Shown: piece by piece, positions 1 to 64,000 of the stretch
How positions within the stretch are numbered: position 1 is the stretch's first letter
How the letters are laid out: each line of letters starts with the position of its first letter
DNA from: Haloferula sp. BvORR071
GTDB lineage: Bacteria; Verrucomicrobiota; Verrucomicrobiia; Verrucomicrobiales; Akkermansiaceae
Assembly: GCF_000739615.1 (NCBI RefSeq)
Contig: NZ_BATP01000045.1
Location: forward strand, 1-64,000
Reading direction: 5' to 3'
DNA: 64,000 nucleotides
The notes under the pieces: model-generated
Seen by the model: only the letters and a program-made list of their open reading frames with translations
What the model was told of the DNA's origin: nothing
Database searches by the model: none
Program-made: the position numbers and the translations under genes

Positions 1-189
1 TTTCCTGTCCCGTTCTGTGGTGCGTCGGCGAGCAGGATCCGAAGTTCCGGGCCCTGGCAGAGCGGGCGGTCCCACTGCTGCCGCAGGGGAATTGTGGGTC
101 GCGCCGGGGCTGGGCACCGGGTGCCGTGGGATGCGCTGGAGGCATTCCGAACGAAGCTGGGGGAATTTCTTGAGCGGGTGGCGGGCTGA
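1..189 (+). pseudogene. menH: MenH-like alpha/beta hydrolase, 3' end only, apparent frameshift
   Basis: This is the C-terminal end of a gene that begins outside the window. Translated from base 3 it reads PVLWCVGEQDPKF and then AVPLLPQG, typical of the late part of 2-succinyl-6-hydroxy-2,4-cyclohexadiene-1-carboxylate synthase and related hydrolases. From about base 90 the family-like sequence continues in another frame as AGAGHRVPWDALEAF, which holds the catalytic His (GAGH), and ends at a TGA at 187-189. Removing one G from the GGGG run at 86-89 joins both halves. It stops 18 bases before menB, which fits a men operon. Either the gene is broken or the assembly has a one-base error. The homology call is moderately sure and the frame change is plain in the sequence. 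Confidence 0.65.
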
Positions 190-207
190 GCCAAGACTCC
201 CGCCGCC

Positions 208-1023
208 ATGTGGACCAGCGTTCGGGAATTTGAGGACATTCGTTACGAGACGACGGATGAGGGGCAAATCGCCAAGATCACGATCAACCGCCCGGAGGTC
301 CGCAATGCCTTCCGCCCGCAGACGGTCAATGAGTTGCTGATTGCCTTTGAGCTGGCGCACGAGGACCCGGATGTGGGAGTGATCATCCTGACCGGTGAAG
401 GTCCGGACGCATTTTGCTCGGGGGGCGACCAGAAGGTCCGCGGCCACGCCGGCTACATCGGCAAGGACGGCATTCCGCGCCTGAATGTCTTGGATTTGCA
501 GAAGAAGATCCGCGGCTTGCCCAAGCCGGTGGTGGCGATGGTGGCAGGCTATGCGATCGGTGGCGGCCATGTGCTCCACGTGGTCTGTGACCTGACGATC
601 GCGGCGGATAACGCTCGCTTCGGGCAGACCGGCCCGAAGGTGGGATCTTTCGATGGCGGTCTGGGCTCCAGCTATCTTGCCCGTATCGTCGGTCAGAAGA
701 AGGCCCGCGAGATCTGGTATCTCTGCCGCCAATATGATGCGCAACAGGCACTAGATATGGGGTTGGTGAATACCGTGGTGCCCCTCGCCGAACTGGAGAC
801 GGAGACGCTGAAGTGGTGCCGTGAAATGCTGGCGCATTCGCCCTTGGCGCTGCGCTGCCTAAAGTCGGCTTTGAACGCGGATTGCGACGGTCAAATGGGC
901 CTGCTGGATCTCGCTGGAAACGCCACTCTGCTCTATTATATGAGCGAGGAAGCGAAGGAAGGTAAGCAGGCCTTCGTGGAAAAACGGGCTCCCGACTTCC
1001 GGAAGTTCCCGCGGGTTCCGTAA
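208..1023 (+). CDS. menB: 1,4-dihydroxy-2-naphthoyl-CoA synthase (MenB)
   Basis: Crotonase-fold enzyme that closes the second ring of o-succinylbenzoyl-CoA to give 1,4-dihydroxy-2-naphthoyl-CoA in menaquinone synthesis; cytoplasmic. At 271 aa it is the family length. Visible features are the SGGDQKVRG loop (residues 71-79), the oxyanion-hole stretch [11 protein letters not shown] (114-124), [13 protein letters not shown] (139-151), and the C-terminal [14 protein letters not shown] motif shared by MenB enzymes. The ATG at 208 puts the usual [13 protein letters not shown] start at the N-terminus. It follows the menH remnant closely. The remaining men genes come after an inserted outer-membrane gene. 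The identification is secure. Confidence 0.97.
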
Positions 1024-1227
1024 GTTCGCAGCGGGCTTTTCCCCTAGGCCACCGCCCGCGTGGTGGCGGCAGCACCGTACCCGGTTCGGGTGGCTCCTAT
1101 CAGGTCAAATGCTTCTATTGGTAGGGTTCCACGGGGTTCCCATCTTGATAATGCTTAACTACAAGAGGCTTGCATACCCTTATGGATCTGCTAGAAGACG
1201 CACGGTCGTAAAAGGCCACAACAGCCC

Positions 1228-2394
1228 ATGAGATACCAAAGTCGCCTCCTACAATCGTCCGTTCGTACCATCCTGGCGCTAGCGGCAATTACTCCCCTTG
1301 CTTTCGCAGGCAAGACCCCTCCTCCGGAGCCGGAACCACAGCCGGACTTCGAGTCGGCCTTCGCCCTCAATGCAGGGGTTGGCAATGCCGCCTTGAGTAC
1401 CGCCAGAGAGAGCACCCGTGATGTGGGTGACCGCTTGTTCCGCCTGCGCGCGGGACTTCGCCCGGCGGAACATACCGTCTCAGAAGAGGTCGCCCCTGCT
1501 GCTGGGTCCAAGGGTGGCATGACGACGACTCGAAGCGTCAGTCACATGAACTGCTGGGAAGTCTATGGCTCCCTGTTCTACTACACGGAAAGCCAGGACA
1601 GCCAGACCCAGATCTTGCGCACCGGCGTGGTCGGTGGACCAGCGGCGGTCTCGCTGTTCCAGCCGGACACCGACATCGATATTTTCGGCGGAACCGTCGG
1701 GATCGAACGCTACATCAACGAGAACTGGAGCGCGGGCTTTGCCCTGACGGCCTCCAATACCGATGTGGACGTAAGCTTCGCTGGTAGCAGCGATCTCGAT
1801 TCGATCTCCGTCACTCCCTACCTGTCCTACTACAAGTCGGACGTCTTTGGTGCGACGGACTTCTGGGCGGACGTGATGTACTCGCACGGCTTCCACGAGT
1901 TTGACACCCAGCGCTTCACCGGTACCGGTCTTGCGGCTGGTTCGCCGAATGCGGATACCGACCAGATTGAATTCACCACCGGTTTGAATTTCCAATCCGG
2001 CAGCGTGACCCACGGTCCATACGCCGGTGTGCGCTGGATCGACGGCTCGATCGATAGCTACACGGAAATCGGTGCCGGCGGCGCCTCGATTCCGGAGCAA
2101 GACGTCGAATCGCTGGCCAGCATTCTGGGCTACCAGCTGTCATTCCCGATTGCCACCAGTGCCGGAACTCTGGTGCCGCAGGTGCGTGGTGCTTGGGAAC
2201 ATGAGTTCGAGGACGACGGCAACGAGTTCCTCGGCATCTCCCTGGGCGAACGCGATGAAGACGTTGGCGTCTTCGGAGCTGGAATCGGCTACTACTTCAA
2301 CAACGGCTGGAACACGGTGCTCGACTACGAGGCACGTGTCAGCAGCCACGTGGAAGGTCACTACGTTTCGCTGAAGGTCGGCAAGGAGTTCTGA
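1228..2394 (+). CDS. Autotransporter-type outer-membrane beta-barrel protein
   Basis: A 388-aa exported protein. An N-terminal signal peptide (VRTILALAAITPLAFAG) is followed by a proline-rich stretch (PPPEPEPQPD, about residues 31-40), a short linker, and about 270 residues of alternating aromatic and polar strands (WEVYGSLFYYTES, GGTVGIERYINENWSAGFALT, PYLSYYKSD, YAGVRWIDG) ending in a terminal Phe. This is the pattern of an autotransporter beta-domain without a long passenger. The role is not known; a porin or surface anchor is possible. It stands alone: a 204-base gap precedes it, with a small GCCACC/GGTGGC hairpin at 1048-1067, and a strong terminator follows, so it interrupts the men genes without belonging to their pathway. 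Confidence 0.8.
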   Translation: MRYQSRLLQSSVRTILALAAITPLAFAGKTPPPEPEPQPDFESAFALNAGVGNAALSTARESTRDVGDRLFRLRAGLRPAEHTVSEEVAPAAGSKGGMTTTRSVSHMNCWEVYGSLFYYTESQDSQTQILRTGVVGGPAAVSLFQPDTDIDIFGGTVGIERYINENWSAGFALTASNTDVDVSFAGSSDLDSISVTPYLSYYKSDVFGATDFWADVMYSHGFHEFDTQRFTGTGLAAGSPNADTDQIEFTTGLNFQSGSVTHGPYAGVRWIDGSIDSYTEIGAGGASIPEQDVESLASILGYQLSFPIATSAGTLVPQVRGAWEHEFEDDGNEFLGISLGERDEDVGVFGAGIGYYFNNGWNTVLDYEARVSSHVEGHYVSLKVGKEF

Positions 2395-2432
2395 TCTCCG
2401 GAAGACCAACTGACGGTTTGTTTCGTTTGCGC

Positions 2433-2467
2433 GCCCGCCCCGGTGATTGCCGGGGCGGGCATTTCTT
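2433..2467 (+). terminator. Rho-independent terminator after the barrel gene
   Basis: Perfect 11-bp stem GCCCGCCCCGG / CCGGGGCGGGC (2433-2443 and 2450-2460), 6-base loop, then ATTTCTTT. It lies 38 bases after the stop codon. Confidence 0.9.
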
Positions 2468-2488
2468 TGGCGAGAGGAGGCCGGATCT

Positions 2489-2516
2489 GAAATTTCAAAT
2501 TTGAAATTTCAAATTC
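2489..2516. repeat. AAATTT word repeat, palindromic
   Basis: Bases 2489-2510 are a perfect 22-base palindrome built from GAAATTTC and CAAATTTG words, continued by AAATTC. It is extremely AT-rich in a GC-rich genome and sits just before menA. A related fragment lies at 50465-50487. It may be a regulatory palindrome or one of the lineage's intergenic word repeats. Confidence 0.65.
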
Positions 2517-2586
2517 ATGGGGCGGGGAAGTTCCTGCGGACGATTTGCTCTTGGCAGGGGGAGGGGCGGCGGGCTTGTTCCGGGGC

Positions 2587-3462
2587 GTGATCAAGCCCCT
2601 GCTGATGGCCACCCGGCCGAAGACCCTGCCCGCTGCGATTGTGCCGGTCTGGGCGGGATGTGTGCTGGCGTGGAAATTGACCGGCCGCTTCGACCTGATG
2701 CTGGCGCTGTGCACCTTGGGAGGGGCGGTCTTCATCCAGATCGCGACGAACCTCTTCAATGACGCGATCGACGCGGCAAAGGGGGCGGATACGGAGCGGC
2801 GGGTCGGTCCGCAGCGGGTGACGGCAAGCGGGCTGCTATCGCGGCAGGTGGTGATGGCGGGGGGCGCGGTATTCCTGCTGCTGGCGGTCGCCTGCGGGGT
2901 GGTGTTGATCCGGTCGGCCGGCTGGCCGATTCTGGCAATCGGGGTGCCATCGATGTATCTGGCCTACGGCTACACCGGCGGGCCTTTCCCGCTGGCGTAC
3001 CGGGGAATGGGGGAGATTTTCGTGGTGGCCTTCTTCGGGCTGGTGGCGGTGGCCGGCACGGTCTTCGTGCAAATCCACGAATGGCGCTGGGAGGCGCTGC
3101 TGCTCGGCGCGCAGATCGGTCTGCTCTCGGCGGTGCTGATTTCGATCAACAACCTGCGCGACCGCGAGGAAGACTCGACCACCGGCAAGCGCACGCTGGC
3201 GGTGCGGCTGGGGCCGAAGCCGGCGCGGGGGATCATCTGGCTTGAGATCAAGCTGACGATCTTCCTTGGGCTCGGCTGGTTCGCGCTGGGCCAGCCGTGG
3301 CTGGTGATGGCGGTGCTGCCGCTGCTGACGCTAGGGCTGCGGATCATCTGGGATGTCTTCACGATGGAGGAAGGGCCGGGGATGAACAAGCTGCTGGCCT
3401 TGTCGGCCTTGCAACTGGTGGCTTTCGCGGGCTTGTTCCACGTGCTGGCCGTAAAGTTTTGA
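2587..3462 (+). CDS. menA: 1,4-dihydroxy-2-naphthoate polyprenyltransferase (MenA)
   Basis: Integral-membrane UbiA-superfamily enzyme that attaches the isoprenoid tail to 1,4-dihydroxy-2-naphthoate, giving demethylmenaquinone. Counting from the chosen GTG (about 291 aa), it begins with the family-typical ATRPKTLPAAIVPVW. The two Asp-rich diphosphate and Mg motifs are visible: NDAIDAAKGAD (58-68) and NNLRDREED (189-197), followed by GKRTLAVRLG. About eight hydrophobic segments are present. An upstream TTG at 2545 would add 14 residues unlike the family, and the ATG at 2605 is a third option. It begins the menA-menC-menE run, with menC starting 10 bases downstream. Confidence 0.95.
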   Translation: MIKPLLMATRPKTLPAAIVPVWAGCVLAWKLTGRFDLMLALCTLGGAVFIQIATNLFNDAIDAAKGADTERRVGPQRVTASGLLSRQVVMAGGAVFLLLAVACGVVLIRSAGWPILAIGVPSMYLAYGYTGGPFPLAYRGMGEIFVVAFFGLVAVAGTVFVQIHEWRWEALLLGAQIGLLSAVLISINNLRDREEDSTTGKRTLAVRLGPKPARGIIWLEIKLTIFLGLGWFALGQPWLVMAVLPLLTLGLRIIWDVFTMEEGPGMNKLLALSALQLVAFAGLFHVLAVKF

Positions 3463-3472
3463 TTTGTTTTCC

Positions 3473-4471
3473 ATGGGCATCACCGATCTCACCACTGCCT
3501 CCGGCACGATCATCTGGTACTGGCACTACCGCCTGAAGAGCCGGCGGAGCCTGAACCTGAACGCGCGTTCGTCCCGAAGGGAATTCGAGGGCGTGCTGCT
3601 GAAGGATTCGGAAGGCGGGCACGCCTGCATTCACCCGTGGCCGGAATTGGGGGATCCCAGCTTGCAGAAGTGCCTGGAGGATTTGGCCGGACCGCGGCGC
3701 TGGCCGATCGTGCGGCGGGCGCTGCGTTGCCTGGAGATGGATGGCGCGGCGCGGTCCGTGGAGGATCCGTTGTTCGAGGACCTGGAGGTGCCCCTGAGTC
3801 ATGCGACGCTGGTTTCAGCCAATGCAGAAGAGGCGATGCGGGCGGTGGAGGCGGGCTTCACGGTGGCCAAGCTCAAGGGCGGGGCTTATCTCGAAAAGGA
3901 AGGGGATTTCCTCGTTCAGATGGCGAAGGCTCATCCCGGTCTGCGCTGGCGGATCGATTTTAACGAGAGCGGCGAGGCCAAGGAGATCGCCGAGTGGTTC
4001 ATGCGCTTGCCGGTGGAGGTAAGGAGCCGGATCGATTTCCTGGAAGATCCCTGCGAATATGCGGAGAGCACCTGGCGCAAGCTGTATGGCGATACCCGGG
4101 TGCCGCTGGCGGTGGACCGCGAGGCGGCCCCGCAGGCGACGGCGGCGCAAGTGGTGGTGGTGAAGCCGGCGATCGACGAGCCGTGGCTGCTGGCGGAGGC
4201 GGCGCAGGCCAAGGGGCAGGGTGTGGTGGTCACGAGCTACATGGATCATCCGCTGGGACAGGCTTTTGCGGCCTGGGAGGCGGGGCGGCTGGCCCTGCAG
4301 TTCCCGGGTGGGCTGGTGGGCACCTGCGGCTTGCAGACGCACCATCTCTTCGAGCCGGATGCCTTCACGGAAGCGCTGGGTCCATGGACGCCGGGCTTCA
4401 ATCCACCGCCGGGCAAAGGTTTGGGATTCGATGTTCTGTTGGATAAACTGCCATGGAAGCGGCTGCCCTGA
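3473..4471 (+). CDS. menC: o-Succinylbenzoate synthase (MenC)
   Basis: Enolase-superfamily dehydratase that turns SHCHC into o-succinylbenzoate. Although the sequence is divergent, all superfamily catalytic positions can be seen in the 332-aa product: the KxK pair in AKLKGG (K133, K135), metal ligands D162 (DFNE), E191 (EDP) and D215 (DREA), and the second base K231 (VVKPAI). The ATG at 3473 is chosen over a TTG at 3464 because it is the better codon and loses nothing conserved. The gene overlaps menE by 19 bases, which suggests coupled translation. Confidence 0.93.
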   Translation: MGITDLTTASGTIIWYWHYRLKSRRSLNLNARSSRREFEGVLLKDSEGGHACIHPWPELGDPSLQKCLEDLAGPRRWPIVRRALRCLEMDGAARSVEDPLFEDLEVPLSHATLVSANAEEAMRAVEAGFTVAKLKGGAYLEKEGDFLVQMAKAHPGLRWRIDFNESGEAKEIAEWFMRLPVEVRSRIDFLEDPCEYAESTWRKLYGDTRVPLAVDREAAPQATAAQVVVVKPAIDEPWLLAEAAQAKGQGVVVTSYMDHPLGQAFAAWEAGRLALQFPGGLVGTCGLQTHHLFEPDAFTEALGPWTPGFNPPPGKGLGFDVLLDKLPWKRLP

Positions 4472-5562
4472 TTGATCCGGGATTCTGGAAGCAGGAGACG
4501 CCGGTGCTGATGGGGCACGAAGGCCATGCTCCCGTGGGGATTCCGGGCTTGGTGTATTTCCGAAGTTCCGGCAGCACGGGCGAGCCGAAGTGGATCGGGC
4601 TGAGCCGCGAGGCGCTGCTAGCTTCTGCCGCGGCGGTGAACGCACATTTGCAGGTGGACCGCGATAGCTGCTGGGTGCTGGCGCTGCCACTGCATCATGT
4701 GGGTGGCTTCGGAGTGGTAGCGCGGGTTTTCCAAGCGGGCTGCCGGATGGCGAAATTTGAGGACAAGTGGAATGCTGCTGCCTTCGCTGCTTGGCTTGAG
4801 GAGATAGGCGGTACGCATCTCTCGCTGGTGCCGACGCAAGTGCATGATTTGGTGGCCGCTGGCCTGCGCGCGCCGGCGAGCCTGAAGGCGATCGTGGTGG
4901 GCGGTGGTATCTTGGGCGAGACCACGGGTCGCGCAGCGCGTGAGCTGGGCTGGCCGGTGCTGGCAAGCTACGGGATGACCGAAGCCGGATCACAGATCGC
5001 AACCCAGGGGCTGGAATTACTAGATCGACCGTATGTCACGGGCCCGATCGGGATTCTGACAAACTGGGAAGTGAACACCGATGAGGATGGTAGGATACTG
5101 CTGCGCGGTGATGCACTCTTCAGCGGGATGCTCAAATCAAGCGAGGGCGAGTGGAAGTACGAGGAACGTAGTGGCGAGTGGTTCGCGAGTTCCGATCTAG
5201 GCAAAGTAGAGAACGGGCAACTGCAAGTGCTCGGCCGGGCCGATACACTGGTGAAGATCCTCGGTGAGCTCGTGGATCCGGTGGCTGTAGAGGCTGAACT
5301 TCTGGCACTTGCGGGCGCGGCGCCGGGCAGTGCGGTAGTGGTGGCAGTGGCCGATCCTCGTGCGGGCAACAAGCTTGTGCTAGTTCACGAAACTGTCACT
5401 CCGGAGAGACCCTGGGCAGAGTTGCTTGAGCGTTATCACGCGAGTCGCCCCGGCTATCGCAGGATTCAATCGCTGATTGAGGTTCGCGAAATTCCGAAGA
5501 GCCCATTGGGCAAGCCGCGCCGCGCGGAGCTGTCACGATTTGCTGCGAAGAGGGCGATTTGA
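4453..5562 (+). CDS. menE: o-Succinylbenzoate-CoA ligase (MenE), short form
   Basis: ANL-superfamily adenylating enzyme that makes o-succinylbenzoyl-CoA, the MenB substrate. Signature motifs are the ATP loop FRSSGSTGEPKW (36-47), YGMTE (173-177), SSDLGKV (from 246), the hinge GRADTLVKILGE (261-272), and the C-terminal catalytic Lys region PKSPLGKPRR. At 369 aa it is clearly shorter than the usual 450-500, because the N-terminal subdomain before the ATP loop is reduced to about 35 residues; short MenE forms are known. It shares 19 bases with menC. Codon choice becomes slightly less GC-rich toward the 3' end. Confidence 0.92.
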   Translation: MEAAALIDPGFWKQETPVLMGHEGHAPVGIPGLVYFRSSGSTGEPKWIGLSREALLASAAAVNAHLQVDRDSCWVLALPLHHVGGFGVVARVFQAGCRMAKFEDKWNAAAFAAWLEEIGGTHLSLVPTQVHDLVAAGLRAPASLKAIVVGGGILGETTGRAARELGWPVLASYGMTEAGSQIATQGLELLDRPYVTGPIGILTNWEVNTDEDGRILLRGDALFSGMLKSSEGEWKYEERSGEWFASSDLGKVENGQLQVLGRADTLVKILGELVDPVAVEAELLALAGAAPGSAVVVAVADPRAGNKLVLVHETVTPERPWAELLERYHASRPGYRRIQSLIEVREIPKSPLGKPRRAELSRFAAKRAI

Positions 5563-5597
5563 GATTGCCATTCCAGCGCAGTCGGTAATAGTTCAGG

Positions 5598-5645
5598 AGT
5601 CTTGATTAAAAGACTTTACCATTTTCTGCCGCCGCGTGGCGGTTT
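5598..5645 (+). terminator. Two consecutive terminator-like hairpins after menE
   Basis: AGTCTT-GATTAA-AAGACT (5598-5615) is followed by TTACCATTTT, and then CCGCC-GCGT-GGCGG (5629-5642) is followed by TTTAA. Together they probably end the menA-menC-menE transcript. Each hairpin alone is modest. Confidence 0.55.
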
Positions 5646-5718
5646 AACGGAGCCCGGTGGCGGACCGGTTCTTCGTTCCTCGTGATCCGCCGGTAACTTA
5701 GCCCTACCACCCCTGCTC

Positions 5719-7251
5719 ATGATCCACCGTGCCGAGGACTCCCAAGCCCGACTTTTCGAAATCCAACAAGGTGGCGGAAGCGGACGAAGGAGTAGCAGAG
5801 CGGGGAAAAAAGCGCACCCGACCGACTTCGGGTTGCGTGCCCCGAACCAAGCCGTGAAGAACTTCGTGCTGGATACCAATGTGCTGCTGCACGATCCGGC
5901 CTGTCTCACCCGCTTCACGGACAATCACATCTGCCTCCCCGTGGATGTGCTGTCGGAGCTCGATCGCTTCAAGACGGAGCAATCCGAGCGTGGTGCCAAT
6001 GCCCGCAAGATCCACCGCACGCTCACGGAAATGTTTTCTTGTGCGCGCAAGGTGACCAGTGGTGTGCCGACCGACGGCGGCGGCAGTATCCGGCTGGTAG
6101 TCTATGATCCATCGCTGTGCGCGAAGAATTCCGATATGCTCACACGCTTCCACCGGATCTTTCCGGACAAGGAGCGAGTCGACCACCGGATCCTTGCCTG
6201 CACGCTGCTGCTGATGACCCACAACCAGGCACCGGTGGTGCTGGTGACGAAGGATCTCAACATGCAGCTCAAAGCCCGCGCGGTGGGCATCGATTGTCAG
6301 GACTATCTCAACGACAAGGTCGATCCCAAGGAAGCGTCGGCCTACGATGTCCGTCGTATCGAGGTGGACACCTCGGACTTGCAGCGTTTCGCGAGTTCGG
6401 GGGAGTTGGCGGTGGGCCGGGATTTTGCAGAGATTGCGATCAATGAGTACGTGCTACTGGCCTCCGGCGAGAAGCAGACGATGCCAGCGCGGATGAGTGC
6501 GAACGGCAGCCTGGTGCGCCTGCAGATTCCAGAGGCGTTGAAAATCCAGGACGGCACAGCGCTGAAGCCGATGAACCTGGGCCAACGCTGCCTAATCGAT
6601 GCACTGCTCAATCCGGATATTTCGCTGGTGACTTGCTTCGGCCAAGCTGGAACGGGCAAAACCCTGATCGCCGTGGCGGCGGGGCTGCACGAGATGTTCA
6701 ACCGGCGCTACAATGGCCTGACCGTGAGTCGGCCGGTGGTGGCGATGGGCGACCAGCTCGGCTTCCTGCCGGGCACGCTGGACGAAAAAATGCGGCCTTG
6801 GCTGCAACCGATCCACGATGCGCTGGACCTTTTGATGCGCCCGGCGGCACCGCTGGGCCCGCGTCGTAAGCAGAGCAAGAAGGAAGACGGCCAAAGCGGT
6901 GGCGGCCCGGTGAAGAAGCCTTGGGAGCACCTGATGGAGCAGGGGATCATCGAGGTGGAAGCGCTGTGCTACATCCGCGGACGCTCGATCCCGAACCGCT
7001 TCTTCGTGTTGGACGAAGCGCAGCAGCTGACGCCGCAGGAGGCCAAGACCGTGGTGACCCGGATGTCGCGCGGCTCCAAGCTGGTCCTGGCGGGCGATCC
7101 TGCGCAGATCGACAATCCCTATGTGGACAGCCGCAGTAATGGTTTGGTTTACACCAAGAACCGGCTGAAAGGGCTGCCCTTCGTGGCGCACGTCTCGCTC
7201 AGCCGGGGCGAGCGCTCGGAGCTGGCGGACGCGGGCGCGCAGCTGATGTGA
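5719..7251 (+). CDS. PIN-PhoH family protein (PhoH-like ATPase)
   Basis: A 510-aa protein with an N-terminal PIN nuclease domain (KNFVLDTNVLLHDP at 47-60, then acidic residues E80, D155 and D179 in VTKDLN) and a C-terminal PhoH ATPase. The ATPase shows Walker A GQAGTGKT (308-315), Walker B FFVLDEAQQLTPQEAK, LAGDPAQID, and the closing SRSNGLVYTKNRL...LSRGERSELAD. PIN-PhoH proteins are thought to be RNA helicase/nucleases. The first 46 residues are unlike a normal leader. Another frame from the GTG at 5730 encodes a Lys-rich segment ending RTKP just where the PIN domain begins, so the true N-terminus may be frameshifted. A terminator hairpin follows. Confidence 0.9.
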   Translation: MIHRAEDSQARLFEIQQGGGSGRRSSRAGKKAHPTDFGLRAPNQAVKNFVLDTNVLLHDPACLTRFTDNHICLPVDVLSELDRFKTEQSERGANARKIHRTLTEMFSCARKVTSGVPTDGGGSIRLVVYDPSLCAKNSDMLTRFHRIFPDKERVDHRILACTLLLMTHNQAPVVLVTKDLNMQLKARAVGIDCQDYLNDKVDPKEASAYDVRRIEVDTSDLQRFASSGELAVGRDFAEIAINEYVLLASGEKQTMPARMSANGSLVRLQIPEALKIQDGTALKPMNLGQRCLIDALLNPDISLVTCFGQAGTGKTLIAVAAGLHEMFNRRYNGLTVSRPVVAMGDQLGFLPGTLDEKMRPWLQPIHDALDLLMRPAAPLGPRRKQSKKEDGQSGGGPVKKPWEHLMEQGIIEVEALCYIRGRSIPNRFFVLDEAQQLTPQEAKTVVTRMSRGSKLVLAGDPAQIDNPYVDSRSNGLVYTKNRLKGLPFVAHVSLSRGERSELADAGAQLM

Positions 7252-7267
7252 GGCCTTAATTCCAAAA

Positions 7268-7294
7268 GGGCGCGGGGTGAATCCCGCGCCCTGA
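7268..7294 (+). terminator. Hairpin terminator after the PIN-PhoH gene
   Basis: Perfect 9-bp stem GGGCGCGGG / CCCGCGCCC with loop GTGAAT (7268-7291). Only a weak T-tract (TGATT) follows. Confidence 0.6.
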
Positions 7295-7330
7295 TTGACA
7301 GCCACGGAGGTCCGTCGTTTACTCCTGCCG

Positions 7331-7909
7331 ATGTTGCGTTGGTTGCGCGGTTGTTTGCTTCTGGCCCCGGTTCTGATGTCCGGTTGTGGGGCATACCAGC
7401 GGGGCAACGGCTGGCGTGACGCCTTGGTGGCGCAAACCGCGCAACTGGGCTACCGGAACTGGATCGTGGTGGCGGAAGCGTCCTTCCCTGCGCACAGCCG
7501 GCCGGGGGTCAGGCAGATCAATGCCAACGAGGAAATACCGGTGGTGGTGGACGAGGTGCTACGGACGCTGGAACAGACCGAGCACGTGACGCCGAATATC
7601 TTCGTGGCCCGCGAGATGCGGGTGGTGGAGAACGACTACGCGCCGGGAATCGATGATTTCCGCAAGCGCCTGCAGGCGTCCTTGCACGCCCGCGAGACGA
7701 CCGAGCTGGAGCAGCAGTCGCTGATGACGCTGATGGAGGACGCGACCAAGAGTTTCGAGGTGCTGGTGATCCGGACGAACACGGCGCTGCCCTACAGCAG
7801 CGTCTTCATGGAGTTGCAGCCGGGGTATTGGAATTCGGATTCCGAAGGCCGCCTGCGCGACCGGATCGAGCGGCAGCGAATGGAAAAGCTGGCCCGGCCG
7901 CTCCAGTGA
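7331..7909 (+). CDS. Lipoprotein with RbsD/FucU-like domain
   Basis: A 192-aa protein. From the ATG at 7331 it has a lipoprotein signal: LRWLRGCLLLAPVLMSGC, with the Cys about residue 19. The rest resembles the RbsD/FucU sugar-mutarotase fold. It has TAQLGYRNWIVVAEASFP, where RbsD has a helix and then DTLVVCDAGLP, and VLVIRTNTALPYSSVFMEL, matching the RbsD C-terminal VIRSGECSPYANIIL. This comparison is from memory of the family. A membrane-anchored, exported RbsD-like protein is unusual, since RbsD and FucU are cytoplasmic, so the fold may be reused for another job. A TTG at 7295 is an alternative start. The Mini-III-like gene follows 18 bases later. Confidence 0.65.
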   Translation: MLRWLRGCLLLAPVLMSGCGAYQRGNGWRDALVAQTAQLGYRNWIVVAEASFPAHSRPGVRQINANEEIPVVVDEVLRTLEQTEHVTPNIFVAREMRVVENDYAPGIDDFRKRLQASLHARETTELEQQSLMTLMEDATKSFEVLVIRTNTALPYSSVFMELQPGYWNSDSEGRLRDRIERQRMEKLARPLQ

Positions 7910-7927
7910 AGGAAGTCTGCCGCGGCG

Positions 7928-8212
7928 ATGAACAAGACCGACGAAATCCGCTTGGAGCGCGAATCCGCCTGGATCGGGGATGCCGTGCTGGCGCTCTTCG
8001 CCCGGAGCTGGGTGCTGCGTGAGCGCGGGACGATGGACGGCGAGTGGTTCACGCGGATGACCTCGAACGGCTTCCTGAGTGCCTTCGGCGCGCCGACGGC
8101 GGTGGAAGCGAAGATCGGGCGGATCTACCGTGAGCAGGGGCTGGATGCGGCCTTCGCGTGGATGGATGCGGAATTGGTGCCGCTATTCCGGAAGCAGATG
8201 GCCAAAAGGTAG
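7928..8212 (+). CDS. Mini-ribonuclease III-like protein
   Basis: A 94-aa protein whose N-terminal helix ESAWIGDAVLALFARSWVL (about residues 12-30) matches the RNase III signature. The Asp of GDAVL is kept. The residue four before it is Ala, as in Mini-RNase III (LAYIGDAV), rather than the Glu of full RNase III. The later stretch SNGFLSAFGAPTAVEAKIG fits the second helix, and GLDAAFAWMDAELVPLF the end. No double-stranded RNA-binding domain is present, and it is shorter than MrnC (about 130-140 aa). A role in rRNA or other RNA trimming is an inference. Its stop codon lies inside a palindromic repeat, convergent with modB. Confidence 0.65.
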   Translation: MNKTDEIRLERESAWIGDAVLALFARSWVLRERGTMDGEWFTRMTSNGFLSAFGAPTAVEAKIGRIYREQGLDAAFAWMDAELVPLFRKQMAKR

Positions 8213-8232
8213 TCCGCATAGTCCTACGGGAC
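8207..8232. repeat. Stop-associated palindromic repeat, degenerate copy
   Basis: Contains TAGTCCGCATAGTCC followed by TACGGGACTTA. It resembles the cleaner copies at 13717-13766 and 31946-31975 (GAAGTAGTCCGC core). Here the TAG stop of the Mini-III-like gene forms part of the repeat, and the end of modB lies just beyond it. Confidence 0.55.
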
Positions 8233-8901
8233 TTATTTGAAGGCGCGGCCTTTCGTGAGGTGCCCGGCCAAGGCCAGCGCCACGAACGCGATTACCCCCG
8301 AGATCGCGGCGAGGGTCCAGACCCGCGAGTCATCGCCGGCGTGGAAGCTGCGGTAGACGGCGAGGGGTAGGGTCTCGGTGACGCCGGGGATGAGGCCAGC
8401 GACCATCATGGTGGCGCCGAATTCGCCGAGGGCCCGCGCGAAGCCTAGGACCAGGCCGGCGGCGATGCCGCGGCGGGCGAGGGGGATACTGACCTTGGTG
8501 AAGACTTGCCACGGGGTTTTGCCGAGGGTGGCAGCAGCTTCTTCCAGGTGGCGGGGGACTTCCTCGAAGGCGGTGCGGATGCAGCGCAGGAGAAGGGGGA
8601 AGGCCATGACAGCAAGGGCAATGACGACGGCCTTCCAGGTGAAGATGACCTCGATGCCGGCCTGATCCAGCCAAGGGCCGAGCGGGCCCCTGCGGCCGAA
8701 GAGACGGAGAAGGAGGAGGCCGGTCACGACCGGGGGAAGGACCAGCGGCAGCATGACGATGGTCTCGACCAGGGACTTGCCGGGCCAGTTCTTGCGCGCG
8801 AGCCACCAGCCGAGGGCGAGGCCGAAGGGCAGGGAGACCAGCACCGCGAGGGCGGACATGCCCACGGTGAAGAGAATCAGCCTGAGGTCGTCGGGTGGCA
8901 T
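8233..8901 (-). CDS. modB: Molybdate ABC transporter permease (ModB)
   Basis: Inner-membrane permease of molybdate uptake, 222 aa with five or six hydrophobic segments. Family signatures are the N-terminal LILFTVGMSALAVLVSLPFG, the PLVLPPVVTGLLLL segment, and the cytoplasmic EAA loop EEAAATLGKTPWQVFTKVSIPL (about 140-160), followed by ARALGEFGATMMVAG. It is the last gene of the minus-strand mod operon, 106 bases after modA; that gap holds a small CTACGA/TCGTAG hairpin at about 8955-8972. The ATPase gene modC, which normally follows or is fused, is absent: the next gene is convergent. Confidence 0.95.
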   Translation of the reverse strand: MPPDDLRLILFTVGMSALAVLVSLPFGLALGWWLARKNWPGKSLVETIVMLPLVLPPVVTGLLLLRLFGRRGPLGPWLDQAGIEVIFTWKAVVIALAVMAFPLLLRCIRTAFEEVPRHLEEAAATLGKTPWQVFTKVSIPLARRGIAAGLVLGFARALGEFGATMMVAGLIPGVTETLPLAVYRSFHAGDDSRVWTLAAISGVIAFVALALAGHLTKGRAFK

Positions 8902-9007
8902 TGGCGGCCCGGGAGTATGGGGTGCTCCGGGGTGGGGCGGTCAATGGGTTCTTGAGCTACGATGGGTGTCGTAGGAGGAAGGCAAGGGCCGCAGCCGTTC
9001 CGCTACC

Positions 9008-9763
9008 TCACTTTGCCGCGGGCACTTCTGCGATGCCGAAGCCGCGGGCCTTGAAGATCTCGGTGGCCTTGGCGGACTGGAGGAAGGCGACGAATTTCTT
9101 CGCATCTTCCGCGTGCTTGCTGGCGGTGCAGATGGCGACGGGATAGACAATAGCGGGCACGTCTGTGGCTGGGACGGTCCATGCGACCTTGGTCTTCTTC
9201 GAGACGGCGGCGTCGGTCTTGTAAACGATGGCGGCATCGACATTGCCGGCTTCCACCGCGGCGAGGGCGGCGCGGACATTTTCGCTCGGCACGGTCTTCG
9301 GCTGAATCTTCTCCCAGAGGCCGGCCTTGGTCAGCCAAGCCTTGGCATAGACTCCGGCGGGCACGGCGGCCGGATCCCCGATGGCGATGCGCTTGAGGCC
9401 ATCGAGATCCGCCGCCGAGCCGACTTTGGTGGGGGAATCGTTCGGCACCACCACGACCAACGAATTCGTCAGTAGCGGCGCGGAGTCTTTCACCAGGCTG
9501 GCCTTCTCCACTTTGGTCATGTTCGCCTCGTCGGCGGAGATGAAGACATCGATCGGCGCGCCTTCCTCGATCTGGCGGGCCAGCACATTGGAGGCAGCGA
9601 AGACCGGGGTGGCCTTGTTGCCCCCGGCCTCCTTGCCATAGGCATTCGCGATCTCGGTGACCGCTTCGGTTAGGCTGGCAGCGGCGGCCACGCGGATTTC
9701 ATCGGCATGCGCGATCAGGCCGGTGGCGAGGAGGGCGAGGGCGCGGAGGATGGTATTCTTCAT
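9008..9763 (-). CDS. modA: Molybdate-binding periplasmic protein (ModA)
   Basis: A 251-aa solute-binding protein. A signal peptide (ILRALALLATGLIAHA) precedes the ModA start EIRVAAAASLTEAVTEIANAY. The anion-pocket elements AAASL, FAASNVLARQIEEGAPIDVFISAD and DAAIVYKTDA are visible. It delivers molybdate or tungstate to ModB. Its start overlaps the stop of the upstream sulfite-oxidase-fold gene by four bases (9760-9763), so the two are probably translationally coupled. Confidence 0.95.
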   Translation of the reverse strand: MKNTILRALALLATGLIAHADEIRVAAAASLTEAVTEIANAYGKEAGGNKATPVFAASNVLARQIEEGAPIDVFISADEANMTKVEKASLVKDSAPLLTNSLVVVVPNDSPTKVGSAADLDGLKRIAIGDPAAVPAGVYAKAWLTKAGLWEKIQPKTVPSENVRAALAAVEAGNVDAAIVYKTDAAVSKKTKVAWTVPATDVPAIVYPVAICTASKHAEDAKKFVAFLQSAKATEIFKARGFGIAEVPAAK

Positions 9764-10254
9764 GGCGTCGGTGCGGTGGCGCGGGTCAGGATGATCTGTT
9801 TGACTTGGCGGATCCAGCGGGAGTGCCGGAGGTCATCGGCGGCTACCACCATGCGCGGGCCTTCGAAATCATCCAGCGCTTTTCCATCCACCTGGTCGGC
9901 CAGGATGATGTTCTGCTGGCGGAAGGCAGGATCGAGCTCCGCCAGCGAGTAGGCGACCTGGTAGTTGTCGGAGGCGGTGAGCAGCACCACGCGGTTCATC
10001 TCCTGGCCACGCAGGGTCTCGCCCTGTGGAGCTCCGAGCCACTTGAGGATCTCAGCCATGGCCACGCCGGAGAACTTCTTCTCAATGCCGTCGCGGGCCT
10101 TGCCGCTGACCTCCGTGCGCGGGAATTTGGCCCAAGTCTCCTGGTCGAGGTCCTTCCATGTCGTGCCATCGTAGACACGCAGGATCGGTTCGGCGGCGAG
10201 GGGCGCGACCAGGCAAGGGATCGCGGCGAGAAAGAGGAGATGTTTAGAATTCAT
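9760..10254 (-). CDS. Exported sulfite-oxidase-fold (oxidoreductase molybdopterin-binding domain-like) protein
   Basis: A 164-aa protein with a signal peptide (HLLFLAAIPCLVAPLAA) and a compact domain: LRVYDGTTWKDLDQETWAKFPRTEV, GVAMAEILKWLGAP, VVLLTASDNYQVAYSLAEL, GPRMVVAADDLRHSRWIRQVKQIIL. This is the order seen in small SUOX-fold proteins, where the last part reads like the substrate and cofactor rim. I see no conserved Mo-ligating Cys, so cofactor binding is doubtful. Lying between the TonB receptor and modA, it may hand molybdate or a Mo compound across the periplasm (inference). It overlaps the receptor by 11 bases and modA by 4. Confidence 0.6.
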   Translation of the reverse strand: MNSKHLLFLAAIPCLVAPLAAEPILRVYDGTTWKDLDQETWAKFPRTEVSGKARDGIEKKFSGVAMAEILKWLGAPQGETLRGQEMNRVVLLTASDNYQVAYSLAELDPAFRQQNIILADQVDGKALDDFEGPRMVVAADDLRHSRWIRQVKQIILTRATAPTP

Positions 10255-12184
10255 GGCGGAGGTCGACGAAGAGGCTGCGGCCGGGTTCCGGGTATCCCTC
10301 GTCCAATTGTTGGTTCCGTTCCAAGAGATTTGTTGCGCCGAAGCCGAGGGTGCAATCGGCGGGCAGGGTCACTTCCGCCTTGAAGTCGAGGCTGGCGTAG
10401 ATGCCGACCCGTTTGCCGGTGCTGCTGATCACCCGTGAGTCGGCCCAGACGAAGGAGGGAATCAGCTTCACCTTTTCGTGCACCTGCAGTTTGGAGTAGA
10501 GGAAGATCTCGTGCTCCGGCGTGCCGGTGATGTGGATGGCCGGGTTGCTGCGGTTCTCGGTGTGGGTCCAGGCGTAGCGCAGGCCGGTTTCGATGCAGTC
10601 GGTCCACTTGTTGCCGAGGGCGACTTCGATACCGTGGTGCTCGGCTTCGCCGACGTTCTGAAGCTGGAAGAGACCCGCGCCCGCCGGGGTGAAGGCAACA
10701 TTGTCGACGCGCTGGATCGCATCATCGATGCGCGAGTAGAAGGCTCCCACCTCCCACTGGAAGCGGTTGTCCCAAGCGCTGCCATCAAGGCCGAGGTCGA
10801 AGTGATCGACGGTCTCCGGTTCAAGATCCGGGTTCGGGATCGCTTGGCCGAGGCGATAGGAGTAGCGGTCTTTGATGGTGGGGAAGCGGCTCTTCTCGGC
10901 CCAGCCAAGGTGGCCTTCGAGGGTATCGCAGAATTTGTGCTTCCAGATGAGCTGGGGATTCCAGGAGTCGGCGTCGTCGCCAGTTAGAGGGAGACCGGAG
11001 TTGGTGTCCACGGCGTCGTTGATCGAGCGCCAGTCGTAGCTGATGCCGGCTTGCAAGGAGCTGCCCCACGGGAAGAAGTGCTCGGCCTCGATGCCGGTGG
11101 AGGCGGTCTCGTCCTCGAAGGTATACTTCGGAGCGCCGCGGTTCATTTCCTCGTGGTGGTCCACCTTGTAGTGGAAGGCGGCGGCGATGCGGGTGTCCTT
11201 GAGCGTGCGGTTCTCCAGCTTCACCGAGCCGCCGGCGGTCCAGTCATCATAGTAGGAGTCGAAGGAAGAGCGCTTGGTCTGGCTGGAGTAGCTCGCGTTG
11301 TCGAAGGCGCGCAGCAGGTTTTCGAAGCGGTCGTAGTGCAGGGTGGTTTCCAGCGTGGTGTCTCCGCCGAGTTGGGTGCGGGTGAGGGCGTAGTAGGTGT
11401 CCTTGTCCCACTGCGGCCATTGCCAGAAGCGCGGGACAATCTTCTTGTCGTAGCCGGTGTAGGGCGGGGTACCTTTTTCGCCGCGCTGGATCCAGAAGCC
11501 GAGCACGTATTCATCATCCGGTGCCGGGGTCCAGCCGAGGCGACCGGAGGCGCGCCAGTCGTTGTAGTAGGAATTCTCGCGGCTGCCGCCGTTCTCGGTC
11601 GGACGCGGCCGGAAATCATCGGAGAGTTCGAAGGCGGCTTGCTCGATGTAGGAGAGGTCGAATTGCCAGTACCACTTCTCCTGTTTGCCGCCGGCGCTGA
11701 GGCCTGCATCCCAGCCACCACCGGTGAAGGCACCGGTGTGGACCTCTCCTTCGATCGGTTCGGTCGGACGGCGGGTGTAGACATTGATCATACCGCCTAG
11801 GGTGTTAGGGCCCGCCAAGACCGGGCTCAGGCCCTTCGCGACCTCGATCTCACCGGCGGCGGGGATCGTGAAGCGGCCGAGGTCGGGGTAGCCGTCATAG
11901 ACGACATAGACGGGAATCCCATCGATGAAGACCGGGACTTGGCGTAGGTCGAAACCGCGCACGGTGACCATGCTTTCCGAACGCGCGCCGACGCGGGTCA
12001 TGCTGACGCCGGGGAGAAGAGAGAGGGCATCGGCCAAGTCGCGGCGCTCGAAGTCCTCCGCTTCAGCGCTGGTGACGTAGTTGCCGAGGCCCGGTTTCAT
12101 AGCTTCGACCACAACTTCACCGAGCTCGGTGGTGTCGGCCATGGCGGCCAGCGGTGCGAGGCAGAGGAGGGGAAGTGCTTTCAT
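10244..12184 (-). CDS. TonB-dependent outer-membrane receptor of the mod operon
   Basis: A receptor of about 646 aa from the chosen ATG: signal peptide KALPLLCLAPLAAMA, a possible TonB box in ELGEVVVEAM, and a plug domain (RRDLADALSLLPGVSMTRVGARSESMVTVRGF, then GGMINVYTRRP). The 22-strand-type barrel includes HHGIEVALGNKW and ends SLFVDLRHEF with a terminal Phe. TonB receptors usually import metal chelates, but this one is first in a transcript with modA and modB and sits directly behind a ModE-type palindrome. Import of a molybdenum compound or molybdate across the outer membrane is therefore the likely role (inference). An in-frame ATG at 12202 would add six residues before the signal peptide. 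Confidence 0.92.
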   Translation of the reverse strand: MKALPLLCLAPLAAMADTTELGEVVVEAMKPGLGNYVTSAEAEDFERRDLADALSLLPGVSMTRVGARSESMVTVRGFDLRQVPVFIDGIPVYVVYDGYPDLGRFTIPAAGEIEVAKGLSPVLAGPNTLGGMINVYTRRPTEPIEGEVHTGAFTGGGWDAGLSAGGKQEKWYWQFDLSYIEQAAFELSDDFRPRPTENGGSRENSYYNDWRASGRLGWTPAPDDEYVLGFWIQRGEKGTPPYTGYDKKIVPRFWQWPQWDKDTYYALTRTQLGGDTTLETTLHYDRFENLLRAFDNASYSSQTKRSSFDSYYDDWTAGGSVKLENRTLKDTRIAAAFHYKVDHHEEMNRGAPKYTFEDETASTGIEAEHFFPWGSSLQAGISYDWRSINDAVDTNSGLPLTGDDADSWNPQLIWKHKFCDTLEGHLGWAEKSRFPTIKDRYSYRLGQAIPNPDLEPETVDHFDLGLDGSAWDNRFQWEVGAFYSRIDDAIQRVDNVAFTPAGAGLFQLQNVGEAEHHGIEVALGNKWTDCIETGLRYAWTHTENRSNPAIHITGTPEHEIFLYSKLQVHEKVKLIPSFVWADSRVISSTGKRVGIYASLDFKAEVTLPADCTLGFGATNLLERNQQLDEGYPEPGRSLFVDLRHEF

Positions 12185-12204
12185 CGCGGCGAAGTCCGCC
12201 ATTG

Positions 12205-12230
12205 CCGATATGTTTTGTAAAGAATATCGG
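12205..12230. promoter_or_regulatory. Putative ModE operator
   Basis: Inverted repeat CCGATAT - 12 bases - ATATCGG. Its half-sites match the CGnTAT / ATAnCG pattern known for ModE operators. It lies between the end of modE and the start of the TonB receptor gene, the expected place for molybdate-responsive control of the receptor-modA-modB transcript. Confidence 0.6.
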
Positions 12231-12261
12231 AGGCCATCAGGGTCAAGGCCGATGAATTCGC

Positions 12262-12606
12262 TTAATCGGTGGCGAGCATGGCGCGCATCTTCTCCAGCGA
12301 GGGGAGCGCGGCCTTCTCGGCGGCGGCGACGGCTTTTTGGTAGAGAGCCAGTAATTTGGCGCCCTCGGCAGTGAGTTCCGCGCCGCCCTTATGCTGGCCG
12401 CCGCGGTGGAGAATGACGATGGGATCGCGGAAGCCCTCGTTCAGGCTCTTCACCAGCTTCCAGGCCTTCGAGTAGGACATTTCCATGGCCCCTGCGGCTT
12501 CTTGCAGACTGCCGAGGTCGCGGATCTTCTCCATCAGCTCGGCCTTGCCCGGGCCGAAGGAAAGCTCGCCGCGGAGGTGCAGGCGGATGAGGTGTGGCTT
12601 CGGCAT
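12262..12606 (-). CDS. modE: ModE-type molybdate-responsive regulator, DNA-binding domain only
   Basis: A 114-aa winged-helix protein like the N-terminal half of ModE: LRGELSFGPGKAELMEKIRDLGSLQEAAGAMEMSYSKAWKLV carries the helix-turn-helix. RGGQHKGGAELTAEGAKLL forms the wing and start of the dimer helix, as in ModE (GGxxGGGAxLTxxG). The C-terminal Mop (molybdate-binding) domains are absent, so molybdate sensing needs another partner or mode. The ATG at 12606 is chosen because upstream residues read into the divergent pdhA-like promoter. It is transcribed toward the mod operon. Confidence 0.85.
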   Translation of the reverse strand: MPKPHLIRLHLRGELSFGPGKAELMEKIRDLGSLQEAAGAMEMSYSKAWKLVKSLNEGFRDPIVILHRGGQHKGGAELTAEGAKLLALYQKAVAAAEKAALPSLEKMRAMLATD

Positions 12607-12660
12607 TCGCGTGGATCCATGCTCGCCACGGACAGGGGGATCGGGCAAGACATTCGGTGG

Positions 12661-13716
12661 ATGGAGGACTGGCGTCAGCACCCGGTGAATCTCGGCTTTA
12701 GCGCGGAGGCGAAGGTGGAGGTGCTGCGGACGATGGTGAGGATCCGGCGTTTAGAGCAAACGGCGCTGCTTTACTACAGTGCAGGCAAGATGGGCGGCTG
12801 GCTGATCCTGAGTGTCGGGCAGGAATCCATTGCCGCTACGGCTCGTTCGCTGATTGGGCCTGCCGATCACACGATCAGCGGACCGCGAGGCATGGGCCAC
12901 GCCATCGCCGCAGGAATGGAGATGAGGGCAGGCATGGCGGAGCTCTTCGGGAAGCTCGGTGGCTGCTCCAAGGGGAAGGGCGGGGCCTTTTCATTCTATG
13001 CGCCAAAACACAGGCACTGGGGCTGCCATGCCATCGCGGCCACTCATACACCTCTCGCGGCGGGCTTTGCCTTTGCGCTGAAACAGCGGGGTGAGCAGGG
13101 CTGCGCGCTGTGCTTTCTGGGCGACGGGTCGGTGAACCAAGGTGTGTATCACGAATCGTTGAACCTCGCGGGGCTCTTCGGGCTGCCGGTGGTCTATGTG
13201 ATTGAGAACAACGGCTATGCAATGGGCACCTCGGTGTCGCGCTCATCGCGCTTCAAGGAATGCTTGGCGCGCCGTGCCGAAACATACGACATCGCTTGGG
13301 ATAAGACGGGGGATGGGGATCTTTATGAGCTGCGGGCCAGGTTAGGAGTGGCGATGGAGCGGGCCAAGAAGGAGTGCCGGCCGACGGTGATCGAGATTCC
13401 GACCTATCGCTATTACGGCTTCAGCGTGGCGGACGCGAATCATAAAAAGTACCGGTCACCGGAAGAGGTCGAATGGATGAAGGCGAACCGCGATCCGCTT
13501 CGAAGGTGGAAGGAGACCTTGATGGAGGAGGGCCTTATCGATGAGGCCACATTTGCCGAGATGAACGAGGCAGCGAAGGCGGAGGCCAAGGCCGCGGTGG
13601 GCTATGCCGAGAATAGCCCTCCGCCCGGTGTGAACGACATTGTGCAGGATGTGTATTGGGAGTCGGATCATGGAACCGAGGCTTCCAAGATCGGGCGGCA
13701 TTTCTTCGGGGAGTAA
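12661..13716 (+). CDS. Thiamine-diphosphate dehydrogenase E1 alpha subunit (pyruvate/2-oxoacid type)
   Basis: A 351-aa protein of the PdhA/AcoA family. Visible are the start LRTMVRIRRLEQTALLYYSAGKMGGW, the ISGPRGMGHAIAAGM and GGCSKGKGGAFSFY phosphorylation-loop-like region, and the ThDP motif GDGSVNQG...NLAGLFGLPVVYVIENNGYAMGT. It then has PTVIEIPTYRYYGFSVADANHKKYRS. Such subunits decarboxylate a 2-oxoacid together with E1 beta, E2 and E3. None of those partners is in the window, so this copy is an orphan and its substrate is uncertain. The ATG at 12661 follows a GGTGG stretch; an upstream ATG at 12616 is also in frame. Divergent from modE. Confidence 0.88.
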   Translation: MEDWRQHPVNLGFSAEAKVEVLRTMVRIRRLEQTALLYYSAGKMGGWLILSVGQESIAATARSLIGPADHTISGPRGMGHAIAAGMEMRAGMAELFGKLGGCSKGKGGAFSFYAPKHRHWGCHAIAATHTPLAAGFAFALKQRGEQGCALCFLGDGSVNQGVYHESLNLAGLFGLPVVYVIENNGYAMGTSVSRSSRFKECLARRAETYDIAWDKTGDGDLYELRARLGVAMERAKKECRPTVIEIPTYRYYGFSVADANHKKYRSPEEVEWMKANRDPLRRWKETLMEEGLIDEATFAEMNEAAKAEAKAAVGYAENSPPPGVNDIVQDVYWESDHGTEASKIGRHFFGE

Positions 13717-13766
13717 GAAGTAGTCCGCTCAGAGGACTGAGCGGACTCCCTTTGGCGGACTACTTC
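13717..13766. repeat. Stop-associated palindromic repeat, full copy
   Basis: The outer arms GAAGTAGTCCGC (13717-13728) and GCGGACTACTTC (13755-13766) are exact inverted copies. Nested between them is a second hairpin, AGTCCGCTCAG-AGGA-CTGAGCGGACT (13722-13747). It starts right after the E1 alpha stop codon and includes the TAG stop of the convergent 4-TM gene. It could act as a two-way terminator as well as a REP-like element. Confidence 0.75.
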
Positions 13767-14179
13767 AGCGCCAGCCAGCCGTAGAAGAGGGTGAAGCTGA
13801 AGAAAAGCACGGTGAGCAAGTGATAGCCAGCGCGGAGCCACCACTTGGTGAGGAAGGGCTCTGCATCCATGACCCATTGGAGGCAAACGCGGACACCCCA
13901 GAAGAGGGCATTCGCGCCGCAGACCATCTTGGCCAATCGGCTGCCGGCCGCGAGATCGTTGGCGGCGCAGAGGCTGAAGAGGCCGAGGGTGAGGATCGCG
14001 GCGGCGGTGTAGATGCCGTAGATCCAGTACATCTGGCGGTGGAGCTTCGGCAGCACGGCGAAAGCTTCCTTCCAGTTCAATTGCTGAGGCACCAAAGCGG
14101 AGGCGACGAGGATTGAGACTTGGAGCGCGCCTGCGGCTTGGATCGCCAGCGGTAGGGGAATGTCAAAAGGCAAGTTCAT
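13760..14179 (-). CDS. Small 4-TM membrane protein next to MBOAT
   Basis: A 139-aa protein with four hydrophobic segments and no recognised domain. The start at 14179 (MNLPFDIPLPLAIQAAG) overlaps the MBOAT gene by 17 bases, so the two are surely co-translated. Notable residues are LNWKEAF, the HRQMYWIYGIYT stretch, and ALFWGVRVCLQWVMD. The same pattern (KWTEEA, HVHIFF, AFWATRLYCQCF) occurs in the 145-aa protein at 46612-47049, so the two look like distant paralogues. A helper role in lipid acylation is only an inference from the neighbour. Confidence 0.75.
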   Translation of the reverse strand: MNLPFDIPLPLAIQAAGALQVSILVASALVPQQLNWKEAFAVLPKLHRQMYWIYGIYTAAAILTLGLFSLCAANDLAAGSRLAKMVCGANALFWGVRVCLQWVMDAEPFLTKWWLRAGYHLLTVLFFSFTLFYGWLALK

Positions 14180-14981
14180 GGAGGAAGTCGCAGAAAGGAT
14201 TGATGATCCGTAGCACGAAGGGCGGCGGGAAGAGCAGGGCGACGGTGAGAAGGAGTAGCCCCTGGGTGAAGAGCAGGCCGCGCAAGCCCTTGCCGAGGCC
14301 GAGTCGCTTGCCGGTCTTGGAGCGTTCGAAGAGCGCAGCGCAGCCTTGTAGGATAAAGAAGACCATCGGGCCGCCATAGCCGCCACCAGCGGGCACGGTG
14401 ATCGCGAGTTCGTGGATCACGCCGCTGAAGAGGAAGCCTGTCATCAGCGCGGCGGTGCGTCCGTGGCGCTTGAGCACGGGCAGGAAGACCATGCGGTGCG
14501 TCAGGTCACGGAAGGCGACGTTCCAGCGCTTGCCCCAGAAGTCGGAGACCGAGGAAGCGAGCATCGGGCGGTCCATCAGTGGCACGGCTTGGATGCCGCG
14601 GCTGCGCCAGAAACAGCTCAATAGGTGGAAGCTGCCAAAGTGGAGAGCGAAGACCACGCCGACCATCGCCATCCAGCCGGCGAACAGCGCTTGGTCAAAG
14701 AGACGTGATCCGAAGATAAGGGAGATCCCCACAAGCGTCTTCAATGCGGCAGCAATCCATTCGGAGGCAGTGGGCAGCTTGCTTGCAGGCTGGGTGAGGA
14801 AGCCCCTCGCATCCATGCCCGGCCACAGGAAGAGATAGGCCAGCTTGCGCGGGAGCGATGCGCCACTCGCTTTAATGCCTCGAAAGCTCAGTGCCTTCAG
14901 CACGATGAACATGCTAACCGCGATGGCCCACATGAAGACCCAGCGGGGGATCTCTCCGGGCAACCACGGCACTGTTTCCAC
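14163..14981 (-). CDS. MBOAT / wax-synthase-like membrane acyltransferase
   Basis: A 272-aa integral membrane protein. It has the MBOAT hallmarks: RPMLASSVSDFWGKRWNVAFRD (about 140-160), with the conserved DFWGKRWN box, and GFLFSGVIHELAI (about 190-202), with the catalytic His of the SGxxHE motif. Such enzymes move acyl groups from acyl-CoA to an alcohol, a sugar or a lipid at the membrane; plant-type wax synthases share this layout. The substrate is not predictable. It is coupled to the 4-TM gene downstream by a 17-base overlap, and the region upstream to 15035 holds nothing else. Confidence 0.85.
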   Translation of the reverse strand: METVPWLPGEIPRWVFMWAIAVSMFIVLKALSFRGIKASGASLPRKLAYLFLWPGMDARGFLTQPASKLPTASEWIAAALKTLVGISLIFGSRLFDQALFAGWMAMVGVVFALHFGSFHLLSCFWRSRGIQAVPLMDRPMLASSVSDFWGKRWNVAFRDLTHRMVFLPVLKRHGRTAALMTGFLFSGVIHELAITVPAGGGYGGPMVFFILQGCAALFERSKTGKRLGLGKGLRGLLFTQGLLLLTVALLFPPPFVLRIINPFCDFLHELAF

Positions 14982-15034
14982 GACGCGGGCAATCTAACAT
15001 CGGAAGGCCCGCTGACCAAGTCGATACGCCGCCT

Positions 15035-15910
15035 TCACTGATTCTTCATCTCTTCTTTCAAGATCTGGAGGAACTTCGCCAGAGCGGGATTGGTGTCACC
15101 CTTGCGCCAGCCGGCGCCGACCGACCATGCCGCATCCTTGTCCCGCAGGGCGTGCACTTTCATGCCGGGGAAGCGGCTGATGCCCACAGACTCCGGGATG
15201 ATCGCGAGCCCGAGTCCCGCCTGCACCAGCGCGAGTGCGGTGGTGAATTCGGGCACCTGCTGGACGACGCGCGGGTGGAAGCCGTGCTTCGCGCAGAGGC
15301 GCAGCATGTGGCTGAAGAAGCCGGGTGCGCGCTCCTCCGAGATGCTGACGAAGGCCTTGTCGCGGCAATCCGCCAGGCTGACGCTGGCAGGCAGCGGCAG
15401 GGCGGGGGAGGAGACGAGAGCGAGGCGATCCTTGATCACCGGCACGATGCGGAATTCCTCTGGCGCGGGTAGGCGCAGGAAGCCGAGATCGAGCTTCTCC
15501 TCGCGCAAGGCCTCCACCTGCTCCGCGGTGGACATATCGCGCAGGTCGAAGCCGATGCCGGGTGCGGTTTCGCGCAGGCGCACGATCAGGCGCGGCACCA
15601 GCTCCAGGGTGTGGAAGCCAAAGCCGATCGAGAGATGCCCGCTCTCGCCGCGGGCCACGCTCTGGGCGCGGTCGAGCAGGCGCTCGAAGCCCGCGACGGT
15701 GCTGCGCGCTTCCTTCAGGAACTGCTTCCCGAAGCCGCTGAGCGTGGTGCCGTGGCGGCCGCGCTCGAAGAGCGGGCTGCCGAGTTCCTCCTCCAGGCGA
15801 TGAATTTGCTTGGTCAGCGCTGGCTGGCTGAGGTGCAGCAGCGCGGCGGCGCGGCCGAAGTGCAATTGCTCGGCCAGCAGCACGAAGGATTTCAGCTCGC
15901 GAATCTCCAT
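15035..15910 (-). CDS. LysR-family transcriptional regulator
   Basis: A 291-aa LTTR: N-terminal HTH MEIRELKSFVLLAEQLHFGRAAALLHLSQPALTKQIHRLEEELG (1-45), then a periplasmic-binding-protein-like effector domain from about residue 90 (LSIGFGFHTLELVPRLIVRLR) with EFTTALALVQAGLGLAIIPESV. It is divergent from an MFS transporter 70 bases away, the classic arrangement in which a LysR protein controls its neighbour. The sequence resembles regulators of aromatic-acid or drug-efflux genes, but the ligand cannot be told from here. Confidence 0.93.
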   Translation of the reverse strand: MEIRELKSFVLLAEQLHFGRAAALLHLSQPALTKQIHRLEEELGSPLFERGRHGTTLSGFGKQFLKEARSTVAGFERLLDRAQSVARGESGHLSIGFGFHTLELVPRLIVRLRETAPGIGFDLRDMSTAEQVEALREEKLDLGFLRLPAPEEFRIVPVIKDRLALVSSPALPLPASVSLADCRDKAFVSISEERAPGFFSHMLRLCAKHGFHPRVVQQVPEFTTALALVQAGLGLAIIPESVGISRFPGMKVHALRDKDAAWSVGAGWRKGDTNPALAKFLQILKEEMKNQ

Positions 15911-15980
15911 AGCCAGAGGTTATCACGGTCATGAAAACATGCCATTGGAAGAATCGCCGGAAATCGGGGAAGATCGCGGC

Positions 15981-17171
15981 ATGAATTCGGAAGCGACCTA
16001 TGGAGCGGCCCCTCTGGCCAGCCCGCAGGAGCAGGTTCGCAGCAGGATCGCCGCCTCGCTGCTGTTTTTGCTGAACGGTATCGGTTTCGGCACCTGGGCG
16101 GCCCTGATCCCCTCGATCAAGCACAAGTTCGAGCTGACGGAATCCTCGCTGGGTCTGGTGCTGCTGACTCTGGCGATCGGCGCGATGCTTTCCATGTCGC
16201 TGATCGGGCGTGTGTTGGCCCGCTACGGCAGCCGCACGGTTCTGCGTTTCCTGGCCCCGGCTTATTGCGTTGCCCTGGCCTTCATCCCGCTCTCGCCGAG
16301 CCTGGGGCTGCTATTTGCGATCGGGCTGATCTTCGGTGCCTTCAAGGGTTCCCTGGACGTGTCCTGCAATTCACAGGCGATCACGATCCAGAGCCGCCGC
16401 AGCACCCCGATCATGTCGAACCTGCAGGCGTTGTGGAGCCTCGGCGGCTTGGTAGCGGCGAGCACGGTGGGCATCGCCCTGAAGCAGGGTGCCGAGCCGG
16501 TGACGATCACTCTCCCCGTGTCGGTGGTGCTGCTTGCGACTGCCCTCTATTGCACGCGGCGCTTGGCCGGTGGCGATGCTTCTACGAGCAAGCCGAGCGG
16601 CGGCTTCAAGCTGCCTGACCAGCGCTTGCTGAAGATCGGCGTGCTGGCCTTCCTCGTTCTCTTTGCCGAAGGCGTGATGATGGACTGGAGCGCAGTCTAT
16701 GCGCGCAGCGTGTCGGGTGCCGCGGATTGGCTCGCGCCCTTCGCCTTCGGGACCTTTTCTCTGTCGATGGCCACCGGTCGTCTACTCGGCGACTGGGCCG
16801 TGGCCCGCCATGGTGGCCTGAATGTGTTGCGAGTCAGCGGCGTGCTCTTGTTAGTCGGCTTGCTGCTGGTGGTTTCCGTGAAGGTCTGGCCGGTCACTTT
16901 CATCGGCCTCGGCTTTGCGGGCCTCGGCCTCGCAAACCTAGTGCCGGTGCTGCTGAGTGCTGCTGGCCGTGCCCACCGCGAGAGCGTGGCGCAGGGTGTG
17001 GCGACGGCCTCGGTGATCGGTTACTTCGGCTTCCTGGTCGGCCCGCCAGCGATCGGCGGCCTGAGCCACTGGGTTGGGCTGCCGGGTTCCTTCGTGCTGG
17101 TGCTAGTCTTTGCGCTTCTGCTGGTTCTGCCGGGGCCCTCGATCCTGCGCTCGGCCTCGCGCGAGGCCTAA
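15981..17171 (+). CDS. MFS transporter (YbjJ-like)
   Basis: A 396-aa major facilitator with 12 hydrophobic segments. The start RIAASLLFLLNGIGFGTWAALIPSIKHKFELTESSLG and the following MSLIGRVLARYGSRTVLRF (with a loop 2-3 basic signature) resemble YbjJ-type transporters, which are uncharacterised efflux or sugar carriers. MMDWSAVYAR at mid-length is also typical of this branch. The ATG at 15981 is chosen; the upstream in-frame sequence runs antisense into the LysR gene. Control by the divergent LysR is likely. Confidence 0.88.
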   Translation: MNSEATYGAAPLASPQEQVRSRIAASLLFLLNGIGFGTWAALIPSIKHKFELTESSLGLVLLTLAIGAMLSMSLIGRVLARYGSRTVLRFLAPAYCVALAFIPLSPSLGLLFAIGLIFGAFKGSLDVSCNSQAITIQSRRSTPIMSNLQALWSLGGLVAASTVGIALKQGAEPVTITLPVSVVLLATALYCTRRLAGGDASTSKPSGGFKLPDQRLLKIGVLAFLVLFAEGVMMDWSAVYARSVSGAADWLAPFAFGTFSLSMATGRLLGDWAVARHGGLNVLRVSGVLLLVGLLLVVSVKVWPVTFIGLGFAGLGLANLVPVLLSAAGRAHRESVAQGVATASVIGYFGFLVGPPAIGGLSHWVGLPGSFVLVLVFALLLVLPGPSILRSASREA

Positions 17172-17275
17172 GAAATCGCCACCATCGGTGGAACGAATGG
17201 GGGAGATCGGAAGATGCGATTGGCCGAATCGGGGTTCCTGGGGAATGATGGCGGCGAGTCCTTCCTCAAGCCGCC

Positions 17276-18235
17276 ATGGAACTTTACCAGCTCCGCACCT
17301 TTCTCGCCGTCGCCGAAGAGCAAAACCTGACCCGCGCCGCGGAGAAGCTCTTCACCAGCCAGCCGGCCGTCAGCGCCCAGATCAAGGCGCTCGAGGAAGA
17401 AGTGGGCGTGCGCCTCTTCGACCGCGGCACCAAGGGCATGAAGCTGACCCGCGCCGGCGAAGTCCTGCGCGAGCAAGCCCGCCGGATTGTCGATGCCGCG
17501 CGCGATTTCAAGCACAGCGCGGAGAGCCTGCGTGGCTCGGTCTCCGGTGAGCTGGTCTTCGGTGTGAACAATCGTCCTGAAGTCCTGCGCCTAGTCGAGA
17601 TCCTGCGCTCGATTACCGATGAGCATTCAGATCTGTGCTTCGAGCTGGTGAATGGCAGTAGCGGTGTGGTTCTTCAGGGGATTGAAGACGGCACCATCTC
17701 GATCGGCTTCTTCGAGGGTTCCTGCGAGTCTTCCAAGATCGCCTACCACGAGCTCGACCAGATCGAGTTGTGCATTGCCGCGCCGATTGCGTGGGCGGCA
17801 GAGCTTGCCAAACCGGACTGGAGACTCCTGGAGAACAAGCCGTGGATCTTCACGTCACCGGCCTGCTCTTACAGCCGCTTCATCCAGCGGATCGGCCAAG
17901 AGCAAGGGCTGAATCTCACGCGCCGATTCCAAGTGAACGAGGACCTCACGGTGCTCAACCTGGTGGCGGAGGGCCTCGGCCTTACTATCACCGCGGTCGA
18001 TCAGATCAAGGTGAATGGCTTCGAGGACCGGGTGGTGATGCTACCGCATTTCCGAGCCTCCGTGCCGCTCAGCATCGGCTACCTCGCCGCCAATGAGGGT
18101 GATCCCTCCGTTGCCGCTGTGCGCGATCATGTCCTGAAAGTCTGGCAGAAGCCGGCCCATCTTTCCCTGCCTTCCGAAGTAGTCCCATTCCGCAGCAGCC
18201 CCGCGGTCCAACGCAAGCCCCGCTCACGCTCATGA
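17276..18235 (+). CDS. LysR-family transcriptional regulator
   Basis: A 319-aa LTTR with HTH MELYQLRTFLAVAEEQNLTRAAEKLFTSQPAVSAQIKALEEEVG (1-45) and an effector domain beginning GELVFGVNNRPEVLRLVEILRS. It is distinct from the LysR at 15035-15910. It lies 104 bases after the MFS gene on the same strand and overlaps the DUF2917 gene by four bases (ATGA), so the small protein is probably made with it. The last 20 residues are basic and low-complexity. Confidence 0.92.
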   Translation: MELYQLRTFLAVAEEQNLTRAAEKLFTSQPAVSAQIKALEEEVGVRLFDRGTKGMKLTRAGEVLREQARRIVDAARDFKHSAESLRGSVSGELVFGVNNRPEVLRLVEILRSITDEHSDLCFELVNGSSGVVLQGIEDGTISIGFFEGSCESSKIAYHELDQIELCIAAPIAWAAELAKPDWRLLENKPWIFTSPACSYSRFIQRIGQEQGLNLTRRFQVNEDLTVLNLVAEGLGLTITAVDQIKVNGFEDRVVMLPHFRASVPLSIGYLAANEGDPSVAAVRDHVLKVWQKPAHLSLPSEVVPFRSSPAVQRKPRSRS

Positions 18236-18513
18236 ACATCGTTATTCCAGCCATGAATCTGCCCGAAAGATTGCGCCGTCGCGGCATGGCCCGGGCGCGG
18301 ATCGGCTATGGCCAGATCTTCTCGCGGCAGTTGGAAGCATCGGAAGTCCTCAATCTGCGTCTGGTGTCCGGCCACCTCTGGGTGACGCTGGAAGGTTCGC
18401 GCAAGGACCACCTGATGGTCGCGGGTGATGCCAAGTCCTTCGCGGGGCCAGGACGCCTGGTCGCGGAAGGAATCGAAGACGGAGCGGTGGTGGAACTCGG
18501 CGAGGATCAATAG
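18232..18513 (+). CDS. DUF2917-family small protein
   Basis: A 93-aa protein. SRQLEASEVLNLRLVSGHLWVTLEGSRKDHLMVAGDAKSFAG matches the DUF2917 pattern, a small cupin-like beta-barrel with G-x-(V/L)WVT and a following D-H-x-(L/V)-x-x-G-D. The function of this family is not known. Translation probably begins by coupling to the upstream LysR (start ATG overlaps its TGA). Its last bases overlap those of the convergent GNAT gene by seven bases. Confidence 0.75.
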   Translation: MNIVIPAMNLPERLRRRGMARARIGYGQIFSRQLEASEVLNLRLVSGHLWVTLEGSRKDHLMVAGDAKSFAGPGRLVAEGIEDGAVVELGEDQ

Positions 18514-18950
18514 CGCCGCGCCATCATCACCATCTTCGGGCTGAGGTAGAAGCCTTCCTTCGCATAGAAGTCCTGCGCGGGAGTATCGCGGGCGGTGAGC
18601 GTGTAGATGCGATTCACCCCGGCGGTTTGGAGGCGGGTGTGAAGCTCCGTGATCAAGCTGCTGCCGATGCCTTGGCGCTGGCGGTCATTCGCGACGCAGA
18701 ACTCGAGCAGGAAGAAGTGGCGCTCTTCCTGATAGCGCTGCCAATAGCCGAAGGCCATCGCAACGATCTCCGCGCCATCCTCTGCGATCAGTCCGAGGAA
18801 GCCCGGCGTGCGCGCGCAATCGGCGAGGCGTTGCAGGGCGCTGTCATCGGTCCATGCTTCATTCCATGGCGGAGCATTGAAGCACTCGCGGAAGAAAGTC
18901 GCGCAGTCGGTCCAATCGGCCGGGACGGTTTCACGGATCTTCAGGGTCAT
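18507..18950 (-). CDS. GNAT family N-acetyltransferase
   Basis: A 147-aa acetyltransferase: TLKIRETVPADWTDCATFFRECFNAPPWNEAW opens the fold, FFLLEFCVANDRQRQGIGSSLITELHTRL (about 80-108) carries the acetyl-CoA loop (R/Q-x-x-G-x-G), and RIYTLTARDTPAQDFYAKEGFYLSPKMVMMARRY closes it. The acceptor is unknown. The start is ATG 18950, whose first bases form an ATGA with the stop of the GNAT remnant just upstream, so it may once have been coupled to that gene. Confidence 0.88.
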   Translation of the reverse strand: MTLKIRETVPADWTDCATFFRECFNAPPWNEAWTDDSALQRLADCARTPGFLGLIAEDGAEIVAMAFGYWQRYQEERHFFLLEFCVANDRQRQGIGSSLITELHTRLQTAGVNRIYTLTARDTPAQDFYAKEGFYLSPKMVMMARRY

Positions 18951-19135
18951 GCTGATGCTGATGCGGGGTGGAGGGTCTTGGAGAGGATGACGCTGGTGTA
19001 GTTGGTGCTGCCCCATGCGACCAGCTCGACCTAACGGTAGCCGCGGCGTTCATCCCAATCGCGAAGGTACCGTGCAGGCTCGGCGGTATCCAGCGCGAGT
19101 TCGCGGGCACCGGCTTCGCGGGCTTGGTCCTCCAT
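18947..19135 (-). pseudogene. GNAT acetyltransferase remnant (C-terminal part, internal stop)
   Basis: The minus strand from ATG 19135 reads EDQAREAGARELALDTAEP and ARYLRDWDERRGYR, then TAG at 19031-19033. In the same frame it continues VELVAWGSTNYTSVILSKTL and ends TGA at 18947-18949. This is the usual end of a GNAT enzyme: G-A-x-x-L-x-L-D-T-A, then a GYR-x-V strand and a final SVILSKTL strand. The N-terminal two thirds are missing because the SRPBCC gene begins immediately upstream. I read it as a decayed gene fragment with one in-frame stop. Confidence 0.7.
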
Positions 19136-19139
19136 TCTG

Positions 19140-19583
19140 CTACCCTTGCTGGCGGAGAAAGCGCCCCAAGGAATCCAGGATCTTCTCCCAGCCCGCCCGC
19201 GTGCGCTCCGCGAAGTCGGCCCACTCTGGATCCAGCTCGTGGGTCAGCGTGAGTTCGCAGCCCTCCGCCGTCGGCAGGAAGACCAGGCTCACCCGGCTCT
19301 TGCTCTCATCCGACATCCCACGCACGCCCCAAGTGAAGGTCAGCCGTTCCGGTCGGGCGATCTCCAGGTATTTGCCCGCGTGATCGAACTCCTTGCCCTC
19401 GCGTTCGACCACGAAGGAGAAGCGTCCGCCGACCTTCGGCTCCAGACCCATCCGCAGAACCTTCTCCTCCCGCAGCGGCGGCCCGAACATCCACTTGCCG
19501 ACCTTGGCCGGATTAAGCCACGCGTCGAAGGCTTCTTCGGAGCTTGCTGGATATTGGCGGGTGACGGAGACGGTGGGGTTCAT
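19140..19583 (-). CDS. SRPBCC (AHSA1-like) domain protein
   Basis: A 147-aa START/Bet v1-fold protein: VSVTRQYPASSEEAFDAWLNPAKVGKWMFGPP at the start, GGRFSFVVEREGKEFDHAGKYLEIARPERLTFTWGV in the middle, and the C-terminal helix ELDPEWADFAERTRAGWEKILDSLGRFL. Members bind hydrophobic ligands or act as Hsp90-activator-like proteins; many sit next to ArsR regulators, but none is here. Start ATG 19583 removes 17 unlike residues. The GNAT remnant lies four bases downstream. Confidence 0.87.
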   Translation of the reverse strand: MNPTVSVTRQYPASSEEAFDAWLNPAKVGKWMFGPPLREEKVLRMGLEPKVGGRFSFVVEREGKEFDHAGKYLEIARPERLTFTWGVRGMSDESKSRVSLVFLPTAEGCELTLTHELDPEWADFAERTRAGWEKILDSLGRFLRQQG

Positions 19584-19647
19584 GGATCGGCAAAGAAGCA
19601 GTATCTGATCGTGCATTCCCGCAGTCTCGTCCAACCGATTTGATCCC

Positions 19648-20754
19648 TTATCTCCCGACCACCTTGACGAGAGGCAGTTCGAGAAACTTCCTCGCGGCGG
19701 CGGACTCCGGAGCGGCAGGCCCTTTCACCGTCGCTAGAGCCACTTTTTGTAGCTCCGCGAGCTTTTGGTTGTAGAGCTCCGAGAGGGACTTCGGAACTGT
19801 CCCTGGCATGAGATGGATCAACTGCTTCCACACCGTCTCGCGAAACCTACCCGGGCTGCCATAGGCCTGCTCCTTGTCAGGAGTGGAGGCAAGGGCTGCC
19901 AAGCACTCATCCAGCCACGCGCCTTGCTGGCCTCTAGCGGACCATGGTTTCTCCAGAAGGGCTCGCAGCGCCTTACGACACGCCGGATCACTGTTTTGGG
20001 TATCCATGAAGGTCAGCCAGCGCCCGGCAGCGTCACGAATGTAAATGGATCCACAATTGGCCAACAGGAGTTGCACCTTTGCTACGAGCTCCTCTTTACC
20101 GGCAGGAGTGAGCCCCTTGCTCCAGTCAAAGGGCTCTTTACCCGGAGGGATCGCAGGTAGGAGCTCAAGCAGATCGCGGCTATTTCTGATCAGAGCGCTC
20201 TCAAGCTCCGCAGCGAAGTATTTTCCCGGGAGAGGCTTGGAGCACACTTCGGTTTTGGCGTCCATGGTCGCGAGGGCGTAGCGTAGCACCCCTTCGGTAT
20301 CTCCTCCGGACGAGGGGGCTAGAGTCATGAAGACCATCACATGACCTGGAGGTAGCTCCTTCGGTGTGAGTTCTTCCTCGCTTAGATTCCCGCACATCAG
20401 TCCACCCCTGATTTGCTCCCATAAGTCTTCCTTGGCATCTATTCGTACCGCCTGGTACGGGTAAGAGACTGCCCGATTGATTCCCTTGATCGGCTGCTTG
20501 GAAGCATTCACCAGATAGAGCCCTATGAATCTGTCTTGGCGGTGAGCGGTATCCGGAATGAGTGAGATCGCGTCCGGTTCGTATTTCACTTCGGTCGGGA
20601 GCCAGTCGATCGGGAAAGCCTTCTCATATCCCGAATTCGCAAGATCCACCGCTCCACCGTGAGCCAAGGACAAACGGAGCATCTCATCGGGACTCCGCTC
20701 GCCCTGGCCCCAGGTAAGACCGGCAATAGCGACAAGGACAAATAGCGCTTTCAC
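19648..20754 (-). CDS. Secreted protein of unknown function, low-GC
   Basis: A 368-aa protein I do not recognise. It has a clear signal peptide (ALFVLVAIAGLTWGQGE). The mature part is largely alpha-helical toward the C-terminus, where short HEAT-like helices appear (ALRALLEKPWSARGQQGAW, KSLSELYNQKLAELQKVALATV). Base composition is visibly lower in GC than the neighbours, with AGT, TCG, ATT and CTT codons more frequent, which may mark recent acquisition. It is a single gene with 64 bases to the SRPBCC start downstream, and TerC starts 160 bases away on the other strand. Confidence 0.75.
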   Translation of the reverse strand: MKALFVLVAIAGLTWGQGERSPDEMLRLSLAHGGAVDLANSGYEKAFPIDWLPTEVKYEPDAISLIPDTAHRQDRFIGLYLVNASKQPIKGINRAVSYPYQAVRIDAKEDLWEQIRGGLMCGNLSEEELTPKELPPGHVMVFMTLAPSSGGDTEGVLRYALATMDAKTEVCSKPLPGKYFAAELESALIRNSRDLLELLPAIPPGKEPFDWSKGLTPAGKEELVAKVQLLLANCGSIYIRDAAGRWLTFMDTQNSDPACRKALRALLEKPWSARGQQGAWLDECLAALASTPDKEQAYGSPGRFRETVWKQLIHLMPGTVPKSLSELYNQKLAELQKVALATVKGPAAPESAAARKFLELPLVKVVGR

Positions 20755-20914
20755 GCTCTATTTCATCCACTTCCGCGGGAAAAATGTCGAGGACTCATCA
20801 CCCTTTTGGTAGTGCTGGAATGAGTATTTTTCACTACAATCCTGTCCGGGTGGAAAATTACATGCCCCTTTCCAATTGCGGATCTCACCACCCCGCGAGT
20901 ACGTCTCCCGCTTC

Positions 20915-21892
20915 ATGCTTGCTGAATCAATCGCGGCGGTTCCGATATCCTGGTGGGTGGCCTTCAACGGCTTTGTGATGCTGATGCTGGCCCTCGATCT
21001 GGGGGTCTTCAACCGCAAGGCCCATGTGGTGAAGTTGAAGGAAGCCCTCGGCTGGACCGTGGTCTGGATCGCCCTCGCCATGGCCTTCAATGCCTGGGTC
21101 GGCTGGAAGATCGGTGCGCCCGCCGCGAAGGAGTTCCTCGCCGGCTACCTCCTTGAGAAATCCCTCTCGGTGGACAACGTCTTCGTCTTCGCGGTCATCT
21201 TCTCCTTCTTCAAGGTGCCGCGCGAGTATCAGCACAAGGTGCTCTTCTGGGGAATCTTCGGCGCGCTGGCCCTGCGTGCCGCAATGATTGCCGGCGGCGC
21301 GGCCCTGATCACCAATTTCGCGTGGATCATCTTTGTCTTCGCTGCCCTGCTGATCTTCACCGGCATCAAGATGTTCTTCCACGATGAAGACTCGGTGGAC
21401 CCGGGCAAGAGCATCGCGATCAGGCTCTTGCGCAAGGTGATGCCGATCACCAAGGACTACCACGGCCAGAAATTCCTGGTCCGCGAAAATGGCAAGCTCT
21501 CGGCCACCCCTTTGCTGGCAGTTCTGCTCTGCGTGGAGGTCACGGATGTGATCTTCGCGGTGGACTCGATCCCCGCCATCTTCTCGATCACCACGGATAC
21601 CTTCATCGTCTACACCTCGAACGTGTTTGCGATCCTCGGTCTGCGCTCGCTCTACTTCGCGATCGCCGGGATCCTGCCCTACTTCCATTTCCTCAAGTAT
21701 GGCCTCGGCGTGATCCTGATGTTCGTCGGCGTGAAGATGTCGCTGGCCCACACCCAGTACAAGATCGATACGGATGTCTCGCTCGGCGTGATCGCCGGGG
21801 TGCTGGCGATTTCGGTGATTGCCTCGGTGATCCACCGCAAATTGCACCCGCTGCCGGAAACGCCGAAGATCGGCGATGACCCACAGCCCTGA
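20915..21892 (+). CDS. TerC/Alx family membrane protein
   Basis: A 325-aa integral membrane protein with about nine hydrophobic segments. TerC-family signatures are LDLGVFNRKAHVV, the LLEKSLSVDNVFVFAVIFSFF block (two acidic residues in the membrane) and LLCVEVTDVIFAVDSIPAIFSI. The family handles metal ions; Alx exports Mn2+, and TerC proteins load metal onto secreted enzymes. ATG 20915 gives the expected short N-terminus (MLAESIAAVPISWW). The 160-base leader was inspected for a yybP-ykoY Mn2+ riboswitch and none was recognised. The CNNM gene follows after 48 bases. Confidence 0.93.
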   Translation: MLAESIAAVPISWWVAFNGFVMLMLALDLGVFNRKAHVVKLKEALGWTVVWIALAMAFNAWVGWKIGAPAAKEFLAGYLLEKSLSVDNVFVFAVIFSFFKVPREYQHKVLFWGIFGALALRAAMIAGGAALITNFAWIIFVFAALLIFTGIKMFFHDEDSVDPGKSIAIRLLRKVMPITKDYHGQKFLVRENGKLSATPLLAVLLCVEVTDVIFAVDSIPAIFSITTDTFIVYTSNVFAILGLRSLYFAIAGILPYFHFLKYGLGVILMFVGVKMSLAHTQYKIDTDVSLGVIAGVLAISVIASVIHRKLHPLPETPKIGDDPQP

Positions 21893-21940
21893 GAAACATT
21901 GCTGAAATTCGCTCGGAGACCTGCGTAAGCTCCGCGACAA

Positions 21941-23257
21941 ATGAGTTCTGTTTTTCTGGAGATCGCGCTGATCCTCGTCCTGCTCTTGTGCAACGGGCTC
22001 TTCGCGATGACTGAGATCGCCATCGTCTCCTCGCGCCGCGGCTTGCTGCAGGCGCGGGCCGACGCCGGGGACAAGGGCGCGGCCAAGGCGATCGAGCTGG
22101 CGGACACGCCGGACCGCTTCCTGTCCACGGTGCAGATCGGCATCTCGCTGGTGGGGGTGTGTGCGGGTGCCTTCGGTGGTGCCCGGCTCTCTGCTCGGCT
22201 GGCGGCGGTACTCGACCCATTGCCGGTGATCGGGGCGGGTTCCGGCTGGATCTCGTATGTGATCGTGCTCGGCACCATCACCTACCTGTCGTTGGTTGTC
22301 GGAGAGTTGGTGCCGAAACGCGTGGCAATGCGCTACCCGGAGGCGATCGCTTCGGCCACCGCCGGCATGATGACCAAGCTCGCCAGCTGGACCAGCCCGC
22401 TGGTTTCGCTGCTGGCCTCCTCGACCACCGGCTTGATGCGCCTTGTCGGCCTGAAGGAGACCGAGGAATCGAAACTCTCCCGCGAGGAGCTGACCGTGTT
22501 GATCCGCGAGGGCATGATCGCCGGAGGCGTGCATCGAACCGAGTCCAGAATGATGGAAGGCGTGCTCGGCTTCGAGTCGCTGGATGTTTATGACATCATG
22601 ATCCCGCGGCCGAAGATGGTCTGGATCGGCCGCGACGAAAGCCACACCGAAGTCTGGCCGCGGATCGTCAAAAGCACGCACGGTGTCTTCCCGGTCTATC
22701 ACGGCCAGCGTGACAATCTGGTCGGCGTGCTCTCGGTGAAGGACTGCTACGCGCAGCTTGCCGCAGGCATCGAGGTCCGTTTCGCCAATCTGATGCAGCC
22801 GCCGCTGCTGGTGCCGGAGGTCCAGAAGGCCAGCCTCCTGTTAGAAGACTTCCGCCGCACCGGCCATCATGCCGCCTTCGTGGTGGATGAATTCGGCGGG
22901 GTGGTCGGCATGGTCACCCTGATCGACCTGATGGAGGCGATCGTCGGTGACGTGCCATCGAAGGAGGAGCGCCTGAGCATGCCGATCAAGCAGCGCAAGG
23001 ATGGCTCTTGGTTGATCGATGGACTCTTCGAGATCGAGAAGCTGGAGAACTTCCTCAAGGGCTTCTCTGCTCCCGAGGGTGCGGGCGACGACTACCAGAC
23101 CATCGCCGGCTGGTTTTCGCAGCGCCTTGCCCGCGTGCCGACCGAAGGCGACATGATCGACGAAGGCGGCTGGCGCTTCGAGATCGTGGATATGGACGGC
23201 ATCCGCGTGGACAAGGTGCTGGCCATGCGGATCGCGGCGAAGGCTACCAATCCGTAA
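21941..23257 (+). CDS. CNNM/CorC-HlyC family transporter-associated protein
   Basis: A 438-aa protein. The N-terminal DUF21 transmembrane domain (LEIALILVLLLCNGLFAMTEIAIVSSRRGLL, then TVQIGISLVGVCAGAFGGARLS and LVVGELVPKRVAMRYPE) is followed by a CBS pair (about 205-325; YDIMIPRPKMVWI, GVFPVYHGQRDNLVGVLSVKD) and a C-terminal CorC_HlyC domain (DDYQTIAGWFSQRLARVPTEGD). Homologues transport or sense Mg2+ and related divalent ions. Being next to TerC, it may belong to one metal-homeostasis unit (inference). The 3' end overlaps the convergent GH43-type gene by 14 bases. Confidence 0.93.
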   Translation: MSSVFLEIALILVLLLCNGLFAMTEIAIVSSRRGLLQARADAGDKGAAKAIELADTPDRFLSTVQIGISLVGVCAGAFGGARLSARLAAVLDPLPVIGAGSGWISYVIVLGTITYLSLVVGELVPKRVAMRYPEAIASATAGMMTKLASWTSPLVSLLASSTTGLMRLVGLKETEESKLSREELTVLIREGMIAGGVHRTESRMMEGVLGFESLDVYDIMIPRPKMVWIGRDESHTEVWPRIVKSTHGVFPVYHGQRDNLVGVLSVKDCYAQLAAGIEVRFANLMQPPLLVPEVQKASLLLEDFRRTGHHAAFVVDEFGGVVGMVTLIDLMEAIVGDVPSKEERLSMPIKQRKDGSWLIDGLFEIEKLENFLKGFSAPEGAGDDYQTIAGWFSQRLARVPTEGDMIDEGGWRFEIVDMDGIRVDKVLAMRIAAKATNP

Positions 23258-24635
23258 GCTCCGGGGACCACTGGTAGCCCAGCGGCTTGTCGCGGTCGCA
23301 GACCAGCTTGCCGTCGCGCACTTCGAGCTCCGCCACCTGCACGGAGGTGCGCTTGAGCGAACTCGCGAACTCGTGCCCTTTGTCGCCGCCGGGGTGGGTG
23401 AAGTAGAGGATGAAGCAGCGCTCACCCTGCACCAGCACATCGGCATGGCGGCCAAAGGCTCCGTCATCGCGGCGCTTGCCCGGCGTGCCGAGGATCGTGC
23501 CGCCTTCTTGCAGCGTCCACTTCGTCAGGTCCTCGGACTGATAGACCTGCTGGCCATGCCACACATCCGCGATCATCCAGTAGCGGCCCTTGAAGCGGAA
23601 GACATTCGGCCCTTCCTGGCCGGCGTCATCCGCGGCGATGCCCTTGTCGGTCCACACCTTCAGATCCGTGCTGTCGGTCATCAGCGTCTTGCTGTCCTGC
23701 TTGTAGAACATCCGCCAGCCGCCGGCAGGCAGGGGAAAGATCGAAGCGTCGATGACGCTCTTCATCGGCAGCTTGTCGGAGAAGCTCCAGTGCCGCAGGT
23801 CATCGCTGGTGTAGTGCAGCATCGCCGGATCACCGGTCCAGTCGTTGTGCACGCCCTCGATGTAGGAGACCCACATGTGATACTTGCCCTCGATGTAGAC
23901 TACCTCCGGTGCCCACCAGGTGTTCTTGCCACCGCGGGTTTCGAGTCCCTGCGCGGTGCCGGCGTAGTTCCAAGTGCGGCCGCCATCCTTGGAGACCGCC
24001 ATGCCGATGTCGGTGCCGTAGCAATAGCCGACGCGGGGCAAATACTTCAGGTTCGCCCGCCGTTGGGTGTAGAACATCGTCCAGCACTTCTCGCCGCGGT
24101 TCCACACCAGCATCGGATCCGCGGCCCCGTCGAAGCGCGGGTCGCGGTAGAGCGGTGCTTGGATCGCGCCGGAGGGAGCCGCCTCCGCCATGCGGATCTC
24201 CAAGAAGGGATCGGCACCGATGCAGCTCGCTTCGGCAGTGATCTCGTTTGCGCCCGGCTTCAGCGAGGCAAGGGCTTCGCCTTGGATCGGCACCGGCACT
24301 TCGCCGGGAGTTTCACCGATGAAGTCGCCGACCAGGTGGCCATTGATCCGGATCGCCACATCCGCCCGGTGCGTCAGGAAGAGCTGTGGTGCCGCGGGCA
24401 CTTTCGCGAGGTCGAGGCTCCCGCGTAGCCAGAGCTGGCCGCTGTCCCAGCGGGTCTTGGCCTTGCCTCCATAGGCCGCGCCGCTGCCAAAGCTCGCATC
24501 TCCGGCTTGCCACTTCGGGGCATCGCCGGAGCTGCCCGGAAACTCCGTGCTGAACTGCCATTTCGCAGTCGCTGGAAGAGATTCTTGGGCAAGGGCTTGG
24601 GCTGCAATCAGGCCGAGAAAAAGCAATGCTTTCAC
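23244..24635 (-). CDS. Secreted GH43/GH32-type five-blade propeller protein with N-terminal beta-sandwich
   Basis: A 463-aa exported protein. The signal peptide KALLFLGLIAAQALAQE follows the GTG chosen as start. Residues about 25-150 look like a galactose-binding beta-sandwich (QLWLRGSLDLAKVPAAPQLFLTHRADVAIRINGHLVGDF). From about 170 a five-bladed propeller follows: RDPRFDGAADPMLVWNRGEKCWTMFY, WWAPEVVYIEGKYHMWVSY, DASIFPLPAGGWRMFYKQD, EGPNVFRFKGRYWMIADVW, DGAFGRHADVLVQGERCFILYF. Each blade carries the acid residues expected of GH43-like glycosidases. A glycan-degrading role is likely; the substrate is unknown. Confidence 0.82.
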   Translation of the reverse strand: MKALLFLGLIAAQALAQESLPATAKWQFSTEFPGSSGDAPKWQAGDASFGSGAAYGGKAKTRWDSGQLWLRGSLDLAKVPAAPQLFLTHRADVAIRINGHLVGDFIGETPGEVPVPIQGEALASLKPGANEITAEASCIGADPFLEIRMAEAAPSGAIQAPLYRDPRFDGAADPMLVWNRGEKCWTMFYTQRRANLKYLPRVGYCYGTDIGMAVSKDGGRTWNYAGTAQGLETRGGKNTWWAPEVVYIEGKYHMWVSYIEGVHNDWTGDPAMLHYTSDDLRHWSFSDKLPMKSVIDASIFPLPAGGWRMFYKQDSKTLMTDSTDLKVWTDKGIAADDAGQEGPNVFRFKGRYWMIADVWHGQQVYQSEDLTKWTLQEGGTILGTPGKRRDDGAFGRHADVLVQGERCFILYFTHPGGDKGHEFASSLKRTSVQVAELEVRDGKLVCDRDKPLGYQWSPELTDW

Positions 24636-24719
24636 CCCGCCAGCCTGACGTTTTGGATGCCCTTGGCAAATCAAACCCGTTTGATCTGTGGGCCGGGGTC
24701 TCTCCCGGGCCTCGCCATC

Positions 24720-25523
24720 TCACGGCAACTTGAAATTCTTCGACTGGCTCAAGAACCGCTTCGGATTCTCAAACAACACCTTCTCGATCTCTTCCAGAGA
24801 CTTCTTCCGCCGCTTCATCTCAAAGCCGCACTTCACCACCGCCAGGGGATCGGACACCCCCCAATCACACGCCGAGTTCAACCACAGCCGATCGCTGTGG
24901 CTCGTCTCCAGCATGTCGATCGCGCGGTTCGGCGTGCACTTGCTCTCCGGATAGAGGGTCAAGCCGGCCCAGTAGCCCTGCTCAAGTACGAGGTTCACCG
25001 TATGTTCCTCCACGTGATCGATGATCACCTTGCCCCGATCCAGCTTCGAGAATGAAGCCAGCGCATCCAGGATCAGCTTGGTGCCCTTCAGCTTGTCCTC
25101 CAGGTGCGGCGTGTGGATCAGGATCGGCAGGTCATGCTTCAGGGCGAGCTCGACGTGCTCGTGGAAGATCGCCAGCTCGTTCTTGGTGTTCTTGTTCAGC
25201 CCGATCTCGCCGATGCCCAGCACCGTCGGCTTTTCTAGGAACTCGGGAATGATCGACATCACCTCACGCGCAAAGACCGGATCTTCCGCTTCCTTCGGGT
25301 TGATGCAGAGCCAGCAGAAATGGGGAATGCCATACTTCGCCGCACGCTTTGGCTCATACTCCGTGAGCTGCCGGTAGTAATCGTAAAAGCCAGCCGGTGA
25401 GGAGCGGTCGAATCCCGCCCAAAAGGCCGGTTCGCACAGCGCCGCGCAGCCTGCCAGCGCGAGCTTCTCGTAGTCATCCGTGGTGCGGCTGACCATGTGG
25501 GCATGAGGCTCGATGTATTTCAT
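24720..25523 (-). CDS. TatD-like metal hydrolase, EboB family
   Basis: A 267-aa amidohydrolase-fold protein. MKYIEPHAHMVSRTTDDYEKLALAG and CEPAFW are near-identical to what I recall of EboB proteins, the TatD-like member of the Ebo clusters that move metabolic precursors to the periplasm in cyanobacteria and other phyla. Metal ligands are visible: HxH (H7, H9), GEIGLN, LIHTPH, VIIDHVEEH and SACDWGVSDP. The other ebo genes (UbiA-like, DHQS-like, TIM-barrel) are not nearby. A small gene 60 bases upstream on the same strand is probably co-transcribed. Confidence 0.82.
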   Translation of the reverse strand: MKYIEPHAHMVSRTTDDYEKLALAGCAALCEPAFWAGFDRSSPAGFYDYYRQLTEYEPKRAAKYGIPHFCWLCINPKEAEDPVFAREVMSIIPEFLEKPTVLGIGEIGLNKNTKNELAIFHEHVELALKHDLPILIHTPHLEDKLKGTKLILDALASFSKLDRGKVIIDHVEEHTVNLVLEQGYWAGLTLYPESKCTPNRAIDMLETSHSDRLWLNSACDWGVSDPLAVVKCGFEMKRRKKSLEEIEKVLFENPKRFLSQSKNFKLP

Positions 25524-25583
25524 GGAGATCGGAAAGCGGAAAGAGGAGGGCGGTAAGCGGAAGATGAGTGATTGATAGTTTCT

Positions 25584-25847
25584 TCAATCCTGCGGCGCGC
25601 CGTAAGCGAACTGGATGGTCGCCGCCTCCGCTGGCTCCGTCGAGTGATCCGACAGCGCCTCCAGCACTGCCTTTGCCCGGCCGGGCTGGTCGGACAGCAG
25701 GATCGGCAGCGCCTTCTTGAGCCCAGCGAGCCGGAAATCCGCTTCGCCCTCGTGCCGCTCCACCCGGTCCAGGAAGGCGGCAAGGTCGATCAATTTGTAG
25801 CGGGCGTCCATGAAATGGAGGTCCAGGATGTCCTTCTTGCTGGGCAT
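25584..25847 (-). CDS. Small helical protein upstream of the EboB-like gene
   Basis: An 87-aa, largely alpha-helical protein: KKDILDLHFMDARYKLIDLAAFLDRVERHEGEADFRLAGLKKALPILLSDQPGRAKAVLEALSDH. I do not recognise a family. The composition (acidic/Leu helices, no membrane segment) and a 60-base spacing to the EboB-like gene suggest a partner protein. The ATG at 25847 has better context than the further upstream start at 25895. Confidence 0.65.
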   Translation of the reverse strand: MPSKKDILDLHFMDARYKLIDLAAFLDRVERHEGEADFRLAGLKKALPILLSDQPGRAKAVLEALSDHSTEPAEAATIQFAYGAPQD

Positions 25848-25955
25848 GGCGGAATTGTAAGCGTGGTGGCGGGGATTCCCAGTGGGAAAGCGCAATCAAC
25901 CGCCCGCGCCATCTAAACCTTTCACGTCACCGCGACATCCCGTATTCAGGAGAGC

Positions 25956-26504
25956 ATGGATCCCGCCCGAAACCCGGCAGAGGCCTCCGAAACCTTCGTC
26001 ACCGAGCTGACCGACCACCAGACGGCGATGCTTGCCTTCATCCGCGCCCTTATGCCGGGTTCCTCCGGAGCCCGCGACCTCTTGCAGGAAGTGAACATCA
26101 TCCTCTGGCAGAAGCGCGAACAGTTTGAAGCGGGATCCAACTTCAAGGCTTGGGCTTTCCAGGTCATCCGCTTTCACCTGATGAACCACCGTCGCCGCCT
26201 CGCCTCGAAGGGTTGGCTGGTCTTTGATGACGAGCTGGTCGAGCGCATCTCCCCGGCGCTTGAAGCGGATCCGGAAGAGCTGGAGGTTCGCCACCAGGCC
26301 CTCCACCACTGCCTGCAAAAGCTCCGCCCGAAGGACCGCGAACTCCTTCAGCACCGCTATGCCAGCGGGGCGCCTCTCAATGATTACGCCAAGGCCATCA
26401 ATCGCAGCCCCGGCACCCTGAAAGCCACTCTCTTCAATCTCCGTGCGGCCCTGCGCAAGTGCATCGAAGTCCGCTTCAAGGAGCAAGGCACCCCGCTGCG
26501 ATGA
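25956..26504 (+). CDS. ECF-type RNA polymerase sigma factor (Planctomycetes/Verrucomicrobia type)
   Basis: A 182-aa sigma-70-family protein. Region 2 is FIRALMPGSSGARDLLQEVNIILWQKREQFEAGSNFKAWAFQVIRFHLMNHRRR (about 30-85), and region 4 is LEVRHQALHHCLQKLRPKDRELLQHRYASGAPLNDYAKAINRSPGTLKATLFNLRAALRKCIE. This type is common in Planctomycetes and Verrucomicrobia beside FecR- or lectin-domain proteins. It is coupled to the membrane-anchored partner (ATGA overlap at 26501-26504) and leads the PSD1/DUF1501 locus. Confidence 0.93.
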   Translation: MDPARNPAEASETFVTELTDHQTAMLAFIRALMPGSSGARDLLQEVNIILWQKREQFEAGSNFKAWAFQVIRFHLMNHRRRLASKGWLVFDDELVERISPALEADPEELEVRHQALHHCLQKLRPKDRELLQHRYASGAPLNDYAKAINRSPGTLKATLFNLRAALRKCIEVRFKEQGTPLR

Positions 26505-27463
26505 GCATGAGACAGTCCGACCACCAGCTTGTGATGGCCGCCTTCGAGGGCGATCTTGGCGCCGCCGAATTCGAGGAACTCCAACGCCGCCTCAAGGCTG
26601 AGCCCGAGCTGCTCGCGCTCTACCGCGAGCACGCCCTGCTCCACCATTCGCTCACCGAGGAGTTCGAAGGTCGCCACTCCATCGGCGAAGCGGTGCCCCC
26701 GGTTTCCCGCGGGCCGCGCTGGCTCTTGCCGGTGATCGCCGTGGCGGTGATCGGCGCAGCGTCATTTGGCGCGTGGAAGTTCACCCATCGTGAGGATTCC
26801 GCGCGGATTGCCTCCGGCACTCCCGCCGACAAGGCGGAGGTCTTGCTGGAGCTGCGTGCGGACGGCCCGGGGATCACCCTTTTGGAAGACCGCTTCGATT
26901 CCGGTGAAATGAGCACCGGGCGCCGGCCTTCCCAAGGTGCAAGCCACTGGCGGCTCGAGCGCGGCTCGCCGCAGATTCGCGCCGGACACCTTGAGGGCAG
27001 CGGCTTCGAAACCTACTTCTACATCCCGAAGGACGGGCTCTCCGTGGCCCGGCCGGTCATGCTGGTTACGGTCCAGACCATGGCCGGTGGCGACAAGCCC
27101 TTCCACAGCCCCGGCTGGTCCGGCATCAGCCTCTACCAGGATGGCTACGAAGTTTGCTTCTTCGGTGACAGCTATGGCCCCGAGTGGACCTGGTCGCTCG
27201 ATGTAAAGCGCAGCCTCGTCCCGCTCATGCCCGCGAAGAACGTCACTGGCCCGCGCACCATGACCCTGCTCTACGACCGTCGCGATGGCAGGGTGGAGCT
27301 GCACGAGGGCGACAGGCCCGGCAACTCGCCCTTGGTCCACTCGAAGATCCTTCCCGGCATGAACTTTGACCAGATCCGGATCGGAGCCTCGGAGGAGTCC
27401 TCGCTGGCGCTGGCTTGGATCCGGGTTCGGGTGCTGGAGGAGGAAGCGCGGAATAACCGTTGA
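26501..27463 (+). CDS. Membrane-anchored anti-sigma factor with lectin-like outer domain
   Basis: A 320-aa protein in three parts. A cytoplasmic N-terminus (SDHQLVMAAFEGDLGAAEFEELQRRLKAEPELLALYREHALLHHSL) resembles zinc-free anti-sigma domains of FecR-type partners. One transmembrane segment follows (PVIAVAVIGAASFGAWKF, about 80-97). The outer domain (from about 125: LLEDRFDSGEMSTGRRPSQGASHW) is concanavalin/LamG-like, ending NFDQIRIGASEESSLALAWIRVRVLEEE. It probably restrains the ECF sigma factor until a carbohydrate or other signal binds outside (inference from layout). ATGA overlap with the sigma gene gives the start. Confidence 0.82.
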   Translation: MSMRQSDHQLVMAAFEGDLGAAEFEELQRRLKAEPELLALYREHALLHHSLTEEFEGRHSIGEAVPPVSRGPRWLLPVIAVAVIGAASFGAWKFTHREDSARIASGTPADKAEVLLELRADGPGITLLEDRFDSGEMSTGRRPSQGASHWRLERGSPQIRAGHLEGSGFETYFYIPKDGLSVARPVMLVTVQTMAGGDKPFHSPGWSGISLYQDGYEVCFFGDSYGPEWTWSLDVKRSLVPLMPAKNVTGPRTMTLLYDRRDGRVELHEGDRPGNSPLVHSKILPGMNFDQIRIGASEESSLALAWIRVRVLEEEARNNR

Positions 27464-27562
27464 TAACGAGCAAGGAGCGGAATTTTCGGGAAAAAACCCC
27501 GTTGGGATTCTTGCGCATCGGTGTAAGATTTGGCCGGTAAACAGCGTCCCGCTTGTCGGCTC

Positions 27563-30337
27563 ATGCGTGTCACTTTCCTTATGCTGGCTCTGCTTTCCTG
27601 CGCGGCTGCGGAGGAGCGGAAGCACTGGGCCTACGTGCCGCCGGTGAAAGCGGAGATTCCCGCTGCTGCCAATCCGGTGGATGCGCTGCTGGCCGCCTCA
27701 TGGGGCGAGGCCAAGCTCAAGCCGGCCCCGCTCGCCGCGCCGCGGCAGTGGCTGGAGCGCGCCGCTTACACCCTCACCGGCTTGCCGCCCTCGGATGAGC
27801 AGTTGAAGCGGATCGAAGCGAATCCGGACGACGCCACTTGGAGCGCCTTGATCGATGAGCTGCTGGCCAGTCCCGCTTACGGCGAGCGCTGGGCCCGGCA
27901 CTGGATGGATGTGGCACGCTATGCCGATACCCGCGGCTACAACTTCGACCAGGACAACCGCTACCCCTTCGCCTACACTTACCGTGACTGGCTGATCAAA
28001 GCCTTCAATGGGGACCTGCCTTACGACCGCTTCGTGAAGCTCCAGCTCGCGGCGGATCTTCTAACAGACAAGAAGGACGACCCGGATCTCGCCGCGCTCG
28101 GCTTCCTCACCGTTGGTTTGCGCGGTGGTCCTGTCGAGACCATCGATGACCGCGTCGATGTCGTCACCCGCGGCTTCCTCTCCAGCACGGTGGCCTGCGC
28201 CCGCTGCCACGACCACAAGTTCGACCCGATCTCGATGCGGGACTACTACTCGGTCTATTCGATCTTCGACAATACCAACGAGCCGGAAGACAAACCGGTG
28301 ATCGGCAAGCCGCCGGATGAAGGTGCCTTTGCCGCCTACGAGCAGGAAGTCGCCAAGCTCGACAACATCGACCGAGAGGCCCGGCAGAAGATCGTCGATC
28401 ATGTCCGGGCAAAGGAGAACTTTGCCAACTACCTCGACATCGCTTGGAAGGCGAAGAAGGAGGACTGGGACCGGGGTAAGGCGACTGCGGAGGGCTTCAA
28501 GCGTGGAAAGCTGCGGGCCAATGCGATCATGGCTTGGCGCGATTTCCTGAAGGATCGCGCTTGGGGAGACAAGGCCACGCCGCGTCTCAAGCAGTGGGCG
28601 CAGGAGATGGACACTGCCGCCGATGACGGCGCGCGCAAAGCCTTGAGCGATGCCTTGGCCACGGAGTGGCTCGGGGCAGGGGAGGGCAGCGAGCTGGCCG
28701 GCGTGCGGTCCCAGAGGGAGTGTCCGCTTAGCTACGACGTTGATCGTATTTCCGAGTTCATGGACCAGGAGGATGGCAACCAGCGCCGCCAGCGCCAGAG
28801 TGCCATGAGCAAGGTACTCGCCGAGCATCCGGGCTCGCCACCGCGGGCGATGAGCGTGAGCGACAAGAAGGATTGGTCTCAGGCGGTGATCTTCTTGCGC
28901 GGCAACCCCGCGAACCGCGGCGAGACCTTCGACCGCCAGTGGCTGAGCTTCCTCGGCGGTGGCAAGTTCGAGGATGGCAAAAGCCCGCGCCTGTCCTTTG
29001 CCGAGAAGATCGTCGATCCCGCGAATCCCTTGACCGCGCGCGTCATGGTCAATCGCGTGTGGGCCTGGCATTTTGGTGCACCGCTCGCGGAACCTGGCGA
29101 CTTCGGGGTGCAGACGCCGAGCCCGGCGCTGCTGCCCTTGCTCGATACCCTGGCGGTGTCCTTCCGGGATAGCGGCTACTCGCTCAAGCAACTCCACCGT
29201 TTGCTCCTCACCTCGCAGGCCTTCCGCCTCGCCGCGAGCGGGCCGCCCGAGAACAATTCGATCGATGAGGCGAACACGCGCTTCTGGAAGTGGAACCGCC
29301 GCCGCCTTGACTTCGAGTCGATGCGTGACCGCGTGCTGGCATCGAGCGGGGCCTTGGATACCCACAGCACCGGCGGTCGTTCGGTGAATCTGGATAGTTC
29401 GAACTCCGATCCGCGGCGTAGCCTCTATGCCTTCGTCGATCGCTATGCCTTGCCGGGGACCTTCGTTTCCTTCGACCTGCCGCATCCGGATCACCACAGC
29501 CCGAAGCGGGTGGAGACCACCGTGCCGCAGCAGGCGCTGTATTTCCTGAATGGCCCGCTGGTGCTGCGCCAGGCGACCCACCTCACTTCCAGTGCGGAGT
29601 TCCGCGCGCTGCCAGATGATGCGGCACGGGTGATCTGGATCTATCAGAAGCTGTTCCGCCGTGCTCCTGCGACTGAGGAGAAAGAAGGCGCGATGGGTTT
29701 CATCGAGTCCGCCTCGCCCGCCGACTACGCGCCGCGACTCGGTGGCTATTGGCAAGTCCGCTACGGTCCTGAGACCGGCGCCCCGAGCGAGGATCTCACC
29801 ACCTTCCCGATCTTTGCCGACAAGGTTTGGAAAACCGGCCCCGATCCCAGCACTGCGCCGGTGCGTTGGTTGAACGTGGGTGCAGGCGGCGGTCACGTCT
29901 CCGCGAATCATGTGATGGTCCTACGCTGGCGCTCCAATGGCGAGGGTCAGGTGCGCATGGTAGGCCATCTCAAGCGAACGCAAAAGAACGGCGATACCTT
30001 GGCTTGGCGGATCGACGGCCAAGGCAAGGAGCTGGCCGGTGCCGAGTTCCCCGCCGAGTCGGAGCGTGACATCGCCGGCACCTGGGTAGATGTGAAGGCC
30101 GGAGATACGATGGATCTCGTACTCCGTGCGCCGAAAGGTGACTCCTGCGGCAATATTAACTGGAACCTGCGGATTGAGGGCCGCGAGTCTGCCGAGGCAC
30201 CGGTCGAGGAGGTCGGCAACTTCACCGACGAGTTTCCTAAATCCAACGATCCTCCCTCCATGCCCACCGCCGCCGATCCATGGGCAGACCTCGTCCAGAT
30301 GCTCTGGGCCTCGAACGAATTCCACTTCATCGACTGA
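27563..30337 (+). CDS. PSD1-type (DUF1549/DUF1553) secreted protein
   Basis: A 924-aa exported protein. The signal peptide VTFLMLALLSCAAAEE is followed by a DUF1549 domain: RAAYTLTGLPPSDEQLKRI, YGERWARHWMDVARYADTRGYNFDQ, and the CxxCH-like ACARCHDHKFDPIS near residue 210. The C-terminal DUF1553 domain holds MVNRVWAWHFGAPLAEPGDFGVQTPSP, and HPDHHSPKRVETTVPQQALYFLNGP. The N-terminal cytochrome domain seen in many relatives is absent. The family pairs with DUF1501 proteins and is tied to polysaccharide use in Planctomycetes and Verrucomicrobia; the reaction is not established. Confidence 0.9.
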   Translation: MRVTFLMLALLSCAAAEERKHWAYVPPVKAEIPAAANPVDALLAASWGEAKLKPAPLAAPRQWLERAAYTLTGLPPSDEQLKRIEANPDDATWSALIDELLASPAYGERWARHWMDVARYADTRGYNFDQDNRYPFAYTYRDWLIKAFNGDLPYDRFVKLQLAADLLTDKKDDPDLAALGFLTVGLRGGPVETIDDRVDVVTRGFLSSTVACARCHDHKFDPISMRDYYSVYSIFDNTNEPEDKPVIGKPPDEGAFAAYEQEVAKLDNIDREARQKIVDHVRAKENFANYLDIAWKAKKEDWDRGKATAEGFKRGKLRANAIMAWRDFLKDRAWGDKATPRLKQWAQEMDTAADDGARKALSDALATEWLGAGEGSELAGVRSQRECPLSYDVDRISEFMDQEDGNQRRQRQSAMSKVLAEHPGSPPRAMSVSDKKDWSQAVIFLRGNPANRGETFDRQWLSFLGGGKFEDGKSPRLSFAEKIVDPANPLTARVMVNRVWAWHFGAPLAEPGDFGVQTPSPALLPLLDTLAVSFRDSGYSLKQLHRLLLTSQAFRLAASGPPENNSIDEANTRFWKWNRRRLDFESMRDRVLASSGALDTHSTGGRSVNLDSSNSDPRRSLYAFVDRYALPGTFVSFDLPHPDHHSPKRVETTVPQQALYFLNGPLVLRQATHLTSSAEFRALPDDAARVIWIYQKLFRRAPATEEKEGAMGFIESASPADYAPRLGGYWQVRYGPETGAPSEDLTTFPIFADKVWKTGPDPSTAPVRWLNVGAGGGHVSANHVMVLRWRSNGEGQVRMVGHLKRTQKNGDTLAWRIDGQGKELAGAEFPAESERDIAGTWVDVKAGDTMDLVLRAPKGDSCGNINWNLRIEGRESAEAPVEEVGNFTDEFPKSNDPPSMPTAADPWADLVQMLWASNEFHFID

Positions 30338-30364
30338 TGCAGCTCCGAATGCAAAAGCCATGAG

Positions 30365-30503
30365 CCACCACGAATTCACACCAATGAAAAATGCAGTTTC
30401 AAAAGCTCCCCTGTCTTTCATTCGTGTCCATCTGTGTTCATTCGTGGTTCCTCTTGGATTCCGGCTGTTCAAATTTCGCGCTTTTCGCGTCCTTTCGCGG
30501 TTA
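30365..30503. repeat. Word-repeat region between PSD1 and DUF1501 genes
   Basis: Two inverted word arrays: CCACGAATTCACACCAATG near 30366-30384 faces TTTCATTCGTGTCCATCTG and TTCATTCGTGGTTCC near 30417-30452. A third word family, TTCGCGCTTTTCGCGTCC then TTTCGCGG, follows at about 30476-30500. These low-complexity words are known to me from intergenic regions of related genomes, but have no accepted name. Confidence 0.65.
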
Positions 30504-30519
30504 AAACCAAAGTCCCCGC

Positions 30520-31941
30520 ATGTCCCACCACCGCATCACCGCCAACGACATCGTCCTTGATCGCCGCGACTTCCTGAATCGCTGCGGCATGGGCTTCGGT
30601 GCGATGGCGCTGGGCGGGCTGATGAGCGGCCGTGCTTCCGGGATGTCGTCAGAACTGGTCGAGCCGCACTTCGCGCCGAAGGCCAAACGGGTGGTGCACC
30701 TCTTCATGAATGGCGGGCCCTCGCAGGTGGATACCTTCGACCGCAAGCCGAAGCTCCAGGAATTCCACGGCAAGACTATGCCGCTGGAGACCATGAAGAC
30801 CGAGCGTCCGACCGGAGCGGCACTGCGCACGCCCTTCGAGTTCCAGCGCTACGGCCAATGCGGCCTCGAGGTCAGCGAACTCTTCCAGCACACCGCGAAG
30901 CATGCCGATGACCTCTGCGTGATCCGCTCGATGACCGCGGACGTGCCGAACCATGAGCCTTCTCTGATGCTCATGAACTGCGGTGATGGACGCCTGCCGC
31001 GGCCCTCGATGGGTTCCTGGGTCAGCTATGGTCTCGGCAGCGAAAACGAGAACCTGCCAGCCTACGTCTCGATGTGTCCGGGCGGCATGCCGATTAAGCG
31101 CGCCGAGAACTGGCGCTCCGCTTTCCTGCCTGGAAACTTCCAGGGTACCTATCTCGACAGCTCGATCGAGCAGGTGGACAAGATGATCGAGAACCTGCGC
31201 AACCCCGGCGCCCGCGATTCCCGCCAAGCCCACCAGCTCGCCTTCCTGCGCCAGCTCAACGAGCGCCACCTTGCTTCGCACGATCACGATCCCCAGCTCG
31301 AGGCCCGCATCCGCAGCTTCGAGCTCGCCTACCGCATGCAGAGCGAGGCGACCGATGCCTTCGACGTCACCAAGGAGCCGCAGCATGTGCGCGACATGTA
31401 TGGCCCCGGTGCCTTCGCCCGTCAGTGCTTGATGGCCCGGCGCTTGTTGGAGCGCGGCGTGCGCTACATCCAGCTCTGGCATGGCAATGGCCAGCCATGG
31501 GACAGCCACGACGATATCGAGGATCACCGCCGCCTCGCCAAGGAGTGTGATCAAGGCATCGGCGCCTTCCTCACCGATCTCAAGCTGCGCGGCCTCTTGG
31601 ACGAAACGCTGGTCCTCTGGGGCGGCGAGTTCGGCCGCACCCCCGCCGTCGAACTCCCGCAGGCCGGTTCAAATGCCGGCGTCATGAAGGGTCGCGACCA
31701 CAACCACTTCGGCTTCACCGTCTGGATGGCCGGTGGCGGCGTGAAGGGCGGCCACATCCACGGCGCGACCGACGAGTTCGGCTTCCGGGCCGTGGAGAAG
31801 CCCATGCACGTGCACGACCTCCACGCCACCATGCTGCATCTGCTGGGCTTCGATCACGAAAAGCTCACCTACCGCTACTCCGGCCGCGACTTCCGCCTCA
31901 CGGATGTCCACGGCAAGGTGGTGCGGGACATCATCGCGTGA
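30520..31941 (+). CDS. DUF1501-family protein (Tat-exported)
   Basis: A 473-aa protein of the DUF1501 (sulfatase-related alkaline phosphatase-like) family. It has a twin-arginine type leader (VLDRRDFLNRCGMGFGAMALGGLMSG), then KRVVHLFMNGGPSQVDTFDRKPKLQEFHGKTMP, the metal-site-like motifs DVPNHEPSLMLMNCGDGRLPRPSMGSWVSYGLGS, QLWHGNGQPWDSHDDIEDHRRLAKECDQGIGAFL and LVLWGGEFGRTPAVELPQ, and a C-terminal HDLHATMLHLLGFDHEKLTYRYSGRDFRLTDV. It normally acts with the PSD1 protein next door. Substrate unknown. Confidence 0.92.
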   Translation: MSHHRITANDIVLDRRDFLNRCGMGFGAMALGGLMSGRASGMSSELVEPHFAPKAKRVVHLFMNGGPSQVDTFDRKPKLQEFHGKTMPLETMKTERPTGAALRTPFEFQRYGQCGLEVSELFQHTAKHADDLCVIRSMTADVPNHEPSLMLMNCGDGRLPRPSMGSWVSYGLGSENENLPAYVSMCPGGMPIKRAENWRSAFLPGNFQGTYLDSSIEQVDKMIENLRNPGARDSRQAHQLAFLRQLNERHLASHDHDPQLEARIRSFELAYRMQSEATDAFDVTKEPQHVRDMYGPGAFARQCLMARRLLERGVRYIQLWHGNGQPWDSHDDIEDHRRLAKECDQGIGAFLTDLKLRGLLDETLVLWGGEFGRTPAVELPQAGSNAGVMKGRDHNHFGFTVWMAGGGVKGGHIHGATDEFGFRAVEKPMHVHDLHATMLHLLGFDHEKLTYRYSGRDFRLTDVHGKVVRDIIA

Positions 31942-31945
31942 AGCC

Positions 31946-31975
31946 GAAGTAGTCCGCACAGTCCTCTGTGCGGAC
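31946..31975. repeat. Stop-associated palindromic repeat, clean hairpin copy
   Basis: GAAGTAGTCCGCACAG (31946-31961), loop TCCT, CTGTGCGGAC (31966-31975): a 10-bp perfect stem. It lies four bases after the DUF1501 stop codon and shares the GAAGTAGTCCGC core with the copies at 8207 and 13717. Confidence 0.75.
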
Positions 31976-32043
31976 GAAGCTGTTCTGGTGGCGCGCCTTG
32001 TCTGGAAGCTTCTCAGGGTGGCCCAATTGAGAATCTCGGTCCC

Positions 32044-32355
32044 ATGCATGCGACCCAAGCCGTGAAGCAACTCGTCCGGACTCTGCGTGAGGCCGCAACT
32101 TTGCTTGAGCAACTGGGTGACGAGCACTGGGCCGCTTCGCTTAAAAGGAATGCAGAGGATCTAGAGCAGGGAGATGTCGAAGCGATCCAGAGCTTCCTCG
32201 GCTCCTTCGGCGGCATGGGTAGCCTCAACGATAGCTACACCCGCTCATATTCTGACAAGCAGGCCGATGATGAGGTGTCTCGGCATGAGCGTGCTTGCAG
32301 GCGCATCGAAGAGGCTTGGAAATTGGCGAAGGCTCTAGTGAATTCGAGCAGATGA
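32044..32355 (+). CDS. Uncharacterised protein with GGMGSLND motif (possible DUF6966)
   Basis: A 103-aa alpha-helical protein: RTLREAATLLEQLGDEHWAASLKRNAEDLEQGDVEAIQSFLGSFGGMGSLNDSYT. The LSxFGGMGSLND block is what I associate with the DUF6966 family, but this is from memory. It is coupled to the SMI1-family gene by an ATGA overlap (32352-32355). Together they look like orphan immunity-type genes with no toxin nearby, or a small non-toxin module. Confidence 0.65.
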   Translation: MHATQAVKQLVRTLREAATLLEQLGDEHWAASLKRNAEDLEQGDVEAIQSFLGSFGGMGSLNDSYTRSYSDKQADDEVSRHERACRRIEEAWKLAKALVNSSR

Positions 32356-32837
32356 GCCGAGCAGAGATCCAGCAGGCCTTTGTCGAATCGTTTGCGACGG
32401 GCAATCGCGAGCCTTTCACGGCGGAAGATATTGCAGCGATTGAGTCTGACTTGGGGGTGGTCTTTCCGGCAAGCTACCTTGAGTTCGTGAGCCGTTATGG
32501 CGCGATCCGCACGCCGGGACTTCTAGACCTTGTAACCGGAGGCGAGGCGGAGATTCCGCCCGAAGGCGCGAGTTTTGACATCAACGATTTCCTTCCAGCG
32601 GCTGAGATCATCGGAACTACTCGGGCCTACTGGGAGGGCGGGATGAAGGAGGATTTGGTCGCAATCGCAATGGACAGCGGTGGAAACGTCTTCGGCTTTC
32701 GCCGCGAAGTTCACGATGTGAGACCCGACGATTCGCCGGTCCATGTTTTCGATCACGACTACGTGACGATCAGCGAGGAGTCGCCCGGTTTCGACGTGTG
32801 GCTTGAGAGCTTTCTCCGAATGAAAGCCTTGCCTTGA
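32352..32837 (+). CDS. SMI1/KNR4-family protein
   Basis: A 161-aa protein with the SMI1/KNR4 (SUKH) signature: FTAEDIAAIESDLGVVFPASYLEFVSRYGAIRTPG (about 20-54), then INDFLPAAEIIGTTRAYWEGGM and LVAIAMDSGGNVFGFRRE, and HVFDHDYVTISEESPGFDVWLESF. In bacteria SUKH proteins are frequent immunity proteins against polymorphic nuclease toxins. None is seen here, so the function is open. Start ATG 32352 overlaps the preceding stop. The end faces nuoA with 27 bases between. Confidence 0.85.
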   Translation: MSRAEIQQAFVESFATGNREPFTAEDIAAIESDLGVVFPASYLEFVSRYGAIRTPGLLDLVTGGEAEIPPEGASFDINDFLPAAEIIGTTRAYWEGGMKEDLVAIAMDSGGNVFGFRREVHDVRPDDSPVHVFDHDYVTISEESPGFDVWLESFLRMKALP

Positions 32838-32864
32838 TTGAGACGGCGGGATCCCGCGCGCCAA

Positions 32865-33239
32865 TCAATTCCGCCAGCTCAGCGCGCCCTTCTTGAGCGC
32901 ATAGACGTAAGCGAAGGCCAGAATCCCCGCGAAGCCCGCCATCGAAAGCAGCGGCACCGCATTGCCGCCGGCCACGAGATCGCGGAACTGGACGGCCCAC
33001 GGATACATGAAGACGACCTCGATGTCGAAGATCACGAAGAGCATCGCCACCAAGTAGAACTTCACCGAGAAGCGCGGTGCGCCTTCACCGATTGGCAGCA
33101 TGCCGCACTCGTAGGCGCTGTCCTTGATCTTGTTCGTCCGCGCGGATTTGCCGAGCAGCACGCTCAGGGTCAGGCTCACGGCCGCGAAGCCGATAGCCAC
33201 CAGGATCTGCACAAAGACGGGAAGGAACTGCGAGGACAT
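32865..33239 (-). CDS. nuoA: NADH-quinone oxidoreductase subunit A (NuoA)
   Basis: A 124-aa protein with three transmembrane segments. KIKDSAYECGMLPIGEGAPRFSVKFYLVAMLFVIFDIEVVFMYPWAVQF holds the conserved Cys loop (YECG) and the acidic residues of TM2 (FDIE) that are part of the quinone/proton path. The product closes at WRN. No other nuo gene follows: the next gene downstream is convergent, so this copy is separate from the rest of complex I in this window. A nested inverted repeat lies upstream of the start. Confidence 0.95.
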   Translation of the reverse strand: MSSQFLPVFVQILVAIGFAAVSLTLSVLLGKSARTNKIKDSAYECGMLPIGEGAPRFSVKFYLVAMLFVIFDIEVVFMYPWAVQFRDLVAGGNAVPLLSMAGFAGILAFAYVYALKKGALSWRN

Positions 33240-33262
33240 CCGGGCGTGGTCTTAAGAAGTGG

Positions 33263-33351
33263 GGAGGCCCCTGGGGAGCAAAAAATCCGCCCCGCGAGAA
33301 ATAGGTCCCATGGGTCTCATAGGACCTATCCGCCCCACCAGCGGGGCCTCC
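33263..33351. repeat. Nested inverted repeat upstream of nuoA
   Basis: Outer arms GGAGGCCCC (33263-33271) and GGGGCCTCC (33343-33351); inner arms ATAGGTCC (33301-33308) and GGACCTAT (33322-33329), plus TCCGCCCCGCG / TCCGCCCCACC direct words between them. It could fold as one long leader hairpin for nuoA or be a degenerate mobile element. Confidence 0.55.
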
Positions 33352-33361
33352 TACCTGGAAA

Positions 33362-33391
33362 TGAAAAACCCGCACCGGGATCCGGTGCGGG
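33362..33391 (-). terminator. Terminator of the gene at 33445-33753
   Basis: Perfect 10-bp stem CCCGCACCGG/CCGGTGCGGG (33369-33378 and 33382-33391, loop GAT). On the minus strand it is followed by a run of T (plus-strand AAAAA at 33364-33368). Confidence 0.85.
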
Positions 33392-33444
33392 CCTTTCGAA
33401 ATGGGAGGCAAACCGGCACCTGGGTGGTGCCGCCTTGGCATCAA

Positions 33445-33753
33445 TCAATCTTCCTGCTGCTGGGCGAGATATTCGCTCGAGGCTTCGTGGACACGCTTGG
33501 TGCCCTTGTATTCCTTGCCGATCTTTTCGACCAGACCGCGGGTCACCAGGTTCTGAAGTTTCTCGTAGGCGCGCAAGCGAAGCATCTCTTCGCCACCGCT
33601 TACGGCATTGCGGACCTTGAGATTGTCGAACACCCGTTCGAACAGATCATTGAAGCCAAACACCTTGTCTTCCGCGAGGACGTTGCAGAGTTCATCCGTT
33701 ACGTGATCGGGAAGCCGGCGTGAAAACCGGGTGCGTTTCGTGGTGGTTGCCAT
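33445..33753 (-). CDS. Conserved-looking small basic/helical protein, possibly winged helix
   Basis: A 102-aa protein. RTRFSRRLPDHVTDELCNVLAEDKVFGFNDLFERVFDNLKVRNAV is followed by EEMLRLRAYEKLQNLVTRGLVEKIGKEYKGTKRVHEASSEYL. The final part (KLQNLVTRGLVEKIGKEYKGT) is spaced like the recognition helix and wing of a winged-helix protein, but no family is recognised. It is a single gene with a strong terminator and a long AT-rich leader. The ATG at 33753 follows a TATGAT box 12 bases upstream. Confidence 0.75.
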   Translation of the reverse strand: MATTTKRTRFSRRLPDHVTDELCNVLAEDKVFGFNDLFERVFDNLKVRNAVSGGEEMLRLRAYEKLQNLVTRGLVEKIGKEYKGTKRVHEASSEYLAQQQED

Positions 33754-33919
33754 AGCGCGGCAATCATAGCAGCAGAATGCCACTTGCGCGACCCCAAAAA
33801 GGTCGTGCATTGAAAAAAAACCTTAAGGAAACTCAAGTAAAAATTTTTAAATTGATATACAATTCAATGGCGCTGTGTGAGATCCCGCACGTTTCAATCG
33901 CTAAGATGCGTAATTTTGC
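33754..33919 (-). promoter_or_regulatory. AT-rich leader with palindrome upstream of the helical-protein gene
   Basis: This stretch is strikingly AT-rich for the genome (an AAATTTTTAAATTG run near 33841). It contains AATTG-ATATA-CAATT at 33850-33864 and a CGACC/GGTCG hairpin at about 33789-33806. It lies between the start of the 102-aa gene and panD and probably holds that gene's promoter plus an operator-like palindrome. No gene is visible in it. Confidence 0.5.
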
Positions 33920-34267
33920 CTAGCGGCCGTCGCGCAGAATACGATTTTCTTCGTCGAGGACGACCTTCTTGGCAAGCACGGGTGTCTGCGAAATGCCAAA
34001 AGCCATGATCGCGACGCGCTCACCCTTCTTAATGCGGTGGGCGGCTCCGCCATTGATGATGATGTGGCCGGTTCCGGCGGGCCCGGGCTGCACGTAGGTC
34101 TCCAAGCGGTTGCCACTGGTGATGGAGGCCACCAAGACCTTTTCGCCCGGCCAGAGGCCCACGGCGTCCATCAGATCCGTCGGGATCTCGATGCTGCCTT
34201 CGTATTCGACATCCGCAGCGGTGATCATCGCGCGGTGGAGCTTGGACTTGAGGACCTGGTGGAACAT
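33920..34267 (-). CDS. panD: Aspartate 1-decarboxylase (PanD)
   Basis: A 115-aa proenzyme that makes beta-alanine for pantothenate and CoA. MFHQVLKSKLHRAMITAADVEYEGSIEIP carries the self-cleavage site Gly-Ser (residues 24-25; the Ser becomes the pyruvoyl group). NGGAAHRIKKGERVAIMAFG follows, as in all PanD proteins. The upstream start at 34333 is rejected because it adds residues unlike the family. It is transcribed alone; rpmB on the same strand ends 234 bases upstream with its own terminator. Confidence 0.97.
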   Translation of the reverse strand: MFHQVLKSKLHRAMITAADVEYEGSIEIPTDLMDAVGLWPGEKVLVASITSGNRLETYVQPGPAGTGHIIINGGAAHRIKKGERVAIMAFGISQTPVLAKKVVLDEENRILRDGR

Positions 34268-34442
34268 GGCGGGCGGGAAGAAAAAGGGGGAGCGGGGCGG
34301 GGTCAAGCAGGGAGTCCGCGCAGAAGTGAGCACTTGGCACCGGAGTCAGCGCCACTTGGCTCCTCCAAGCGACCGCTCACGGCCTGCTTCTTCAAATGAG
34401 GCGGGCCGCGCAGGGGTGTAGTGAGAGGACTCCCTCTGGGGA
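34268..34442. other. Intergenic stretch between panD and the rpmB terminator
   Basis: No gene seen. It holds a 9-bp inverted repeat AGGGAGTCC (34309-34317) / GGACTCCCT (34427-34435). With the nearby GTCCGCGCAG and GACTCCCTCTGG it may be a decayed copy of the stop-associated palindrome. The panD promoter must lie here. Confidence 0.4.
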
Positions 34443-34475
34443 AAAAAGAACGGCCCGGGGTTTCCCCCGGGCCGT
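34443..34475 (-). terminator. rpmB terminator
   Basis: Perfect 11-bp stem ACGGCCCGGGG / CCCCGGGCCGT (34450-34460, 34465-34475) with a 4-base loop. On the minus strand it is followed by TTCTTTTTTC. Confidence 0.9.
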
Positions 34476-34501
34476 CTGTAACGAAAACTTGGAAAGCTTG
34501 C

Positions 34502-34765
34502 TTAGATCAGGCCAGCTTGCTTGAGCGTCGCGTGAGCGCCGTTCTTGGTGATGGTCTTGATGGCCTTGGCGCTGAGGGTCAGGCGAACCCAGCGGTTCAG
34601 CTCAGGTACCCAGATGCGCTTGGACTGAAGGTTCGGAGCGACCTTGCGCTTCACCACCTTGGTCACGTGGCGACCGATACCGCCCTTTTTCTTGGCGAGA
34701 CCGGAACGGTTGATTTTGCCGCCGGAACGGACTCGGCTTCCTCGGATGCTGCAGACGCGGGCCAT
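34502..34765 (-). CDS. rpmB: 50S ribosomal protein L28
   Basis: An 87-aa basic protein: MARVCSIRGSRVRSGGKINRSG, then GIGRHVTKVVKRKVAPNLQSKRIWVPELNRWVRLTLSAKAIKTITKNGAHATL. This matches L28, including the NLQxKR(I/F)xxPExxRWVxLxxSxKAxKxI core. The zinc-ribbon Cys pairs of the C+ form are absent. The ATG at 34765 replaces a far-upstream start that adds 45 unlike residues. It is a monocistronic gene with a strong terminator. Confidence 0.97.
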   Translation of the reverse strand: MARVCSIRGSRVRSGGKINRSGLAKKKGGIGRHVTKVVKRKVAPNLQSKRIWVPELNRWVRLTLSAKAIKTITKNGAHATLKQAGLI

Positions 34766-34908
34766 GGTGAAAAATTGGAAAAGGTTGCTGACGCGGGGCG
34801 GGGAAGATGGCGGATGGCCGGGGGGCGTCAAGGCAGAATTCAACGAAATGCATTTGCCCTTCGGCCAGATGTTTGACTTTTCTAAAAAATTCGCATACAC
34901 GAAGTGCC

Positions 34909-35673
34909 GTGATCGCCCGCGACCAGCAACAATGGTTCTACGCGACCCCGGATGGCCAGAAGATTGGTCCCGTGGGTTTCGACTACCTGATTGAGCTTTC
35001 CCAGACCGGGAGGCTCGACCCGCGCAATGATCTGGTGTGGAGCACCGCCCTGAATGATTGGGAGCCGGCGGGCGATGTGGAAGGGCTGTTTGAGCGGCGC
35101 GCGCTGAAGCGCGATCTCGACTCCATGGCAGTGACCGACACCATGGCCTCCACCGGCGACTACAATGCTACGCCGATCGTCTCCAAGGCTCACTCCGGGG
35201 GCACCGGACGCTTGGGCTACCTCATGGGCGTGGTGGTGGTGCCAGGCCTGATCCTGTTTGGCTGGAGCTTTGCTGCGACATTCATTGCTCCCTACGCGCC
35301 GGAGGCTGCGAAGCCCTTCATTCCGATGGTTGCCGCCCCCTTGGCCGGCCTGATCGTGCTGGTGAGCACGGTCAAGCGCCTGAAGAACGTGGGGATGAGC
35401 GGCTGGTGGGTGCTCGGCTTCCTGATCCCGCTGCTGAATCTCTGGCTGGGCTTCCGCTGTCTGGCCTGCCCTCCCGGTTACGCCAACGTGAAGAAGCTCG
35501 ACGCGATCGGCATGCTGCTGGCCTTCCTCTACTGGGGCTCTCTGCTCGCGGCTGTCGTGCTTGGTGGGATGGCGCTGGCCGGCTCGCTGGGAGAGCTGAA
35601 GAAATCAGGCATGTTAGAGGACCTGATGCGCCAGTTCAACGCGATGCGCTCGTCGGCCCTTCCGGACCGCTGA
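34909..35673 (+). CDS. GYF_2-domain membrane protein
   Basis: A 254-aa protein from a GTG start. The N-terminal GYF_2 domain (QQWFYATPDGQKIGPVGFDYLIELSQTGRLDPRNDLVWSTALNDWEPAGDVEGLF, about 7-60) normally mediates protein contacts. The rest has about four hydrophobic segments around a DUF805-like VSTVKRLKNVGMSGWWVLGFLIPLLNLWLGFRCLACPPGYANVKKLD. The combination is common in Verrucomicrobia and Planctomycetes; its role is unknown. An in-frame ATG at 34807 would place the start inside the rpmB leader. Confidence 0.85.
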   Translation: MIARDQQQWFYATPDGQKIGPVGFDYLIELSQTGRLDPRNDLVWSTALNDWEPAGDVEGLFERRALKRDLDSMAVTDTMASTGDYNATPIVSKAHSGGTGRLGYLMGVVVVPGLILFGWSFAATFIAPYAPEAAKPFIPMVAAPLAGLIVLVSTVKRLKNVGMSGWWVLGFLIPLLNLWLGFRCLACPPGYANVKKLDAIGMLLAFLYWGSLLAAVVLGGMALAGSLGELKKSGMLEDLMRQFNAMRSSALPDR

Positions 35674-35691
35674 GGCTCCAGAGCTAACAGG

Positions 35692-35724
35692 GCAAAAAAA
35701 CAGGCCCCGCGATTGCCCGCGGGA
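35692..35724. terminator. Bidirectional terminator between GYF_2 and TlpA-like genes
   Basis: CAGGCCCCGCG-ATTGCC-CGCGGGACCTG: 11-bp stem with one mismatch. The AAAAAAA run at its left side gives the T-tract for the minus strand; TTGCTT follows on the plus strand. Confidence 0.7.
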
Positions 35725-35760
35725 CCTGTTGCTTGGAACTGTTAGCGGGCGGAAGGACGC

Positions 35761-36915
35761 TTATTCCTTGCCGGTTTCGACCTTCTTGGCCGGCACCGCG
35801 CCACCGCCGGCTGCTGCGCCTGCAGCGGCCGTGCGGGCTTCCTTCATCCAGTTGTTGAAGTCCTCGTCGCTCGGCATCTCGCCCTTTTCCAAGGCGGCGG
35901 AGAAGCGCTCGAAGGGCAGTACCGGGTAGGTCGGGCTCTTGGCGGCAACCGCGCGTGCGTCTTCGAGTGCCTGCTTGGAGGTGGTCACAGCGGCTTCCTT
36001 CTCGCCGAGCTTCCATTGGAGCTTTGCCAGGGTCGGCATGAGGAAGGGCTGCTTCTGCTGGCCGAGAACGTCGGAAAGCTGGGTTGCCACCGTCTTGCGG
36101 AAGCCGGCCGGGGCATCGTCCTTCAGGGCTGCCGTGGCGGCCTTGCTGACCATGGCCATGGCGACCGGGTTGCCCTGCAGGCTGCCAAGCTGACTCTCAG
36201 CCTTGTCCCACTCACCCTTCGCGAGGTTCAGATCGAGCTCCATCATCGAGGCGTAGGGGCTCTTGGGATCGAGTGCGCCCAGCTCCTCCTTGGCCTTCTC
36301 CATGGCTGCCACGTCCTTGGCTGCGGAAGCCGCTTGGAAGGCTTGGAGAGCAGCACTCATCTTCTGCTGGTTCTCTTGCTTGACCTTGATCTCGTTGAGC
36401 ACCTTCTCCTGGGCGTCGCCACCGGCCAGCAGGCCTTCGATGGTTTCTTCCGTGAGCTGTGCCGGGTGGGTGGTCATGACCACCTTGCCGTCCTTCACGA
36501 TGAAGGCGTGCGGGATGCCCTTCACATCGGCGGGCTTGAGCCACTCGGTTTCAAAGGCACCGCCCTTGCCGGTGTAGGCCACCGGATAGGACATGCCGTC
36601 GCCCTTGTCCTTCAGGAACTTTTCGACCTTGTCCTTGCCGTCTTCCCAGACGTTCACGCCGATGACGTTCAGGCCCTTCTCATGATACTTGTCGTAGAGG
36701 GCATCCACATGGGGGATGGCGGCGATGCAGGGGCCGCACCAGGTGGCCCAGCATTCCAAGACATAGACCTTGCCCGGCTCCCATGCCTTGGGGGCTTCAC
36801 CGCGGACCCACTCGATCTTGCCGAGGGTCTCAGGGGTGACGGTATCGCCCGTCTTCTGTGCGAAGGCGGCGGTGGTGGAGAGAGCGAGGAGGATTGCTGC
36901 GTATGACGTTTTCAC
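35761..36915 (-). CDS. Secreted TlpA-like thioredoxin with C-terminal helical repeats
   Basis: A 384-aa exported protein. The GTG at 36915 begins a signal peptide (KTSYAAILLALSTTAAFAQ). A TlpA/ResA-like thioredoxin domain follows, with the redox motif WATWCGPCIAAIPHVDALYDKYHEKGLNVIGVNVW (about 60-95) and the cis-Pro loop KGIPHAFIV. Residues from about 190 are helical (KMSAALQAFQAASAAKDVAAMEKAKEELGAL), like TPR-type hairpins. It is the third gene of a three-gene operon behind two large secreted solenoid proteins, and may oxidise, reduce or hold them in the periplasm (inference). Confidence 0.87.
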   Translation of the reverse strand: MKTSYAAILLALSTTAAFAQKTGDTVTPETLGKIEWVRGEAPKAWEPGKVYVLECWATWCGPCIAAIPHVDALYDKYHEKGLNVIGVNVWEDGKDKVEKFLKDKGDGMSYPVAYTGKGGAFETEWLKPADVKGIPHAFIVKDGKVVMTTHPAQLTEETIEGLLAGGDAQEKVLNEIKVKQENQQKMSAALQAFQAASAAKDVAAMEKAKEELGALDPKSPYASMMELDLNLAKGEWDKAESQLGSLQGNPVAMAMVSKAATAALKDDAPAGFRKTVATQLSDVLGQQKQPFLMPTLAKLQWKLGEKEAAVTTSKQALEDARAVAAKSPTYPVLPFERFSAALEKGEMPSDEDFNNWMKEARTAAAGAAAGGGAVPAKKVETGKE

Positions 36916-36957
36916 GGCTACAAGCTGCGTCTGCCCGCCCTCCGGGATCAAGGGATT

Positions 36958-38562
36958 TCAGCGCAGGAGTTCCTTCAATTCCTCGGGAATGGTGCCACCG
37001 CGCTGGGCTTGGGCCTCGGCTGTCTTCTTCAGGCCAGCCAGCGCCGCCTCGCGGGGTCCGCCCCATGGCAGGTTGGTGACCCAAGCAATCGCCTTCTGCG
37101 GATTCGATGCATACCAGCGGGTAGCAATCATGCGGGCTCCATCACCGGTGGCCAAGTCGGGCCGGGAGTCAAAAGTCGCGGCAGCATCCGCGGGTGCTTC
37201 CATGGCGAGGTGGTCGAAAGCAATCCTGAGAACCGCAGTCCGGTTGGCAGGGGGTAGGGAACCGATCCAGTCCAAGCCCGCATCGCGGTCTTTCAAGAGG
37301 GTCCGCATGTTGGTGTAGAGGAACTGCACCGGCAGTTGCGGGGAGTCCGGATTGGCGAACCAAGCTCGGAAGGAATCGGGATTCTTGTTCATCCAGATCC
37401 CCGCGATGGTGGATGCCGCGCTCTGGGAATCGTAGTCGCGCGTGGCCCCGCCGCCGGAGTGTTCGAGCCACCAGGTGATCGCCGCTTCGGGCTCCTTGGC
37501 GACCCATTGTTGGACGACCTTGCTGGCGGCAGACGTGCGGCGCTTGCCCTCCGGCAGGGACTCGACCAAGGCGCGTGCGTCCGCGGGATTCGCGGTGAAG
37601 ATGCGACCGATGATGCTACCCGTGGCGTCGTCGAGCGACTTGCCACTGAGATTTTCCGCAGCCCATTTCAGGGCTTTTGCCGGATCATCCTTCGCCATCT
37701 CATCCGCCAGGCGTGGGCCGAACTGCATGCGGAGGGTGAGCGGCGCTTCCTTGAGCAGCCATTCCGTGGCGAGCTGGCGGGCCTCTTTGGGGAGTTCTGC
37801 GCCCCCTCCCGTGAGGAAAGCCACCTTTGAAAGAGCCTCCATGCTGCGCTGGCGCAGCTCGGCAGGCTGGCCCTTGAGGAAGGTGGCGGCTGCGGCCGGA
37901 TCCTTTGCCATCCAGCTTGCCACAAAGCTGCCGAGCAGACGGTCCCGCGAGAGTCCCTCTGGCAGGGCGAGCAGCCGCGCTGCTCCTTGAGCGTCGATCG
38001 CCGGGAAGGAGATCTGGCTGAGCTGGCTGCCTAGCAAATCCATCAGCTGGTCGAGATGCGCGCGCGCCGCGGCGGCCTCCGCTGGATTGTCACTCGCGAC
38101 CTTGCCCAGCACTCCGGCGACCAACTGTCCGGCCTCGAAGGACGGGAGGGTATCGAGCCGTGCCACGGCGGCGGCGGGGTCCTGCTTGAACCACGCGTCA
38201 AAGACGATGCGCCGGGGCTCCAAGAGTTCCCCCCAGTGCCAGCCCTGATCCTGCAGCCACTCCCAAGTCCCGGCCGGATCCTTCTCCGCGGCTTGGGCGA
38301 TCGCTTGGCGGAGTTGATCGGAGTTCAGCTTGCCACTGCGATAGAGGTGCTCCAAGGCGGCAGCGGAGTGGCATTGCTGGCTGGCGAGACGCTGGGTCTG
38401 GCGGGCCAGCCCGCGCAGGTTCTCGCGTTCCTTCGTGGCGACGGCCGCAGTTACTTCCTGAGGGGCAGGGGAGGAAGCGGCGGCGGAGCTTCGCATGATG
38501 CGGAACTGGCGGCCGCCGAAGAAGACCGCGACGCAGCAGAGGAGCGGAAGCAGGTATTTCAT
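36958..38562 (-). CDS. Secreted helical-solenoid protein with W...DP.A repeats, copy 1
   Basis: A 534-aa protein with a signal peptide (YLLPLLCCVAVFFG), then alpha-helical repeats of about 35-45 residues each marked by a DP-A-A/W motif: AAEKDPAGTWEWLQDQGW, FKQDPAAAVARLDTL, MAKDPAAAATFLKGQ, AKDDPAKALKWAAEN, VAKEPEAAITWWLEH, YASNPQKAIAWVTNL. This repeat recurs in the protein encoded six bases upstream and looks like a HEAT/TPR-like solenoid I cannot name. It likely forms a scaffold or binding surface in the periplasm (inference). Confidence 0.82.
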   Translation of the reverse strand: MKYLLPLLCCVAVFFGGRQFRIMRSSAAASSPAPQEVTAAVATKERENLRGLARQTQRLASQQCHSAAALEHLYRSGKLNSDQLRQAIAQAAEKDPAGTWEWLQDQGWHWGELLEPRRIVFDAWFKQDPAAAVARLDTLPSFEAGQLVAGVLGKVASDNPAEAAAARAHLDQLMDLLGSQLSQISFPAIDAQGAARLLALPEGLSRDRLLGSFVASWMAKDPAAAATFLKGQPAELRQRSMEALSKVAFLTGGGAELPKEARQLATEWLLKEAPLTLRMQFGPRLADEMAKDDPAKALKWAAENLSGKSLDDATGSIIGRIFTANPADARALVESLPEGKRRTSAASKVVQQWVAKEPEAAITWWLEHSGGGATRDYDSQSAASTIAGIWMNKNPDSFRAWFANPDSPQLPVQFLYTNMRTLLKDRDAGLDWIGSLPPANRTAVLRIAFDHLAMEAPADAAATFDSRPDLATGDGARMIATRWYASNPQKAIAWVTNLPWGGPREAALAGLKKTAEAQAQRGGTIPEELKELLR

Positions 38563-38568
38563 CTCGAT

Positions 38569-40446
38569 TCAGGAGCCTCCGAGGCAGGCGGACAACTTCT
38601 CTGCCTCCGTGGCGGAGAGCTTGCGGGAGATCTGGTGGTAGGCGTCTTGGGCGGCTTGGGGATCGCGCTTGGCCCACTCCTTGAGTGTGGCGAGCCGTGC
38701 TTCCTGGCGGATCCCGGCATCACCGATCGAGCCGGCCCATTCCCAGGCGATCTCGGCATCGGCCGGGATGAGATTTTTGACGACCGGCAGAGCGGCGGCA
38801 TCGCGCTCCGGCCCGGTGGGTTTGTCCGCTAGCCAGCCGGCGGCCTCGTTCGGCTTCCGGGCGGCCCAAGTCTCGAAGGTCCCGGCGTAGGCGGCGCTTT
38901 TGGCGGCCGGATCGCGCAGGCCATCCGCCCAAGCAAGTGCGGCAGCAGGATCGGACTTGCCCCACTCCTGCGCGGTGATGGTGACCGAGCGGTTCCATTC
39001 CGCGGAAGGCGGCAAGTCCATGAGTGCCGGTGCCAACAGCTCCGGCTGAATCTTCGGTCCACCCCAGCCAGCGGATTCGGTGCCCTGAAGATAGTCGCCA
39101 TAGTGGCCCATGTAGTCGGCGAAGGTCTTGGCCCGGTCCGCGGGCGGAATGTCTGCCAGTGCTTGGCCGAATAGCTCCGGATCGAGATAGCCACCTCCCG
39201 CCCGGCTGAAGCTCCCGGCATAGGTGTCCGCCCGCAGTTCGGGGTCCGGGATGGTGGAGATGAAGGCGAGCGCCGCTTCCGGATCCTTCTTCAGCCAAGC
39301 GCTGGCGATGCTGCCCAAGGCTGCCCCGCGATAGTCGCCCGGAGGCTCCGCTGCGATGGCCTTGGCCGCTCCTGCGAGCTGGTCCGGGGGCAGGGCCCGG
39401 AACACCTCGTTCATGGTGTTCAGAGGCAAGTAGGAGCCCTCGCCCTTCACCGAGTCGATCAGGCGATAGGCATCCAGCGGCTTGAGTTTGCCGCTGGCGA
39501 GGAGGGCAGGAAAGGTCCCACGCACGGCCTCGACCGCGTTGCGGCGGGACAGCGCTTCGACCCCGGGGGCTTCGCGAAGTAGAGCGATGGCGGCGGCCGG
39601 ATCGTCCTTGGCGATCCGCTCGAGGACGGCTTGGCCGACCTTTGATTCGGCCGAGCGGTCGAGGCCCTTGGCGATGCCGAGCTGCTGCCAGACTTCGCGA
39701 GGGCTTTTCTCAGCCCAAGCGTCCAAGGCGGCAGACACGGCGGTCTTGCGGAGACTGTCGGGTTCGAGCTTGGATGCCCATTCGAGCGCAGCCGCCGGAT
39801 CGCGCAATGCCTTCACGTGGGCGATCAGCTCAAACATGCGCGGGGCATAATACTTGCCGTTCGGCGCCTGGCTGAGCTCGGTGGCGATCTCCAGCAGATC
39901 CTTTTCGTAGCGCTCCGCCACGAGCAGCCACGCTGGATTGTTGTCCGGGCTGACGAGCTTCACCTGGCGGAACCACCACATGAAGGTCGGCAGGTCTTCG
40001 TTCAGCAGCTCGTAGGTGATGCCGGAGCGCTGGTTCTCGCCTTCTTTGCCGTCCGGGATGGCTTTCCACGCGGCCTCGGAATCGAGCAGGGCCCATTCGG
40101 TCAGCAGACGCAGGCGAATGAATTCCGTGCCTTCCTTGTTCGCCTCACACCAAGCGAGAGCGCCAGTCGGATCCAGCTCGGCCCAGCGGGCGCAGATAAG
40201 CTTGATGCGCTTTGCTCTTTCCGGGGAGTCGGGCTGGGCGAGCAGGGCCAGTAGCTCCTTTTCCAAGCTCGGAGCGGTGGCCTTGGCGAGTTCCGCGCTC
40301 CATGCCAGCACCTGCGGGTCGGCCGTGGGAGCGACGGCATCTCCCGCTTGGCTGCCGTTCCCCTTCAGCGCGGGTCGCGGGGCGGTCATGTATCCGCACC
40401 AGCAGGAGAGCGGCAGCAGGAGCCAGAGGAAGCGCGGCGGCAACAT
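38569..40446 (-). CDS. Secreted helical-solenoid protein with W...DP.A repeats, copy 2
   Basis: A 625-aa paralogue of the downstream gene, same repeat: WAELDPTGALAWCEANKEG, LRDPAAALEWASKLEPD, IAKDDPAAAIALLREAP, WLKKDPEAALAFISTIPD, WGKSDPAAALAWADGLRD, WAARKPNEAAGWLADKP, WAKRDPQAAQDAYHQIS. The signal peptide is LPPRFLWLLLPLSCWCGY; the ATG at 40446 is chosen because 90 upstream residues are unlike any leader. It leads the three-gene operon. A DUF3267 gene runs divergently from 40554. Confidence 0.82.
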   Translation of the reverse strand: MLPPRFLWLLLPLSCWCGYMTAPRPALKGNGSQAGDAVAPTADPQVLAWSAELAKATAPSLEKELLALLAQPDSPERAKRIKLICARWAELDPTGALAWCEANKEGTEFIRLRLLTEWALLDSEAAWKAIPDGKEGENQRSGITYELLNEDLPTFMWWFRQVKLVSPDNNPAWLLVAERYEKDLLEIATELSQAPNGKYYAPRMFELIAHVKALRDPAAALEWASKLEPDSLRKTAVSAALDAWAEKSPREVWQQLGIAKGLDRSAESKVGQAVLERIAKDDPAAAIALLREAPGVEALSRRNAVEAVRGTFPALLASGKLKPLDAYRLIDSVKGEGSYLPLNTMNEVFRALPPDQLAGAAKAIAAEPPGDYRGAALGSIASAWLKKDPEAALAFISTIPDPELRADTYAGSFSRAGGGYLDPELFGQALADIPPADRAKTFADYMGHYGDYLQGTESAGWGGPKIQPELLAPALMDLPPSAEWNRSVTITAQEWGKSDPAAALAWADGLRDPAAKSAAYAGTFETWAARKPNEAAGWLADKPTGPERDAAALPVVKNLIPADAEIAWEWAGSIGDAGIRQEARLATLKEWAKRDPQAAQDAYHQISRKLSATEAEKLSACLGGS

Positions 40447-40553
40447 CGGCGGGAAGATGGCGGCGGAGAGACGGGAGGGAAACTCCGAAAGTTCGGCAAG
40501 CCGCCAGAATCGCGGATGGCAGGATCCGCGGTTTTCGTGAAGCATTGAAACCC

Positions 40554-41150
40554 ATGCGACTCCACCACGGGGCGATTCCCGAAGACTTCGAGCCGGACGA
40601 GTCCTGGCGGTCGATTCGTGAGCCGGGGCCCTTCGGACTGCAATTGATGGCCCTGCCGGTGGGGATTCTCTGTGCGGCCCTGACTTTGTTCGCGTGGGCA
40701 CAGCTCGGAGCTGCACCGGGGATGCACTTCCGGGGCGTGGGTCTGTGGGGAGAGATCGGACTCGTGATGCTGTCCTTCCCGATCTTGATCGTGGTCCACG
40801 AACTCCTCCATGCCGCGGTCCATCCGGGGTGGGGAAGCGCTCCTGAATCGGTCATCGGCGTCTGGCCGAGCCGCATGATATTCTATGCCCACTATGCCGG
40901 GGCGCTGGCGCGGAACCGCTTTCTGACGGTGTTCGCGATGCCTTTTCTGGTGATTACGGTTCTGCCGCTTGCCTTGGCCGCCAGCGGGATACTGCCCTCC
41001 GGGATGCGTCCGGCGGCGGCATGGTTCTCGGCGTGGAATGCCTTCTTTGCCTGCGGTGATTGCGTCGGCTTCGCTCTGATCCTGTTACAAGTGCCGCGCG
41101 AGGCACTGGTCCGGAACAAGGGGTGGCGCAGCTACTGGAAGCCGCGATGA
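40554..41150 (+). CDS. DUF3267 zincin-like membrane protein
   Basis: A 198-aa protein with four hydrophobic segments and a HExxH motif in the membrane: FPILIVVHELLHAAVHPGWG (about 74-93). This is the putative zincin peptidase signature of DUF3267. Other family features are GVWPSRMIFYAHYAGALARNRFL and ALILLQVPREALVRNKGW. Whether it is an active site-2-type protease is unproven. The ATG at 40554 lies in the short divergent spacer with the solenoid operon; the DoxX gene is convergent at its end. Confidence 0.8.
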   Translation: MRLHHGAIPEDFEPDESWRSIREPGPFGLQLMALPVGILCAALTLFAWAQLGAAPGMHFRGVGLWGEIGLVMLSFPILIVVHELLHAAVHPGWGSAPESVIGVWPSRMIFYAHYAGALARNRFLTVFAMPFLVITVLPLALAASGILPSGMRPAAAWFSAWNAFFACGDCVGFALILLQVPREALVRNKGWRSYWKPR

Positions 41151-41154
41151 GCCG

Positions 41155-41562
41155 TCAGCCGCGGTCGATCCCGTATTTCCCGGTGCCAGCGCGGACAATC
41201 GTGAGGAAGCCGGCGAGATAGATGTAGGCCAGTTCGCCATTCGGCGGATCGCCGAGGCTCATGTGATGGTATTGGACGAAGGCGACGCCCATGGTGATGG
41301 CGAGCAGCAACGCCGCCAGCCGCCCCATGAGGCCGAGGGCCAGGCAAAGCCCGCAGCCGACCTCGACAAAGACCGCCAGGAAGAGGGTTCCCTTGCGGCC
41401 GATGCCGATCGGATCACCGAAATTGTAGTCGTGATTCAGGACCTTCTGGAGCTTCGGGAGGCCATGAAGAACGAAAATGGAAAGGCCGAGCCAGACGCGC
41501 AGGAGGAAGAGCGCGAAGCCGGGATTGGCAGGGAGGAATTTGAGCTGGAGGAAGGACTTCAT
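41155..41562 (-). CDS. DoxX family membrane protein
   Basis: A 135-aa protein with four transmembrane segments. LRVWLGLSIFVLHGLPKLQKVLNH opens the fold and LFLAVFVEVGCGLCLALGLMGRLAALLLAITMGVAF follows, as in DoxX/DoxD proteins. Members are linked to thiosulfate or redox stress handling; the substrate here is unknown. Start ATG 41562 is chosen over 41586. A word-repeat stretch lies just upstream, and the ABC exporter gene follows it. Confidence 0.85.
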   Translation of the reverse strand: MKSFLQLKFLPANPGFALFLLRVWLGLSIFVLHGLPKLQKVLNHDYNFGDPIGIGRKGTLFLAVFVEVGCGLCLALGLMGRLAALLLAITMGVAFVQYHHMSLGDPPNGELAYIYLAGFLTIVRAGTGKYGIDRG

Positions 41563-41576
41563 TGAGAAAGAGCAGA

Positions 41577-41608
41577 CACCGAACATCGAACATCGAACGT
41601 CGAATGAC
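41577..41608. repeat. CATCGAA word repeat
   Basis: Tandem words CCGAACATCGAACATCGAA then CGTCGAATGACAG between DoxX and the ABC exporter. It belongs to the same word family as the blocks at 51088-51219. Confidence 0.65.
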
Positions 41609-41628
41609 AGGCAAGGACGCGGGCGCGC

Positions 41629-43368
41629 TCAGGCTGGAAGCGGCTCCTGGTTGAGGAAGGACTTCCGGCACAGCTCCGCATACTTCCCGCCCTTGGCCCA
41701 GAGTTCTTCATGGGTGCCTTGCTCGATCACGCGGCCCTTTTCGAGGACGTAGATGATATCTGCATTGCGGATGGTAGAGAGGCGGTGGGCGATGACGAAG
41801 GCGGTGCGGTTCTGCATCAGGTGGTCGAGCGCGTCCTGGATCTGGCGCTCGGTCTCGCTGTCGACCGAGGCGGTGGCCTCGTCGAGCAAGAGGATGGGGG
41901 CGTTCTTGAGCAGGGCGCGGGCGATCGAAAGGCGCTGCTTCTCACCGCCGGAGAGCTTCACCCCGCGCTCGCCGACGTTGGTGTCGAGTTGCTGGGGCAG
42001 GGCGCGTACGAACTTGTCGGCGTGGGCGGCGTCGAGGGCGGACCACATCTCGGCGTCGCTGGCCTCGCGCTTGGCCAGGGCCAGGTTTTCACGGACCGTG
42101 CCATTGAAGAGGAAGGGCTCCTGGGTCACGTAGCCGAGGTGGTCGCGGAGGGACTGCTTGGAGAGGGTGGCGATGTCGATCCCGTCGATGGTGATCGCGC
42201 CGCTGTCGCGCTCGTAGAAGCGGGTCAGCAGCGAGAGCACGGTCGATTTGCCCGCCCCGGTCGAGCCGACGAGGGCAACCGTCTGGCCGGGCTTTGCCTC
42301 CAGATCCACCTCATGAAGGGTCGGCTGTTCGCCATAGGCGAAGGAGACGCCGTCGAAACGGACGTGGGCGCGGATTTGGGCGGGCAGTTCGGCCCCTTCG
42401 GTGGCATTCGGTTCGACCTCGGAGTCCAGGATCTCGAAGACCCGGTCGGCAGCAGCGCGGCCGGAGAGGATCATCTGGTTCAAGCCGTTCAGGCGGTCGA
42501 TCGGCTCGTAAAAGAGCGAGAGGGAGAGGTAGAAAGCGAAGAACTTGCCGATGCTCAGGTCACCACTCATCACGGCCGAACCACCGAAAAAGAGGACGAG
42601 GACGTAGCCCGACATGCGGACGAAGGACATCAGCGGCGAGTAAATGGCCCACCACTTCATCATCCGCAGGGTAACGCGGCGCAGGGCCTCGGAGTAGCGG
42701 TTGAAGCGGTCCAGCTCCGGACCCTCGGCGGCATAGGCCTTGATCTGGCGGATCCCTGAAATGTTGTCGTGCAGGATCGCGTTCAGGTCCGAGGACGCGT
42801 CACGCTGGTTGCGATAGCGGTCGCGGCCCCGTGTCGAATAGATCCAGGCCCCCAAGGCCAAGAGGGGGACGGGCAAGGTGGCGGCACAGGCCACCGTCGG
42901 ATTCATATAAAACAAGAAAATGCCGACTCCGATGACTTGGAGGGCGGCAACCAGACCCTGCTCGATGCCGTCGATCAGGACCCGCTCCATATTGGTGACG
43001 TCCTCGACCACCCGGGTCATGACGTCGCCGGTGCGGCGGGTGTCGAACCAGCGCAGGGGAAGCTGTTGGATTTTCGAGTAGAGGTCCTCCCGGATATCGT
43101 AGATCACCTTCTGTTCGAAGGTGTTATTGACGAAGATGCGGAGTGAATTGAGGCCGTCCTTGAGGAGGAAACCGAGCAAGGAGATGACCACCCAGAAGGT
43201 GAACTCGCCGTGCCGGGCGGGGTTGGGAATAATGTCATCCAGAACGATCCGGCTGGCGTTCGGGAAGACGAATACGGCCAGGGTCATGCCCAGCGCGCAG
43301 GCCATCTGGGCAGTCGCAAGGCCCGGATAATGGCGGAGATAGGAAAAAACGCGGGGTATGGAACTCAT
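41629..43368 (-). CDS. ABC-type exporter (MsbA/MDR type, fused TMD-NBD)
   Basis: A 579-aa half-transporter. The six-helix domain carries the DIREDLYSKIQQLPLRWFDTRRTGDVMTRVVEDVTNMERVLIDG coupling region. The nucleotide domain shows Walker A GSTGAGKST, the Q-loop VTQEPFLFNGTV, signature LSGGEKQR, Walker B ILLLDEATASVD and the H-loop IAHRLSTI. It is expected to move lipid or drugs across the inner membrane as a homodimer. The ATG at 43368 removes 82 residues that run into unrelated sequence. Confidence 0.93.
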   Translation of the reverse strand: MSSIPRVFSYLRHYPGLATAQMACALGMTLAVFVFPNASRIVLDDIIPNPARHGEFTFWVVISLLGFLLKDGLNSLRIFVNNTFEQKVIYDIREDLYSKIQQLPLRWFDTRRTGDVMTRVVEDVTNMERVLIDGIEQGLVAALQVIGVGIFLFYMNPTVACAATLPVPLLALGAWIYSTRGRDRYRNQRDASSDLNAILHDNISGIRQIKAYAAEGPELDRFNRYSEALRRVTLRMMKWWAIYSPLMSFVRMSGYVLVLFFGGSAVMSGDLSIGKFFAFYLSLSLFYEPIDRLNGLNQMILSGRAAADRVFEILDSEVEPNATEGAELPAQIRAHVRFDGVSFAYGEQPTLHEVDLEAKPGQTVALVGSTGAGKSTVLSLLTRFYERDSGAITIDGIDIATLSKQSLRDHLGYVTQEPFLFNGTVRENLALAKREASDAEMWSALDAAHADKFVRALPQQLDTNVGERGVKLSGGEKQRLSIARALLKNAPILLLDEATASVDSETERQIQDALDHLMQNRTAFVIAHRLSTIRNADIIYVLEKGRVIEQGTHEELWAKGGKYAELCRKSFLNQEPLPA

Positions 43369-43515
43369 CGAACGATCTAGGGTGCTGCGGTGTCCATCCT
43401 TTGTAAATCCACGTGACACAATCGCGAAATTTGGTGTTGCCGGGGCCGATGGGGCGTCCCTACTTTGCGCCTTAGAACAAGAAAACAAGACCCAACCGTC
43501 ACCTGACAAAACCCC

Positions 43516-44310
43516 ATGGCCAACGTATTTGCCATTCTCAGTGCCATCGCACTCGCCGCCGCCTGCTTCCTTGCCATGAAAAACAAGGATGCGTATGAGG
43601 CCGAAATCAAACACCGCATCACGGCTGAAGAAAAGCAGGCTACTGCTAAAAGCAAGCTGGAGGACGTGACCAACAAGTACAAGGCGACCAACGAAGAGCG
43701 GATCAACGTCGAGAAGGAAACGGCTGATCTGAAGCAGAACTTGCTCGCGGAGAACGCCAAGAACGACAAGCTGACCTCCGAGAAGGACGCGAAGGCCAGC
43801 GAGGAAGGCGCGAACGCCAAGAAGATCACCGAGATCGAAGAGCAGCTCAAGGAGATCGGTCCGATTGAAGATCTGGTGGCCACGATCAACACGTTGAAGG
43901 GCTCGTTGGAAGAGCTCACGACCGACATCGCAGCCTCCGATGCGAAGATCGCCGACCTGACCGCGGATAAGGCCCGCACCGAAGGGGTGATCAAGGCCTA
44001 TAGCGACAAGAACCAGAACTACGCCAACAAGCGTTCCTTCTTCGCAGGCACCCGGATCAGCGCCATCTACCCGGCTTACGGTTTTGTTACCCTGCCGATC
44101 GGCAACAGTTCCGGGGTGGTCTCCGGTTCTTCTCTGGACGTGGTGCGCGATGGCGCGGTGGTCGCCAAGCTGCGGGTCAGCTCGGTGGAAGCCGGCCGTG
44201 CCGCTGCCGAAATCGTGCCGGACTCCCTTGCGCAGGACACCACGCTGATGGTGGGTGACCGCGTGGTGCCGGGATCGGCTGCCACCGCTTCCCCCGCTCC
44301 TGCCCGCTAA
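43516..44310 (+). CDS. Secreted or anchored coiled-coil protein, first of a tandem pair
   Basis: A 264-aa protein with a single N-terminal membrane segment (NVFAILSAIALAAACFLAM), a long predicted coiled coil (about 30-165: EEKQATAKSKLEDVTNKYKATNEERINVEKETADL), and a compact beta-rich end: GFVTLPIGNSSGVVSGSSLDVVRDGAVVAKLRVSSVEAGRAAAEIVPDSLAQDTTLMVGDRVVPG. The end resembles FlgT-C/SH3-like domains that close a periplasmic filament. The next gene is a paralogue. Structure or envelope role is inferred from layout only. Confidence 0.75.
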   Translation: MANVFAILSAIALAAACFLAMKNKDAYEAEIKHRITAEEKQATAKSKLEDVTNKYKATNEERINVEKETADLKQNLLAENAKNDKLTSEKDAKASEEGANAKKITEIEEQLKEIGPIEDLVATINTLKGSLEELTTDIAASDAKIADLTADKARTEGVIKAYSDKNQNYANKRSFFAGTRISAIYPAYGFVTLPIGNSSGVVSGSSLDVVRDGAVVAKLRVSSVEAGRAAAEIVPDSLAQDTTLMVGDRVVPGSAATASPAPAR

Positions 44311-44364
44311 TCCAGCCGCACGGAAGATTCGAGAGCAGTCCTAAAACCTTTCTAAAGCCCCGAG

Positions 44365-45171
44365 ATGAAATCAATTTTCTATGCCCTCTCGCTCCTGGTC
44401 ATCGGAGCGGCTGCGTTCTTCTCTTTTCAGAACGTAGATAAGTTCAAAGCCCAGAAGTCGCAACGCGAAGCGGCTGAAACTGAAACCGCCTCGCTGAACG
44501 GCAAGATCAAGACCAAGTCCGACGAGCTTGACGCCGAGCAGACCAAGCTCACGGAAGCGAATGCGGATAAGTCCACGACCACCCAGAACATTTCCCAGGC
44601 GCAATCGGCCGGTAAGAAGCTGGCCCGCGACATCGCCGAGCTGAATGGCAAGATCGAAGCCCAGAAGACCAAGATGGGCGAACTGGAGAAGGTCCGCGAG
44701 AAGATCAACGAGATCCTCAAGGGCGGTGGCTTGAACAGCATCGACGAAGTGCCGGCCAAGATCGCGGAACTGAAGGCGGAGCAAGCGGCCAAGCAAAAGC
44801 AACTCGACGAGCTGAAGAACGCGATCGCGGTGCTTGAGAAGAATGTTGCCAGCAACCAGGACGAAATCGGCCGCTTGGGTGAGCGCGATTCCTCCCGCGA
44901 CTCGCGGATTGGCAAGAACGCCATGCAGGCCACCGTCAGCGCAGTCAACGAGGACTGGGGCTTCGTGATCATCAGCGCTGGCAGCACCAAGGGTTTCACC
45001 CCGCAGACGAAGCTGCTGGTGAAGCGCAACGGCCGCCTGATCGCCAAGATCAATCCGTCCTCGATCGAGCCATCCCAGACGATCGCCGAGATCGACAAGG
45101 ACACGCTGGCCCCGGGTGCCCGCATCCAGCCTGGCGACGAGGTGATCCTCGCCGAGCCGGCCACCAACTGA
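44365..45171 (+). CDS. Secreted or anchored coiled-coil protein, second of a tandem pair
   Basis: A 268-aa paralogue of the preceding gene with the same architecture: membrane anchor (IFYALSLLVIGAAAFFSF), coiled coil (about 25-180) and the same end domain (VNEDWGFVIISAGSTKGFTPQTKLLVKRNGRLIAKINPSSIEPSQTIAEIDKDTLAPGARIQPGDEVIL). The two probably heterodimerise; the G-D-x-V ending is conserved in both. A gap of 54 bases separates them, and a strong terminator follows. No name is known to me. Confidence 0.75.
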   Translation: MKSIFYALSLLVIGAAAFFSFQNVDKFKAQKSQREAAETETASLNGKIKTKSDELDAEQTKLTEANADKSTTTQNISQAQSAGKKLARDIAELNGKIEAQKTKMGELEKVREKINEILKGGGLNSIDEVPAKIAELKAEQAAKQKQLDELKNAIAVLEKNVASNQDEIGRLGERDSSRDSRIGKNAMQATVSAVNEDWGFVIISAGSTKGFTPQTKLLVKRNGRLIAKINPSSIEPSQTIAEIDKDTLAPGARIQPGDEVILAEPATN

Positions 45172-45207
45172 GTCGAGCCGATTTCAGCGACTGCTGCTGT
45201 TTTTCCC

Positions 45208-45243
45208 GCCTCCGCGTGCTTGCAAGCCGCGGAGGCTTTTTTA
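45208..45243 (+). terminator. Terminator after the coiled-coil pair
   Basis: 9-bp stem GCCTCCGCG / CGCGGAGGC (45208-45216, 45228-45236), 11-base loop, then TTTTTT. Confidence 0.92.
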
Positions 45244-45253
45244 TGTTCCGGGC

Positions 45254-45451
45254 ATGCGCTTCCTACTGGCGACTGTTATTTTGGCCACCACCGTGTTGCC
45301 CCTGTCTTCCTGCAAGACCGGGGATGAAGAGGAGCAGACCCGCAAGGCGGTGCCGCCGCCAAACACCTCCAGCCAAATTCCTTGGAACAAGCCGGTTCCC
45401 GGCCAAGGTGGTGGTGCCTTCGGGGCCTTGCCGAACACCCCGCGCCGCTAA
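45254..45451 (+). CDS. Small lipoprotein, first of a tandem pair
   Basis: A 65-aa protein: signal peptide with lipobox (ATVILATTVLPLSSC), then a short polar body with WNKPVPGQGGGAFGALPNTPRR at the end. Nothing else is known. The same ending (W-x-x-P-x-PGQG-x-G-x-x-x-x-x-P-x-x-PRR) occurs in the next gene two bases on, so they are tandem paralogues. Confidence 0.72.
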   Translation: MRFLLATVILATTVLPLSSCKTGDEEEQTRKAVPPPNTSSQIPWNKPVPGQGGGAFGALPNTPRR

Positions 45452-45452
45452 C

Positions 45453-45632
45453 ATGAGCCGCAGCTTGGTCATTTTGGGGGCGGCGCTGCTGGCTTCTGGA
45501 TTGGTGTCCTGCGCGACTGAGAAGAAGCCGCAGGGTCCAGTATCGGATAAGTCCACCCACTCGTGGAGCCAGCCGGGTCCCGGTCAGGGTGCCGGCCCGC
45601 TGAGCGGGATGCCGCAGCAACCGCGGCGCTAA
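45453..45632 (+). CDS. Small lipoprotein, second of a tandem pair
   Basis: A 59-aa paralogue: signal peptide and lipobox LVILGAALLASGLVSC, then the tail WSQPGPGQGAGPLSGMPQQPRR. It begins two bases after the first stop, so the pair is surely one transcript. The short size and fixed PGQG...PRR tail suggest that the tail itself is the working part (inference). Confidence 0.72.
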   Translation: MSRSLVILGAALLASGLVSCATEKKPQGPVSDKSTHSWSQPGPGQGAGPLSGMPQQPRR

Positions 45633-45697
45633 GTTTTCCCTCTCGTAGCGGAACGGCTGCGCCGTTTCGGCGGGGGGATGCCGATTTCGGAAACTCG

Positions 45698-46141
45698 CTA
45701 GCCTTCCCGGTGATACGGCTCACCGCGCCGGAAGGTGGCCACCCGATAGAGCTGCTCTAACAGGACCACCAGCGCCAGCTCGTGCTGGAGCGTGAGCTTG
45801 GAGAGCGACCACACGGCGTCGCAGGCTTGGCGCAGTGCCGGGGTGTGGCCGTCGGAGGCGCCGATCAGGATGCAGAGGGTCTTGATGTCGCCGCGCATCT
45901 CCCACGCTGCGATCTTCTCCGCCCATGCGCTGGTGCCGAGGATCTCGCCGCGCTCGTCCATGGCGATGCGGTGGCAGCCAACCGAGCGCTCGAGCAGGGC
46001 GGCGGAGACGCTTTCGGAATCACCGCCCTTGAGATACTCGAGCTTGTAGGTGCCGTAGCGGGTCAGGCGCTTGAGGTATTCCTCCACGCCGCTCTTGGCA
46101 TAGGCCAAGGCGGGCTTGCCGGCGGCGAGAATACGGACCTG
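45698..46141 (-). CDS. rlmH: 23S rRNA pseudouridine-1915 N3-methyltransferase (RlmH)
   Basis: A 147-aa SPOUT methyltransferase from GTG 46141. VQVRILAAGKPALAYAKSGVEEYLKRLTRY begins the fold. ALLERSVGCHRIAMDERGEILGTSAWAEKIA matches the family. GASDGHTPALRQACDAVWSLSKLTLQHELALVVLLEQLYRVATFRRGEPYHREG carries the knot (GASDG) and the final G-x-PYHR. A TTG at 46180 would add 13 residues. It is convergent with the second mini-lipoprotein gene, 65 bases apart. Confidence 0.93.
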   Translation of the reverse strand, partial: QVRILAAGKPALAYAKSGVEEYLKRLTRYGTYKLEYLKGGDSESVSAALLERSVGCHRIAMDERGEILGTSAWAEKIAAWEMRGDIKTLCILIGASDGHTPALRQACDAVWSLSKLTLQHELALVVLLEQLYRVATFRRGEPYHREG

Positions 46142-46242
46142 CACCGCGCGACCATCCGGCGCGGTGGCGGCTGGCGTCAATGGGGATTCGCTTTCCTTTC
46201 CCTCTTGTCGGCGCGGTGGCTTTCAGGAGAGATAGGCGGCGG

Positions 46243-46560
46243 ATGAAATACCTGTCGCTGTCGTTCTTGCCGCTGCTGTTCCTTGCCAATTGCGCCCCGC
46301 ACCAGGATCCGAACTCGGAAGCTGCCCAAGGCCGCAAGATGATGGCCTTACTCGAGAAGTTCGACCGCTTTGACTACAACGGCAATGGCCTGCTGACCCG
46401 CAAGGAGATCGAGCAGGGGATCAAGGAGACCGGGGTGCAGGGTGTGGATGCGAAGGAGCTCGACGCGGTGATGAAGTACTACGACGTGACCAAAGACGGC
46501 TCGATTTCGCACTGGGAAGCCGAGCGGGTGCTGAGCCAGCCGGTGCCGCAGATCCATTGA
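46243..46560 (+). CDS. Small EF-hand lipoprotein
   Basis: A 105-aa protein: signal peptide with lipobox (SFLPLLFLANC), then two EF-hand-like Ca2+ loops, FDYNGNGLLTRKEIEQG and YDVTKDGSISHWEAERV, spaced like a calmodulin-type pair. Exported EF-hand proteins are frequent in Verrucomicrobia and may stabilise surface structures. The ATG at 46243 follows an AGGAGA run; a start at 46180 overlaps the rlmH start and adds unlike residues. Confidence 0.78.
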   Translation: MKYLSLSFLPLLFLANCAPHQDPNSEAAQGRKMMALLEKFDRFDYNGNGLLTRKEIEQGIKETGVQGVDAKELDAVMKYYDVTKDGSISHWEAERVLSQPVPQIH

Positions 46561-46611
46561 AGAAATCACCGGTCATCCATCGGACTGCCGCTAGGCGGTG
46601 GTGCGATGGCG

Positions 46612-47049
46612 TCAGGCTTTGAGCCAGCCCGTCTGGATCGCGCCGCAGAGGCCGAAGATGATCGTGAGGATGGCCCAGATGACGGTGAAGAGCCGGTGCA
46701 TCGCCATTTCGAACTTCTGGCCCTTCCACCAAGAGGGGTCATAGGTGAAGCACTGGCAGTAGAGGCGGGTCGCCCAGAAGGCGCAGAGCATCCAGGCGGC
46801 CCATGCACCGGCCTTGGTTTTTTCCAAGAGCAGGCCGGGATCGATCATCATCGGCAGGCCCATCATTACCAGTACCAGGCAGACGAAGAAGATGTGGACG
46901 TGGAAGACCGCCGCGCTGAAGGGCGTCATCTTTGCGGCCTCCTCCGTCCATTTGAGGCGCCGGTAGAGATGAATGTGGGAGAAGGATTGGGCGATCAGGC
47001 AGGCTCCGATCAGACGCAGGACGGGAGCGAGGAATTCCGTTAGGGTCAT
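46612..47049 (-). CDS. Small 4-TM membrane protein next to a methyltransferase
   Basis: A 145-aa protein with four hydrophobic segments. LKWTEEAAKMTPFSAAVFHVHIFF, AWMLCAFWATRLYCQCFTYDPSWWKGQKFE and HRLFTVIWAILTIIFG resemble the protein at 13760-14179 in order and spacing (WKEA, HRQMYW, LFWGVRVCLQW), so the two look like one family. That copy is coupled to an MBOAT acyltransferase and this one follows a methyltransferase gene, hinting at lipid modification (inference). The ATG at 47049 removes 113 unlike residues. Confidence 0.75.
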   Translation of the reverse strand: MTLTEFLAPVLRLIGACLIAQSFSHIHLYRRLKWTEEAAKMTPFSAAVFHVHIFFVCLVLVMMGLPMMIDPGLLLEKTKAGAWAAWMLCAFWATRLYCQCFTYDPSWWKGQKFEMAMHRLFTVIWAILTIIFGLCGAIQTGWLKA

Positions 47050-47147
47050 GAGAAGAAGTGCCGGGTGACCGGAAGGTGAGGCCAGATTGGGTGGCCGGAA
47101 AGCCGATGGGATGAAGGAGGTGTGAATTCGTGAGGGAGAATCCGCCG

Positions 47148-47993
47148 CTATTTCACCGCGGTGAAGACCACGTAGCGCATGGCTCCAGTTAGATAGGCCA
47201 GCCAGATGCGGGCGAGGGTGAGCGCGAAGACCCGGTTGCGGGCGTGATCCTGGAGGAGATAGCGGCGTAGGGCGGGATCGGTGAAGAAGCCGGCGATGGT
47301 GCGGCGGATGCAGATCGGCCAGGTGCGGCGAACCTTGTCGCTGAGGTCTTCTGCGCTTTCGAGGGTGAGTCCTGCGGCGGAAAGCCATCCCCGGTAGTCG
47401 GTTTCATTGCCCATGCCGACCAGGCAGCCCTCGCGGCAGATCGGTTCTAGCAGGTGCTTGGTTTCCCATGGCTCGGGATCGGGGCCGACCATCCACGCGC
47501 AGATGACCAGGCGACCACCGGGGGTGAGCACGCGGGCCATCTCACGGATTCCGTAGGCGACGTCGGGCAGATGCTCGGTGCTCTCCATCGCGATGACGGC
47601 GTCGAAGGCTTGGTCGGGGAAGTCATTCTCCATCCAATCGCGCAGGAGGAAGCGGGGATTGTCGCCGCCTTGGGCGAGGGCGCCTTCATACTGGCGTGGT
47701 GAGACCGTCACGCCCGTGACCTGAGCGCCGTATTCTTCCGCCAGCAGGCGGGCAGTGCCACCGTAGCCGCAGCCGACGTCGCAGACGCGCTGGCCGGGAC
47801 GGATTCCTGCACGCGCGGCGACCAGGTGGCTCATGGCGAGCACCGCTTGCTGCGGGGATTCGCGGCCGGTCTCCCATAGCCCGTGGTGGACGTGTTCACC
47901 CCACAGCGAGCGGTAGTAGGGATCGAGTTCGTCGTAGTGGGAGGCAACGGCTTCCCCGGTGGTGGCGGCGCTGATCACGCGGGAGGGTAGCAC
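47148..47993 (-). CDS. SAM-dependent methyltransferase (tocopherol/sterol C-methyltransferase-like)
   Basis: A 281-aa class I methyltransferase: SHYDELDPYYRSLWGEHVHHGLW opens like gamma-tocopherol/MPBQ methyltransferases. The SAM motif RVCDVGCGYGGTARLLAEEYGAQVTGVTVS follows (about 70-100), then IAMESTEHLPD and VICAWM. The C-terminus (TWPICIRRTIAGFF, YVVFTAVK) is hydrophobic and may rest on the membrane. Substrate is likely a lipid or quinone (inference). The 4-TM gene lies 98 bases downstream on the same strand. Confidence 0.83.
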   Translation of the reverse strand: MLPSRVISAATTGEAVASHYDELDPYYRSLWGEHVHHGLWETGRESPQQAVLAMSHLVAARAGIRPGQRVCDVGCGYGGTARLLAEEYGAQVTGVTVSPRQYEGALAQGGDNPRFLLRDWMENDFPDQAFDAVIAMESTEHLPDVAYGIREMARVLTPGGRLVICAWMVGPDPEPWETKHLLEPICREGCLVGMGNETDYRGWLSAAGLTLESAEDLSDKVRRTWPICIRRTIAGFFTDPALRRYLLQDHARNRVFALTLARIWLAYLTGAMRYVVFTAVK

Positions 47994-48014
47994 GCGTGAG
48001 GGAAGGGGGAAGGG

Positions 48015-49637
48015 CTACTCCAGCGGATCCCACTGCTTGCGGTCGATCAGGAGCTTGAGCAGCCAGCAAGCGGCGATCACCACTGAGGTCTCCAGCAGCA
48101 GGAAGTGCGGCAGCAGGTTCACCATTTGCGCACCAGTGGCCAGCGCGGGGACGATCATCGAGACGATCATCAGCAGGAAGATCATGCCACCGCGGGAGGC
48201 GGACTTGGCTTCTTCGGTGGGCTTGGCGAGCGGCACGCATTTTTCCAGCGCGCCGGGAACCATCGCGAAGAAAGGCATGGCGATCACTCCGGGCAGGATC
48301 AGGAGGAGCTTTTCGAATCCATTCGGGAAAAGGCAGGTGACGCTCACCAGCAGCAGCATGGCGGGCAGTGCCAGCAGGATCGTCACCGCCCGAATCGCGC
48401 CGTGGATGAAAGGTCCCGGTCCGGTTACCGGCGCCAGGCGATAGAGGTCGGCAGCCTGCCAGTGCTGGGAGAACTGGAGCATGGTCATCGCCATCATGGG
48501 GATCATGCCGAGATATCCCGCCGCCAGGGCCACACCCCACGGTGCCCCGGAGTGGTCCTTCATGCCTTGGAACATGAACATCGCCGGCATGACTAGCATC
48601 GGTGCCATGCCCGGATAGAGCCGCAGCTTCATATCGCGGTCACGGAGCAGGTAGGCGGCACAGAGGCGGAAGGACGCGCGGGTCACCGGATCCCGCAGCA
48701 GCCAAACCAGCGGTGGTGCGGATGTGAGTCGATCGAGCAGCCGGCGCTTGCCGGGCTGGCTTTCCTTGTGCGGCGCGCGGGGGCGGCTCTCGGCCAAGGT
48801 TTGCAAGCCCTCCTCATAGGCGCGGGCCATGCGGCCGAAGGCGAGGATCAGGACGGTGGCCGTAACCAGGACGCCGATGCCGGCCATCATGAAATGGGTG
48901 GTATTGCCGCGGCCCAGCAATACTTCATCCAGCGAGGCAAACCAGGCTGGCGGCAGGAGGGAGAGCCAGGGCTTGCCCACCAGCGGGTCCATGCGGCCCT
49001 TCATGCCGAGTACCAAGTGCGGTACCATTTGGCTGGCCACCACGATCACCACCGCTAGCAGGACTTGGGCAGTGGTCATCAGGTTATCCAGGCGCTCGCG
49101 GCCGAACCAACGCAGGCAAAGCTGATAGAGCAGGACCACGCTGCCAGCGCAGAAGAGCGCGGAGATGCAGATCGAGACGAAATGCACCGGCGCGAAGAAG
49201 GGCGCCCCCTTTGCCGTCACGCTGCCGGCAATGGCACCGGCGAGATTGAAGGCGCAGGCGATCCAGAGCGAGACACGCATCAGGACCGTGACCTTGGCCC
49301 AGAGCAAGGTGCGTGGCTCGATCGGCCGGTGCAGCAGGATCTCGGCCTCATCCTTGTTGAAGAGGATCTCGCCGGCCGAGGTGGCGATGAACATGCCCAG
49401 GAAGAGCAGCGTGGAGCCGTGCAGGTAGAAGGATAGCAGGAAGCTTCCTTGTCCCACGAAGGTGAGGGCCATCATGCCGACCATGACGTAGAGCGCGATG
49501 GTGCCCCACAGCTTTTGTGCGATCGATCGCGGGGCTTGGTCTTTGCGCAGACCCCGCGCGCCACGGCCGCGCAGGAAGAGCGCCAGGTAGAGGCGCTGCA
49601 GGGTTTTGGCTTGGGAGGGGACGGGGCTGCTCATCAC
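48015..49637 (-). CDS. Large ABC-2-type permease
   Basis: A 540-aa membrane protein with about twelve hydrophobic segments. It starts LWGTIALYVMVGMMALTFVGQGSFLLSFYLH, has an internal basic region (SRPRAPHKESQPGKRRLLDRL), and ends VVIAACWLLKLLIDRKQWDPLE. No detailed family is recognised, but position (12 bases after the ABC ATPase) and topology fit a permease of the ABC-2 kind, fused from two halves. Substrate unknown. Confidence 0.82.
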   Translation of the reverse strand: MMSSPVPSQAKTLQRLYLALFLRGRGARGLRKDQAPRSIAQKLWGTIALYVMVGMMALTFVGQGSFLLSFYLHGSTLLFLGMFIATSAGEILFNKDEAEILLHRPIEPRTLLWAKVTVLMRVSLWIACAFNLAGAIAGSVTAKGAPFFAPVHFVSICISALFCAGSVVLLYQLCLRWFGRERLDNLMTTAQVLLAVVIVVASQMVPHLVLGMKGRMDPLVGKPWLSLLPPAWFASLDEVLLGRGNTTHFMMAGIGVLVTATVLILAFGRMARAYEEGLQTLAESRPRAPHKESQPGKRRLLDRLTSAPPLVWLLRDPVTRASFRLCAAYLLRDRDMKLRLYPGMAPMLVMPAMFMFQGMKDHSGAPWGVALAAGYLGMIPMMAMTMLQFSQHWQAADLYRLAPVTGPGPFIHGAIRAVTILLALPAMLLLVSVTCLFPNGFEKLLLILPGVIAMPFFAMVPGALEKCVPLAKPTEEAKSASRGGMIFLLMIVSMIVPALATGAQMVNLLPHFLLLETSVVIAACWLLKLLIDRKQWDPLE

Positions 49638-49648
49638 GTGGCGTGGTG

Positions 49649-50419
49649 TCAGGGGCGGAAGGTTTTCGCGAAGTCCTCCGCCTTCTGTTCCAGGTCATGG
49701 CCGCCGGTGAGGCTGGTGAAGAGCTGTTCCAGGCTCTTGGCGCGGTGCGCGGCAACCAGTTCCGCCGGTGCGCCATCCACCAGCAGCTTGCCCTTGTCGA
49801 TGATGATGACGCGGTCGCAGACGCGCTCTACCACATCGAGGATGTGCGAGCTGTAGACGATCGCCTTGCCCTCGCGGGCGAGAGTCTGGATCAAGGCCTT
49901 GAAGCCGACCGCGGCATTGGCATCCAGCCCGTCGAGGGGCTCGTCGAAGAACACGACCGGCGGATTGTGGAGCAGGGCGGCGGTGATGACGACCTTGCGG
50001 CGCATCCCCTTCGAGTAGGCGCCGAGCAGCTTGTCGGTGAGCGTCTCGAAGCTCAGGTCGAAGAAAGCGATGAACTGGCGGATGCGCTCGCGGGCGGACT
50101 CAGGAGGGATGCCGTAGAGGGCTGCGACCATCTCAAGGTACTCAAGGCCGGTGAGCGACTCGAAGACCGCGCCGGAGTCCGGCACGAAGCCAACATTGCG
50201 CTTCACCTCCATCGGTTCCTTCAGCAGGTCGTGACCGCAGATCGTGGCTGTGCCCGAAGTCGGGATCAGCAAGCCGGTGAGCATCTTGAGGGTGGTCGAC
50301 TTGCCCGCGCCATTCGGGCCCAGAAGGCCGACGATTTGGCCGGCGGGAATTTCGAGCGAGAGCGCGTCGACGGCGGTCTGAGGGCCGAATTGCTTGGTGA
50401 GACGTTGAATCGAAATCAC
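49649..50419 (-). CDS. ABC transporter ATP-binding protein
   Basis: A 256-aa ATPase: Walker A GPNGAGKST (about 33-41), the signature region LGAYSKGMRRKVVITAALL in which YSKGMRRK replaces the usual LSGGQ-type motif, Walker B VVFFDEPLDGLD, and the H-switch VYSSHILDVVERVCDRVIII. ABC-2 exporters of this branch have the same SKGMR(R/Q)K sequence. It pairs with the permease 12 bases downstream. An AAATTT word fragment lies upstream. Confidence 0.93.
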   Translation of the reverse strand: MISIQRLTKQFGPQTAVDALSLEIPAGQIVGLLGPNGAGKSTTLKMLTGLLIPTSGTATICGHDLLKEPMEVKRNVGFVPDSGAVFESLTGLEYLEMVAALYGIPPESARERIRQFIAFFDLSFETLTDKLLGAYSKGMRRKVVITAALLHNPPVVFFDEPLDGLDANAAVGFKALIQTLAREGKAIVYSSHILDVVERVCDRVIIIDKGKLLVDGAPAELVAAHRAKSLEQLFTSLTGGHDLEQKAEDFAKTFRP

Positions 50420-50464
50420 AAGGGAGGGGCGAATGCCGCAGGGGACTTAAACCCGGCAGCCCGG

Positions 50465-50487
50465 AACTTCCAAATTCCAAATTTGAA
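50465..50487. repeat. AAATTT word repeat fragment
   Basis: AACTTCCAAATTCCAAATTTG near the ABC ATPase start; built from the same AAATT(C/T) words as the palindrome at 2489-2516. Confidence 0.45.
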
Positions 50488-50513
50488 GGGAGAATGTAGG
50501 CGGGCAAGAGCGG

Positions 50514-51083
50514 CTACTTTAGCCATCCCGCTTCAAGCGCGGAGGCCACTGCCGCCTCGATGTGTGCCATCAAAGCCGGATAGGGTCCGCGGATGAATTC
50601 CGCCCGTGCCAGCACTTGTTCCGCACGCACATCGTTCTCGAGCCAACTTGCGCCTTGATTGGCGTGGTTTTGGATGATGGGCATTACCCGGTCCAAGGCG
50701 TTGGCGAAGCTGGCTTCGGGCGTGTTACCCGCTTCGAACTCATGCCACAGGGCCATGAACTCGGCGGAGCGTTCGGCTGGGAGCATGCCGAAGATGCGGT
50801 CCGCGGCGGCCTGCTCGCGCTCGGCCTTTCCGGTTTGGTCAGCGTAGCAGAAGGTGTCGCCGGCATCGATCTCCACGATGTCGTGGAGGATCAGCATCTT
50901 CAGCACTCGCAGCAGGTCGAGGGTAGGATCGATGGCCGGGCCGAGGGTCATTGCTGCGAGTGCGAGGCTCCAGCTATGCTCGGCGGAGTTTTCGCGGCGG
51001 CTCATGCCGACCGGGCGAGAGCGACGCTCGATGGCTTTGAGCTTGTCACATTCGAGGATGAACTGCAGGGCGGAGTCGAGCAC
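50514..51083 (-). CDS. HD-domain hydrolase (YfbR-like)
   Basis: A 189-aa protein: MSRRENSAEHSWSLALAAMTLG and DLLRVLKMLILHDIVEIDAGDTFCYAD hold the metal ligands H...HD...D of the HD superfamily, in the order of YfbR/HDDC2-type 5'-nucleotidases. The C-terminal DRVMPIIQNHANQGASW fits the same group. It likely removes phosphate from a deoxynucleotide or similar small phosphate; not certain. It stands alone between two word-repeat blocks. Confidence 0.85.
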   Translation of the reverse strand: MLDSALQFILECDKLKAIERRSRPVGMSRRENSAEHSWSLALAAMTLGPAIDPTLDLLRVLKMLILHDIVEIDAGDTFCYADQTGKAEREQAAADRIFGMLPAERSAEFMALWHEFEAGNTPEASFANALDRVMPIIQNHANQGASWLENDVRAEQVLARAEFIRGPYPALMAHIEAAVASALEAGWLK

Positions 51084-51087
51084 GGGG

Positions 51088-51219
51088 GAATTCAGAATGC
51101 CGAATTCGCGAATGTCGAATGAAGTGTTTGGGAGGGCGGGATAAGAGGAGGACGGGTGCCCGGCCTCGTTCCGATCTCTGCCTCATTCGGCATTCGAAAA
51201 TTCGGCATTCGTCATTTCC
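51088..51219. repeat. GAATGCCGAA word-repeat block, inverted pair
   Basis: GAATTCAGAATGCCGAATTC then GCGAATGTCGAATGAAG (51088-51124) faces TCATTCGGCATTCGAAAATT and CGGCATTCGTCATTTCC (51184-51219), an inverted arrangement of the same words around a 60-base spacer, between the HD gene and the P450 gene. The final bases coincide with the last codons of the P450 gene. Confidence 0.65.
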
Positions 51220-52552
51220 TCTCTTCGACCTTCAGCCGCATCCCGCCCTTCGGCCGCAGCGTGATCAGCGGATCGGGCACGACCTCGAAGCCTGGAGCCG
51301 GGCGGAAGCGCAGCTGCTTCAAGAACACCACGGTCATGACCACCAGCTCCTGCAGGGCGAACTGGTTGCCGATGCAGGTGCGTGGGCCGGCGCCGAAGGG
51401 CATGTAGATCTCCGGTGCTGGGCGGCGCTCGGGCAGGAAACGGTCGGGGTCGAACTTGAGCGGCTCGTCCCACCACTGCTCGCTGCGGTGGAAGTGGATG
51501 ATCGGGATGATCAGATTCGTGCCGCGGCGGATGTGGTAGCCGCCGAGATCATCCTCCTTCACGCAGCAGCGGCCTACCGACCAGATGGTTGGGTAGAGGC
51601 GCAGGGATTCCTCAATCACCCGCTTGGTGTAGGGGAAGGCGGCGAGATTGCCGGTTTCGAGGGCGTCGCCCGCGGCGTCGATCTCTTCCAACAGCTTGGC
51701 CTCGATCTCCGGTTGCTTGGAGACCAGGTGGAGGAGCCAGGTCATGGCGTTGGCGGTGGTCTCATGGCCTGCCACATACATGGTCATGACCTCGTCGCGG
51801 AGCTGGGTATTGCTCATGCCCTTGCCGGTTTCCTCGTCGCAGGCAGAGAGGAACATCGAGAGCAAGTCATCGTGGTCCTCGCCACCCTTGCGGCGGCGCT
51901 CGATGATACCGTGGACGGTGGCATCCAGCGCGGCCCGGGCACCATACTCGACCTTGGTGAAGGGCGTGGGGAAACTGCGCGGCAGGAAGAAGCGCCAGGG
52001 CTGCGACAGCATCTTGAGCGCGGTCTCATTCAGCGTGGCGATGTGGCGGCCAACCTCACCGGCGCTGGCATCCACGTCCGTGCTGAACATCGCCCGCGAG
52101 ATGATCTCCAGCGTGAGCTGGGAAAAGAGCGGCGCGATATCGAGCTCGCCTTGCTGCGAGTTGAGACGGTTGGCGTAGGCCCGCGAGCGCTCGACCATCA
52201 TGGCGAAGATCGCGTCCAGTCGGCGGCGGTGGAAGGCGGGCTGGGTCAGCTTGCGCTGGCCGCGCCAGAACTCGCCGGAGCTGGTGACCAGTCCATTGCC
52301 CATTAGGATCCGGAGCACCACGTAGGAGCGGCTCTTCTCCAAGTAGTGGTTGTATCGCTCCGCCAGGACTTGGCGGGCGAGTTCCGGGTTTGCGACCACG
52401 GTGACTCCGCCGAGGCGTGAGCTGATCGTGAAGAGATCGCCGTATTCCTTGGTCCACTGGGGAATCCACTTGATGGGATTCTCGCGCATGTAACGGGCAG
52501 GCCCCATCAACCAGTGACGGGGCTCGGTGACTTGAGGAGCGAGCGTGATCAT
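51212..52552 (-). CDS. Cytochrome P450
   Basis: A 446-aa P450. The I-helix AGHETTANAMTWLLHL, the ExxR motif EESLRLYPT, and the heme-binding loop MPFGAGPRTCIGNQFALQE with its Cys are all present. The N-terminus lacks a membrane anchor (LAPQVTEPRHWLMGPARYMREN), so it is probably soluble or peripheral. It is the third gene of an operon with a TetR regulator and an SGNH hydrolase, coupled by ATGA overlaps (52549-52552). No ferredoxin or reductase gene is nearby. Substrate unknown; a fatty acid or lipid is a reasonable guess. Confidence 0.95.
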   Translation of the reverse strand: MITLAPQVTEPRHWLMGPARYMRENPIKWIPQWTKEYGDLFTISSRLGGVTVVANPELARQVLAERYNHYLEKSRSYVVLRILMGNGLVTSSGEFWRGQRKLTQPAFHRRRLDAIFAMMVERSRAYANRLNSQQGELDIAPLFSQLTLEIISRAMFSTDVDASAGEVGRHIATLNETALKMLSQPWRFFLPRSFPTPFTKVEYGARAALDATVHGIIERRRKGGEDHDDLLSMFLSACDEETGKGMSNTQLRDEVMTMYVAGHETTANAMTWLLHLVSKQPEIEAKLLEEIDAAGDALETGNLAAFPYTKRVIEESLRLYPTIWSVGRCCVKEDDLGGYHIRRGTNLIIPIIHFHRSEQWWDEPLKFDPDRFLPERRPAPEIYMPFGAGPRTCIGNQFALQELVVMTVVFLKQLRFRPAPGFEVVPDPLITLRPKGGMRLKVEERK

Positions 52553-53760
52553 TTGACCGGAGTGATGGTGAAGTGATAAGGGCGGGGCTTGGCGGCCTGG
52601 CGTTGGAGTTCGACCAGAAGATCGTCTTGCTTGGTGATCTCCTTGGGGATGGCGTCGCCTTGCACAGCGAGGAGTTCACCCTGGAGGCGTTTTGCTTCGC
52701 TGAGCTTGTCACGCGCATCCACGAGCTCTTTCACCACGCAGGACTGGGCGTCCCAAGGGCCGCCGGGGAACCAGCCGCTGCCGGTCTTGGAGGCGATGTT
52801 CACGCCGCGGCTCAGGCTCTCCGCATTTTCCTTGCCCACGTCACGGCCATCGACGGTGATCTGGTATTCCCCCGCGGGAAGATTTTTCACCGCGAGCTGA
52901 TAGCGGTTGATGCCCTCGGGGATCGAGATCCAGCGATACTGCAGGCCGGTGAAGGGGCCGAAGTTGACGGGCAGTCCCTGATCGAGGCGCGTGAAGGACA
53001 GGCCTCCGTCCTTTGCTTCGATCGCGGAGACCGCGCAGCCTTGGGTCTCCGCCTTAAGCGCGCCTGGATCCAGCGTCGCTGAAGAAACATCTTCCGGTGC
53101 TCCGAGGCCCTTGATCATCGCATAGGCCATCGCCATCTGGCCGAGATCTTCGAGATGGATGCCATCCTTCACGTGCATCTTCACTTGGTCCTCGGGCTTG
53201 GCCTTGCTGTTGTGATCCAGCACGCGACGCTGCACCTCGCGCATGCCGCGCTGGAGATCGATCGTTTCCGCGCCGAGCGAATTGGCGAGTGCGAGGCCCT
53301 CATCGGTCATCGTCTGCAGGTAGCCTTTCTCGGCGGTATCGGGCCCCTCCGCAGTGATGGCGGGTGAGCAGATGATTGGACGGACCTTCTTCTCCTTACA
53401 GCGCGCGATGATCGTGCGGATGCCGTCGAGGTAGAGCTTCTTGTGCTCGTCGTCGGCCTTGGTGCCCCAGCCGATGTCGTTGATGCCGAAGGCCACGGTG
53501 ACCACCGTCGCGCCCTTGGCGAAGACATCGCGCTCCAGGCGTTGCAGGCAGCCATTGGCGGTGTCGCCGCCTTGGCCGGCATTCACGAAGCGGACCTTGC
53601 GATCGGGGTAGCGCATCAGCGTGTAATGCTCCACGACCTTGGTATAGCCGCGGGCGGCGGTGATGCTGTCACCGAGGAAGGCGAGGGTGTCGCCATCGCG
53701 CAGCGCGTATTCGGCGTGGGCGAGGCTGACGGTGGCGAGGAGAAGTAGCAGGGATCTCAT
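52549..53760 (-). CDS. Secreted SGNH/GDSL hydrolase
   Basis: A 403-aa exported protein: signal peptide SLLLLLATVSLAHAEYALRDG, then block I FLGDSITAARGYTKVVEHY (Ser), block II-like VNAGQGGDTANGCL, block III GINDIGWG, and block V DGIHLEDLGQMAMAY (Asp-x-x-His). The C-terminal half adds a beta-rich part. SGNH enzymes deacylate or deacetylate lipids and glycans. Being between a TetR regulator and a P450 suggests handling of a hydrophobic ester or its signal. The ATG at 53760 is inside an ATGA overlap with the TetR stop; the far-upstream start is rejected. Confidence 0.9.
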   Translation of the reverse strand: MRSLLLLLATVSLAHAEYALRDGDTLAFLGDSITAARGYTKVVEHYTLMRYPDRKVRFVNAGQGGDTANGCLQRLERDVFAKGATVVTVAFGINDIGWGTKADDEHKKLYLDGIRTIIARCKEKKVRPIICSPAITAEGPDTAEKGYLQTMTDEGLALANSLGAETIDLQRGMREVQRRVLDHNSKAKPEDQVKMHVKDGIHLEDLGQMAMAYAMIKGLGAPEDVSSATLDPGALKAETQGCAVSAIEAKDGGLSFTRLDQGLPVNFGPFTGLQYRWISIPEGINRYQLAVKNLPAGEYQITVDGRDVGKENAESLSRGVNIASKTGSGWFPGGPWDAQSCVVKELVDARDKLSEAKRLQGELLAVQGDAIPKEITKQDDLLVELQRQAAKPRPYHFTITPVK

Positions 53761-54458
53761 GGCAAAAGTCCGTGAACGAGGAATTCGATGGTGGAGTGCT
53801 CGAAGCTGGCTTCGTCGAGCGCGGCGAGTCCGGGGTCGAGAGGTCGCTGGAGATTGGCCCAGGTGATCGATTGGATCATGAGGGCGGCCGTGCTGGCGGG
53901 ATCGGCGGGGGAGCGGAATTGTCCGGCGGCTGCCCGCAGGCGGATGTAGTGGACCAATTGCTCCAACAGCTTGTTGCGCAGCCCCATGACGAAGACCTCC
54001 GCAAGGCCGGGAAACTCCATTGCCGAGCGTGTGAGCAGGAGCAGGCCGCGGCGGTGCTGGCGGATCAGCGCATACTGCTCGCTCAGGACACCTGCCAACT
54101 CCGCGGCGGGATCCTTCGCGCGCTTTTTCTCCAGCGCCGCGGCTAGGCAGGGCCACTCGGTTTCATCGAAGACCTTCTTCAGGTAGGCCATCGTCGCGCC
54201 CGGGGCGGGGGTGGCCACGGGGATTTCGAGCTGGTCGAGCCATGAGGCATCCGCGCTTGAGCCGTAGCGGATCACCAGATCGAAGAGCGCCTCCTTGCTC
54301 CCTACGTAAAGATATACGGTGCCGACCGCCACCTTCATGGCCTTCGCCACGTCCGCCATCTGGGAGCGCTCGAAGCCTTGGCGGCAGAAGACTTGCAGGC
54401 CCGCCTCGGCGAGCTCGCGCAGGCGCTTCCCGGAAATATCGGCCTTGAGCACGGGCAT
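53757..54458 (-). CDS. TetR-family transcriptional regulator
   Basis: A 233-aa regulator: AGLQVFCRQGFERSQMADVAKAMKVAVGTVYLYVGSKEALFDLVI is the HTH (about 18-62). The rest is an all-helical ligand domain. It leads the TetR-SGNH-P450 operon and shares ATGA with the next gene. A perfect palindrome lies nine bases before the start codon, so it almost surely controls its own operon and is released by the substrate or product of the two enzymes (inference). Confidence 0.93.
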   Translation of the reverse strand: MPVLKADISGKRLRELAEAGLQVFCRQGFERSQMADVAKAMKVAVGTVYLYVGSKEALFDLVIRYGSSADASWLDQLEIPVATPAPGATMAYLKKVFDETEWPCLAAALEKKRAKDPAAELAGVLSEQYALIRQHRRGLLLLTRSAMEFPGLAEVFVMGLRNKLLEQLVHYIRLRAAAGQFRSPADPASTAALMIQSITWANLQRPLDPGLAALDEASFEHSTIEFLVHGLLP

Positions 54459-54466
54459 GGCGGGAA

Positions 54467-54493
54467 GTTGACTGAATGAGTCATTCAGTCAAC
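54467..54493. promoter_or_regulatory. TetR operator, perfect palindrome
   Basis: Half-site GTTGACTGAATGA is repeated exactly inverted as TCATTCAGTCAAC around a single central G (54480): 27 bases, no mismatch. The core TGAATGA-x-TCATTCA resembles known TetR-family operators. Its near edge is nine bases from the TetR start codon. Confidence 0.88.
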
Positions 54494-54545
54494 GTGGATT
54501 CGCGACACCCCCCATGGAATATTCCTGCGGTGCCCAAGTCGGCAC

Positions 54546-55085
54546 CTAGCGCTTGCCCCGATAGCTTCCTTCAGACCGAACCCATGGCTCAGGCTTATGG
54601 TTTTGGCTTCGAAGCGCCTCCAGCGCTTCGTCAGTCGGAGTCGGCATCAGGGCTGCGATCTCCCGCAGGGCGACCGCCATGGATTCACAGCGCACGAGAT
54701 AGGTGACGACCTTGCTTTTTTTGTCGCCCGATCTGGAGATGCTCAGTTGAACGTTCCGGCCGTTTTCGTCGGTGGTTTCGTAGGCCAGCGCCAAGGTCTT
54801 GTCGTCGAGCTTGATTACCACCGGGAGGGTGGGCATCTCCCATCGGAAGCGCGATTCGTCCTTGGAATCGGCGTGGCGAAACAGGAGCGACCAGACCTTG
54901 GTGCCCTTCGGCAGCTTGTTTACGCCCGCACCGTCCGATTGATCTTCCCTCAAGATCAGGGCGTCGAACCCGAGCGCATTCTCCGCGCATACCACCTCGC
55001 GCTTCTCGGAGGCGGTCTCTTGGGCGGAGGCAAGAGATGCCGAGATCAGGAGCAAGGCGGACAGGGAGAGAGTGCGGAAGGTCAT
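54546..55085 (-). CDS. Secreted protein of unknown function
   Basis: A 179-aa protein with a signal peptide (LSLSALLLISASLASAQE) and one mixed domain (NALGFDALILREDQSDGAGVNKLPKGTKVWSLLFRHAD, then VVIKLDDKTLALAYETTDENGRNVQLSISRSGDKKSKVVTYLVRCESMAVALREIAALM). No family recognised. It lies on the far side of the TetR operator, which has no obvious second promoter toward it. Confidence 0.72.
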   Translation of the reverse strand: MTFRTLSLSALLLISASLASAQETASEKREVVCAENALGFDALILREDQSDGAGVNKLPKGTKVWSLLFRHADSKDESRFRWEMPTLPVVIKLDDKTLALAYETTDENGRNVQLSISRSGDKKSKVVTYLVRCESMAVALREIAALMPTPTDEALEALRSQNHKPEPWVRSEGSYRGKR

Positions 55086-55179
55086 GGGATCTTCCTGCCG
55101 ATAGCAGGTTTGTTAGCTCCGCTCAACGGCCGTCGAAGGAATCCGGCGGCATTTTTCCAAATCCCTGCTATGTTGCTCT

Positions 55180-56307
55180 ATGGCCGGGACTCTCGTTCGA
55201 GTGCTCACTGCGGTTCCGCTCTGCGACGGCCATGACAGCGCGATCACGGCGATTAACCTTGAGCTGATCCGCCAAGGGATCGAGGTCGTCTATCTGGGTT
55301 TCCATCGTGCGGTAGGGGAGATCGTTCGTGCTGCGGTGCAGGAGGATGTCGCTGCCGTGGGCATCTCCAGCTACAATGGCGGGCACATCGAATTCTTCCG
55401 CGAAGTGGCGGCGGGTCTGCGGGATGCGGGGCGACCGGAGATTGGTCTCTTCGGCGGTGGCGGCGGCACCATCACTCCTAGCGATGCCGCCCGGATGCAT
55501 GAAGAAGGAACCGATCGGATCTTCCTTCCTGGCGCGACCTTTGACGAGATGACGGCCTACATCCGCAGCCGCTTTGCGCGGACGGTGGCAGCACCACCAA
55601 TCGAGGTCTCGTCCGCCGATCCGCTGGTGCTCGCCCGCCGTATCACCTGCCTGGAAGAAGGCGTGGACCCAGGCCGCGAGCCTCCACCGCGGGGTGAAGC
55701 ACCGGTGCTCGGCATCACCGGTCCCGGCGGGGCAGGCAAGACTACCTTGATCGATGAACTGGTGCGCCAATACCTTGAGAGATTTCCGCGCCACCGCGTT
55801 GCCATCCTCTCGCACGATCCCAGCACCATGATGGCGGGCGCACTCTTGGGGGACCGGGCCACGATGGTCTATGCTCAGGACGACCGGGTCTTCCTGCGCA
55901 GCATGGCGACTCGTGGGCGGCAGGGTGGGCTATCTCCCGCCAGCGAACCGGCCTTGGCATGGCTGGCTAGCGCGGAGAGCGGCTTTGATCTGATCATCGT
56001 CGAGACCGTGGGCATCGGCCAAGAAGCGCTGCCTTTCCCGGCGGGGATGGTTGATCTGCGCCTGCTGGTGATGAACACAGACTACGGCGCGCGCTTGCAA
56101 TTGCAGAAGATCCTGATGCTGGAGGCTGCCGAGATCGTGGTCGCCAACAAACACGACCGTCCGGGCAGTGCCACCGCAGTGGCGGAGATCGGGCGCTATC
56201 TCGCGACCTTTGCTCCCGGCAAGCCGCTGCTACCGACCGTCGCCAGTCGCCATGCGGATCCCGGCGTCGCGCGGCTGCTTGAATTCATTCCTTCATCGCG
56301 CCCATGA
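55180..56307 (+). CDS. IcmF-type fused-mutase N-half: B12-binding domain plus MeaI-like GTPase
   Basis: A 375-aa protein matching the first two domains of isobutyryl-CoA mutase fused (IcmF). Residues 1-130 are the cobalamin-binding domain: CDGHDSAITAINLELIRQG with the axial His (H18), GISSYNGGHIEFF, and LFGGGGGTITPSDAARM. Residues 170-370 are the P-loop GTPase chaperone: Walker A GPGGAGKTT (181-189), DPSTMMAGALLGDRATMV, ETVGIGQE and NKHD (323-326), the last replacing the IcmF NKFD. IcmF is normally one long chain. Here the chain stops and the mutase domain follows as a separate gene with a four-base overlap (56304-56307). Confidence 0.9.
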   Translation: MAGTLVRVLTAVPLCDGHDSAITAINLELIRQGIEVVYLGFHRAVGEIVRAAVQEDVAAVGISSYNGGHIEFFREVAAGLRDAGRPEIGLFGGGGGTITPSDAARMHEEGTDRIFLPGATFDEMTAYIRSRFARTVAAPPIEVSSADPLVLARRITCLEEGVDPGREPPPRGEAPVLGITGPGGAGKTTLIDELVRQYLERFPRHRVAILSHDPSTMMAGALLGDRATMVYAQDDRVFLRSMATRGRQGGLSPASEPALAWLASAESGFDLIIVETVGIGQEALPFPAGMVDLRLLVMNTDYGARLQLQKILMLEAAEIVVANKHDRPGSATAVAEIGRYLATFAPGKPLLPTVASRHADPGVARLLEFIPSSRP

Positions 56308-58073
56308 ACGACTTGGCTGAAATCGCGAATGCCGTGCGCCGCTTCAACGCGACGGTGGAGGATCGCGTGGCCGAGGCTCGGCGCGATCCCGCTGCTGGAG
56401 AAGTCCTGCTCGCCCGCTGGCGCGAAATCCAAGCGCGTATTCCCCACGCCGAGACGCCCACGGGCCTCTCCTTGCCGCGCCTCTCCTTGCCGGAGCTCGA
56501 CGAACCCGGGGCGATCGCCCGCTTCCTCCATGGCGAGGGGCTGCCCGGCGAGTTTCCCTTTCTCTCTTCCGCCTATCCCGAACTCTACTTGGATCCGCTT
56601 GATGCTGGCGGCCAAGCCGATGTGGCCGAGAGAGCGGAGGAGCCGACGCGGCTCTTTGCAGGACTCGGTCTCGCGGAGGATACCAATGAGCGCTTCCACC
56701 TGCTCGTCCACAACCAGCGCTCGCACCGCATGAGCACCGCCTTCGACGGGCCCACTCTCTATGGCATGGATAGCGATGAGCCGGGAGTCTTCGGTAAAAT
56801 CGGAGAGGGCGGCGTGGCGATCGACACGGTGGAGGACATGGAGAAGCTCTACGCGGGCTTCGATCTCACTGCTCCCACGACCTCGGTCTCGATGACCATC
56901 AACGGCCCTGCTCCAGCGATCCTGGCAATGTTCGTGGCGGCGGCCAAGCGGCGCTTCGGTCCCGATGCCGCAGCGCTCCTGCGCGGAACCGTGCAGGCGG
57001 ATATCCTCAAGGAGGTGCAGGCGCAGAACGAGGTGCTGTTCCCGGTGGGAGACTCGCTGCGCTTCCTGTTGGACATGTGCGTGCATTGCGTCGAACGCAT
57101 GCCGAAGTGGTATCCGGTCTCGATCAGCGGCTATCACATTTCCCAAGCCGGGGCCACGCCGGTGCAGCAGGCCGCCTTCACCTTGTCGAATGGCTTCGCC
57201 TATGTGGCGATGCTGCGCGAGCGTGGTCTGGCGGTGGATGACTTCGCGCCGCGGTTGTCCTTCTTCCTGGACTGCTCGCTGGATGTCGAATTCCTCGCGC
57301 TGGCCCGCGTCTGCCGGAAGCTGTGGGCGATTGGCATGCGCGATGTGTTCGGCGCCTCGGGCCGTGCACAGCTCTTCAAGCTCCACACCCAGACCAGCGG
57401 CCGCTCGCTGGTCTCCGCAGAGTACAAGAACAACCTGACTCGCACCGCGATCGAGCTGCTGCTGGCCTGCATGAACGCCACCAACTCTTGCCACAGCAAC
57501 AGTGCGGACGAGCCCTTCACCACGCCGGGTGAAGAATATGCCCGGCTGGCCTCGCACGCGCAGTCGATCCTGTTAGAGGAAAGCGGGCTCTTCCGCCACA
57601 CCATGAATCTACTCGCCGGTTCACCGGGGATGAAGCAGGTCGAGCGCGTGGTAGAAGACGCCGTCCTCGCCGAGTTCGAAACCATCGCCGGCCTCGGCGG
57701 AGTGCTCGAAGCGATGGAGCAGCGTTACCAGCGTTCCTGCATCCAGTCCGCGAGCTACCGCTACGAGCGCCAGATCCTTGATGGCACCCGTCCGGTGATC
57801 GGGGTGAACCGTTACTGTGGCGATGCCGCCCCGCCGGAGCCGCGGCTGGTGAGGATTCCCGAGGAGCGGAAGCGCGAGCAGGCGGCACGGCTGGGAGCCT
57901 TCAAGGATCGCAACCGCCATAGTGCCCCGGCTGCGCTTGAACGCCTCGCCCGGGTTGTGCGCGAGGGAGGGAATGTTTTCACGGAACTCCTGCAGACGGT
58001 GGAGTGTTGCTCGCTCGGCCAGATTACCCGCGCGCTTCAGGATGCCGTGGGTAAGTTTCGGCCTCTGGTCTGA
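56304..58073 (+). CDS. IcmF-type acyl-CoA mutase catalytic subunit
   Basis: A 589-aa TIM-barrel mutase. Matches the IcmF mutase domain: MSTAFDGPTLYGMDSDEPGVFGKIGEGGVAIDTVEDMEKLYAGFDLTAPTTSVSMTINGPAPAILAMF, RGTVQADILKE, the catalytic His in YPVSISGYHISQAG (H278), DDFAPRLSFFL and KLHTQTSGRSLV (H361 next to QTSG). The N-terminal substrate-side stretch SSAYPELYLDPLDAGGQADVAERAEEPTRLFAGLG replaces the AGV(Y/F)PFxR...EDPTRMFAGEG of IcmF and is longer, so the acyl-CoA substrate may differ. With its partner upstream it would need adenosylcobalamin and GTP. Confidence 0.9.
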   Translation: MNDLAEIANAVRRFNATVEDRVAEARRDPAAGEVLLARWREIQARIPHAETPTGLSLPRLSLPELDEPGAIARFLHGEGLPGEFPFLSSAYPELYLDPLDAGGQADVAERAEEPTRLFAGLGLAEDTNERFHLLVHNQRSHRMSTAFDGPTLYGMDSDEPGVFGKIGEGGVAIDTVEDMEKLYAGFDLTAPTTSVSMTINGPAPAILAMFVAAAKRRFGPDAAALLRGTVQADILKEVQAQNEVLFPVGDSLRFLLDMCVHCVERMPKWYPVSISGYHISQAGATPVQQAAFTLSNGFAYVAMLRERGLAVDDFAPRLSFFLDCSLDVEFLALARVCRKLWAIGMRDVFGASGRAQLFKLHTQTSGRSLVSAEYKNNLTRTAIELLLACMNATNSCHSNSADEPFTTPGEEYARLASHAQSILLEESGLFRHTMNLLAGSPGMKQVERVVEDAVLAEFETIAGLGGVLEAMEQRYQRSCIQSASYRYERQILDGTRPVIGVNRYCGDAAPPEPRLVRIPEERKREQAARLGAFKDRNRHSAPAALERLARVVREGGNVFTELLQTVECCSLGQITRALQDAVGKFRPLV

Positions 58074-58080
58074 GGGAGTT

Positions 58081-59082
58081 TCAGGCTCCCAGCACCTTCA
58101 CCTTGCCCCCGAGGTCGCGCTCGAAGGCGTGCAGCCGTTTGCCATCCGCGTCGATGAGTTGGACGGTGATCTTCTGCTCGTCCACGTGGATGTGATTGAA
58201 ACCGAAGATCTGCTTGGAATAGCCGCGCGCAGAAGCGGTAGTCTCGTAGGTGGTGGCACCGCCGCCGCCACTGACCAGGAAGCTGGGTTGGTAGTCCTGC
58301 ACCTGGAGGTGCTGCAGGTTGTGATCGTGGCCGGAGAGGTAGAGTGAGATCGCGTTGGTTTTCAGCAGCGGTCCCCAGTTCTTGATCAGGCCTTGGTTGT
58401 CCTTGCGCTTGGTGTCGTCGGAGAACATCGGGAAGTGGGTGACCACCCAGGTCCACTTGGCTTTGTTCTCCTTCTTGAGCTCCTCATCGAGCCAACGCTT
58501 CTGGCCGAGCTTCTCCTGTGGGGTCATTGCGCCTTCGGCGAAATTGCCGTCGAGGTAGATGATCTTAACCAATGGTGTCACAGGATTCGGGAACTCCACC
58601 GCAAACCACTTGGCGGGCATCTTCCAGCGCGAGTTGGGATTTTTCTTCGCGTAGTCGAGCTGCATGTCTGCCTTCACGCGGCCTTGCTTGGAATCATACT
58701 GCGGGCCGTAGTCGTGATTGCCCAGGCAGGCGTAGAAGGGGCAATCGAGATGCTGCTTGGAATACATCTGCTCAAAGTGCGGCCCGAAGCGCGCTTCATC
58801 CAGCATCCCATAGAAATTGTCGCCCAGCGCGAGGACCGAGCTCAGCGGGGCATCGAGCGTGCCGGCGAATTGGTTCATCTGCGCGGCGACCTTCTTTTGC
58901 GCCTCCTTGCCGGTGCCGTAGTCGCCTACCGCCAGGAAGTGCAGGCCCTTCTTGCTGAAGCTGGTTTGTGGCTCGGCGGCATGTAGGCGGCTCTGCCAGC
59001 CTGCGCTGAGCAGGCCGGTGCTGAAGATGAGCCCGGATTTGAGTGCGTCGCGGCGGGTCATCGAGGAACGAGGAGTATTCAT
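58081..59082 (-). CDS. Tat-exported metallophosphoesterase (purple acid phosphatase-like)
   Basis: A 333-aa protein. It has a twin-arginine signal peptide (MTRRDALKSGLIFSTGLL) and calcineurin-type metal motifs: FLAVGDYGTGKEA, LALGDNFYG, ACLGNHDYG, WVVTHFPMF and YLSGHDHNLQHL. The order GDxxG, GDNFYG, GNHDYG, GHDHxxQ is that of purple acid phosphatase-like exported phosphoesterases. It should release phosphate from organic esters in the periplasm. ATG 59082 is chosen over 59091. A convergent or divergent gene lies on both sides. Confidence 0.9.
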   Translation of the reverse strand: MNTPRSSMTRRDALKSGLIFSTGLLSAGWQSRLHAAEPQTSFSKKGLHFLAVGDYGTGKEAQKKVAAQMNQFAGTLDAPLSSVLALGDNFYGMLDEARFGPHFEQMYSKQHLDCPFYACLGNHDYGPQYDSKQGRVKADMQLDYAKKNPNSRWKMPAKWFAVEFPNPVTPLVKIIYLDGNFAEGAMTPQEKLGQKRWLDEELKKENKAKWTWVVTHFPMFSDDTKRKDNQGLIKNWGPLLKTNAISLYLSGHDHNLQHLQVQDYQPSFLVSGGGGATTYETTASARGYSKQIFGFNHIHVDEQKITVQLIDADGKRLHAFERDLGGKVKVLGA

Positions 59083-59139
59083 CGGCCTCAAGAATACGGC
59101 GTGGAAAGTGGGAATATTGCCGCGATCCCGTCACCTTGC

Positions 59140-59838
59140 ATGGGCGGAGGCAGAAGTCTTGCAGTTGTGCCGCATCGCAGGGACCTTGCGGGCGTGCTTG
59201 CTTATTGGGCTGCCTTTTTCGCGCTGGTGCTGTTTCTCCTCGGCTTGGGCGCGGGTATCGGTGCGTGGAAGCGCAGGCGGGGAATGCGTCGGGTCATCGG
59301 ATTGATTGGCGGCGTCCTTTTCGCCATCGGCGCCGGCAGTTTTGCCGGGACTGGCGCGGTTTCACTGTATGAGATGCCCGGCGATGTGGAGTGGCCCGTA
59401 GGGAACTCCGCCCAGATCATCCGCCTGGCCGATGGCCGGCAATTGGCCTTCCACGAGCCATCGGGAAGGATTCAACTCTACGATGCCAGCGGTCACTTCA
59501 GCCGTGGCTGGAGCATTGTCGGCGGCGGCCTTTTCGAGGCCCGCCTGATCGACGCGGAAACCCTGGAGATTTGGGCCTCGCGCGGAGCCAAGCGTTTCCT
59601 CCTGAATCCCGATGGTGTTCTAACGGATGCAGGCACCTATGCTCCCCAGTCCTACGAGGATTTCCATGGAGAAGGCCAGAAGGGCTCACTGCCCACCCCA
59701 TGGCCGCTGATGGTTCTCACCCATCCAATGATTGCCTGGGCTTTCGGCTTCGGCGGGCTCCTGATGCTCGGCTTGAGCGACCCCAAGAAACGGAAGGCTT
59801 GGTATCGGCGGAAGACAGATGCCCCGGATCTGACCTGA
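59140..59838 (+). CDS. Membrane protein of unknown function
   Basis: A protein of about 232 aa with two N-terminal hydrophobic segments (VLAYWAAFFALVLFLLGLG, VIGLIGGVLFAIGAGSFAG), a middle soluble part that may be beta-rich (QIIRLADGRQLAFHEPSGRIQLYDASGHF and LIDAETLEIWASRGAKRFLLNPDG), and one C-terminal hydrophobic segment (MIAWAFGFGGLLMLGL). The middle resembles a WD/NHL-like strand pair but no domain is named. The start is uncertain: GTG 59101, ATG 59140 and GTG 59194 are all in frame, with no clear ribosome site. Confidence 0.7.
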   Translation: MGGGRSLAVVPHRRDLAGVLAYWAAFFALVLFLLGLGAGIGAWKRRRGMRRVIGLIGGVLFAIGAGSFAGTGAVSLYEMPGDVEWPVGNSAQIIRLADGRQLAFHEPSGRIQLYDASGHFSRGWSIVGGGLFEARLIDAETLEIWASRGAKRFLLNPDGVLTDAGTYAPQSYEDFHGEGQKGSLPTPWPLMVLTHPMIAWAFGFGGLLMLGLSDPKKRKAWYRRKTDAPDLT

Positions 59839-59845
59839 GGTCATC

Positions 59846-60775
59846 TCACCACTCGATCCCCACGCCCTCTTCCGGAATCAGGATTTTCTCGCTGATGCCG
59901 AGGCGGTCCGCCTCCATCAAGAGTCGCTCGACCGGTTCCCCGATCGGCTCGTTGCCCAGCGGGAAGGTGCCGTAGTGCATCGGGATCAGGACCTTCGCTC
60001 CCAGCTCGGCGAAGGCCCGGACCGCCTCCTCCGGGTTCATGTGGACGTCCCGGCCGCTCGGCGCGTCGTAGGCCCCGATCGGCATCAACGCGACATCGAT
60101 ATTCTGGTGGCGGCGGCCGATTTCGGCGAAGCCGTCGAACCAAGCACTGTCGCCGCAGTGGAAAACATTCTTCCCGCCGGACTCGATGATGTAGCCGCCG
60201 TAGTCGCGGTGGGTGTCATGAATGTAGCGGGCGCCCCAGTGATGGCTGGGGGTGTGGATCACGTTGAGGTTGTTGTACTCAATGTTCTCCCAGACCTTGA
60301 TCTCGTGCACGGCGGGAAAGCCGAGGCGGCGGACCAGGCTGGCGCTGCCCTGCGGGACCACGATTCCGCCACGAGAGCGCAGGACCTTGAGGCTGGGCTT
60401 GTGGAGGTGATCGAAGTGCGCGTGGCTGACCAGTACCAAGTCCAGCTCGGGGATTGCCTTTAGCGGCAGACCCGGCTCACGCAAGCGCTTCACGAAGCCA
60501 TGCCACTTCGCCCAGTTGGGATCGACGATCACCGAGTGATCCGAGAACTGGAGCAGGAAGGACGCATGGCCGATCCATGTCACCCGCACGCAGCCGTTGT
60601 CCGGCATTGTCAGCACGGGCTCCTGTTCGGCACCGCCGCGCTTTTGGAAAATCCCGGGGACGATGCGGTGCCGGAAGAACTTGTAGTTGCGCCCCGGCCA
60701 ACCCTTTTGAGGGAGGATTCCCGAATAGTGGGCCGTGATCTTGCCCGACTTCAGATATGGATTTTTCCGGAGCAT
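59846..60775 (-). CDS. MBL-fold metallo-hydrolase (UlaG/NAPE-PLD-like)
   Basis: A 309-aa metallo-beta-lactamase-fold protein: VTWIGHASFLLQF, LVLVSHAHFDHLHKPSL (HxHxDH site), HHWGARYIHDTHRDYGGYIIES, NVFHCGDSAWFDGFAEIG and IPMHYGTFPLGNEPI. The GHAS and HYGTFPL motifs are those of UlaG/NAPE-PLD-type hydrolases. It likely hydrolyses a phosphodiester or lactone; substrate unknown. ATG 60775 is chosen over the TTG at 60787. pyrF lies 31 bases upstream on the same strand. Confidence 0.88.
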   Translation of the reverse strand: MLRKNPYLKSGKITAHYSGILPQKGWPGRNYKFFRHRIVPGIFQKRGGAEQEPVLTMPDNGCVRVTWIGHASFLLQFSDHSVIVDPNWAKWHGFVKRLREPGLPLKAIPELDLVLVSHAHFDHLHKPSLKVLRSRGGIVVPQGSASLVRRLGFPAVHEIKVWENIEYNNLNVIHTPSHHWGARYIHDTHRDYGGYIIESGGKNVFHCGDSAWFDGFAEIGRRHQNIDVALMPIGAYDAPSGRDVHMNPEEAVRAFAELGAKVLIPMHYGTFPLGNEPIGEPVERLLMEADRLGISEKILIPEEGVGIEW

Positions 60776-60805
60776 CGACGGCCGCAAACTAGCGTGGATA
60801 CCGGT

Positions 60806-61585
60806 TCACGCGACCGCTTCTTGATAGGATTGTGCGATCCGCTCCGCCCAGCGTTTGGCGCGCTCGCCGAAGCTGAAGCCATCATCCGCGTAAAGCACTC
60901 CGCGCGAGACATTGATGACGTCCGGTGCGCTGCGGGCGGCGGCGGCTAGATCCGCAAGATCCCCGCCCTGCGCACCCAGTCCGGGCACCAGCAGCGGAGC
61001 ATCCGGAATTTTGCTGAGGACCCCCCCGGCATTCGTCAGGCCCACGACGTAGCCGACATCGGTCGCCATCCCGGCGGCGCGTTCGCCCAGAGCGGTGACG
61101 AGTTCGAAAACGGAGCGTCCGTCGGCCAAGGTCTGGCGCTGGAAGTCAGCTGAGCCGGCATTCGAGGTCACGGCCAGCAGGTAGATGCCCTTACCCTCCC
61201 AGCCGAGGAAGGGCTCGATCGAGTCGTAGCCGAGGAAGGGATTCAGCGTTACCGCATCCACCTTCCAGTGGGCGAAGTAACTATGCGCATAGTACTTCTG
61301 GGTCTCGCCGATGTCGCTGCGCTTGGCGTCGAGAATCACCGGGACCTCGGAGGGCATCGCGCCAAGCAGGTTCTCGAGGATCTCGATTCCCCGCAGGCCC
61401 ATCGCCTCGAAGTAGGCCATGTTTGGCTTGAAGGCGGCCGCGTGCTCCCAGGTCTCGTCGACGACTTGCTTGAGGAAATCCGGCACGGCTTCGATCCCGC
61501 CCGCGCCGGGCCGGGGGTCGAGGCCAACACAAAGACGGGAACCGGTGGCGGCGATTCGCGCCGAAAGGCGTTCGCGGTAGCGCAT
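60806..61585 (-). CDS. pyrF: Orotidine 5'-phosphate decarboxylase (PyrF)
   Basis: A 259-aa OMP decarboxylase of the type-2 subfamily, last step of UMP synthesis. RLCVGLDPRPGAGG, FKPNMAYFEAMG and LDAKRSDIGETQKYYAHSYFAHWKVDAVTLNPFLGYDSIEPFL hold the catalytic Lys-Asp set. LLVPGLGAQGGDL is the phosphate-binding loop. The gene is preceded by a 223-base gap that carries a sigma-54-type promoter facing the other way. It stands at the head of a short minus-strand run with the MBL gene. Confidence 0.95.
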   Translation of the reverse strand: MRYRERLSARIAATGSRLCVGLDPRPGAGGIEAVPDFLKQVVDETWEHAAAFKPNMAYFEAMGLRGIEILENLLGAMPSEVPVILDAKRSDIGETQKYYAHSYFAHWKVDAVTLNPFLGYDSIEPFLGWEGKGIYLLAVTSNAGSADFQRQTLADGRSVFELVTALGERAAGMATDVGYVVGLTNAGGVLSKIPDAPLLVPGLGAQGGDLADLAAAARSAPDVINVSRGVLYADDGFSFGERAKRWAERIAQSYQEAVA

Positions 61586-61760
61586 GGGGGTATTTTAGCA
61601 GGTGGGGGAAGCGGGGCAAGAGCAACGCTGCAAGGCGATTCGCTCCGGGATGCCGCTTGATCGGCCCAACCCGTGCGGAATGACCGTAGGATCGCTGAAA
61701 TGCAACGGCGGTGGCGGACGGGACGGGGCTGCAAGCCTCGTTCCGCAGGGAAAGAGCCCG

Positions 61761-61775
61761 TGGCACATCGCTTGC
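61761..61775 (+). promoter_or_regulatory. Putative sigma-54 (-24/-12) promoter
   Basis: TGGCAC-ATCGC-TTGC at 61761-61775: the GG and GC dinucleotides are spaced exactly as in the RpoN consensus (TGGCACnnnnnTTGC). It lies 33 bases before the start of the glycine-zipper gene, giving a leader of about 20-25 bases. Confidence 0.65.
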
Positions 61776-61808
61776 GAAGAGTGACGCGGCAAATCTGCCA
61801 GCAAATCC

Positions 61809-62324
61809 ATGAAAACGATTCCAAAAGACAGCCAGGACCGCGCGGACGCCCGCAATGAAGACCCGATCACCGGGGAGCCCGGCAGCCATCCGGTAGGGGT
61901 GGGAGTCGGCACCGCGGGCGGAGCCACGGCCGGAGCAGCGATCGGCGCGGTGGGAGGTCCTGTGGGTGCCGTCGTCGGCGCGGTGGTGGGGGGTATCGCC
62001 GGGGCCGCCGCCGGCAAGGCGGGAGCCGAGGCGGTCAATCCCACTGAGGAAGCCAGCTATTGGCGTGAAAACCACGCCCGCCAGGAGTGGGCGGATCCGG
62101 AATACAGCTACGACGATTACGATCCCGCCTACCGGGCCGGTTACGAGGGGGCTGCGAGCCGCGGCACCACTTGGGAAGATGCTGAACCCCATCTCGCCCG
62201 CGAATGGGACCAAACGAAGGGCGGATCCCGCCTGACTTGGGAGAAGGCGAAGCACGCCGTGCGTGCGGGTTGGCACCGTGTGGAACGCCGCCTTCCCGGT
62301 GACGCGGATGGCGACGGCAGGTGA
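61809..62324 (+). CDS. Glycine-zipper stress-type protein
   Basis: A 171-aa protein: polar N-terminus, then a glycine-zipper membrane segment of about 50 residues (GVGVGTAGGATAGAAIGAVGGPVGAVVGAVVGGIAGAAAGKAGAEAVNP), then a charged C-terminus with YWRENHARQEWADPEYSYDDYDPAYRAGYEGA and a short second copy of W-E-x-A (TTWEDAEPHLAREWDQTKG). Such proteins are often general-stress or cell-envelope factors; function unproven. A sigma-54-type promoter lies 33 bases before its ATG and it is a single gene, which suggests stress-dependent expression. Confidence 0.77.
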   Translation: MKTIPKDSQDRADARNEDPITGEPGSHPVGVGVGTAGGATAGAAIGAVGGPVGAVVGAVVGGIAGAAAGKAGAEAVNPTEEASYWRENHARQEWADPEYSYDDYDPAYRAGYEGAASRGTTWEDAEPHLAREWDQTKGGSRLTWEKAKHAVRAGWHRVERRLPGDADGDGR

Positions 62325-62436
62325 GAAATCAATCGTCCCACGCTTGCGGCAGGTCAGGTTTTCCACTTGGCCTGCCGTGCTTGCGATGACAGCGAATGAT
62401 ACTGGCGCATTAAAAGATCCCGGCGCAATATGAACA

Positions 62437-63711
62437 ATGAGCAAGGGCCGCGACCACCTCTGGACCATCGGAATCACCGCAGCGGCGACAGCGGCGCTGA
62501 CCATCATTGTCCGGAACTTCATATCCGGGGAGGAAAAGATCACCCACCGCATCGCTCAGCGCTATGGGATTTCCGACCCGCAGTTCGAGCGAGCGATGAG
62601 CCAGTTGCTCGGGCCGCCGATTCTTTCCGGAAACGCGGTCAAGCCCCTGCAGAATGGCCGCGAGATATTCCCTGCCATGCTCGCCGCAATCGCGGAGGCC
62701 GAGCGAAGCATTACCTTTGAAACCTTCATCTACTGGGAGGGAGAGATCGCCGACCGCTTTGCGGATGCGCTGGCGGCCAAAGCCCGGCAGGGCGTCAAGG
62801 TGCACGTGCTGATCGATGGCGTGGGCTGTGATTGCGTTAATGGCGAGGCGCTGCGGCGGATGACTCGTGCGGGCGTGGAGTTGGAACTCTATCATACCGC
62901 GAATCTCGCCCGGACCAATGAACGTACGCACCGCAAGCTGCTGGTGATCGATGGCCGGCTGGGCTTCACGGGCGGCGTGGGTATTGCCGACAATTGGGAC
63001 GGCGATGCTGAGGATCCTGAACACTTCCGCGACACCCAGTACCGGGTTGAGGGCCCCGTGGTCGCCCAGATGCAAGCGGCCTTCCTGGACAATTGGATGA
63101 AGACGCGTGCCGTGGTGCTGCATGGGGAGGACTATTTCCCGGAGCTGCATGAGGCCGGTGAGCTGCGCTGCCAGATGTTCAAGAGTTCCCCGATGGAGGG
63201 TAGCGAGAGCGCTCGCTTGATGTACCTGCTGTCGATCGCCGCTGCCGAGAAAAACATCAAGATCGGCAATGCCTATTTCCTGCCCGACGATCTGACTACC
63301 CAAACCCTGCTGGAAGCCGTCGAGCGCGGCGTGAGCGTGGAGGTGCTGCTTCCCGGGCGGACCATCGATTCCAAGTCGGTTCGGCTGGCGGCACGGCAAC
63401 GGTTGGGCCGCCTGCTGGAGGGAGGGGTGAAAGTATACGAATTCGAACCCACGATGTACCACTGCAAGTGCATGATGATCGATGATCTCTGGACCTCCGT
63501 GGGATCGGCGAACTTCGACAACCGTTCGTTCCGGATCAACGACGAGGCGAACCTGAATGTCATCGATGAGGAATTCACGCGGCGCGAAGTGGAGGTCTTC
63601 AGTTGCGACGTTGCGCGCGCAGGGGAGTTCACCTATGACGATTGGCAGAACCGTTCGCTTGGCGAGAAGCTTGTCGGCGGAACTGCCGCGCTGCTGCGGT
63701 CGCAACTTTGA
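62437..63711 (+). CDS. Cardiolipin synthase-like phospholipase D protein
   Basis: A 424-aa PLD-superfamily protein with a membrane anchor at the N-terminus (LWTIGITAAATAALTIIV). It has two HKD motifs: ERTHRKLLVIDGRLGFTGGVGIADNW (about 160-185) and YHCKCMMIDDLWTSVGSANFDNRSF (about 335-360). Bacterial cardiolipin synthases of the Cls type look like this. Phosphatidyl transfer between phosphatidylglycerol molecules is likely. It is preceded by a hairpin (CGGCAGG/CCTGCCG) near 62350-62390, with no sigma-54 site, and has no operon partner. Confidence 0.88.
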   Translation: MSKGRDHLWTIGITAAATAALTIIVRNFISGEEKITHRIAQRYGISDPQFERAMSQLLGPPILSGNAVKPLQNGREIFPAMLAAIAEAERSITFETFIYWEGEIADRFADALAAKARQGVKVHVLIDGVGCDCVNGEALRRMTRAGVELELYHTANLARTNERTHRKLLVIDGRLGFTGGVGIADNWDGDAEDPEHFRDTQYRVEGPVVAQMQAAFLDNWMKTRAVVLHGEDYFPELHEAGELRCQMFKSSPMEGSESARLMYLLSIAAAEKNIKIGNAYFLPDDLTTQTLLEAVERGVSVEVLLPGRTIDSKSVRLAARQRLGRLLEGGVKVYEFEPTMYHCKCMMIDDLWTSVGSANFDNRSFRINDEANLNVIDEEFTRREVEVFSCDVARAGEFTYDDWQNRSLGEKLVGGTAALLRSQL

Positions 63712-63780
63712 CGTTTAGAGCCGTTTCTCAAGAGTTCCGGCGCGAATTCCAGTTACACCCCGGTTCTGCCATGTTAGACC

Positions 63781-64000
63781 ATGGCTGCACTGATGGACAT
63801 GGAACCAAGCATCGCGCTGATCGCCGACGGCAGATTGATCCTGGCCCGCATGGATGGCCAATCGAAGCGGCACGATTGCGAGTTCGCGGCGGAAATCGAG
63901 CGGCGCGAGCAGCGCTCGGCGGAGAAGAATTCCTGGCTGCAGGGTGAGGAAGGTGCCGGCGGCATGAATCCCTTTGGGCGCTCCTCGGTCTGGGGCCGGC
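63781..64000 (+). CDS. Start of an unidentified gene, cut by the window end
   Basis: From ATG 63781 the frame stays open to the last base (73 codons): PSIALIADGRLILARMDGQSKRHDCEF, AAEIERREQRSAEKNSWLQGEEGAGGMNPFGRSSVWG. It is acidic/basic-balanced, soluble-looking and has the even codon use of real genes here. No family recognised. The previous gene ends 69 bases upstream, so it probably has its own promoter. Confidence 0.55.
   Translation, partial: MAALMDMEPSIALIADGRLILARMDGQSKRHDCEFAAEIERREQRSAEKNSWLQGEEGAGGMNPFGRSSVWGR

Follow-up and report, generated by a model that had tools for sequence, protein, structure and literature searches.

The gene pair and its break point

The window, by which we mean the whole 64,000-nucleotide stretch of Haloferula sp. 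BvORR071 DNA that was analysed, contains two overlapping genes on the + strand that divide the domains of an IcmF-type mutase between them. The upstream gene (55180..56307) encodes a 375-aa protein with Pfam B12-binding and MeaB domains, referred to here as the B12-G subunit, and the downstream gene (56304..58073) encodes a 589-aa protein with an MM_CoA_mutase domain, the TIM-barrel mutase subunit, which scores 382 bits with acid_CoA_mut_N. The ORF coordinates place the start of the mutase gene and the stop of the B12-G gene within a shared ATGA (56304..56307, +). A structure search identified one chain, C. metallidurans IcmF (4XC6), as the closest solved relative of both proteins, with residues 46-429 matched by the 375-aa protein (E 6.6e-62) and residues 553-1110 by the 589-aa protein (E 1.8e-124). 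Using the NCBIfam IcmF equivalog NF045497, the separate chains scored 272.7 bits (B12-G, matching profile positions 3-389) and 532.4 bits (mutase), which are both far below the 1500-bit cut-off. The B12 domain, G domain, linker and mutase that IcmF holds in one chain are encoded by two genes in every member checked. AlphaFold2 runs on each chain, with alignments of only 3 and 2 rows, returned pLDDT values of 47 and 48, too low for these models to be used for assessing the pocket.

Pfam and profile matches within 55180..56307 (+) delimit an N-terminal B12-binding domain (residues about 5-135) and a MeaB-like G domain (residues about 170-370) in the B12-G subunit. The B12-binding domain carries DGHD with the cobalt-ligating His18 (55225..55236, +), which is invariant among the aligned split and fused members. 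Within the G domain, alignment locates the Walker A sequence GPGGAGKT (55720..55743, +) and the base-specificity motif NKHD (56146..56157, +), and alignment with 4XC6 identifies switch III residues Gln307 and Lys310 (56098..56109, +) as the equivalents of IcmF Q341 and K344, which are required for full GTPase activity (PMC10481361). The P-loop, NKxD and switch III Q/K of an IcmF-type MeaB-like G domain are therefore all present. The P-loop and NKxD, together with the axial His of DGHD and the SISGYH and QTSG sequences of the mutase, confirm an earlier note on this DNA, which had described these motifs as intact. That note had also singled out NKHD in place of NKFD. The letters are right, but they are no peculiarity, since NKCD, NKSD, NKTD, NKQD and NKHD all occur inside the split clade, and fused IcmF shows NKFD, NKFE, NKYE and NKAD in the same alignment; we therefore reject NKHD as a special trait and regard it as ordinary, uninformative variation. 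B12-G proteins of the genomes that we label G604, G362, G350, G451, G462, G404 and G586 carry a GGEKxCxLxV-type C-terminal tail, and the window's protein is without one.

Alignment of the B12-G and mutase proteins with five fused IcmFs places the chain break directly after the G domain, ahead of the first linker helix, which leaves the B12 domain joined to its G-protein chaperone. The mutase N terminus, DLAEIANAVRRFN, aligns with RYLAEIADGVRGY of the fused IcmF linker. Residues 1-57 of the mutase (56304..56474, +) match the start and end of that linker, which spans 128-144 residues in fused IcmF and 63, or approximately half, in the split pair. Because the IcmF linker is structured and makes the dimer interface (PMC10356863), this match suggests that the mutase subunit retains a shortened dimerisation linker.

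Distribution and phylogeny of the split form

The mutase was searched for in relatives, in the family, in the phylum and in the class, using a class sample of 384 genomes. It was found in 32 further genomes at about 59-82% identity, for a total of 33 genomes including the window, which belong to at least seven families of Verrucomicrobiae and of which 30 are in the class sample. Wherever this could be checked (32 of 32 genomes), the mutase gene is immediately preceded by a separate B12-G gene, which in one genome is cut by a contig end; in the other (G837), the contig ends upstream of the mutase. The two genes either overlap by 4 or 8 bp or lie 16 to about 170 bp apart, with outliers that stem from crude start choice in G261 (gap of 274 bp) and G545 (annotated overlap of 169 bp). 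Looking for other split pairs, as the earlier note had proposed, thus revealed the same two-gene form in no fewer than 31 further genomes of Verrucomicrobiae. That note had named an assembly error as what could undo its reading, and an assembly or sequencing error could in principle cut a single chain. However, 32 independently assembled genomes all have two genes with the break at this point, and their overlaps and gaps vary and include some clear spacers, which argues against both chance and assembly error. Nothing was found in favour of such an error, and with this conservation we rule it out as having a negligible probability. The open reading frames, the domains, the 4XC6 matches and the conservation across Verrucomicrobiae instead bear out the claim that an IcmF-type mutase is encoded here by two genes that overlap at ATGA.

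The sole fused IcmF met in the phylum comes from a single bin, where its contig (G740:C98, L112) is 4 kb long and possibly misbinned. This gene runs off the contig and adjoins an ACAD, and the contig may be a contaminant. A contig scan with a single protein as query yielded no further split pairs; its only hits were a stand-alone ICM-like mutase in a Lokiarchaeota MAG and a fused IcmF in a MAG of marine Poseidoniaceae.

In a mutase tree of 35 sequences, the split and the fused IcmF proteins form one clade each (100/99 and 100/100, respectively), the two clades are sisters (100/100), and ICM-like, HCM and MCM proteins fall outside both, with the caveat that the join between IcmF and the outgroup crosses long branches. 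A second tree, based on the B12 and G part, agrees (97/94 and 100/99). The split clade lies outside the fused IcmF clade as its sister, with 97-100% bootstrap support for each side and identities between them of about 45% (mutase) and 35-40% (B12-G). The pair keeps the IcmF order of the three domains along the genes and, like fused IcmF, conserves F598/Q742, SISGYH, QTSG, DGHD, the P-loop and the switch III Q/K. Unlike fused IcmF, it forms two chains, has the shorter linker, and carries a different segment before the specificity Phe together with a hypervariable insert.

We considered two origins for this arrangement. If an ancestral fused IcmF had undergone fission in this lineage, with no functional consequence, this would fit the way in which the mutase N terminus matches the two ends of the linker in fused IcmF, for which a single break suffices. 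However, the fused IcmFs sampled together form the sister group of the split clade, which does not nest among them, and at many of the positions that distinguish split from fused members, the split proteins carry the residue of stand-alone ICM mutases and fused IcmF is derived. We give fission, which is compatible with our main functional reading, slightly less than an even chance. Because the split clade is a sister, an unfused ancestor is equally parsimonious, as either scenario, a fused ancestor that split or a pre-fusion state that survived, requires one step. The Verrucomicrobiae pair could tentatively be viewed as a pre-fusion stage of IcmF, in which a detachable, B12-carrying G protein would form MeaB-type dimers without the supramolecular assembly of fused IcmF and would dock on a free mutase dimer. 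We consider this possible but doubtful; if true, it would represent a third organisation of the cycle that links chaperone, cofactor and mutase.

The pair also differs from other known systems. In the three-part ICM and 2-hydroxyisobutyryl-CoA mutase (HCM) systems, which consist of a large subunit, a B12 subunit and MeaB/MeaH, the mutase is likewise a separate chain, but here the B12 domain and G protein share one chain and the mutase groups with IcmF in the tree. Methylmalonyl-CoA mutase (MCM) with MeaB/MMAA resembles the pair in its overall AdoCbl mutase fold and in having a MeaB-family chaperone on a chain apart from the TIM barrel, but here the B12 domain is on the chaperone and not C-terminal to the TIM barrel. 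A similar layout is seen in a Sinorhizobium medicae pSymA pair (L114), in which one ORF encodes the B12 and MeaB-like G domains (4923-6392) and adjoins a separate mutase (6293-8080). Its mutase is HCM-related with V/Q at the specificity positions, however, and its B12-G protein groups with stand-alone proteins, which suggests that this two-chain layout apparently arose independently.

Residues on the substrate side

We take F598 and Q742 of IcmF to be the residues that set ICM, HCM and MCM specificity. The published Q341 and K344 (PMC10481361) correspond to chain positions 361 and 364 of 4XC6, and the resulting offset of 20 makes F598 and Q742 chain residues F618 and Q762. Alignment shows the former to be the Phe of RMFAGEG and the latter to be the Gln of KEDQGQN. 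The earlier note, which had placed the specificity Phe in AGV(Y/F)PF, therefore referred to the wrong Phe. The F598 equivalent is retained as Phe118 in RLFAGLG (56649..56669, +), and the Q742 equivalent is retained as Gln241 in KEVQAQN (57024..57026, +). Phe and Gln occupy these positions in 33 of 33 split members, whereas HCM has Ile with Gln and MCM has Tyr and Arg. Placing F598, Q742, Q341 and K344 on 4XC6 rules out that specificity changed because the IcmF Phe was lost, and the presence of F/Q rather than Tyr/Arg rules out methylmalonyl-CoA mutase function. The active-site His278 lies in SISGYH (57120..57137, +).

The segment that does differ is SSAYPELYLD (residues 88-97; 56565..56594, +), which aligns in place of IcmF AGVFPFKR and adjoins a hypervariable insert (56595..56636, +) of 14 aa here and 6-51 aa in relatives. 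SSAYPELYLD is similar within the split clade, where Y91, E93 and Y95 are invariant, and it resembles RGPYPTMYRGR of stand-alone ICM, HCM and MCM proteins; the clade's AY.E(M/L)Y likewise resembles RGPYPTMY of the three-part systems. The insert shows little conservation among split members, and this hypervariability makes it unlikely to be a pocket wall. The longer segment reported in the earlier note is thus real, but its extra length is only the insert, which lies beside an AYPELY stretch like that of stand-alone mutases. Near the cofactor, changes specific to the split clade (HAQE to (V/I)(S/A)AE and NSLHTN to NSCHSN in the alignment) suggest that kinetics or substrate range could differ.

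A pair with the same architecture might act mainly on another substrate, e.g., pivalyl- or isovaleryl-CoA, a 2-methylbutyryl-type acyl-CoA or a hydroxyacyl-CoA. Clade-wide changes on the active-site side (AGVFPFKR to AY.E(M/L)YL, HAQE to AAE and SLHTN to SCHSN) would be in line with such a shift, and the carboxyltransferase and AtuA genes nearby could point to leucine or methyl-branched substrates for some members. We consider another main substrate unlikely, because the F598 and Q742 equivalents, at which HCM and MCM differ, are kept throughout the clade, and the AY.EMY segment is like that of ordinary stand-alone ICM/MCM proteins. The altered acyl-CoA that the earlier note had deduced from the loop is therefore not supported. 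Based on these residues, the two proteins are probably the subunits of an AdoCbl-dependent mutase of the isobutyryl-CoA mutase type that acts on short-chain acyl-CoA.

Genomic context and proposed function

In relatives, the pair is found among genes for the catabolism of propionyl-CoA and branched-chain acyl-CoA. Four loci have methylcitrate-cycle genes, or relatives of such genes, near the pair: G037 has prpB, prpC and prpD together with ACAD, enoyl-CoA hydratase, HIBCH-like and SDR genes; G604 has prpC-prpD and a partial prpB; G362 has prpC and prpD; and G309 has prpB with citrate-synthase and MmgE/PrpD relatives. A fused 2-oxoacid dehydrogenase neighbours the pair in G615, and carboxyltransferase and AtuA genes do so in G350. 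The window pair stands alone, with genes for a P450, a GDSL hydrolase, TetR and a phosphoesterase around it and no acyl-CoA operon; the cytochrome P450, GDSL-type hydrolase and TetR regulator genes lie upstream on the - strand (51212-54458). Within its own genome, no other MM_CoA_mutase match, no other B12-G/MeaB match and no PrpD were found. The genome has one adenosyltransferase and one ACAD, beside which lie a FadJ-like gene and a gene that, judged from its sequence, encodes a thiolase, and these apparent beta-oxidation genes occupy 5004-10148 of L120 (G000:C7). The genome's other enoyl-CoA hydratase (window 208-1023) looks like menB and, by eye, begins a row of menB-, menA- and menC-like genes of menaquinone biosynthesis (window 208-4471). 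In the class sample, MCM co-occurred in 1 of 30 genomes with the split mutase, compared with about 82 of the 354 genomes without it (p about 0.009 by Fisher's test, with genomes classified by hand and without correction for relatedness).

Because the relatives' neighbours include prpBCD, 2-oxoacid dehydrogenase, ACAD and HIBCH-like genes, the most likely role of the pair would be that of an isobutyryl-/n-butyryl-CoA mutase that feeds branched acyl-CoA into beta-oxidation. The lack of such an operon around the window pair speaks against this role, as do, to the extent that they may alter kinetics or substrate range, the changes near the cofactor. Both substrate and direction are our reading of these data, and a comparable route, from isobutyryl-CoA to butyryl-CoA and two acetyl-CoA, has been proposed for syntrophs that isomerise isobutyrate (PMC5017805).

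Structures of MeaB and IcmF indicate that GTP maintains a dimer of G domains, which wedges open the mutase so that AdoCbl can enter, and that hydrolysis allows the mutase to close (PMC9974510, PMC10481361). Fused IcmF must oligomerise to form this dimer. As the B12-G chain is free, its G dimer could form as in MeaB, and the conserved switch III Gln307 and Lys310 are consistent with dimer formation of this type. We infer a complex and a GTP cycle that would proceed as follows. The mutase subunit would bind acyl-CoA in its TIM barrel, with Phe118 and Gln241, and would probably dimerise via its shortened N-terminal linker, and the B12-G chain would dock on it in trans. GTP on the G-domain dimer, with switch III contributed by the partner protomer, would keep the B12 domain off the barrel and thereby permit AdoCbl loading from the adenosyltransferase, and GTP hydrolysis would result in closure.

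In the open-licence papers searched, neither a split IcmF nor a comparable Verrucomicrobial ICM was mentioned, and the topology of a B12-G chain plus a TIM-barrel chain was likewise absent; with this scope, novelty is provisional. The pair is a conserved two-chain variant of the IcmF-type isobutyryl-CoA mutase that apparently has been undescribed so far. Structural studies of how B12 is delivered set free MeaB/MMAA against the fully fused IcmF and raise the question of what purpose fusion serves (PMC9974510, PMC10481361). The topology described here bears on why IcmF is fused, and a natural two-chain form renders G-domain dimerisation, B12 loading and mutase opening separable for study. For Verrucomicrobiae, the pair would indicate a route for branched-chain acyl-CoA in genomes that, among those sampled, rarely carry MCM as well.
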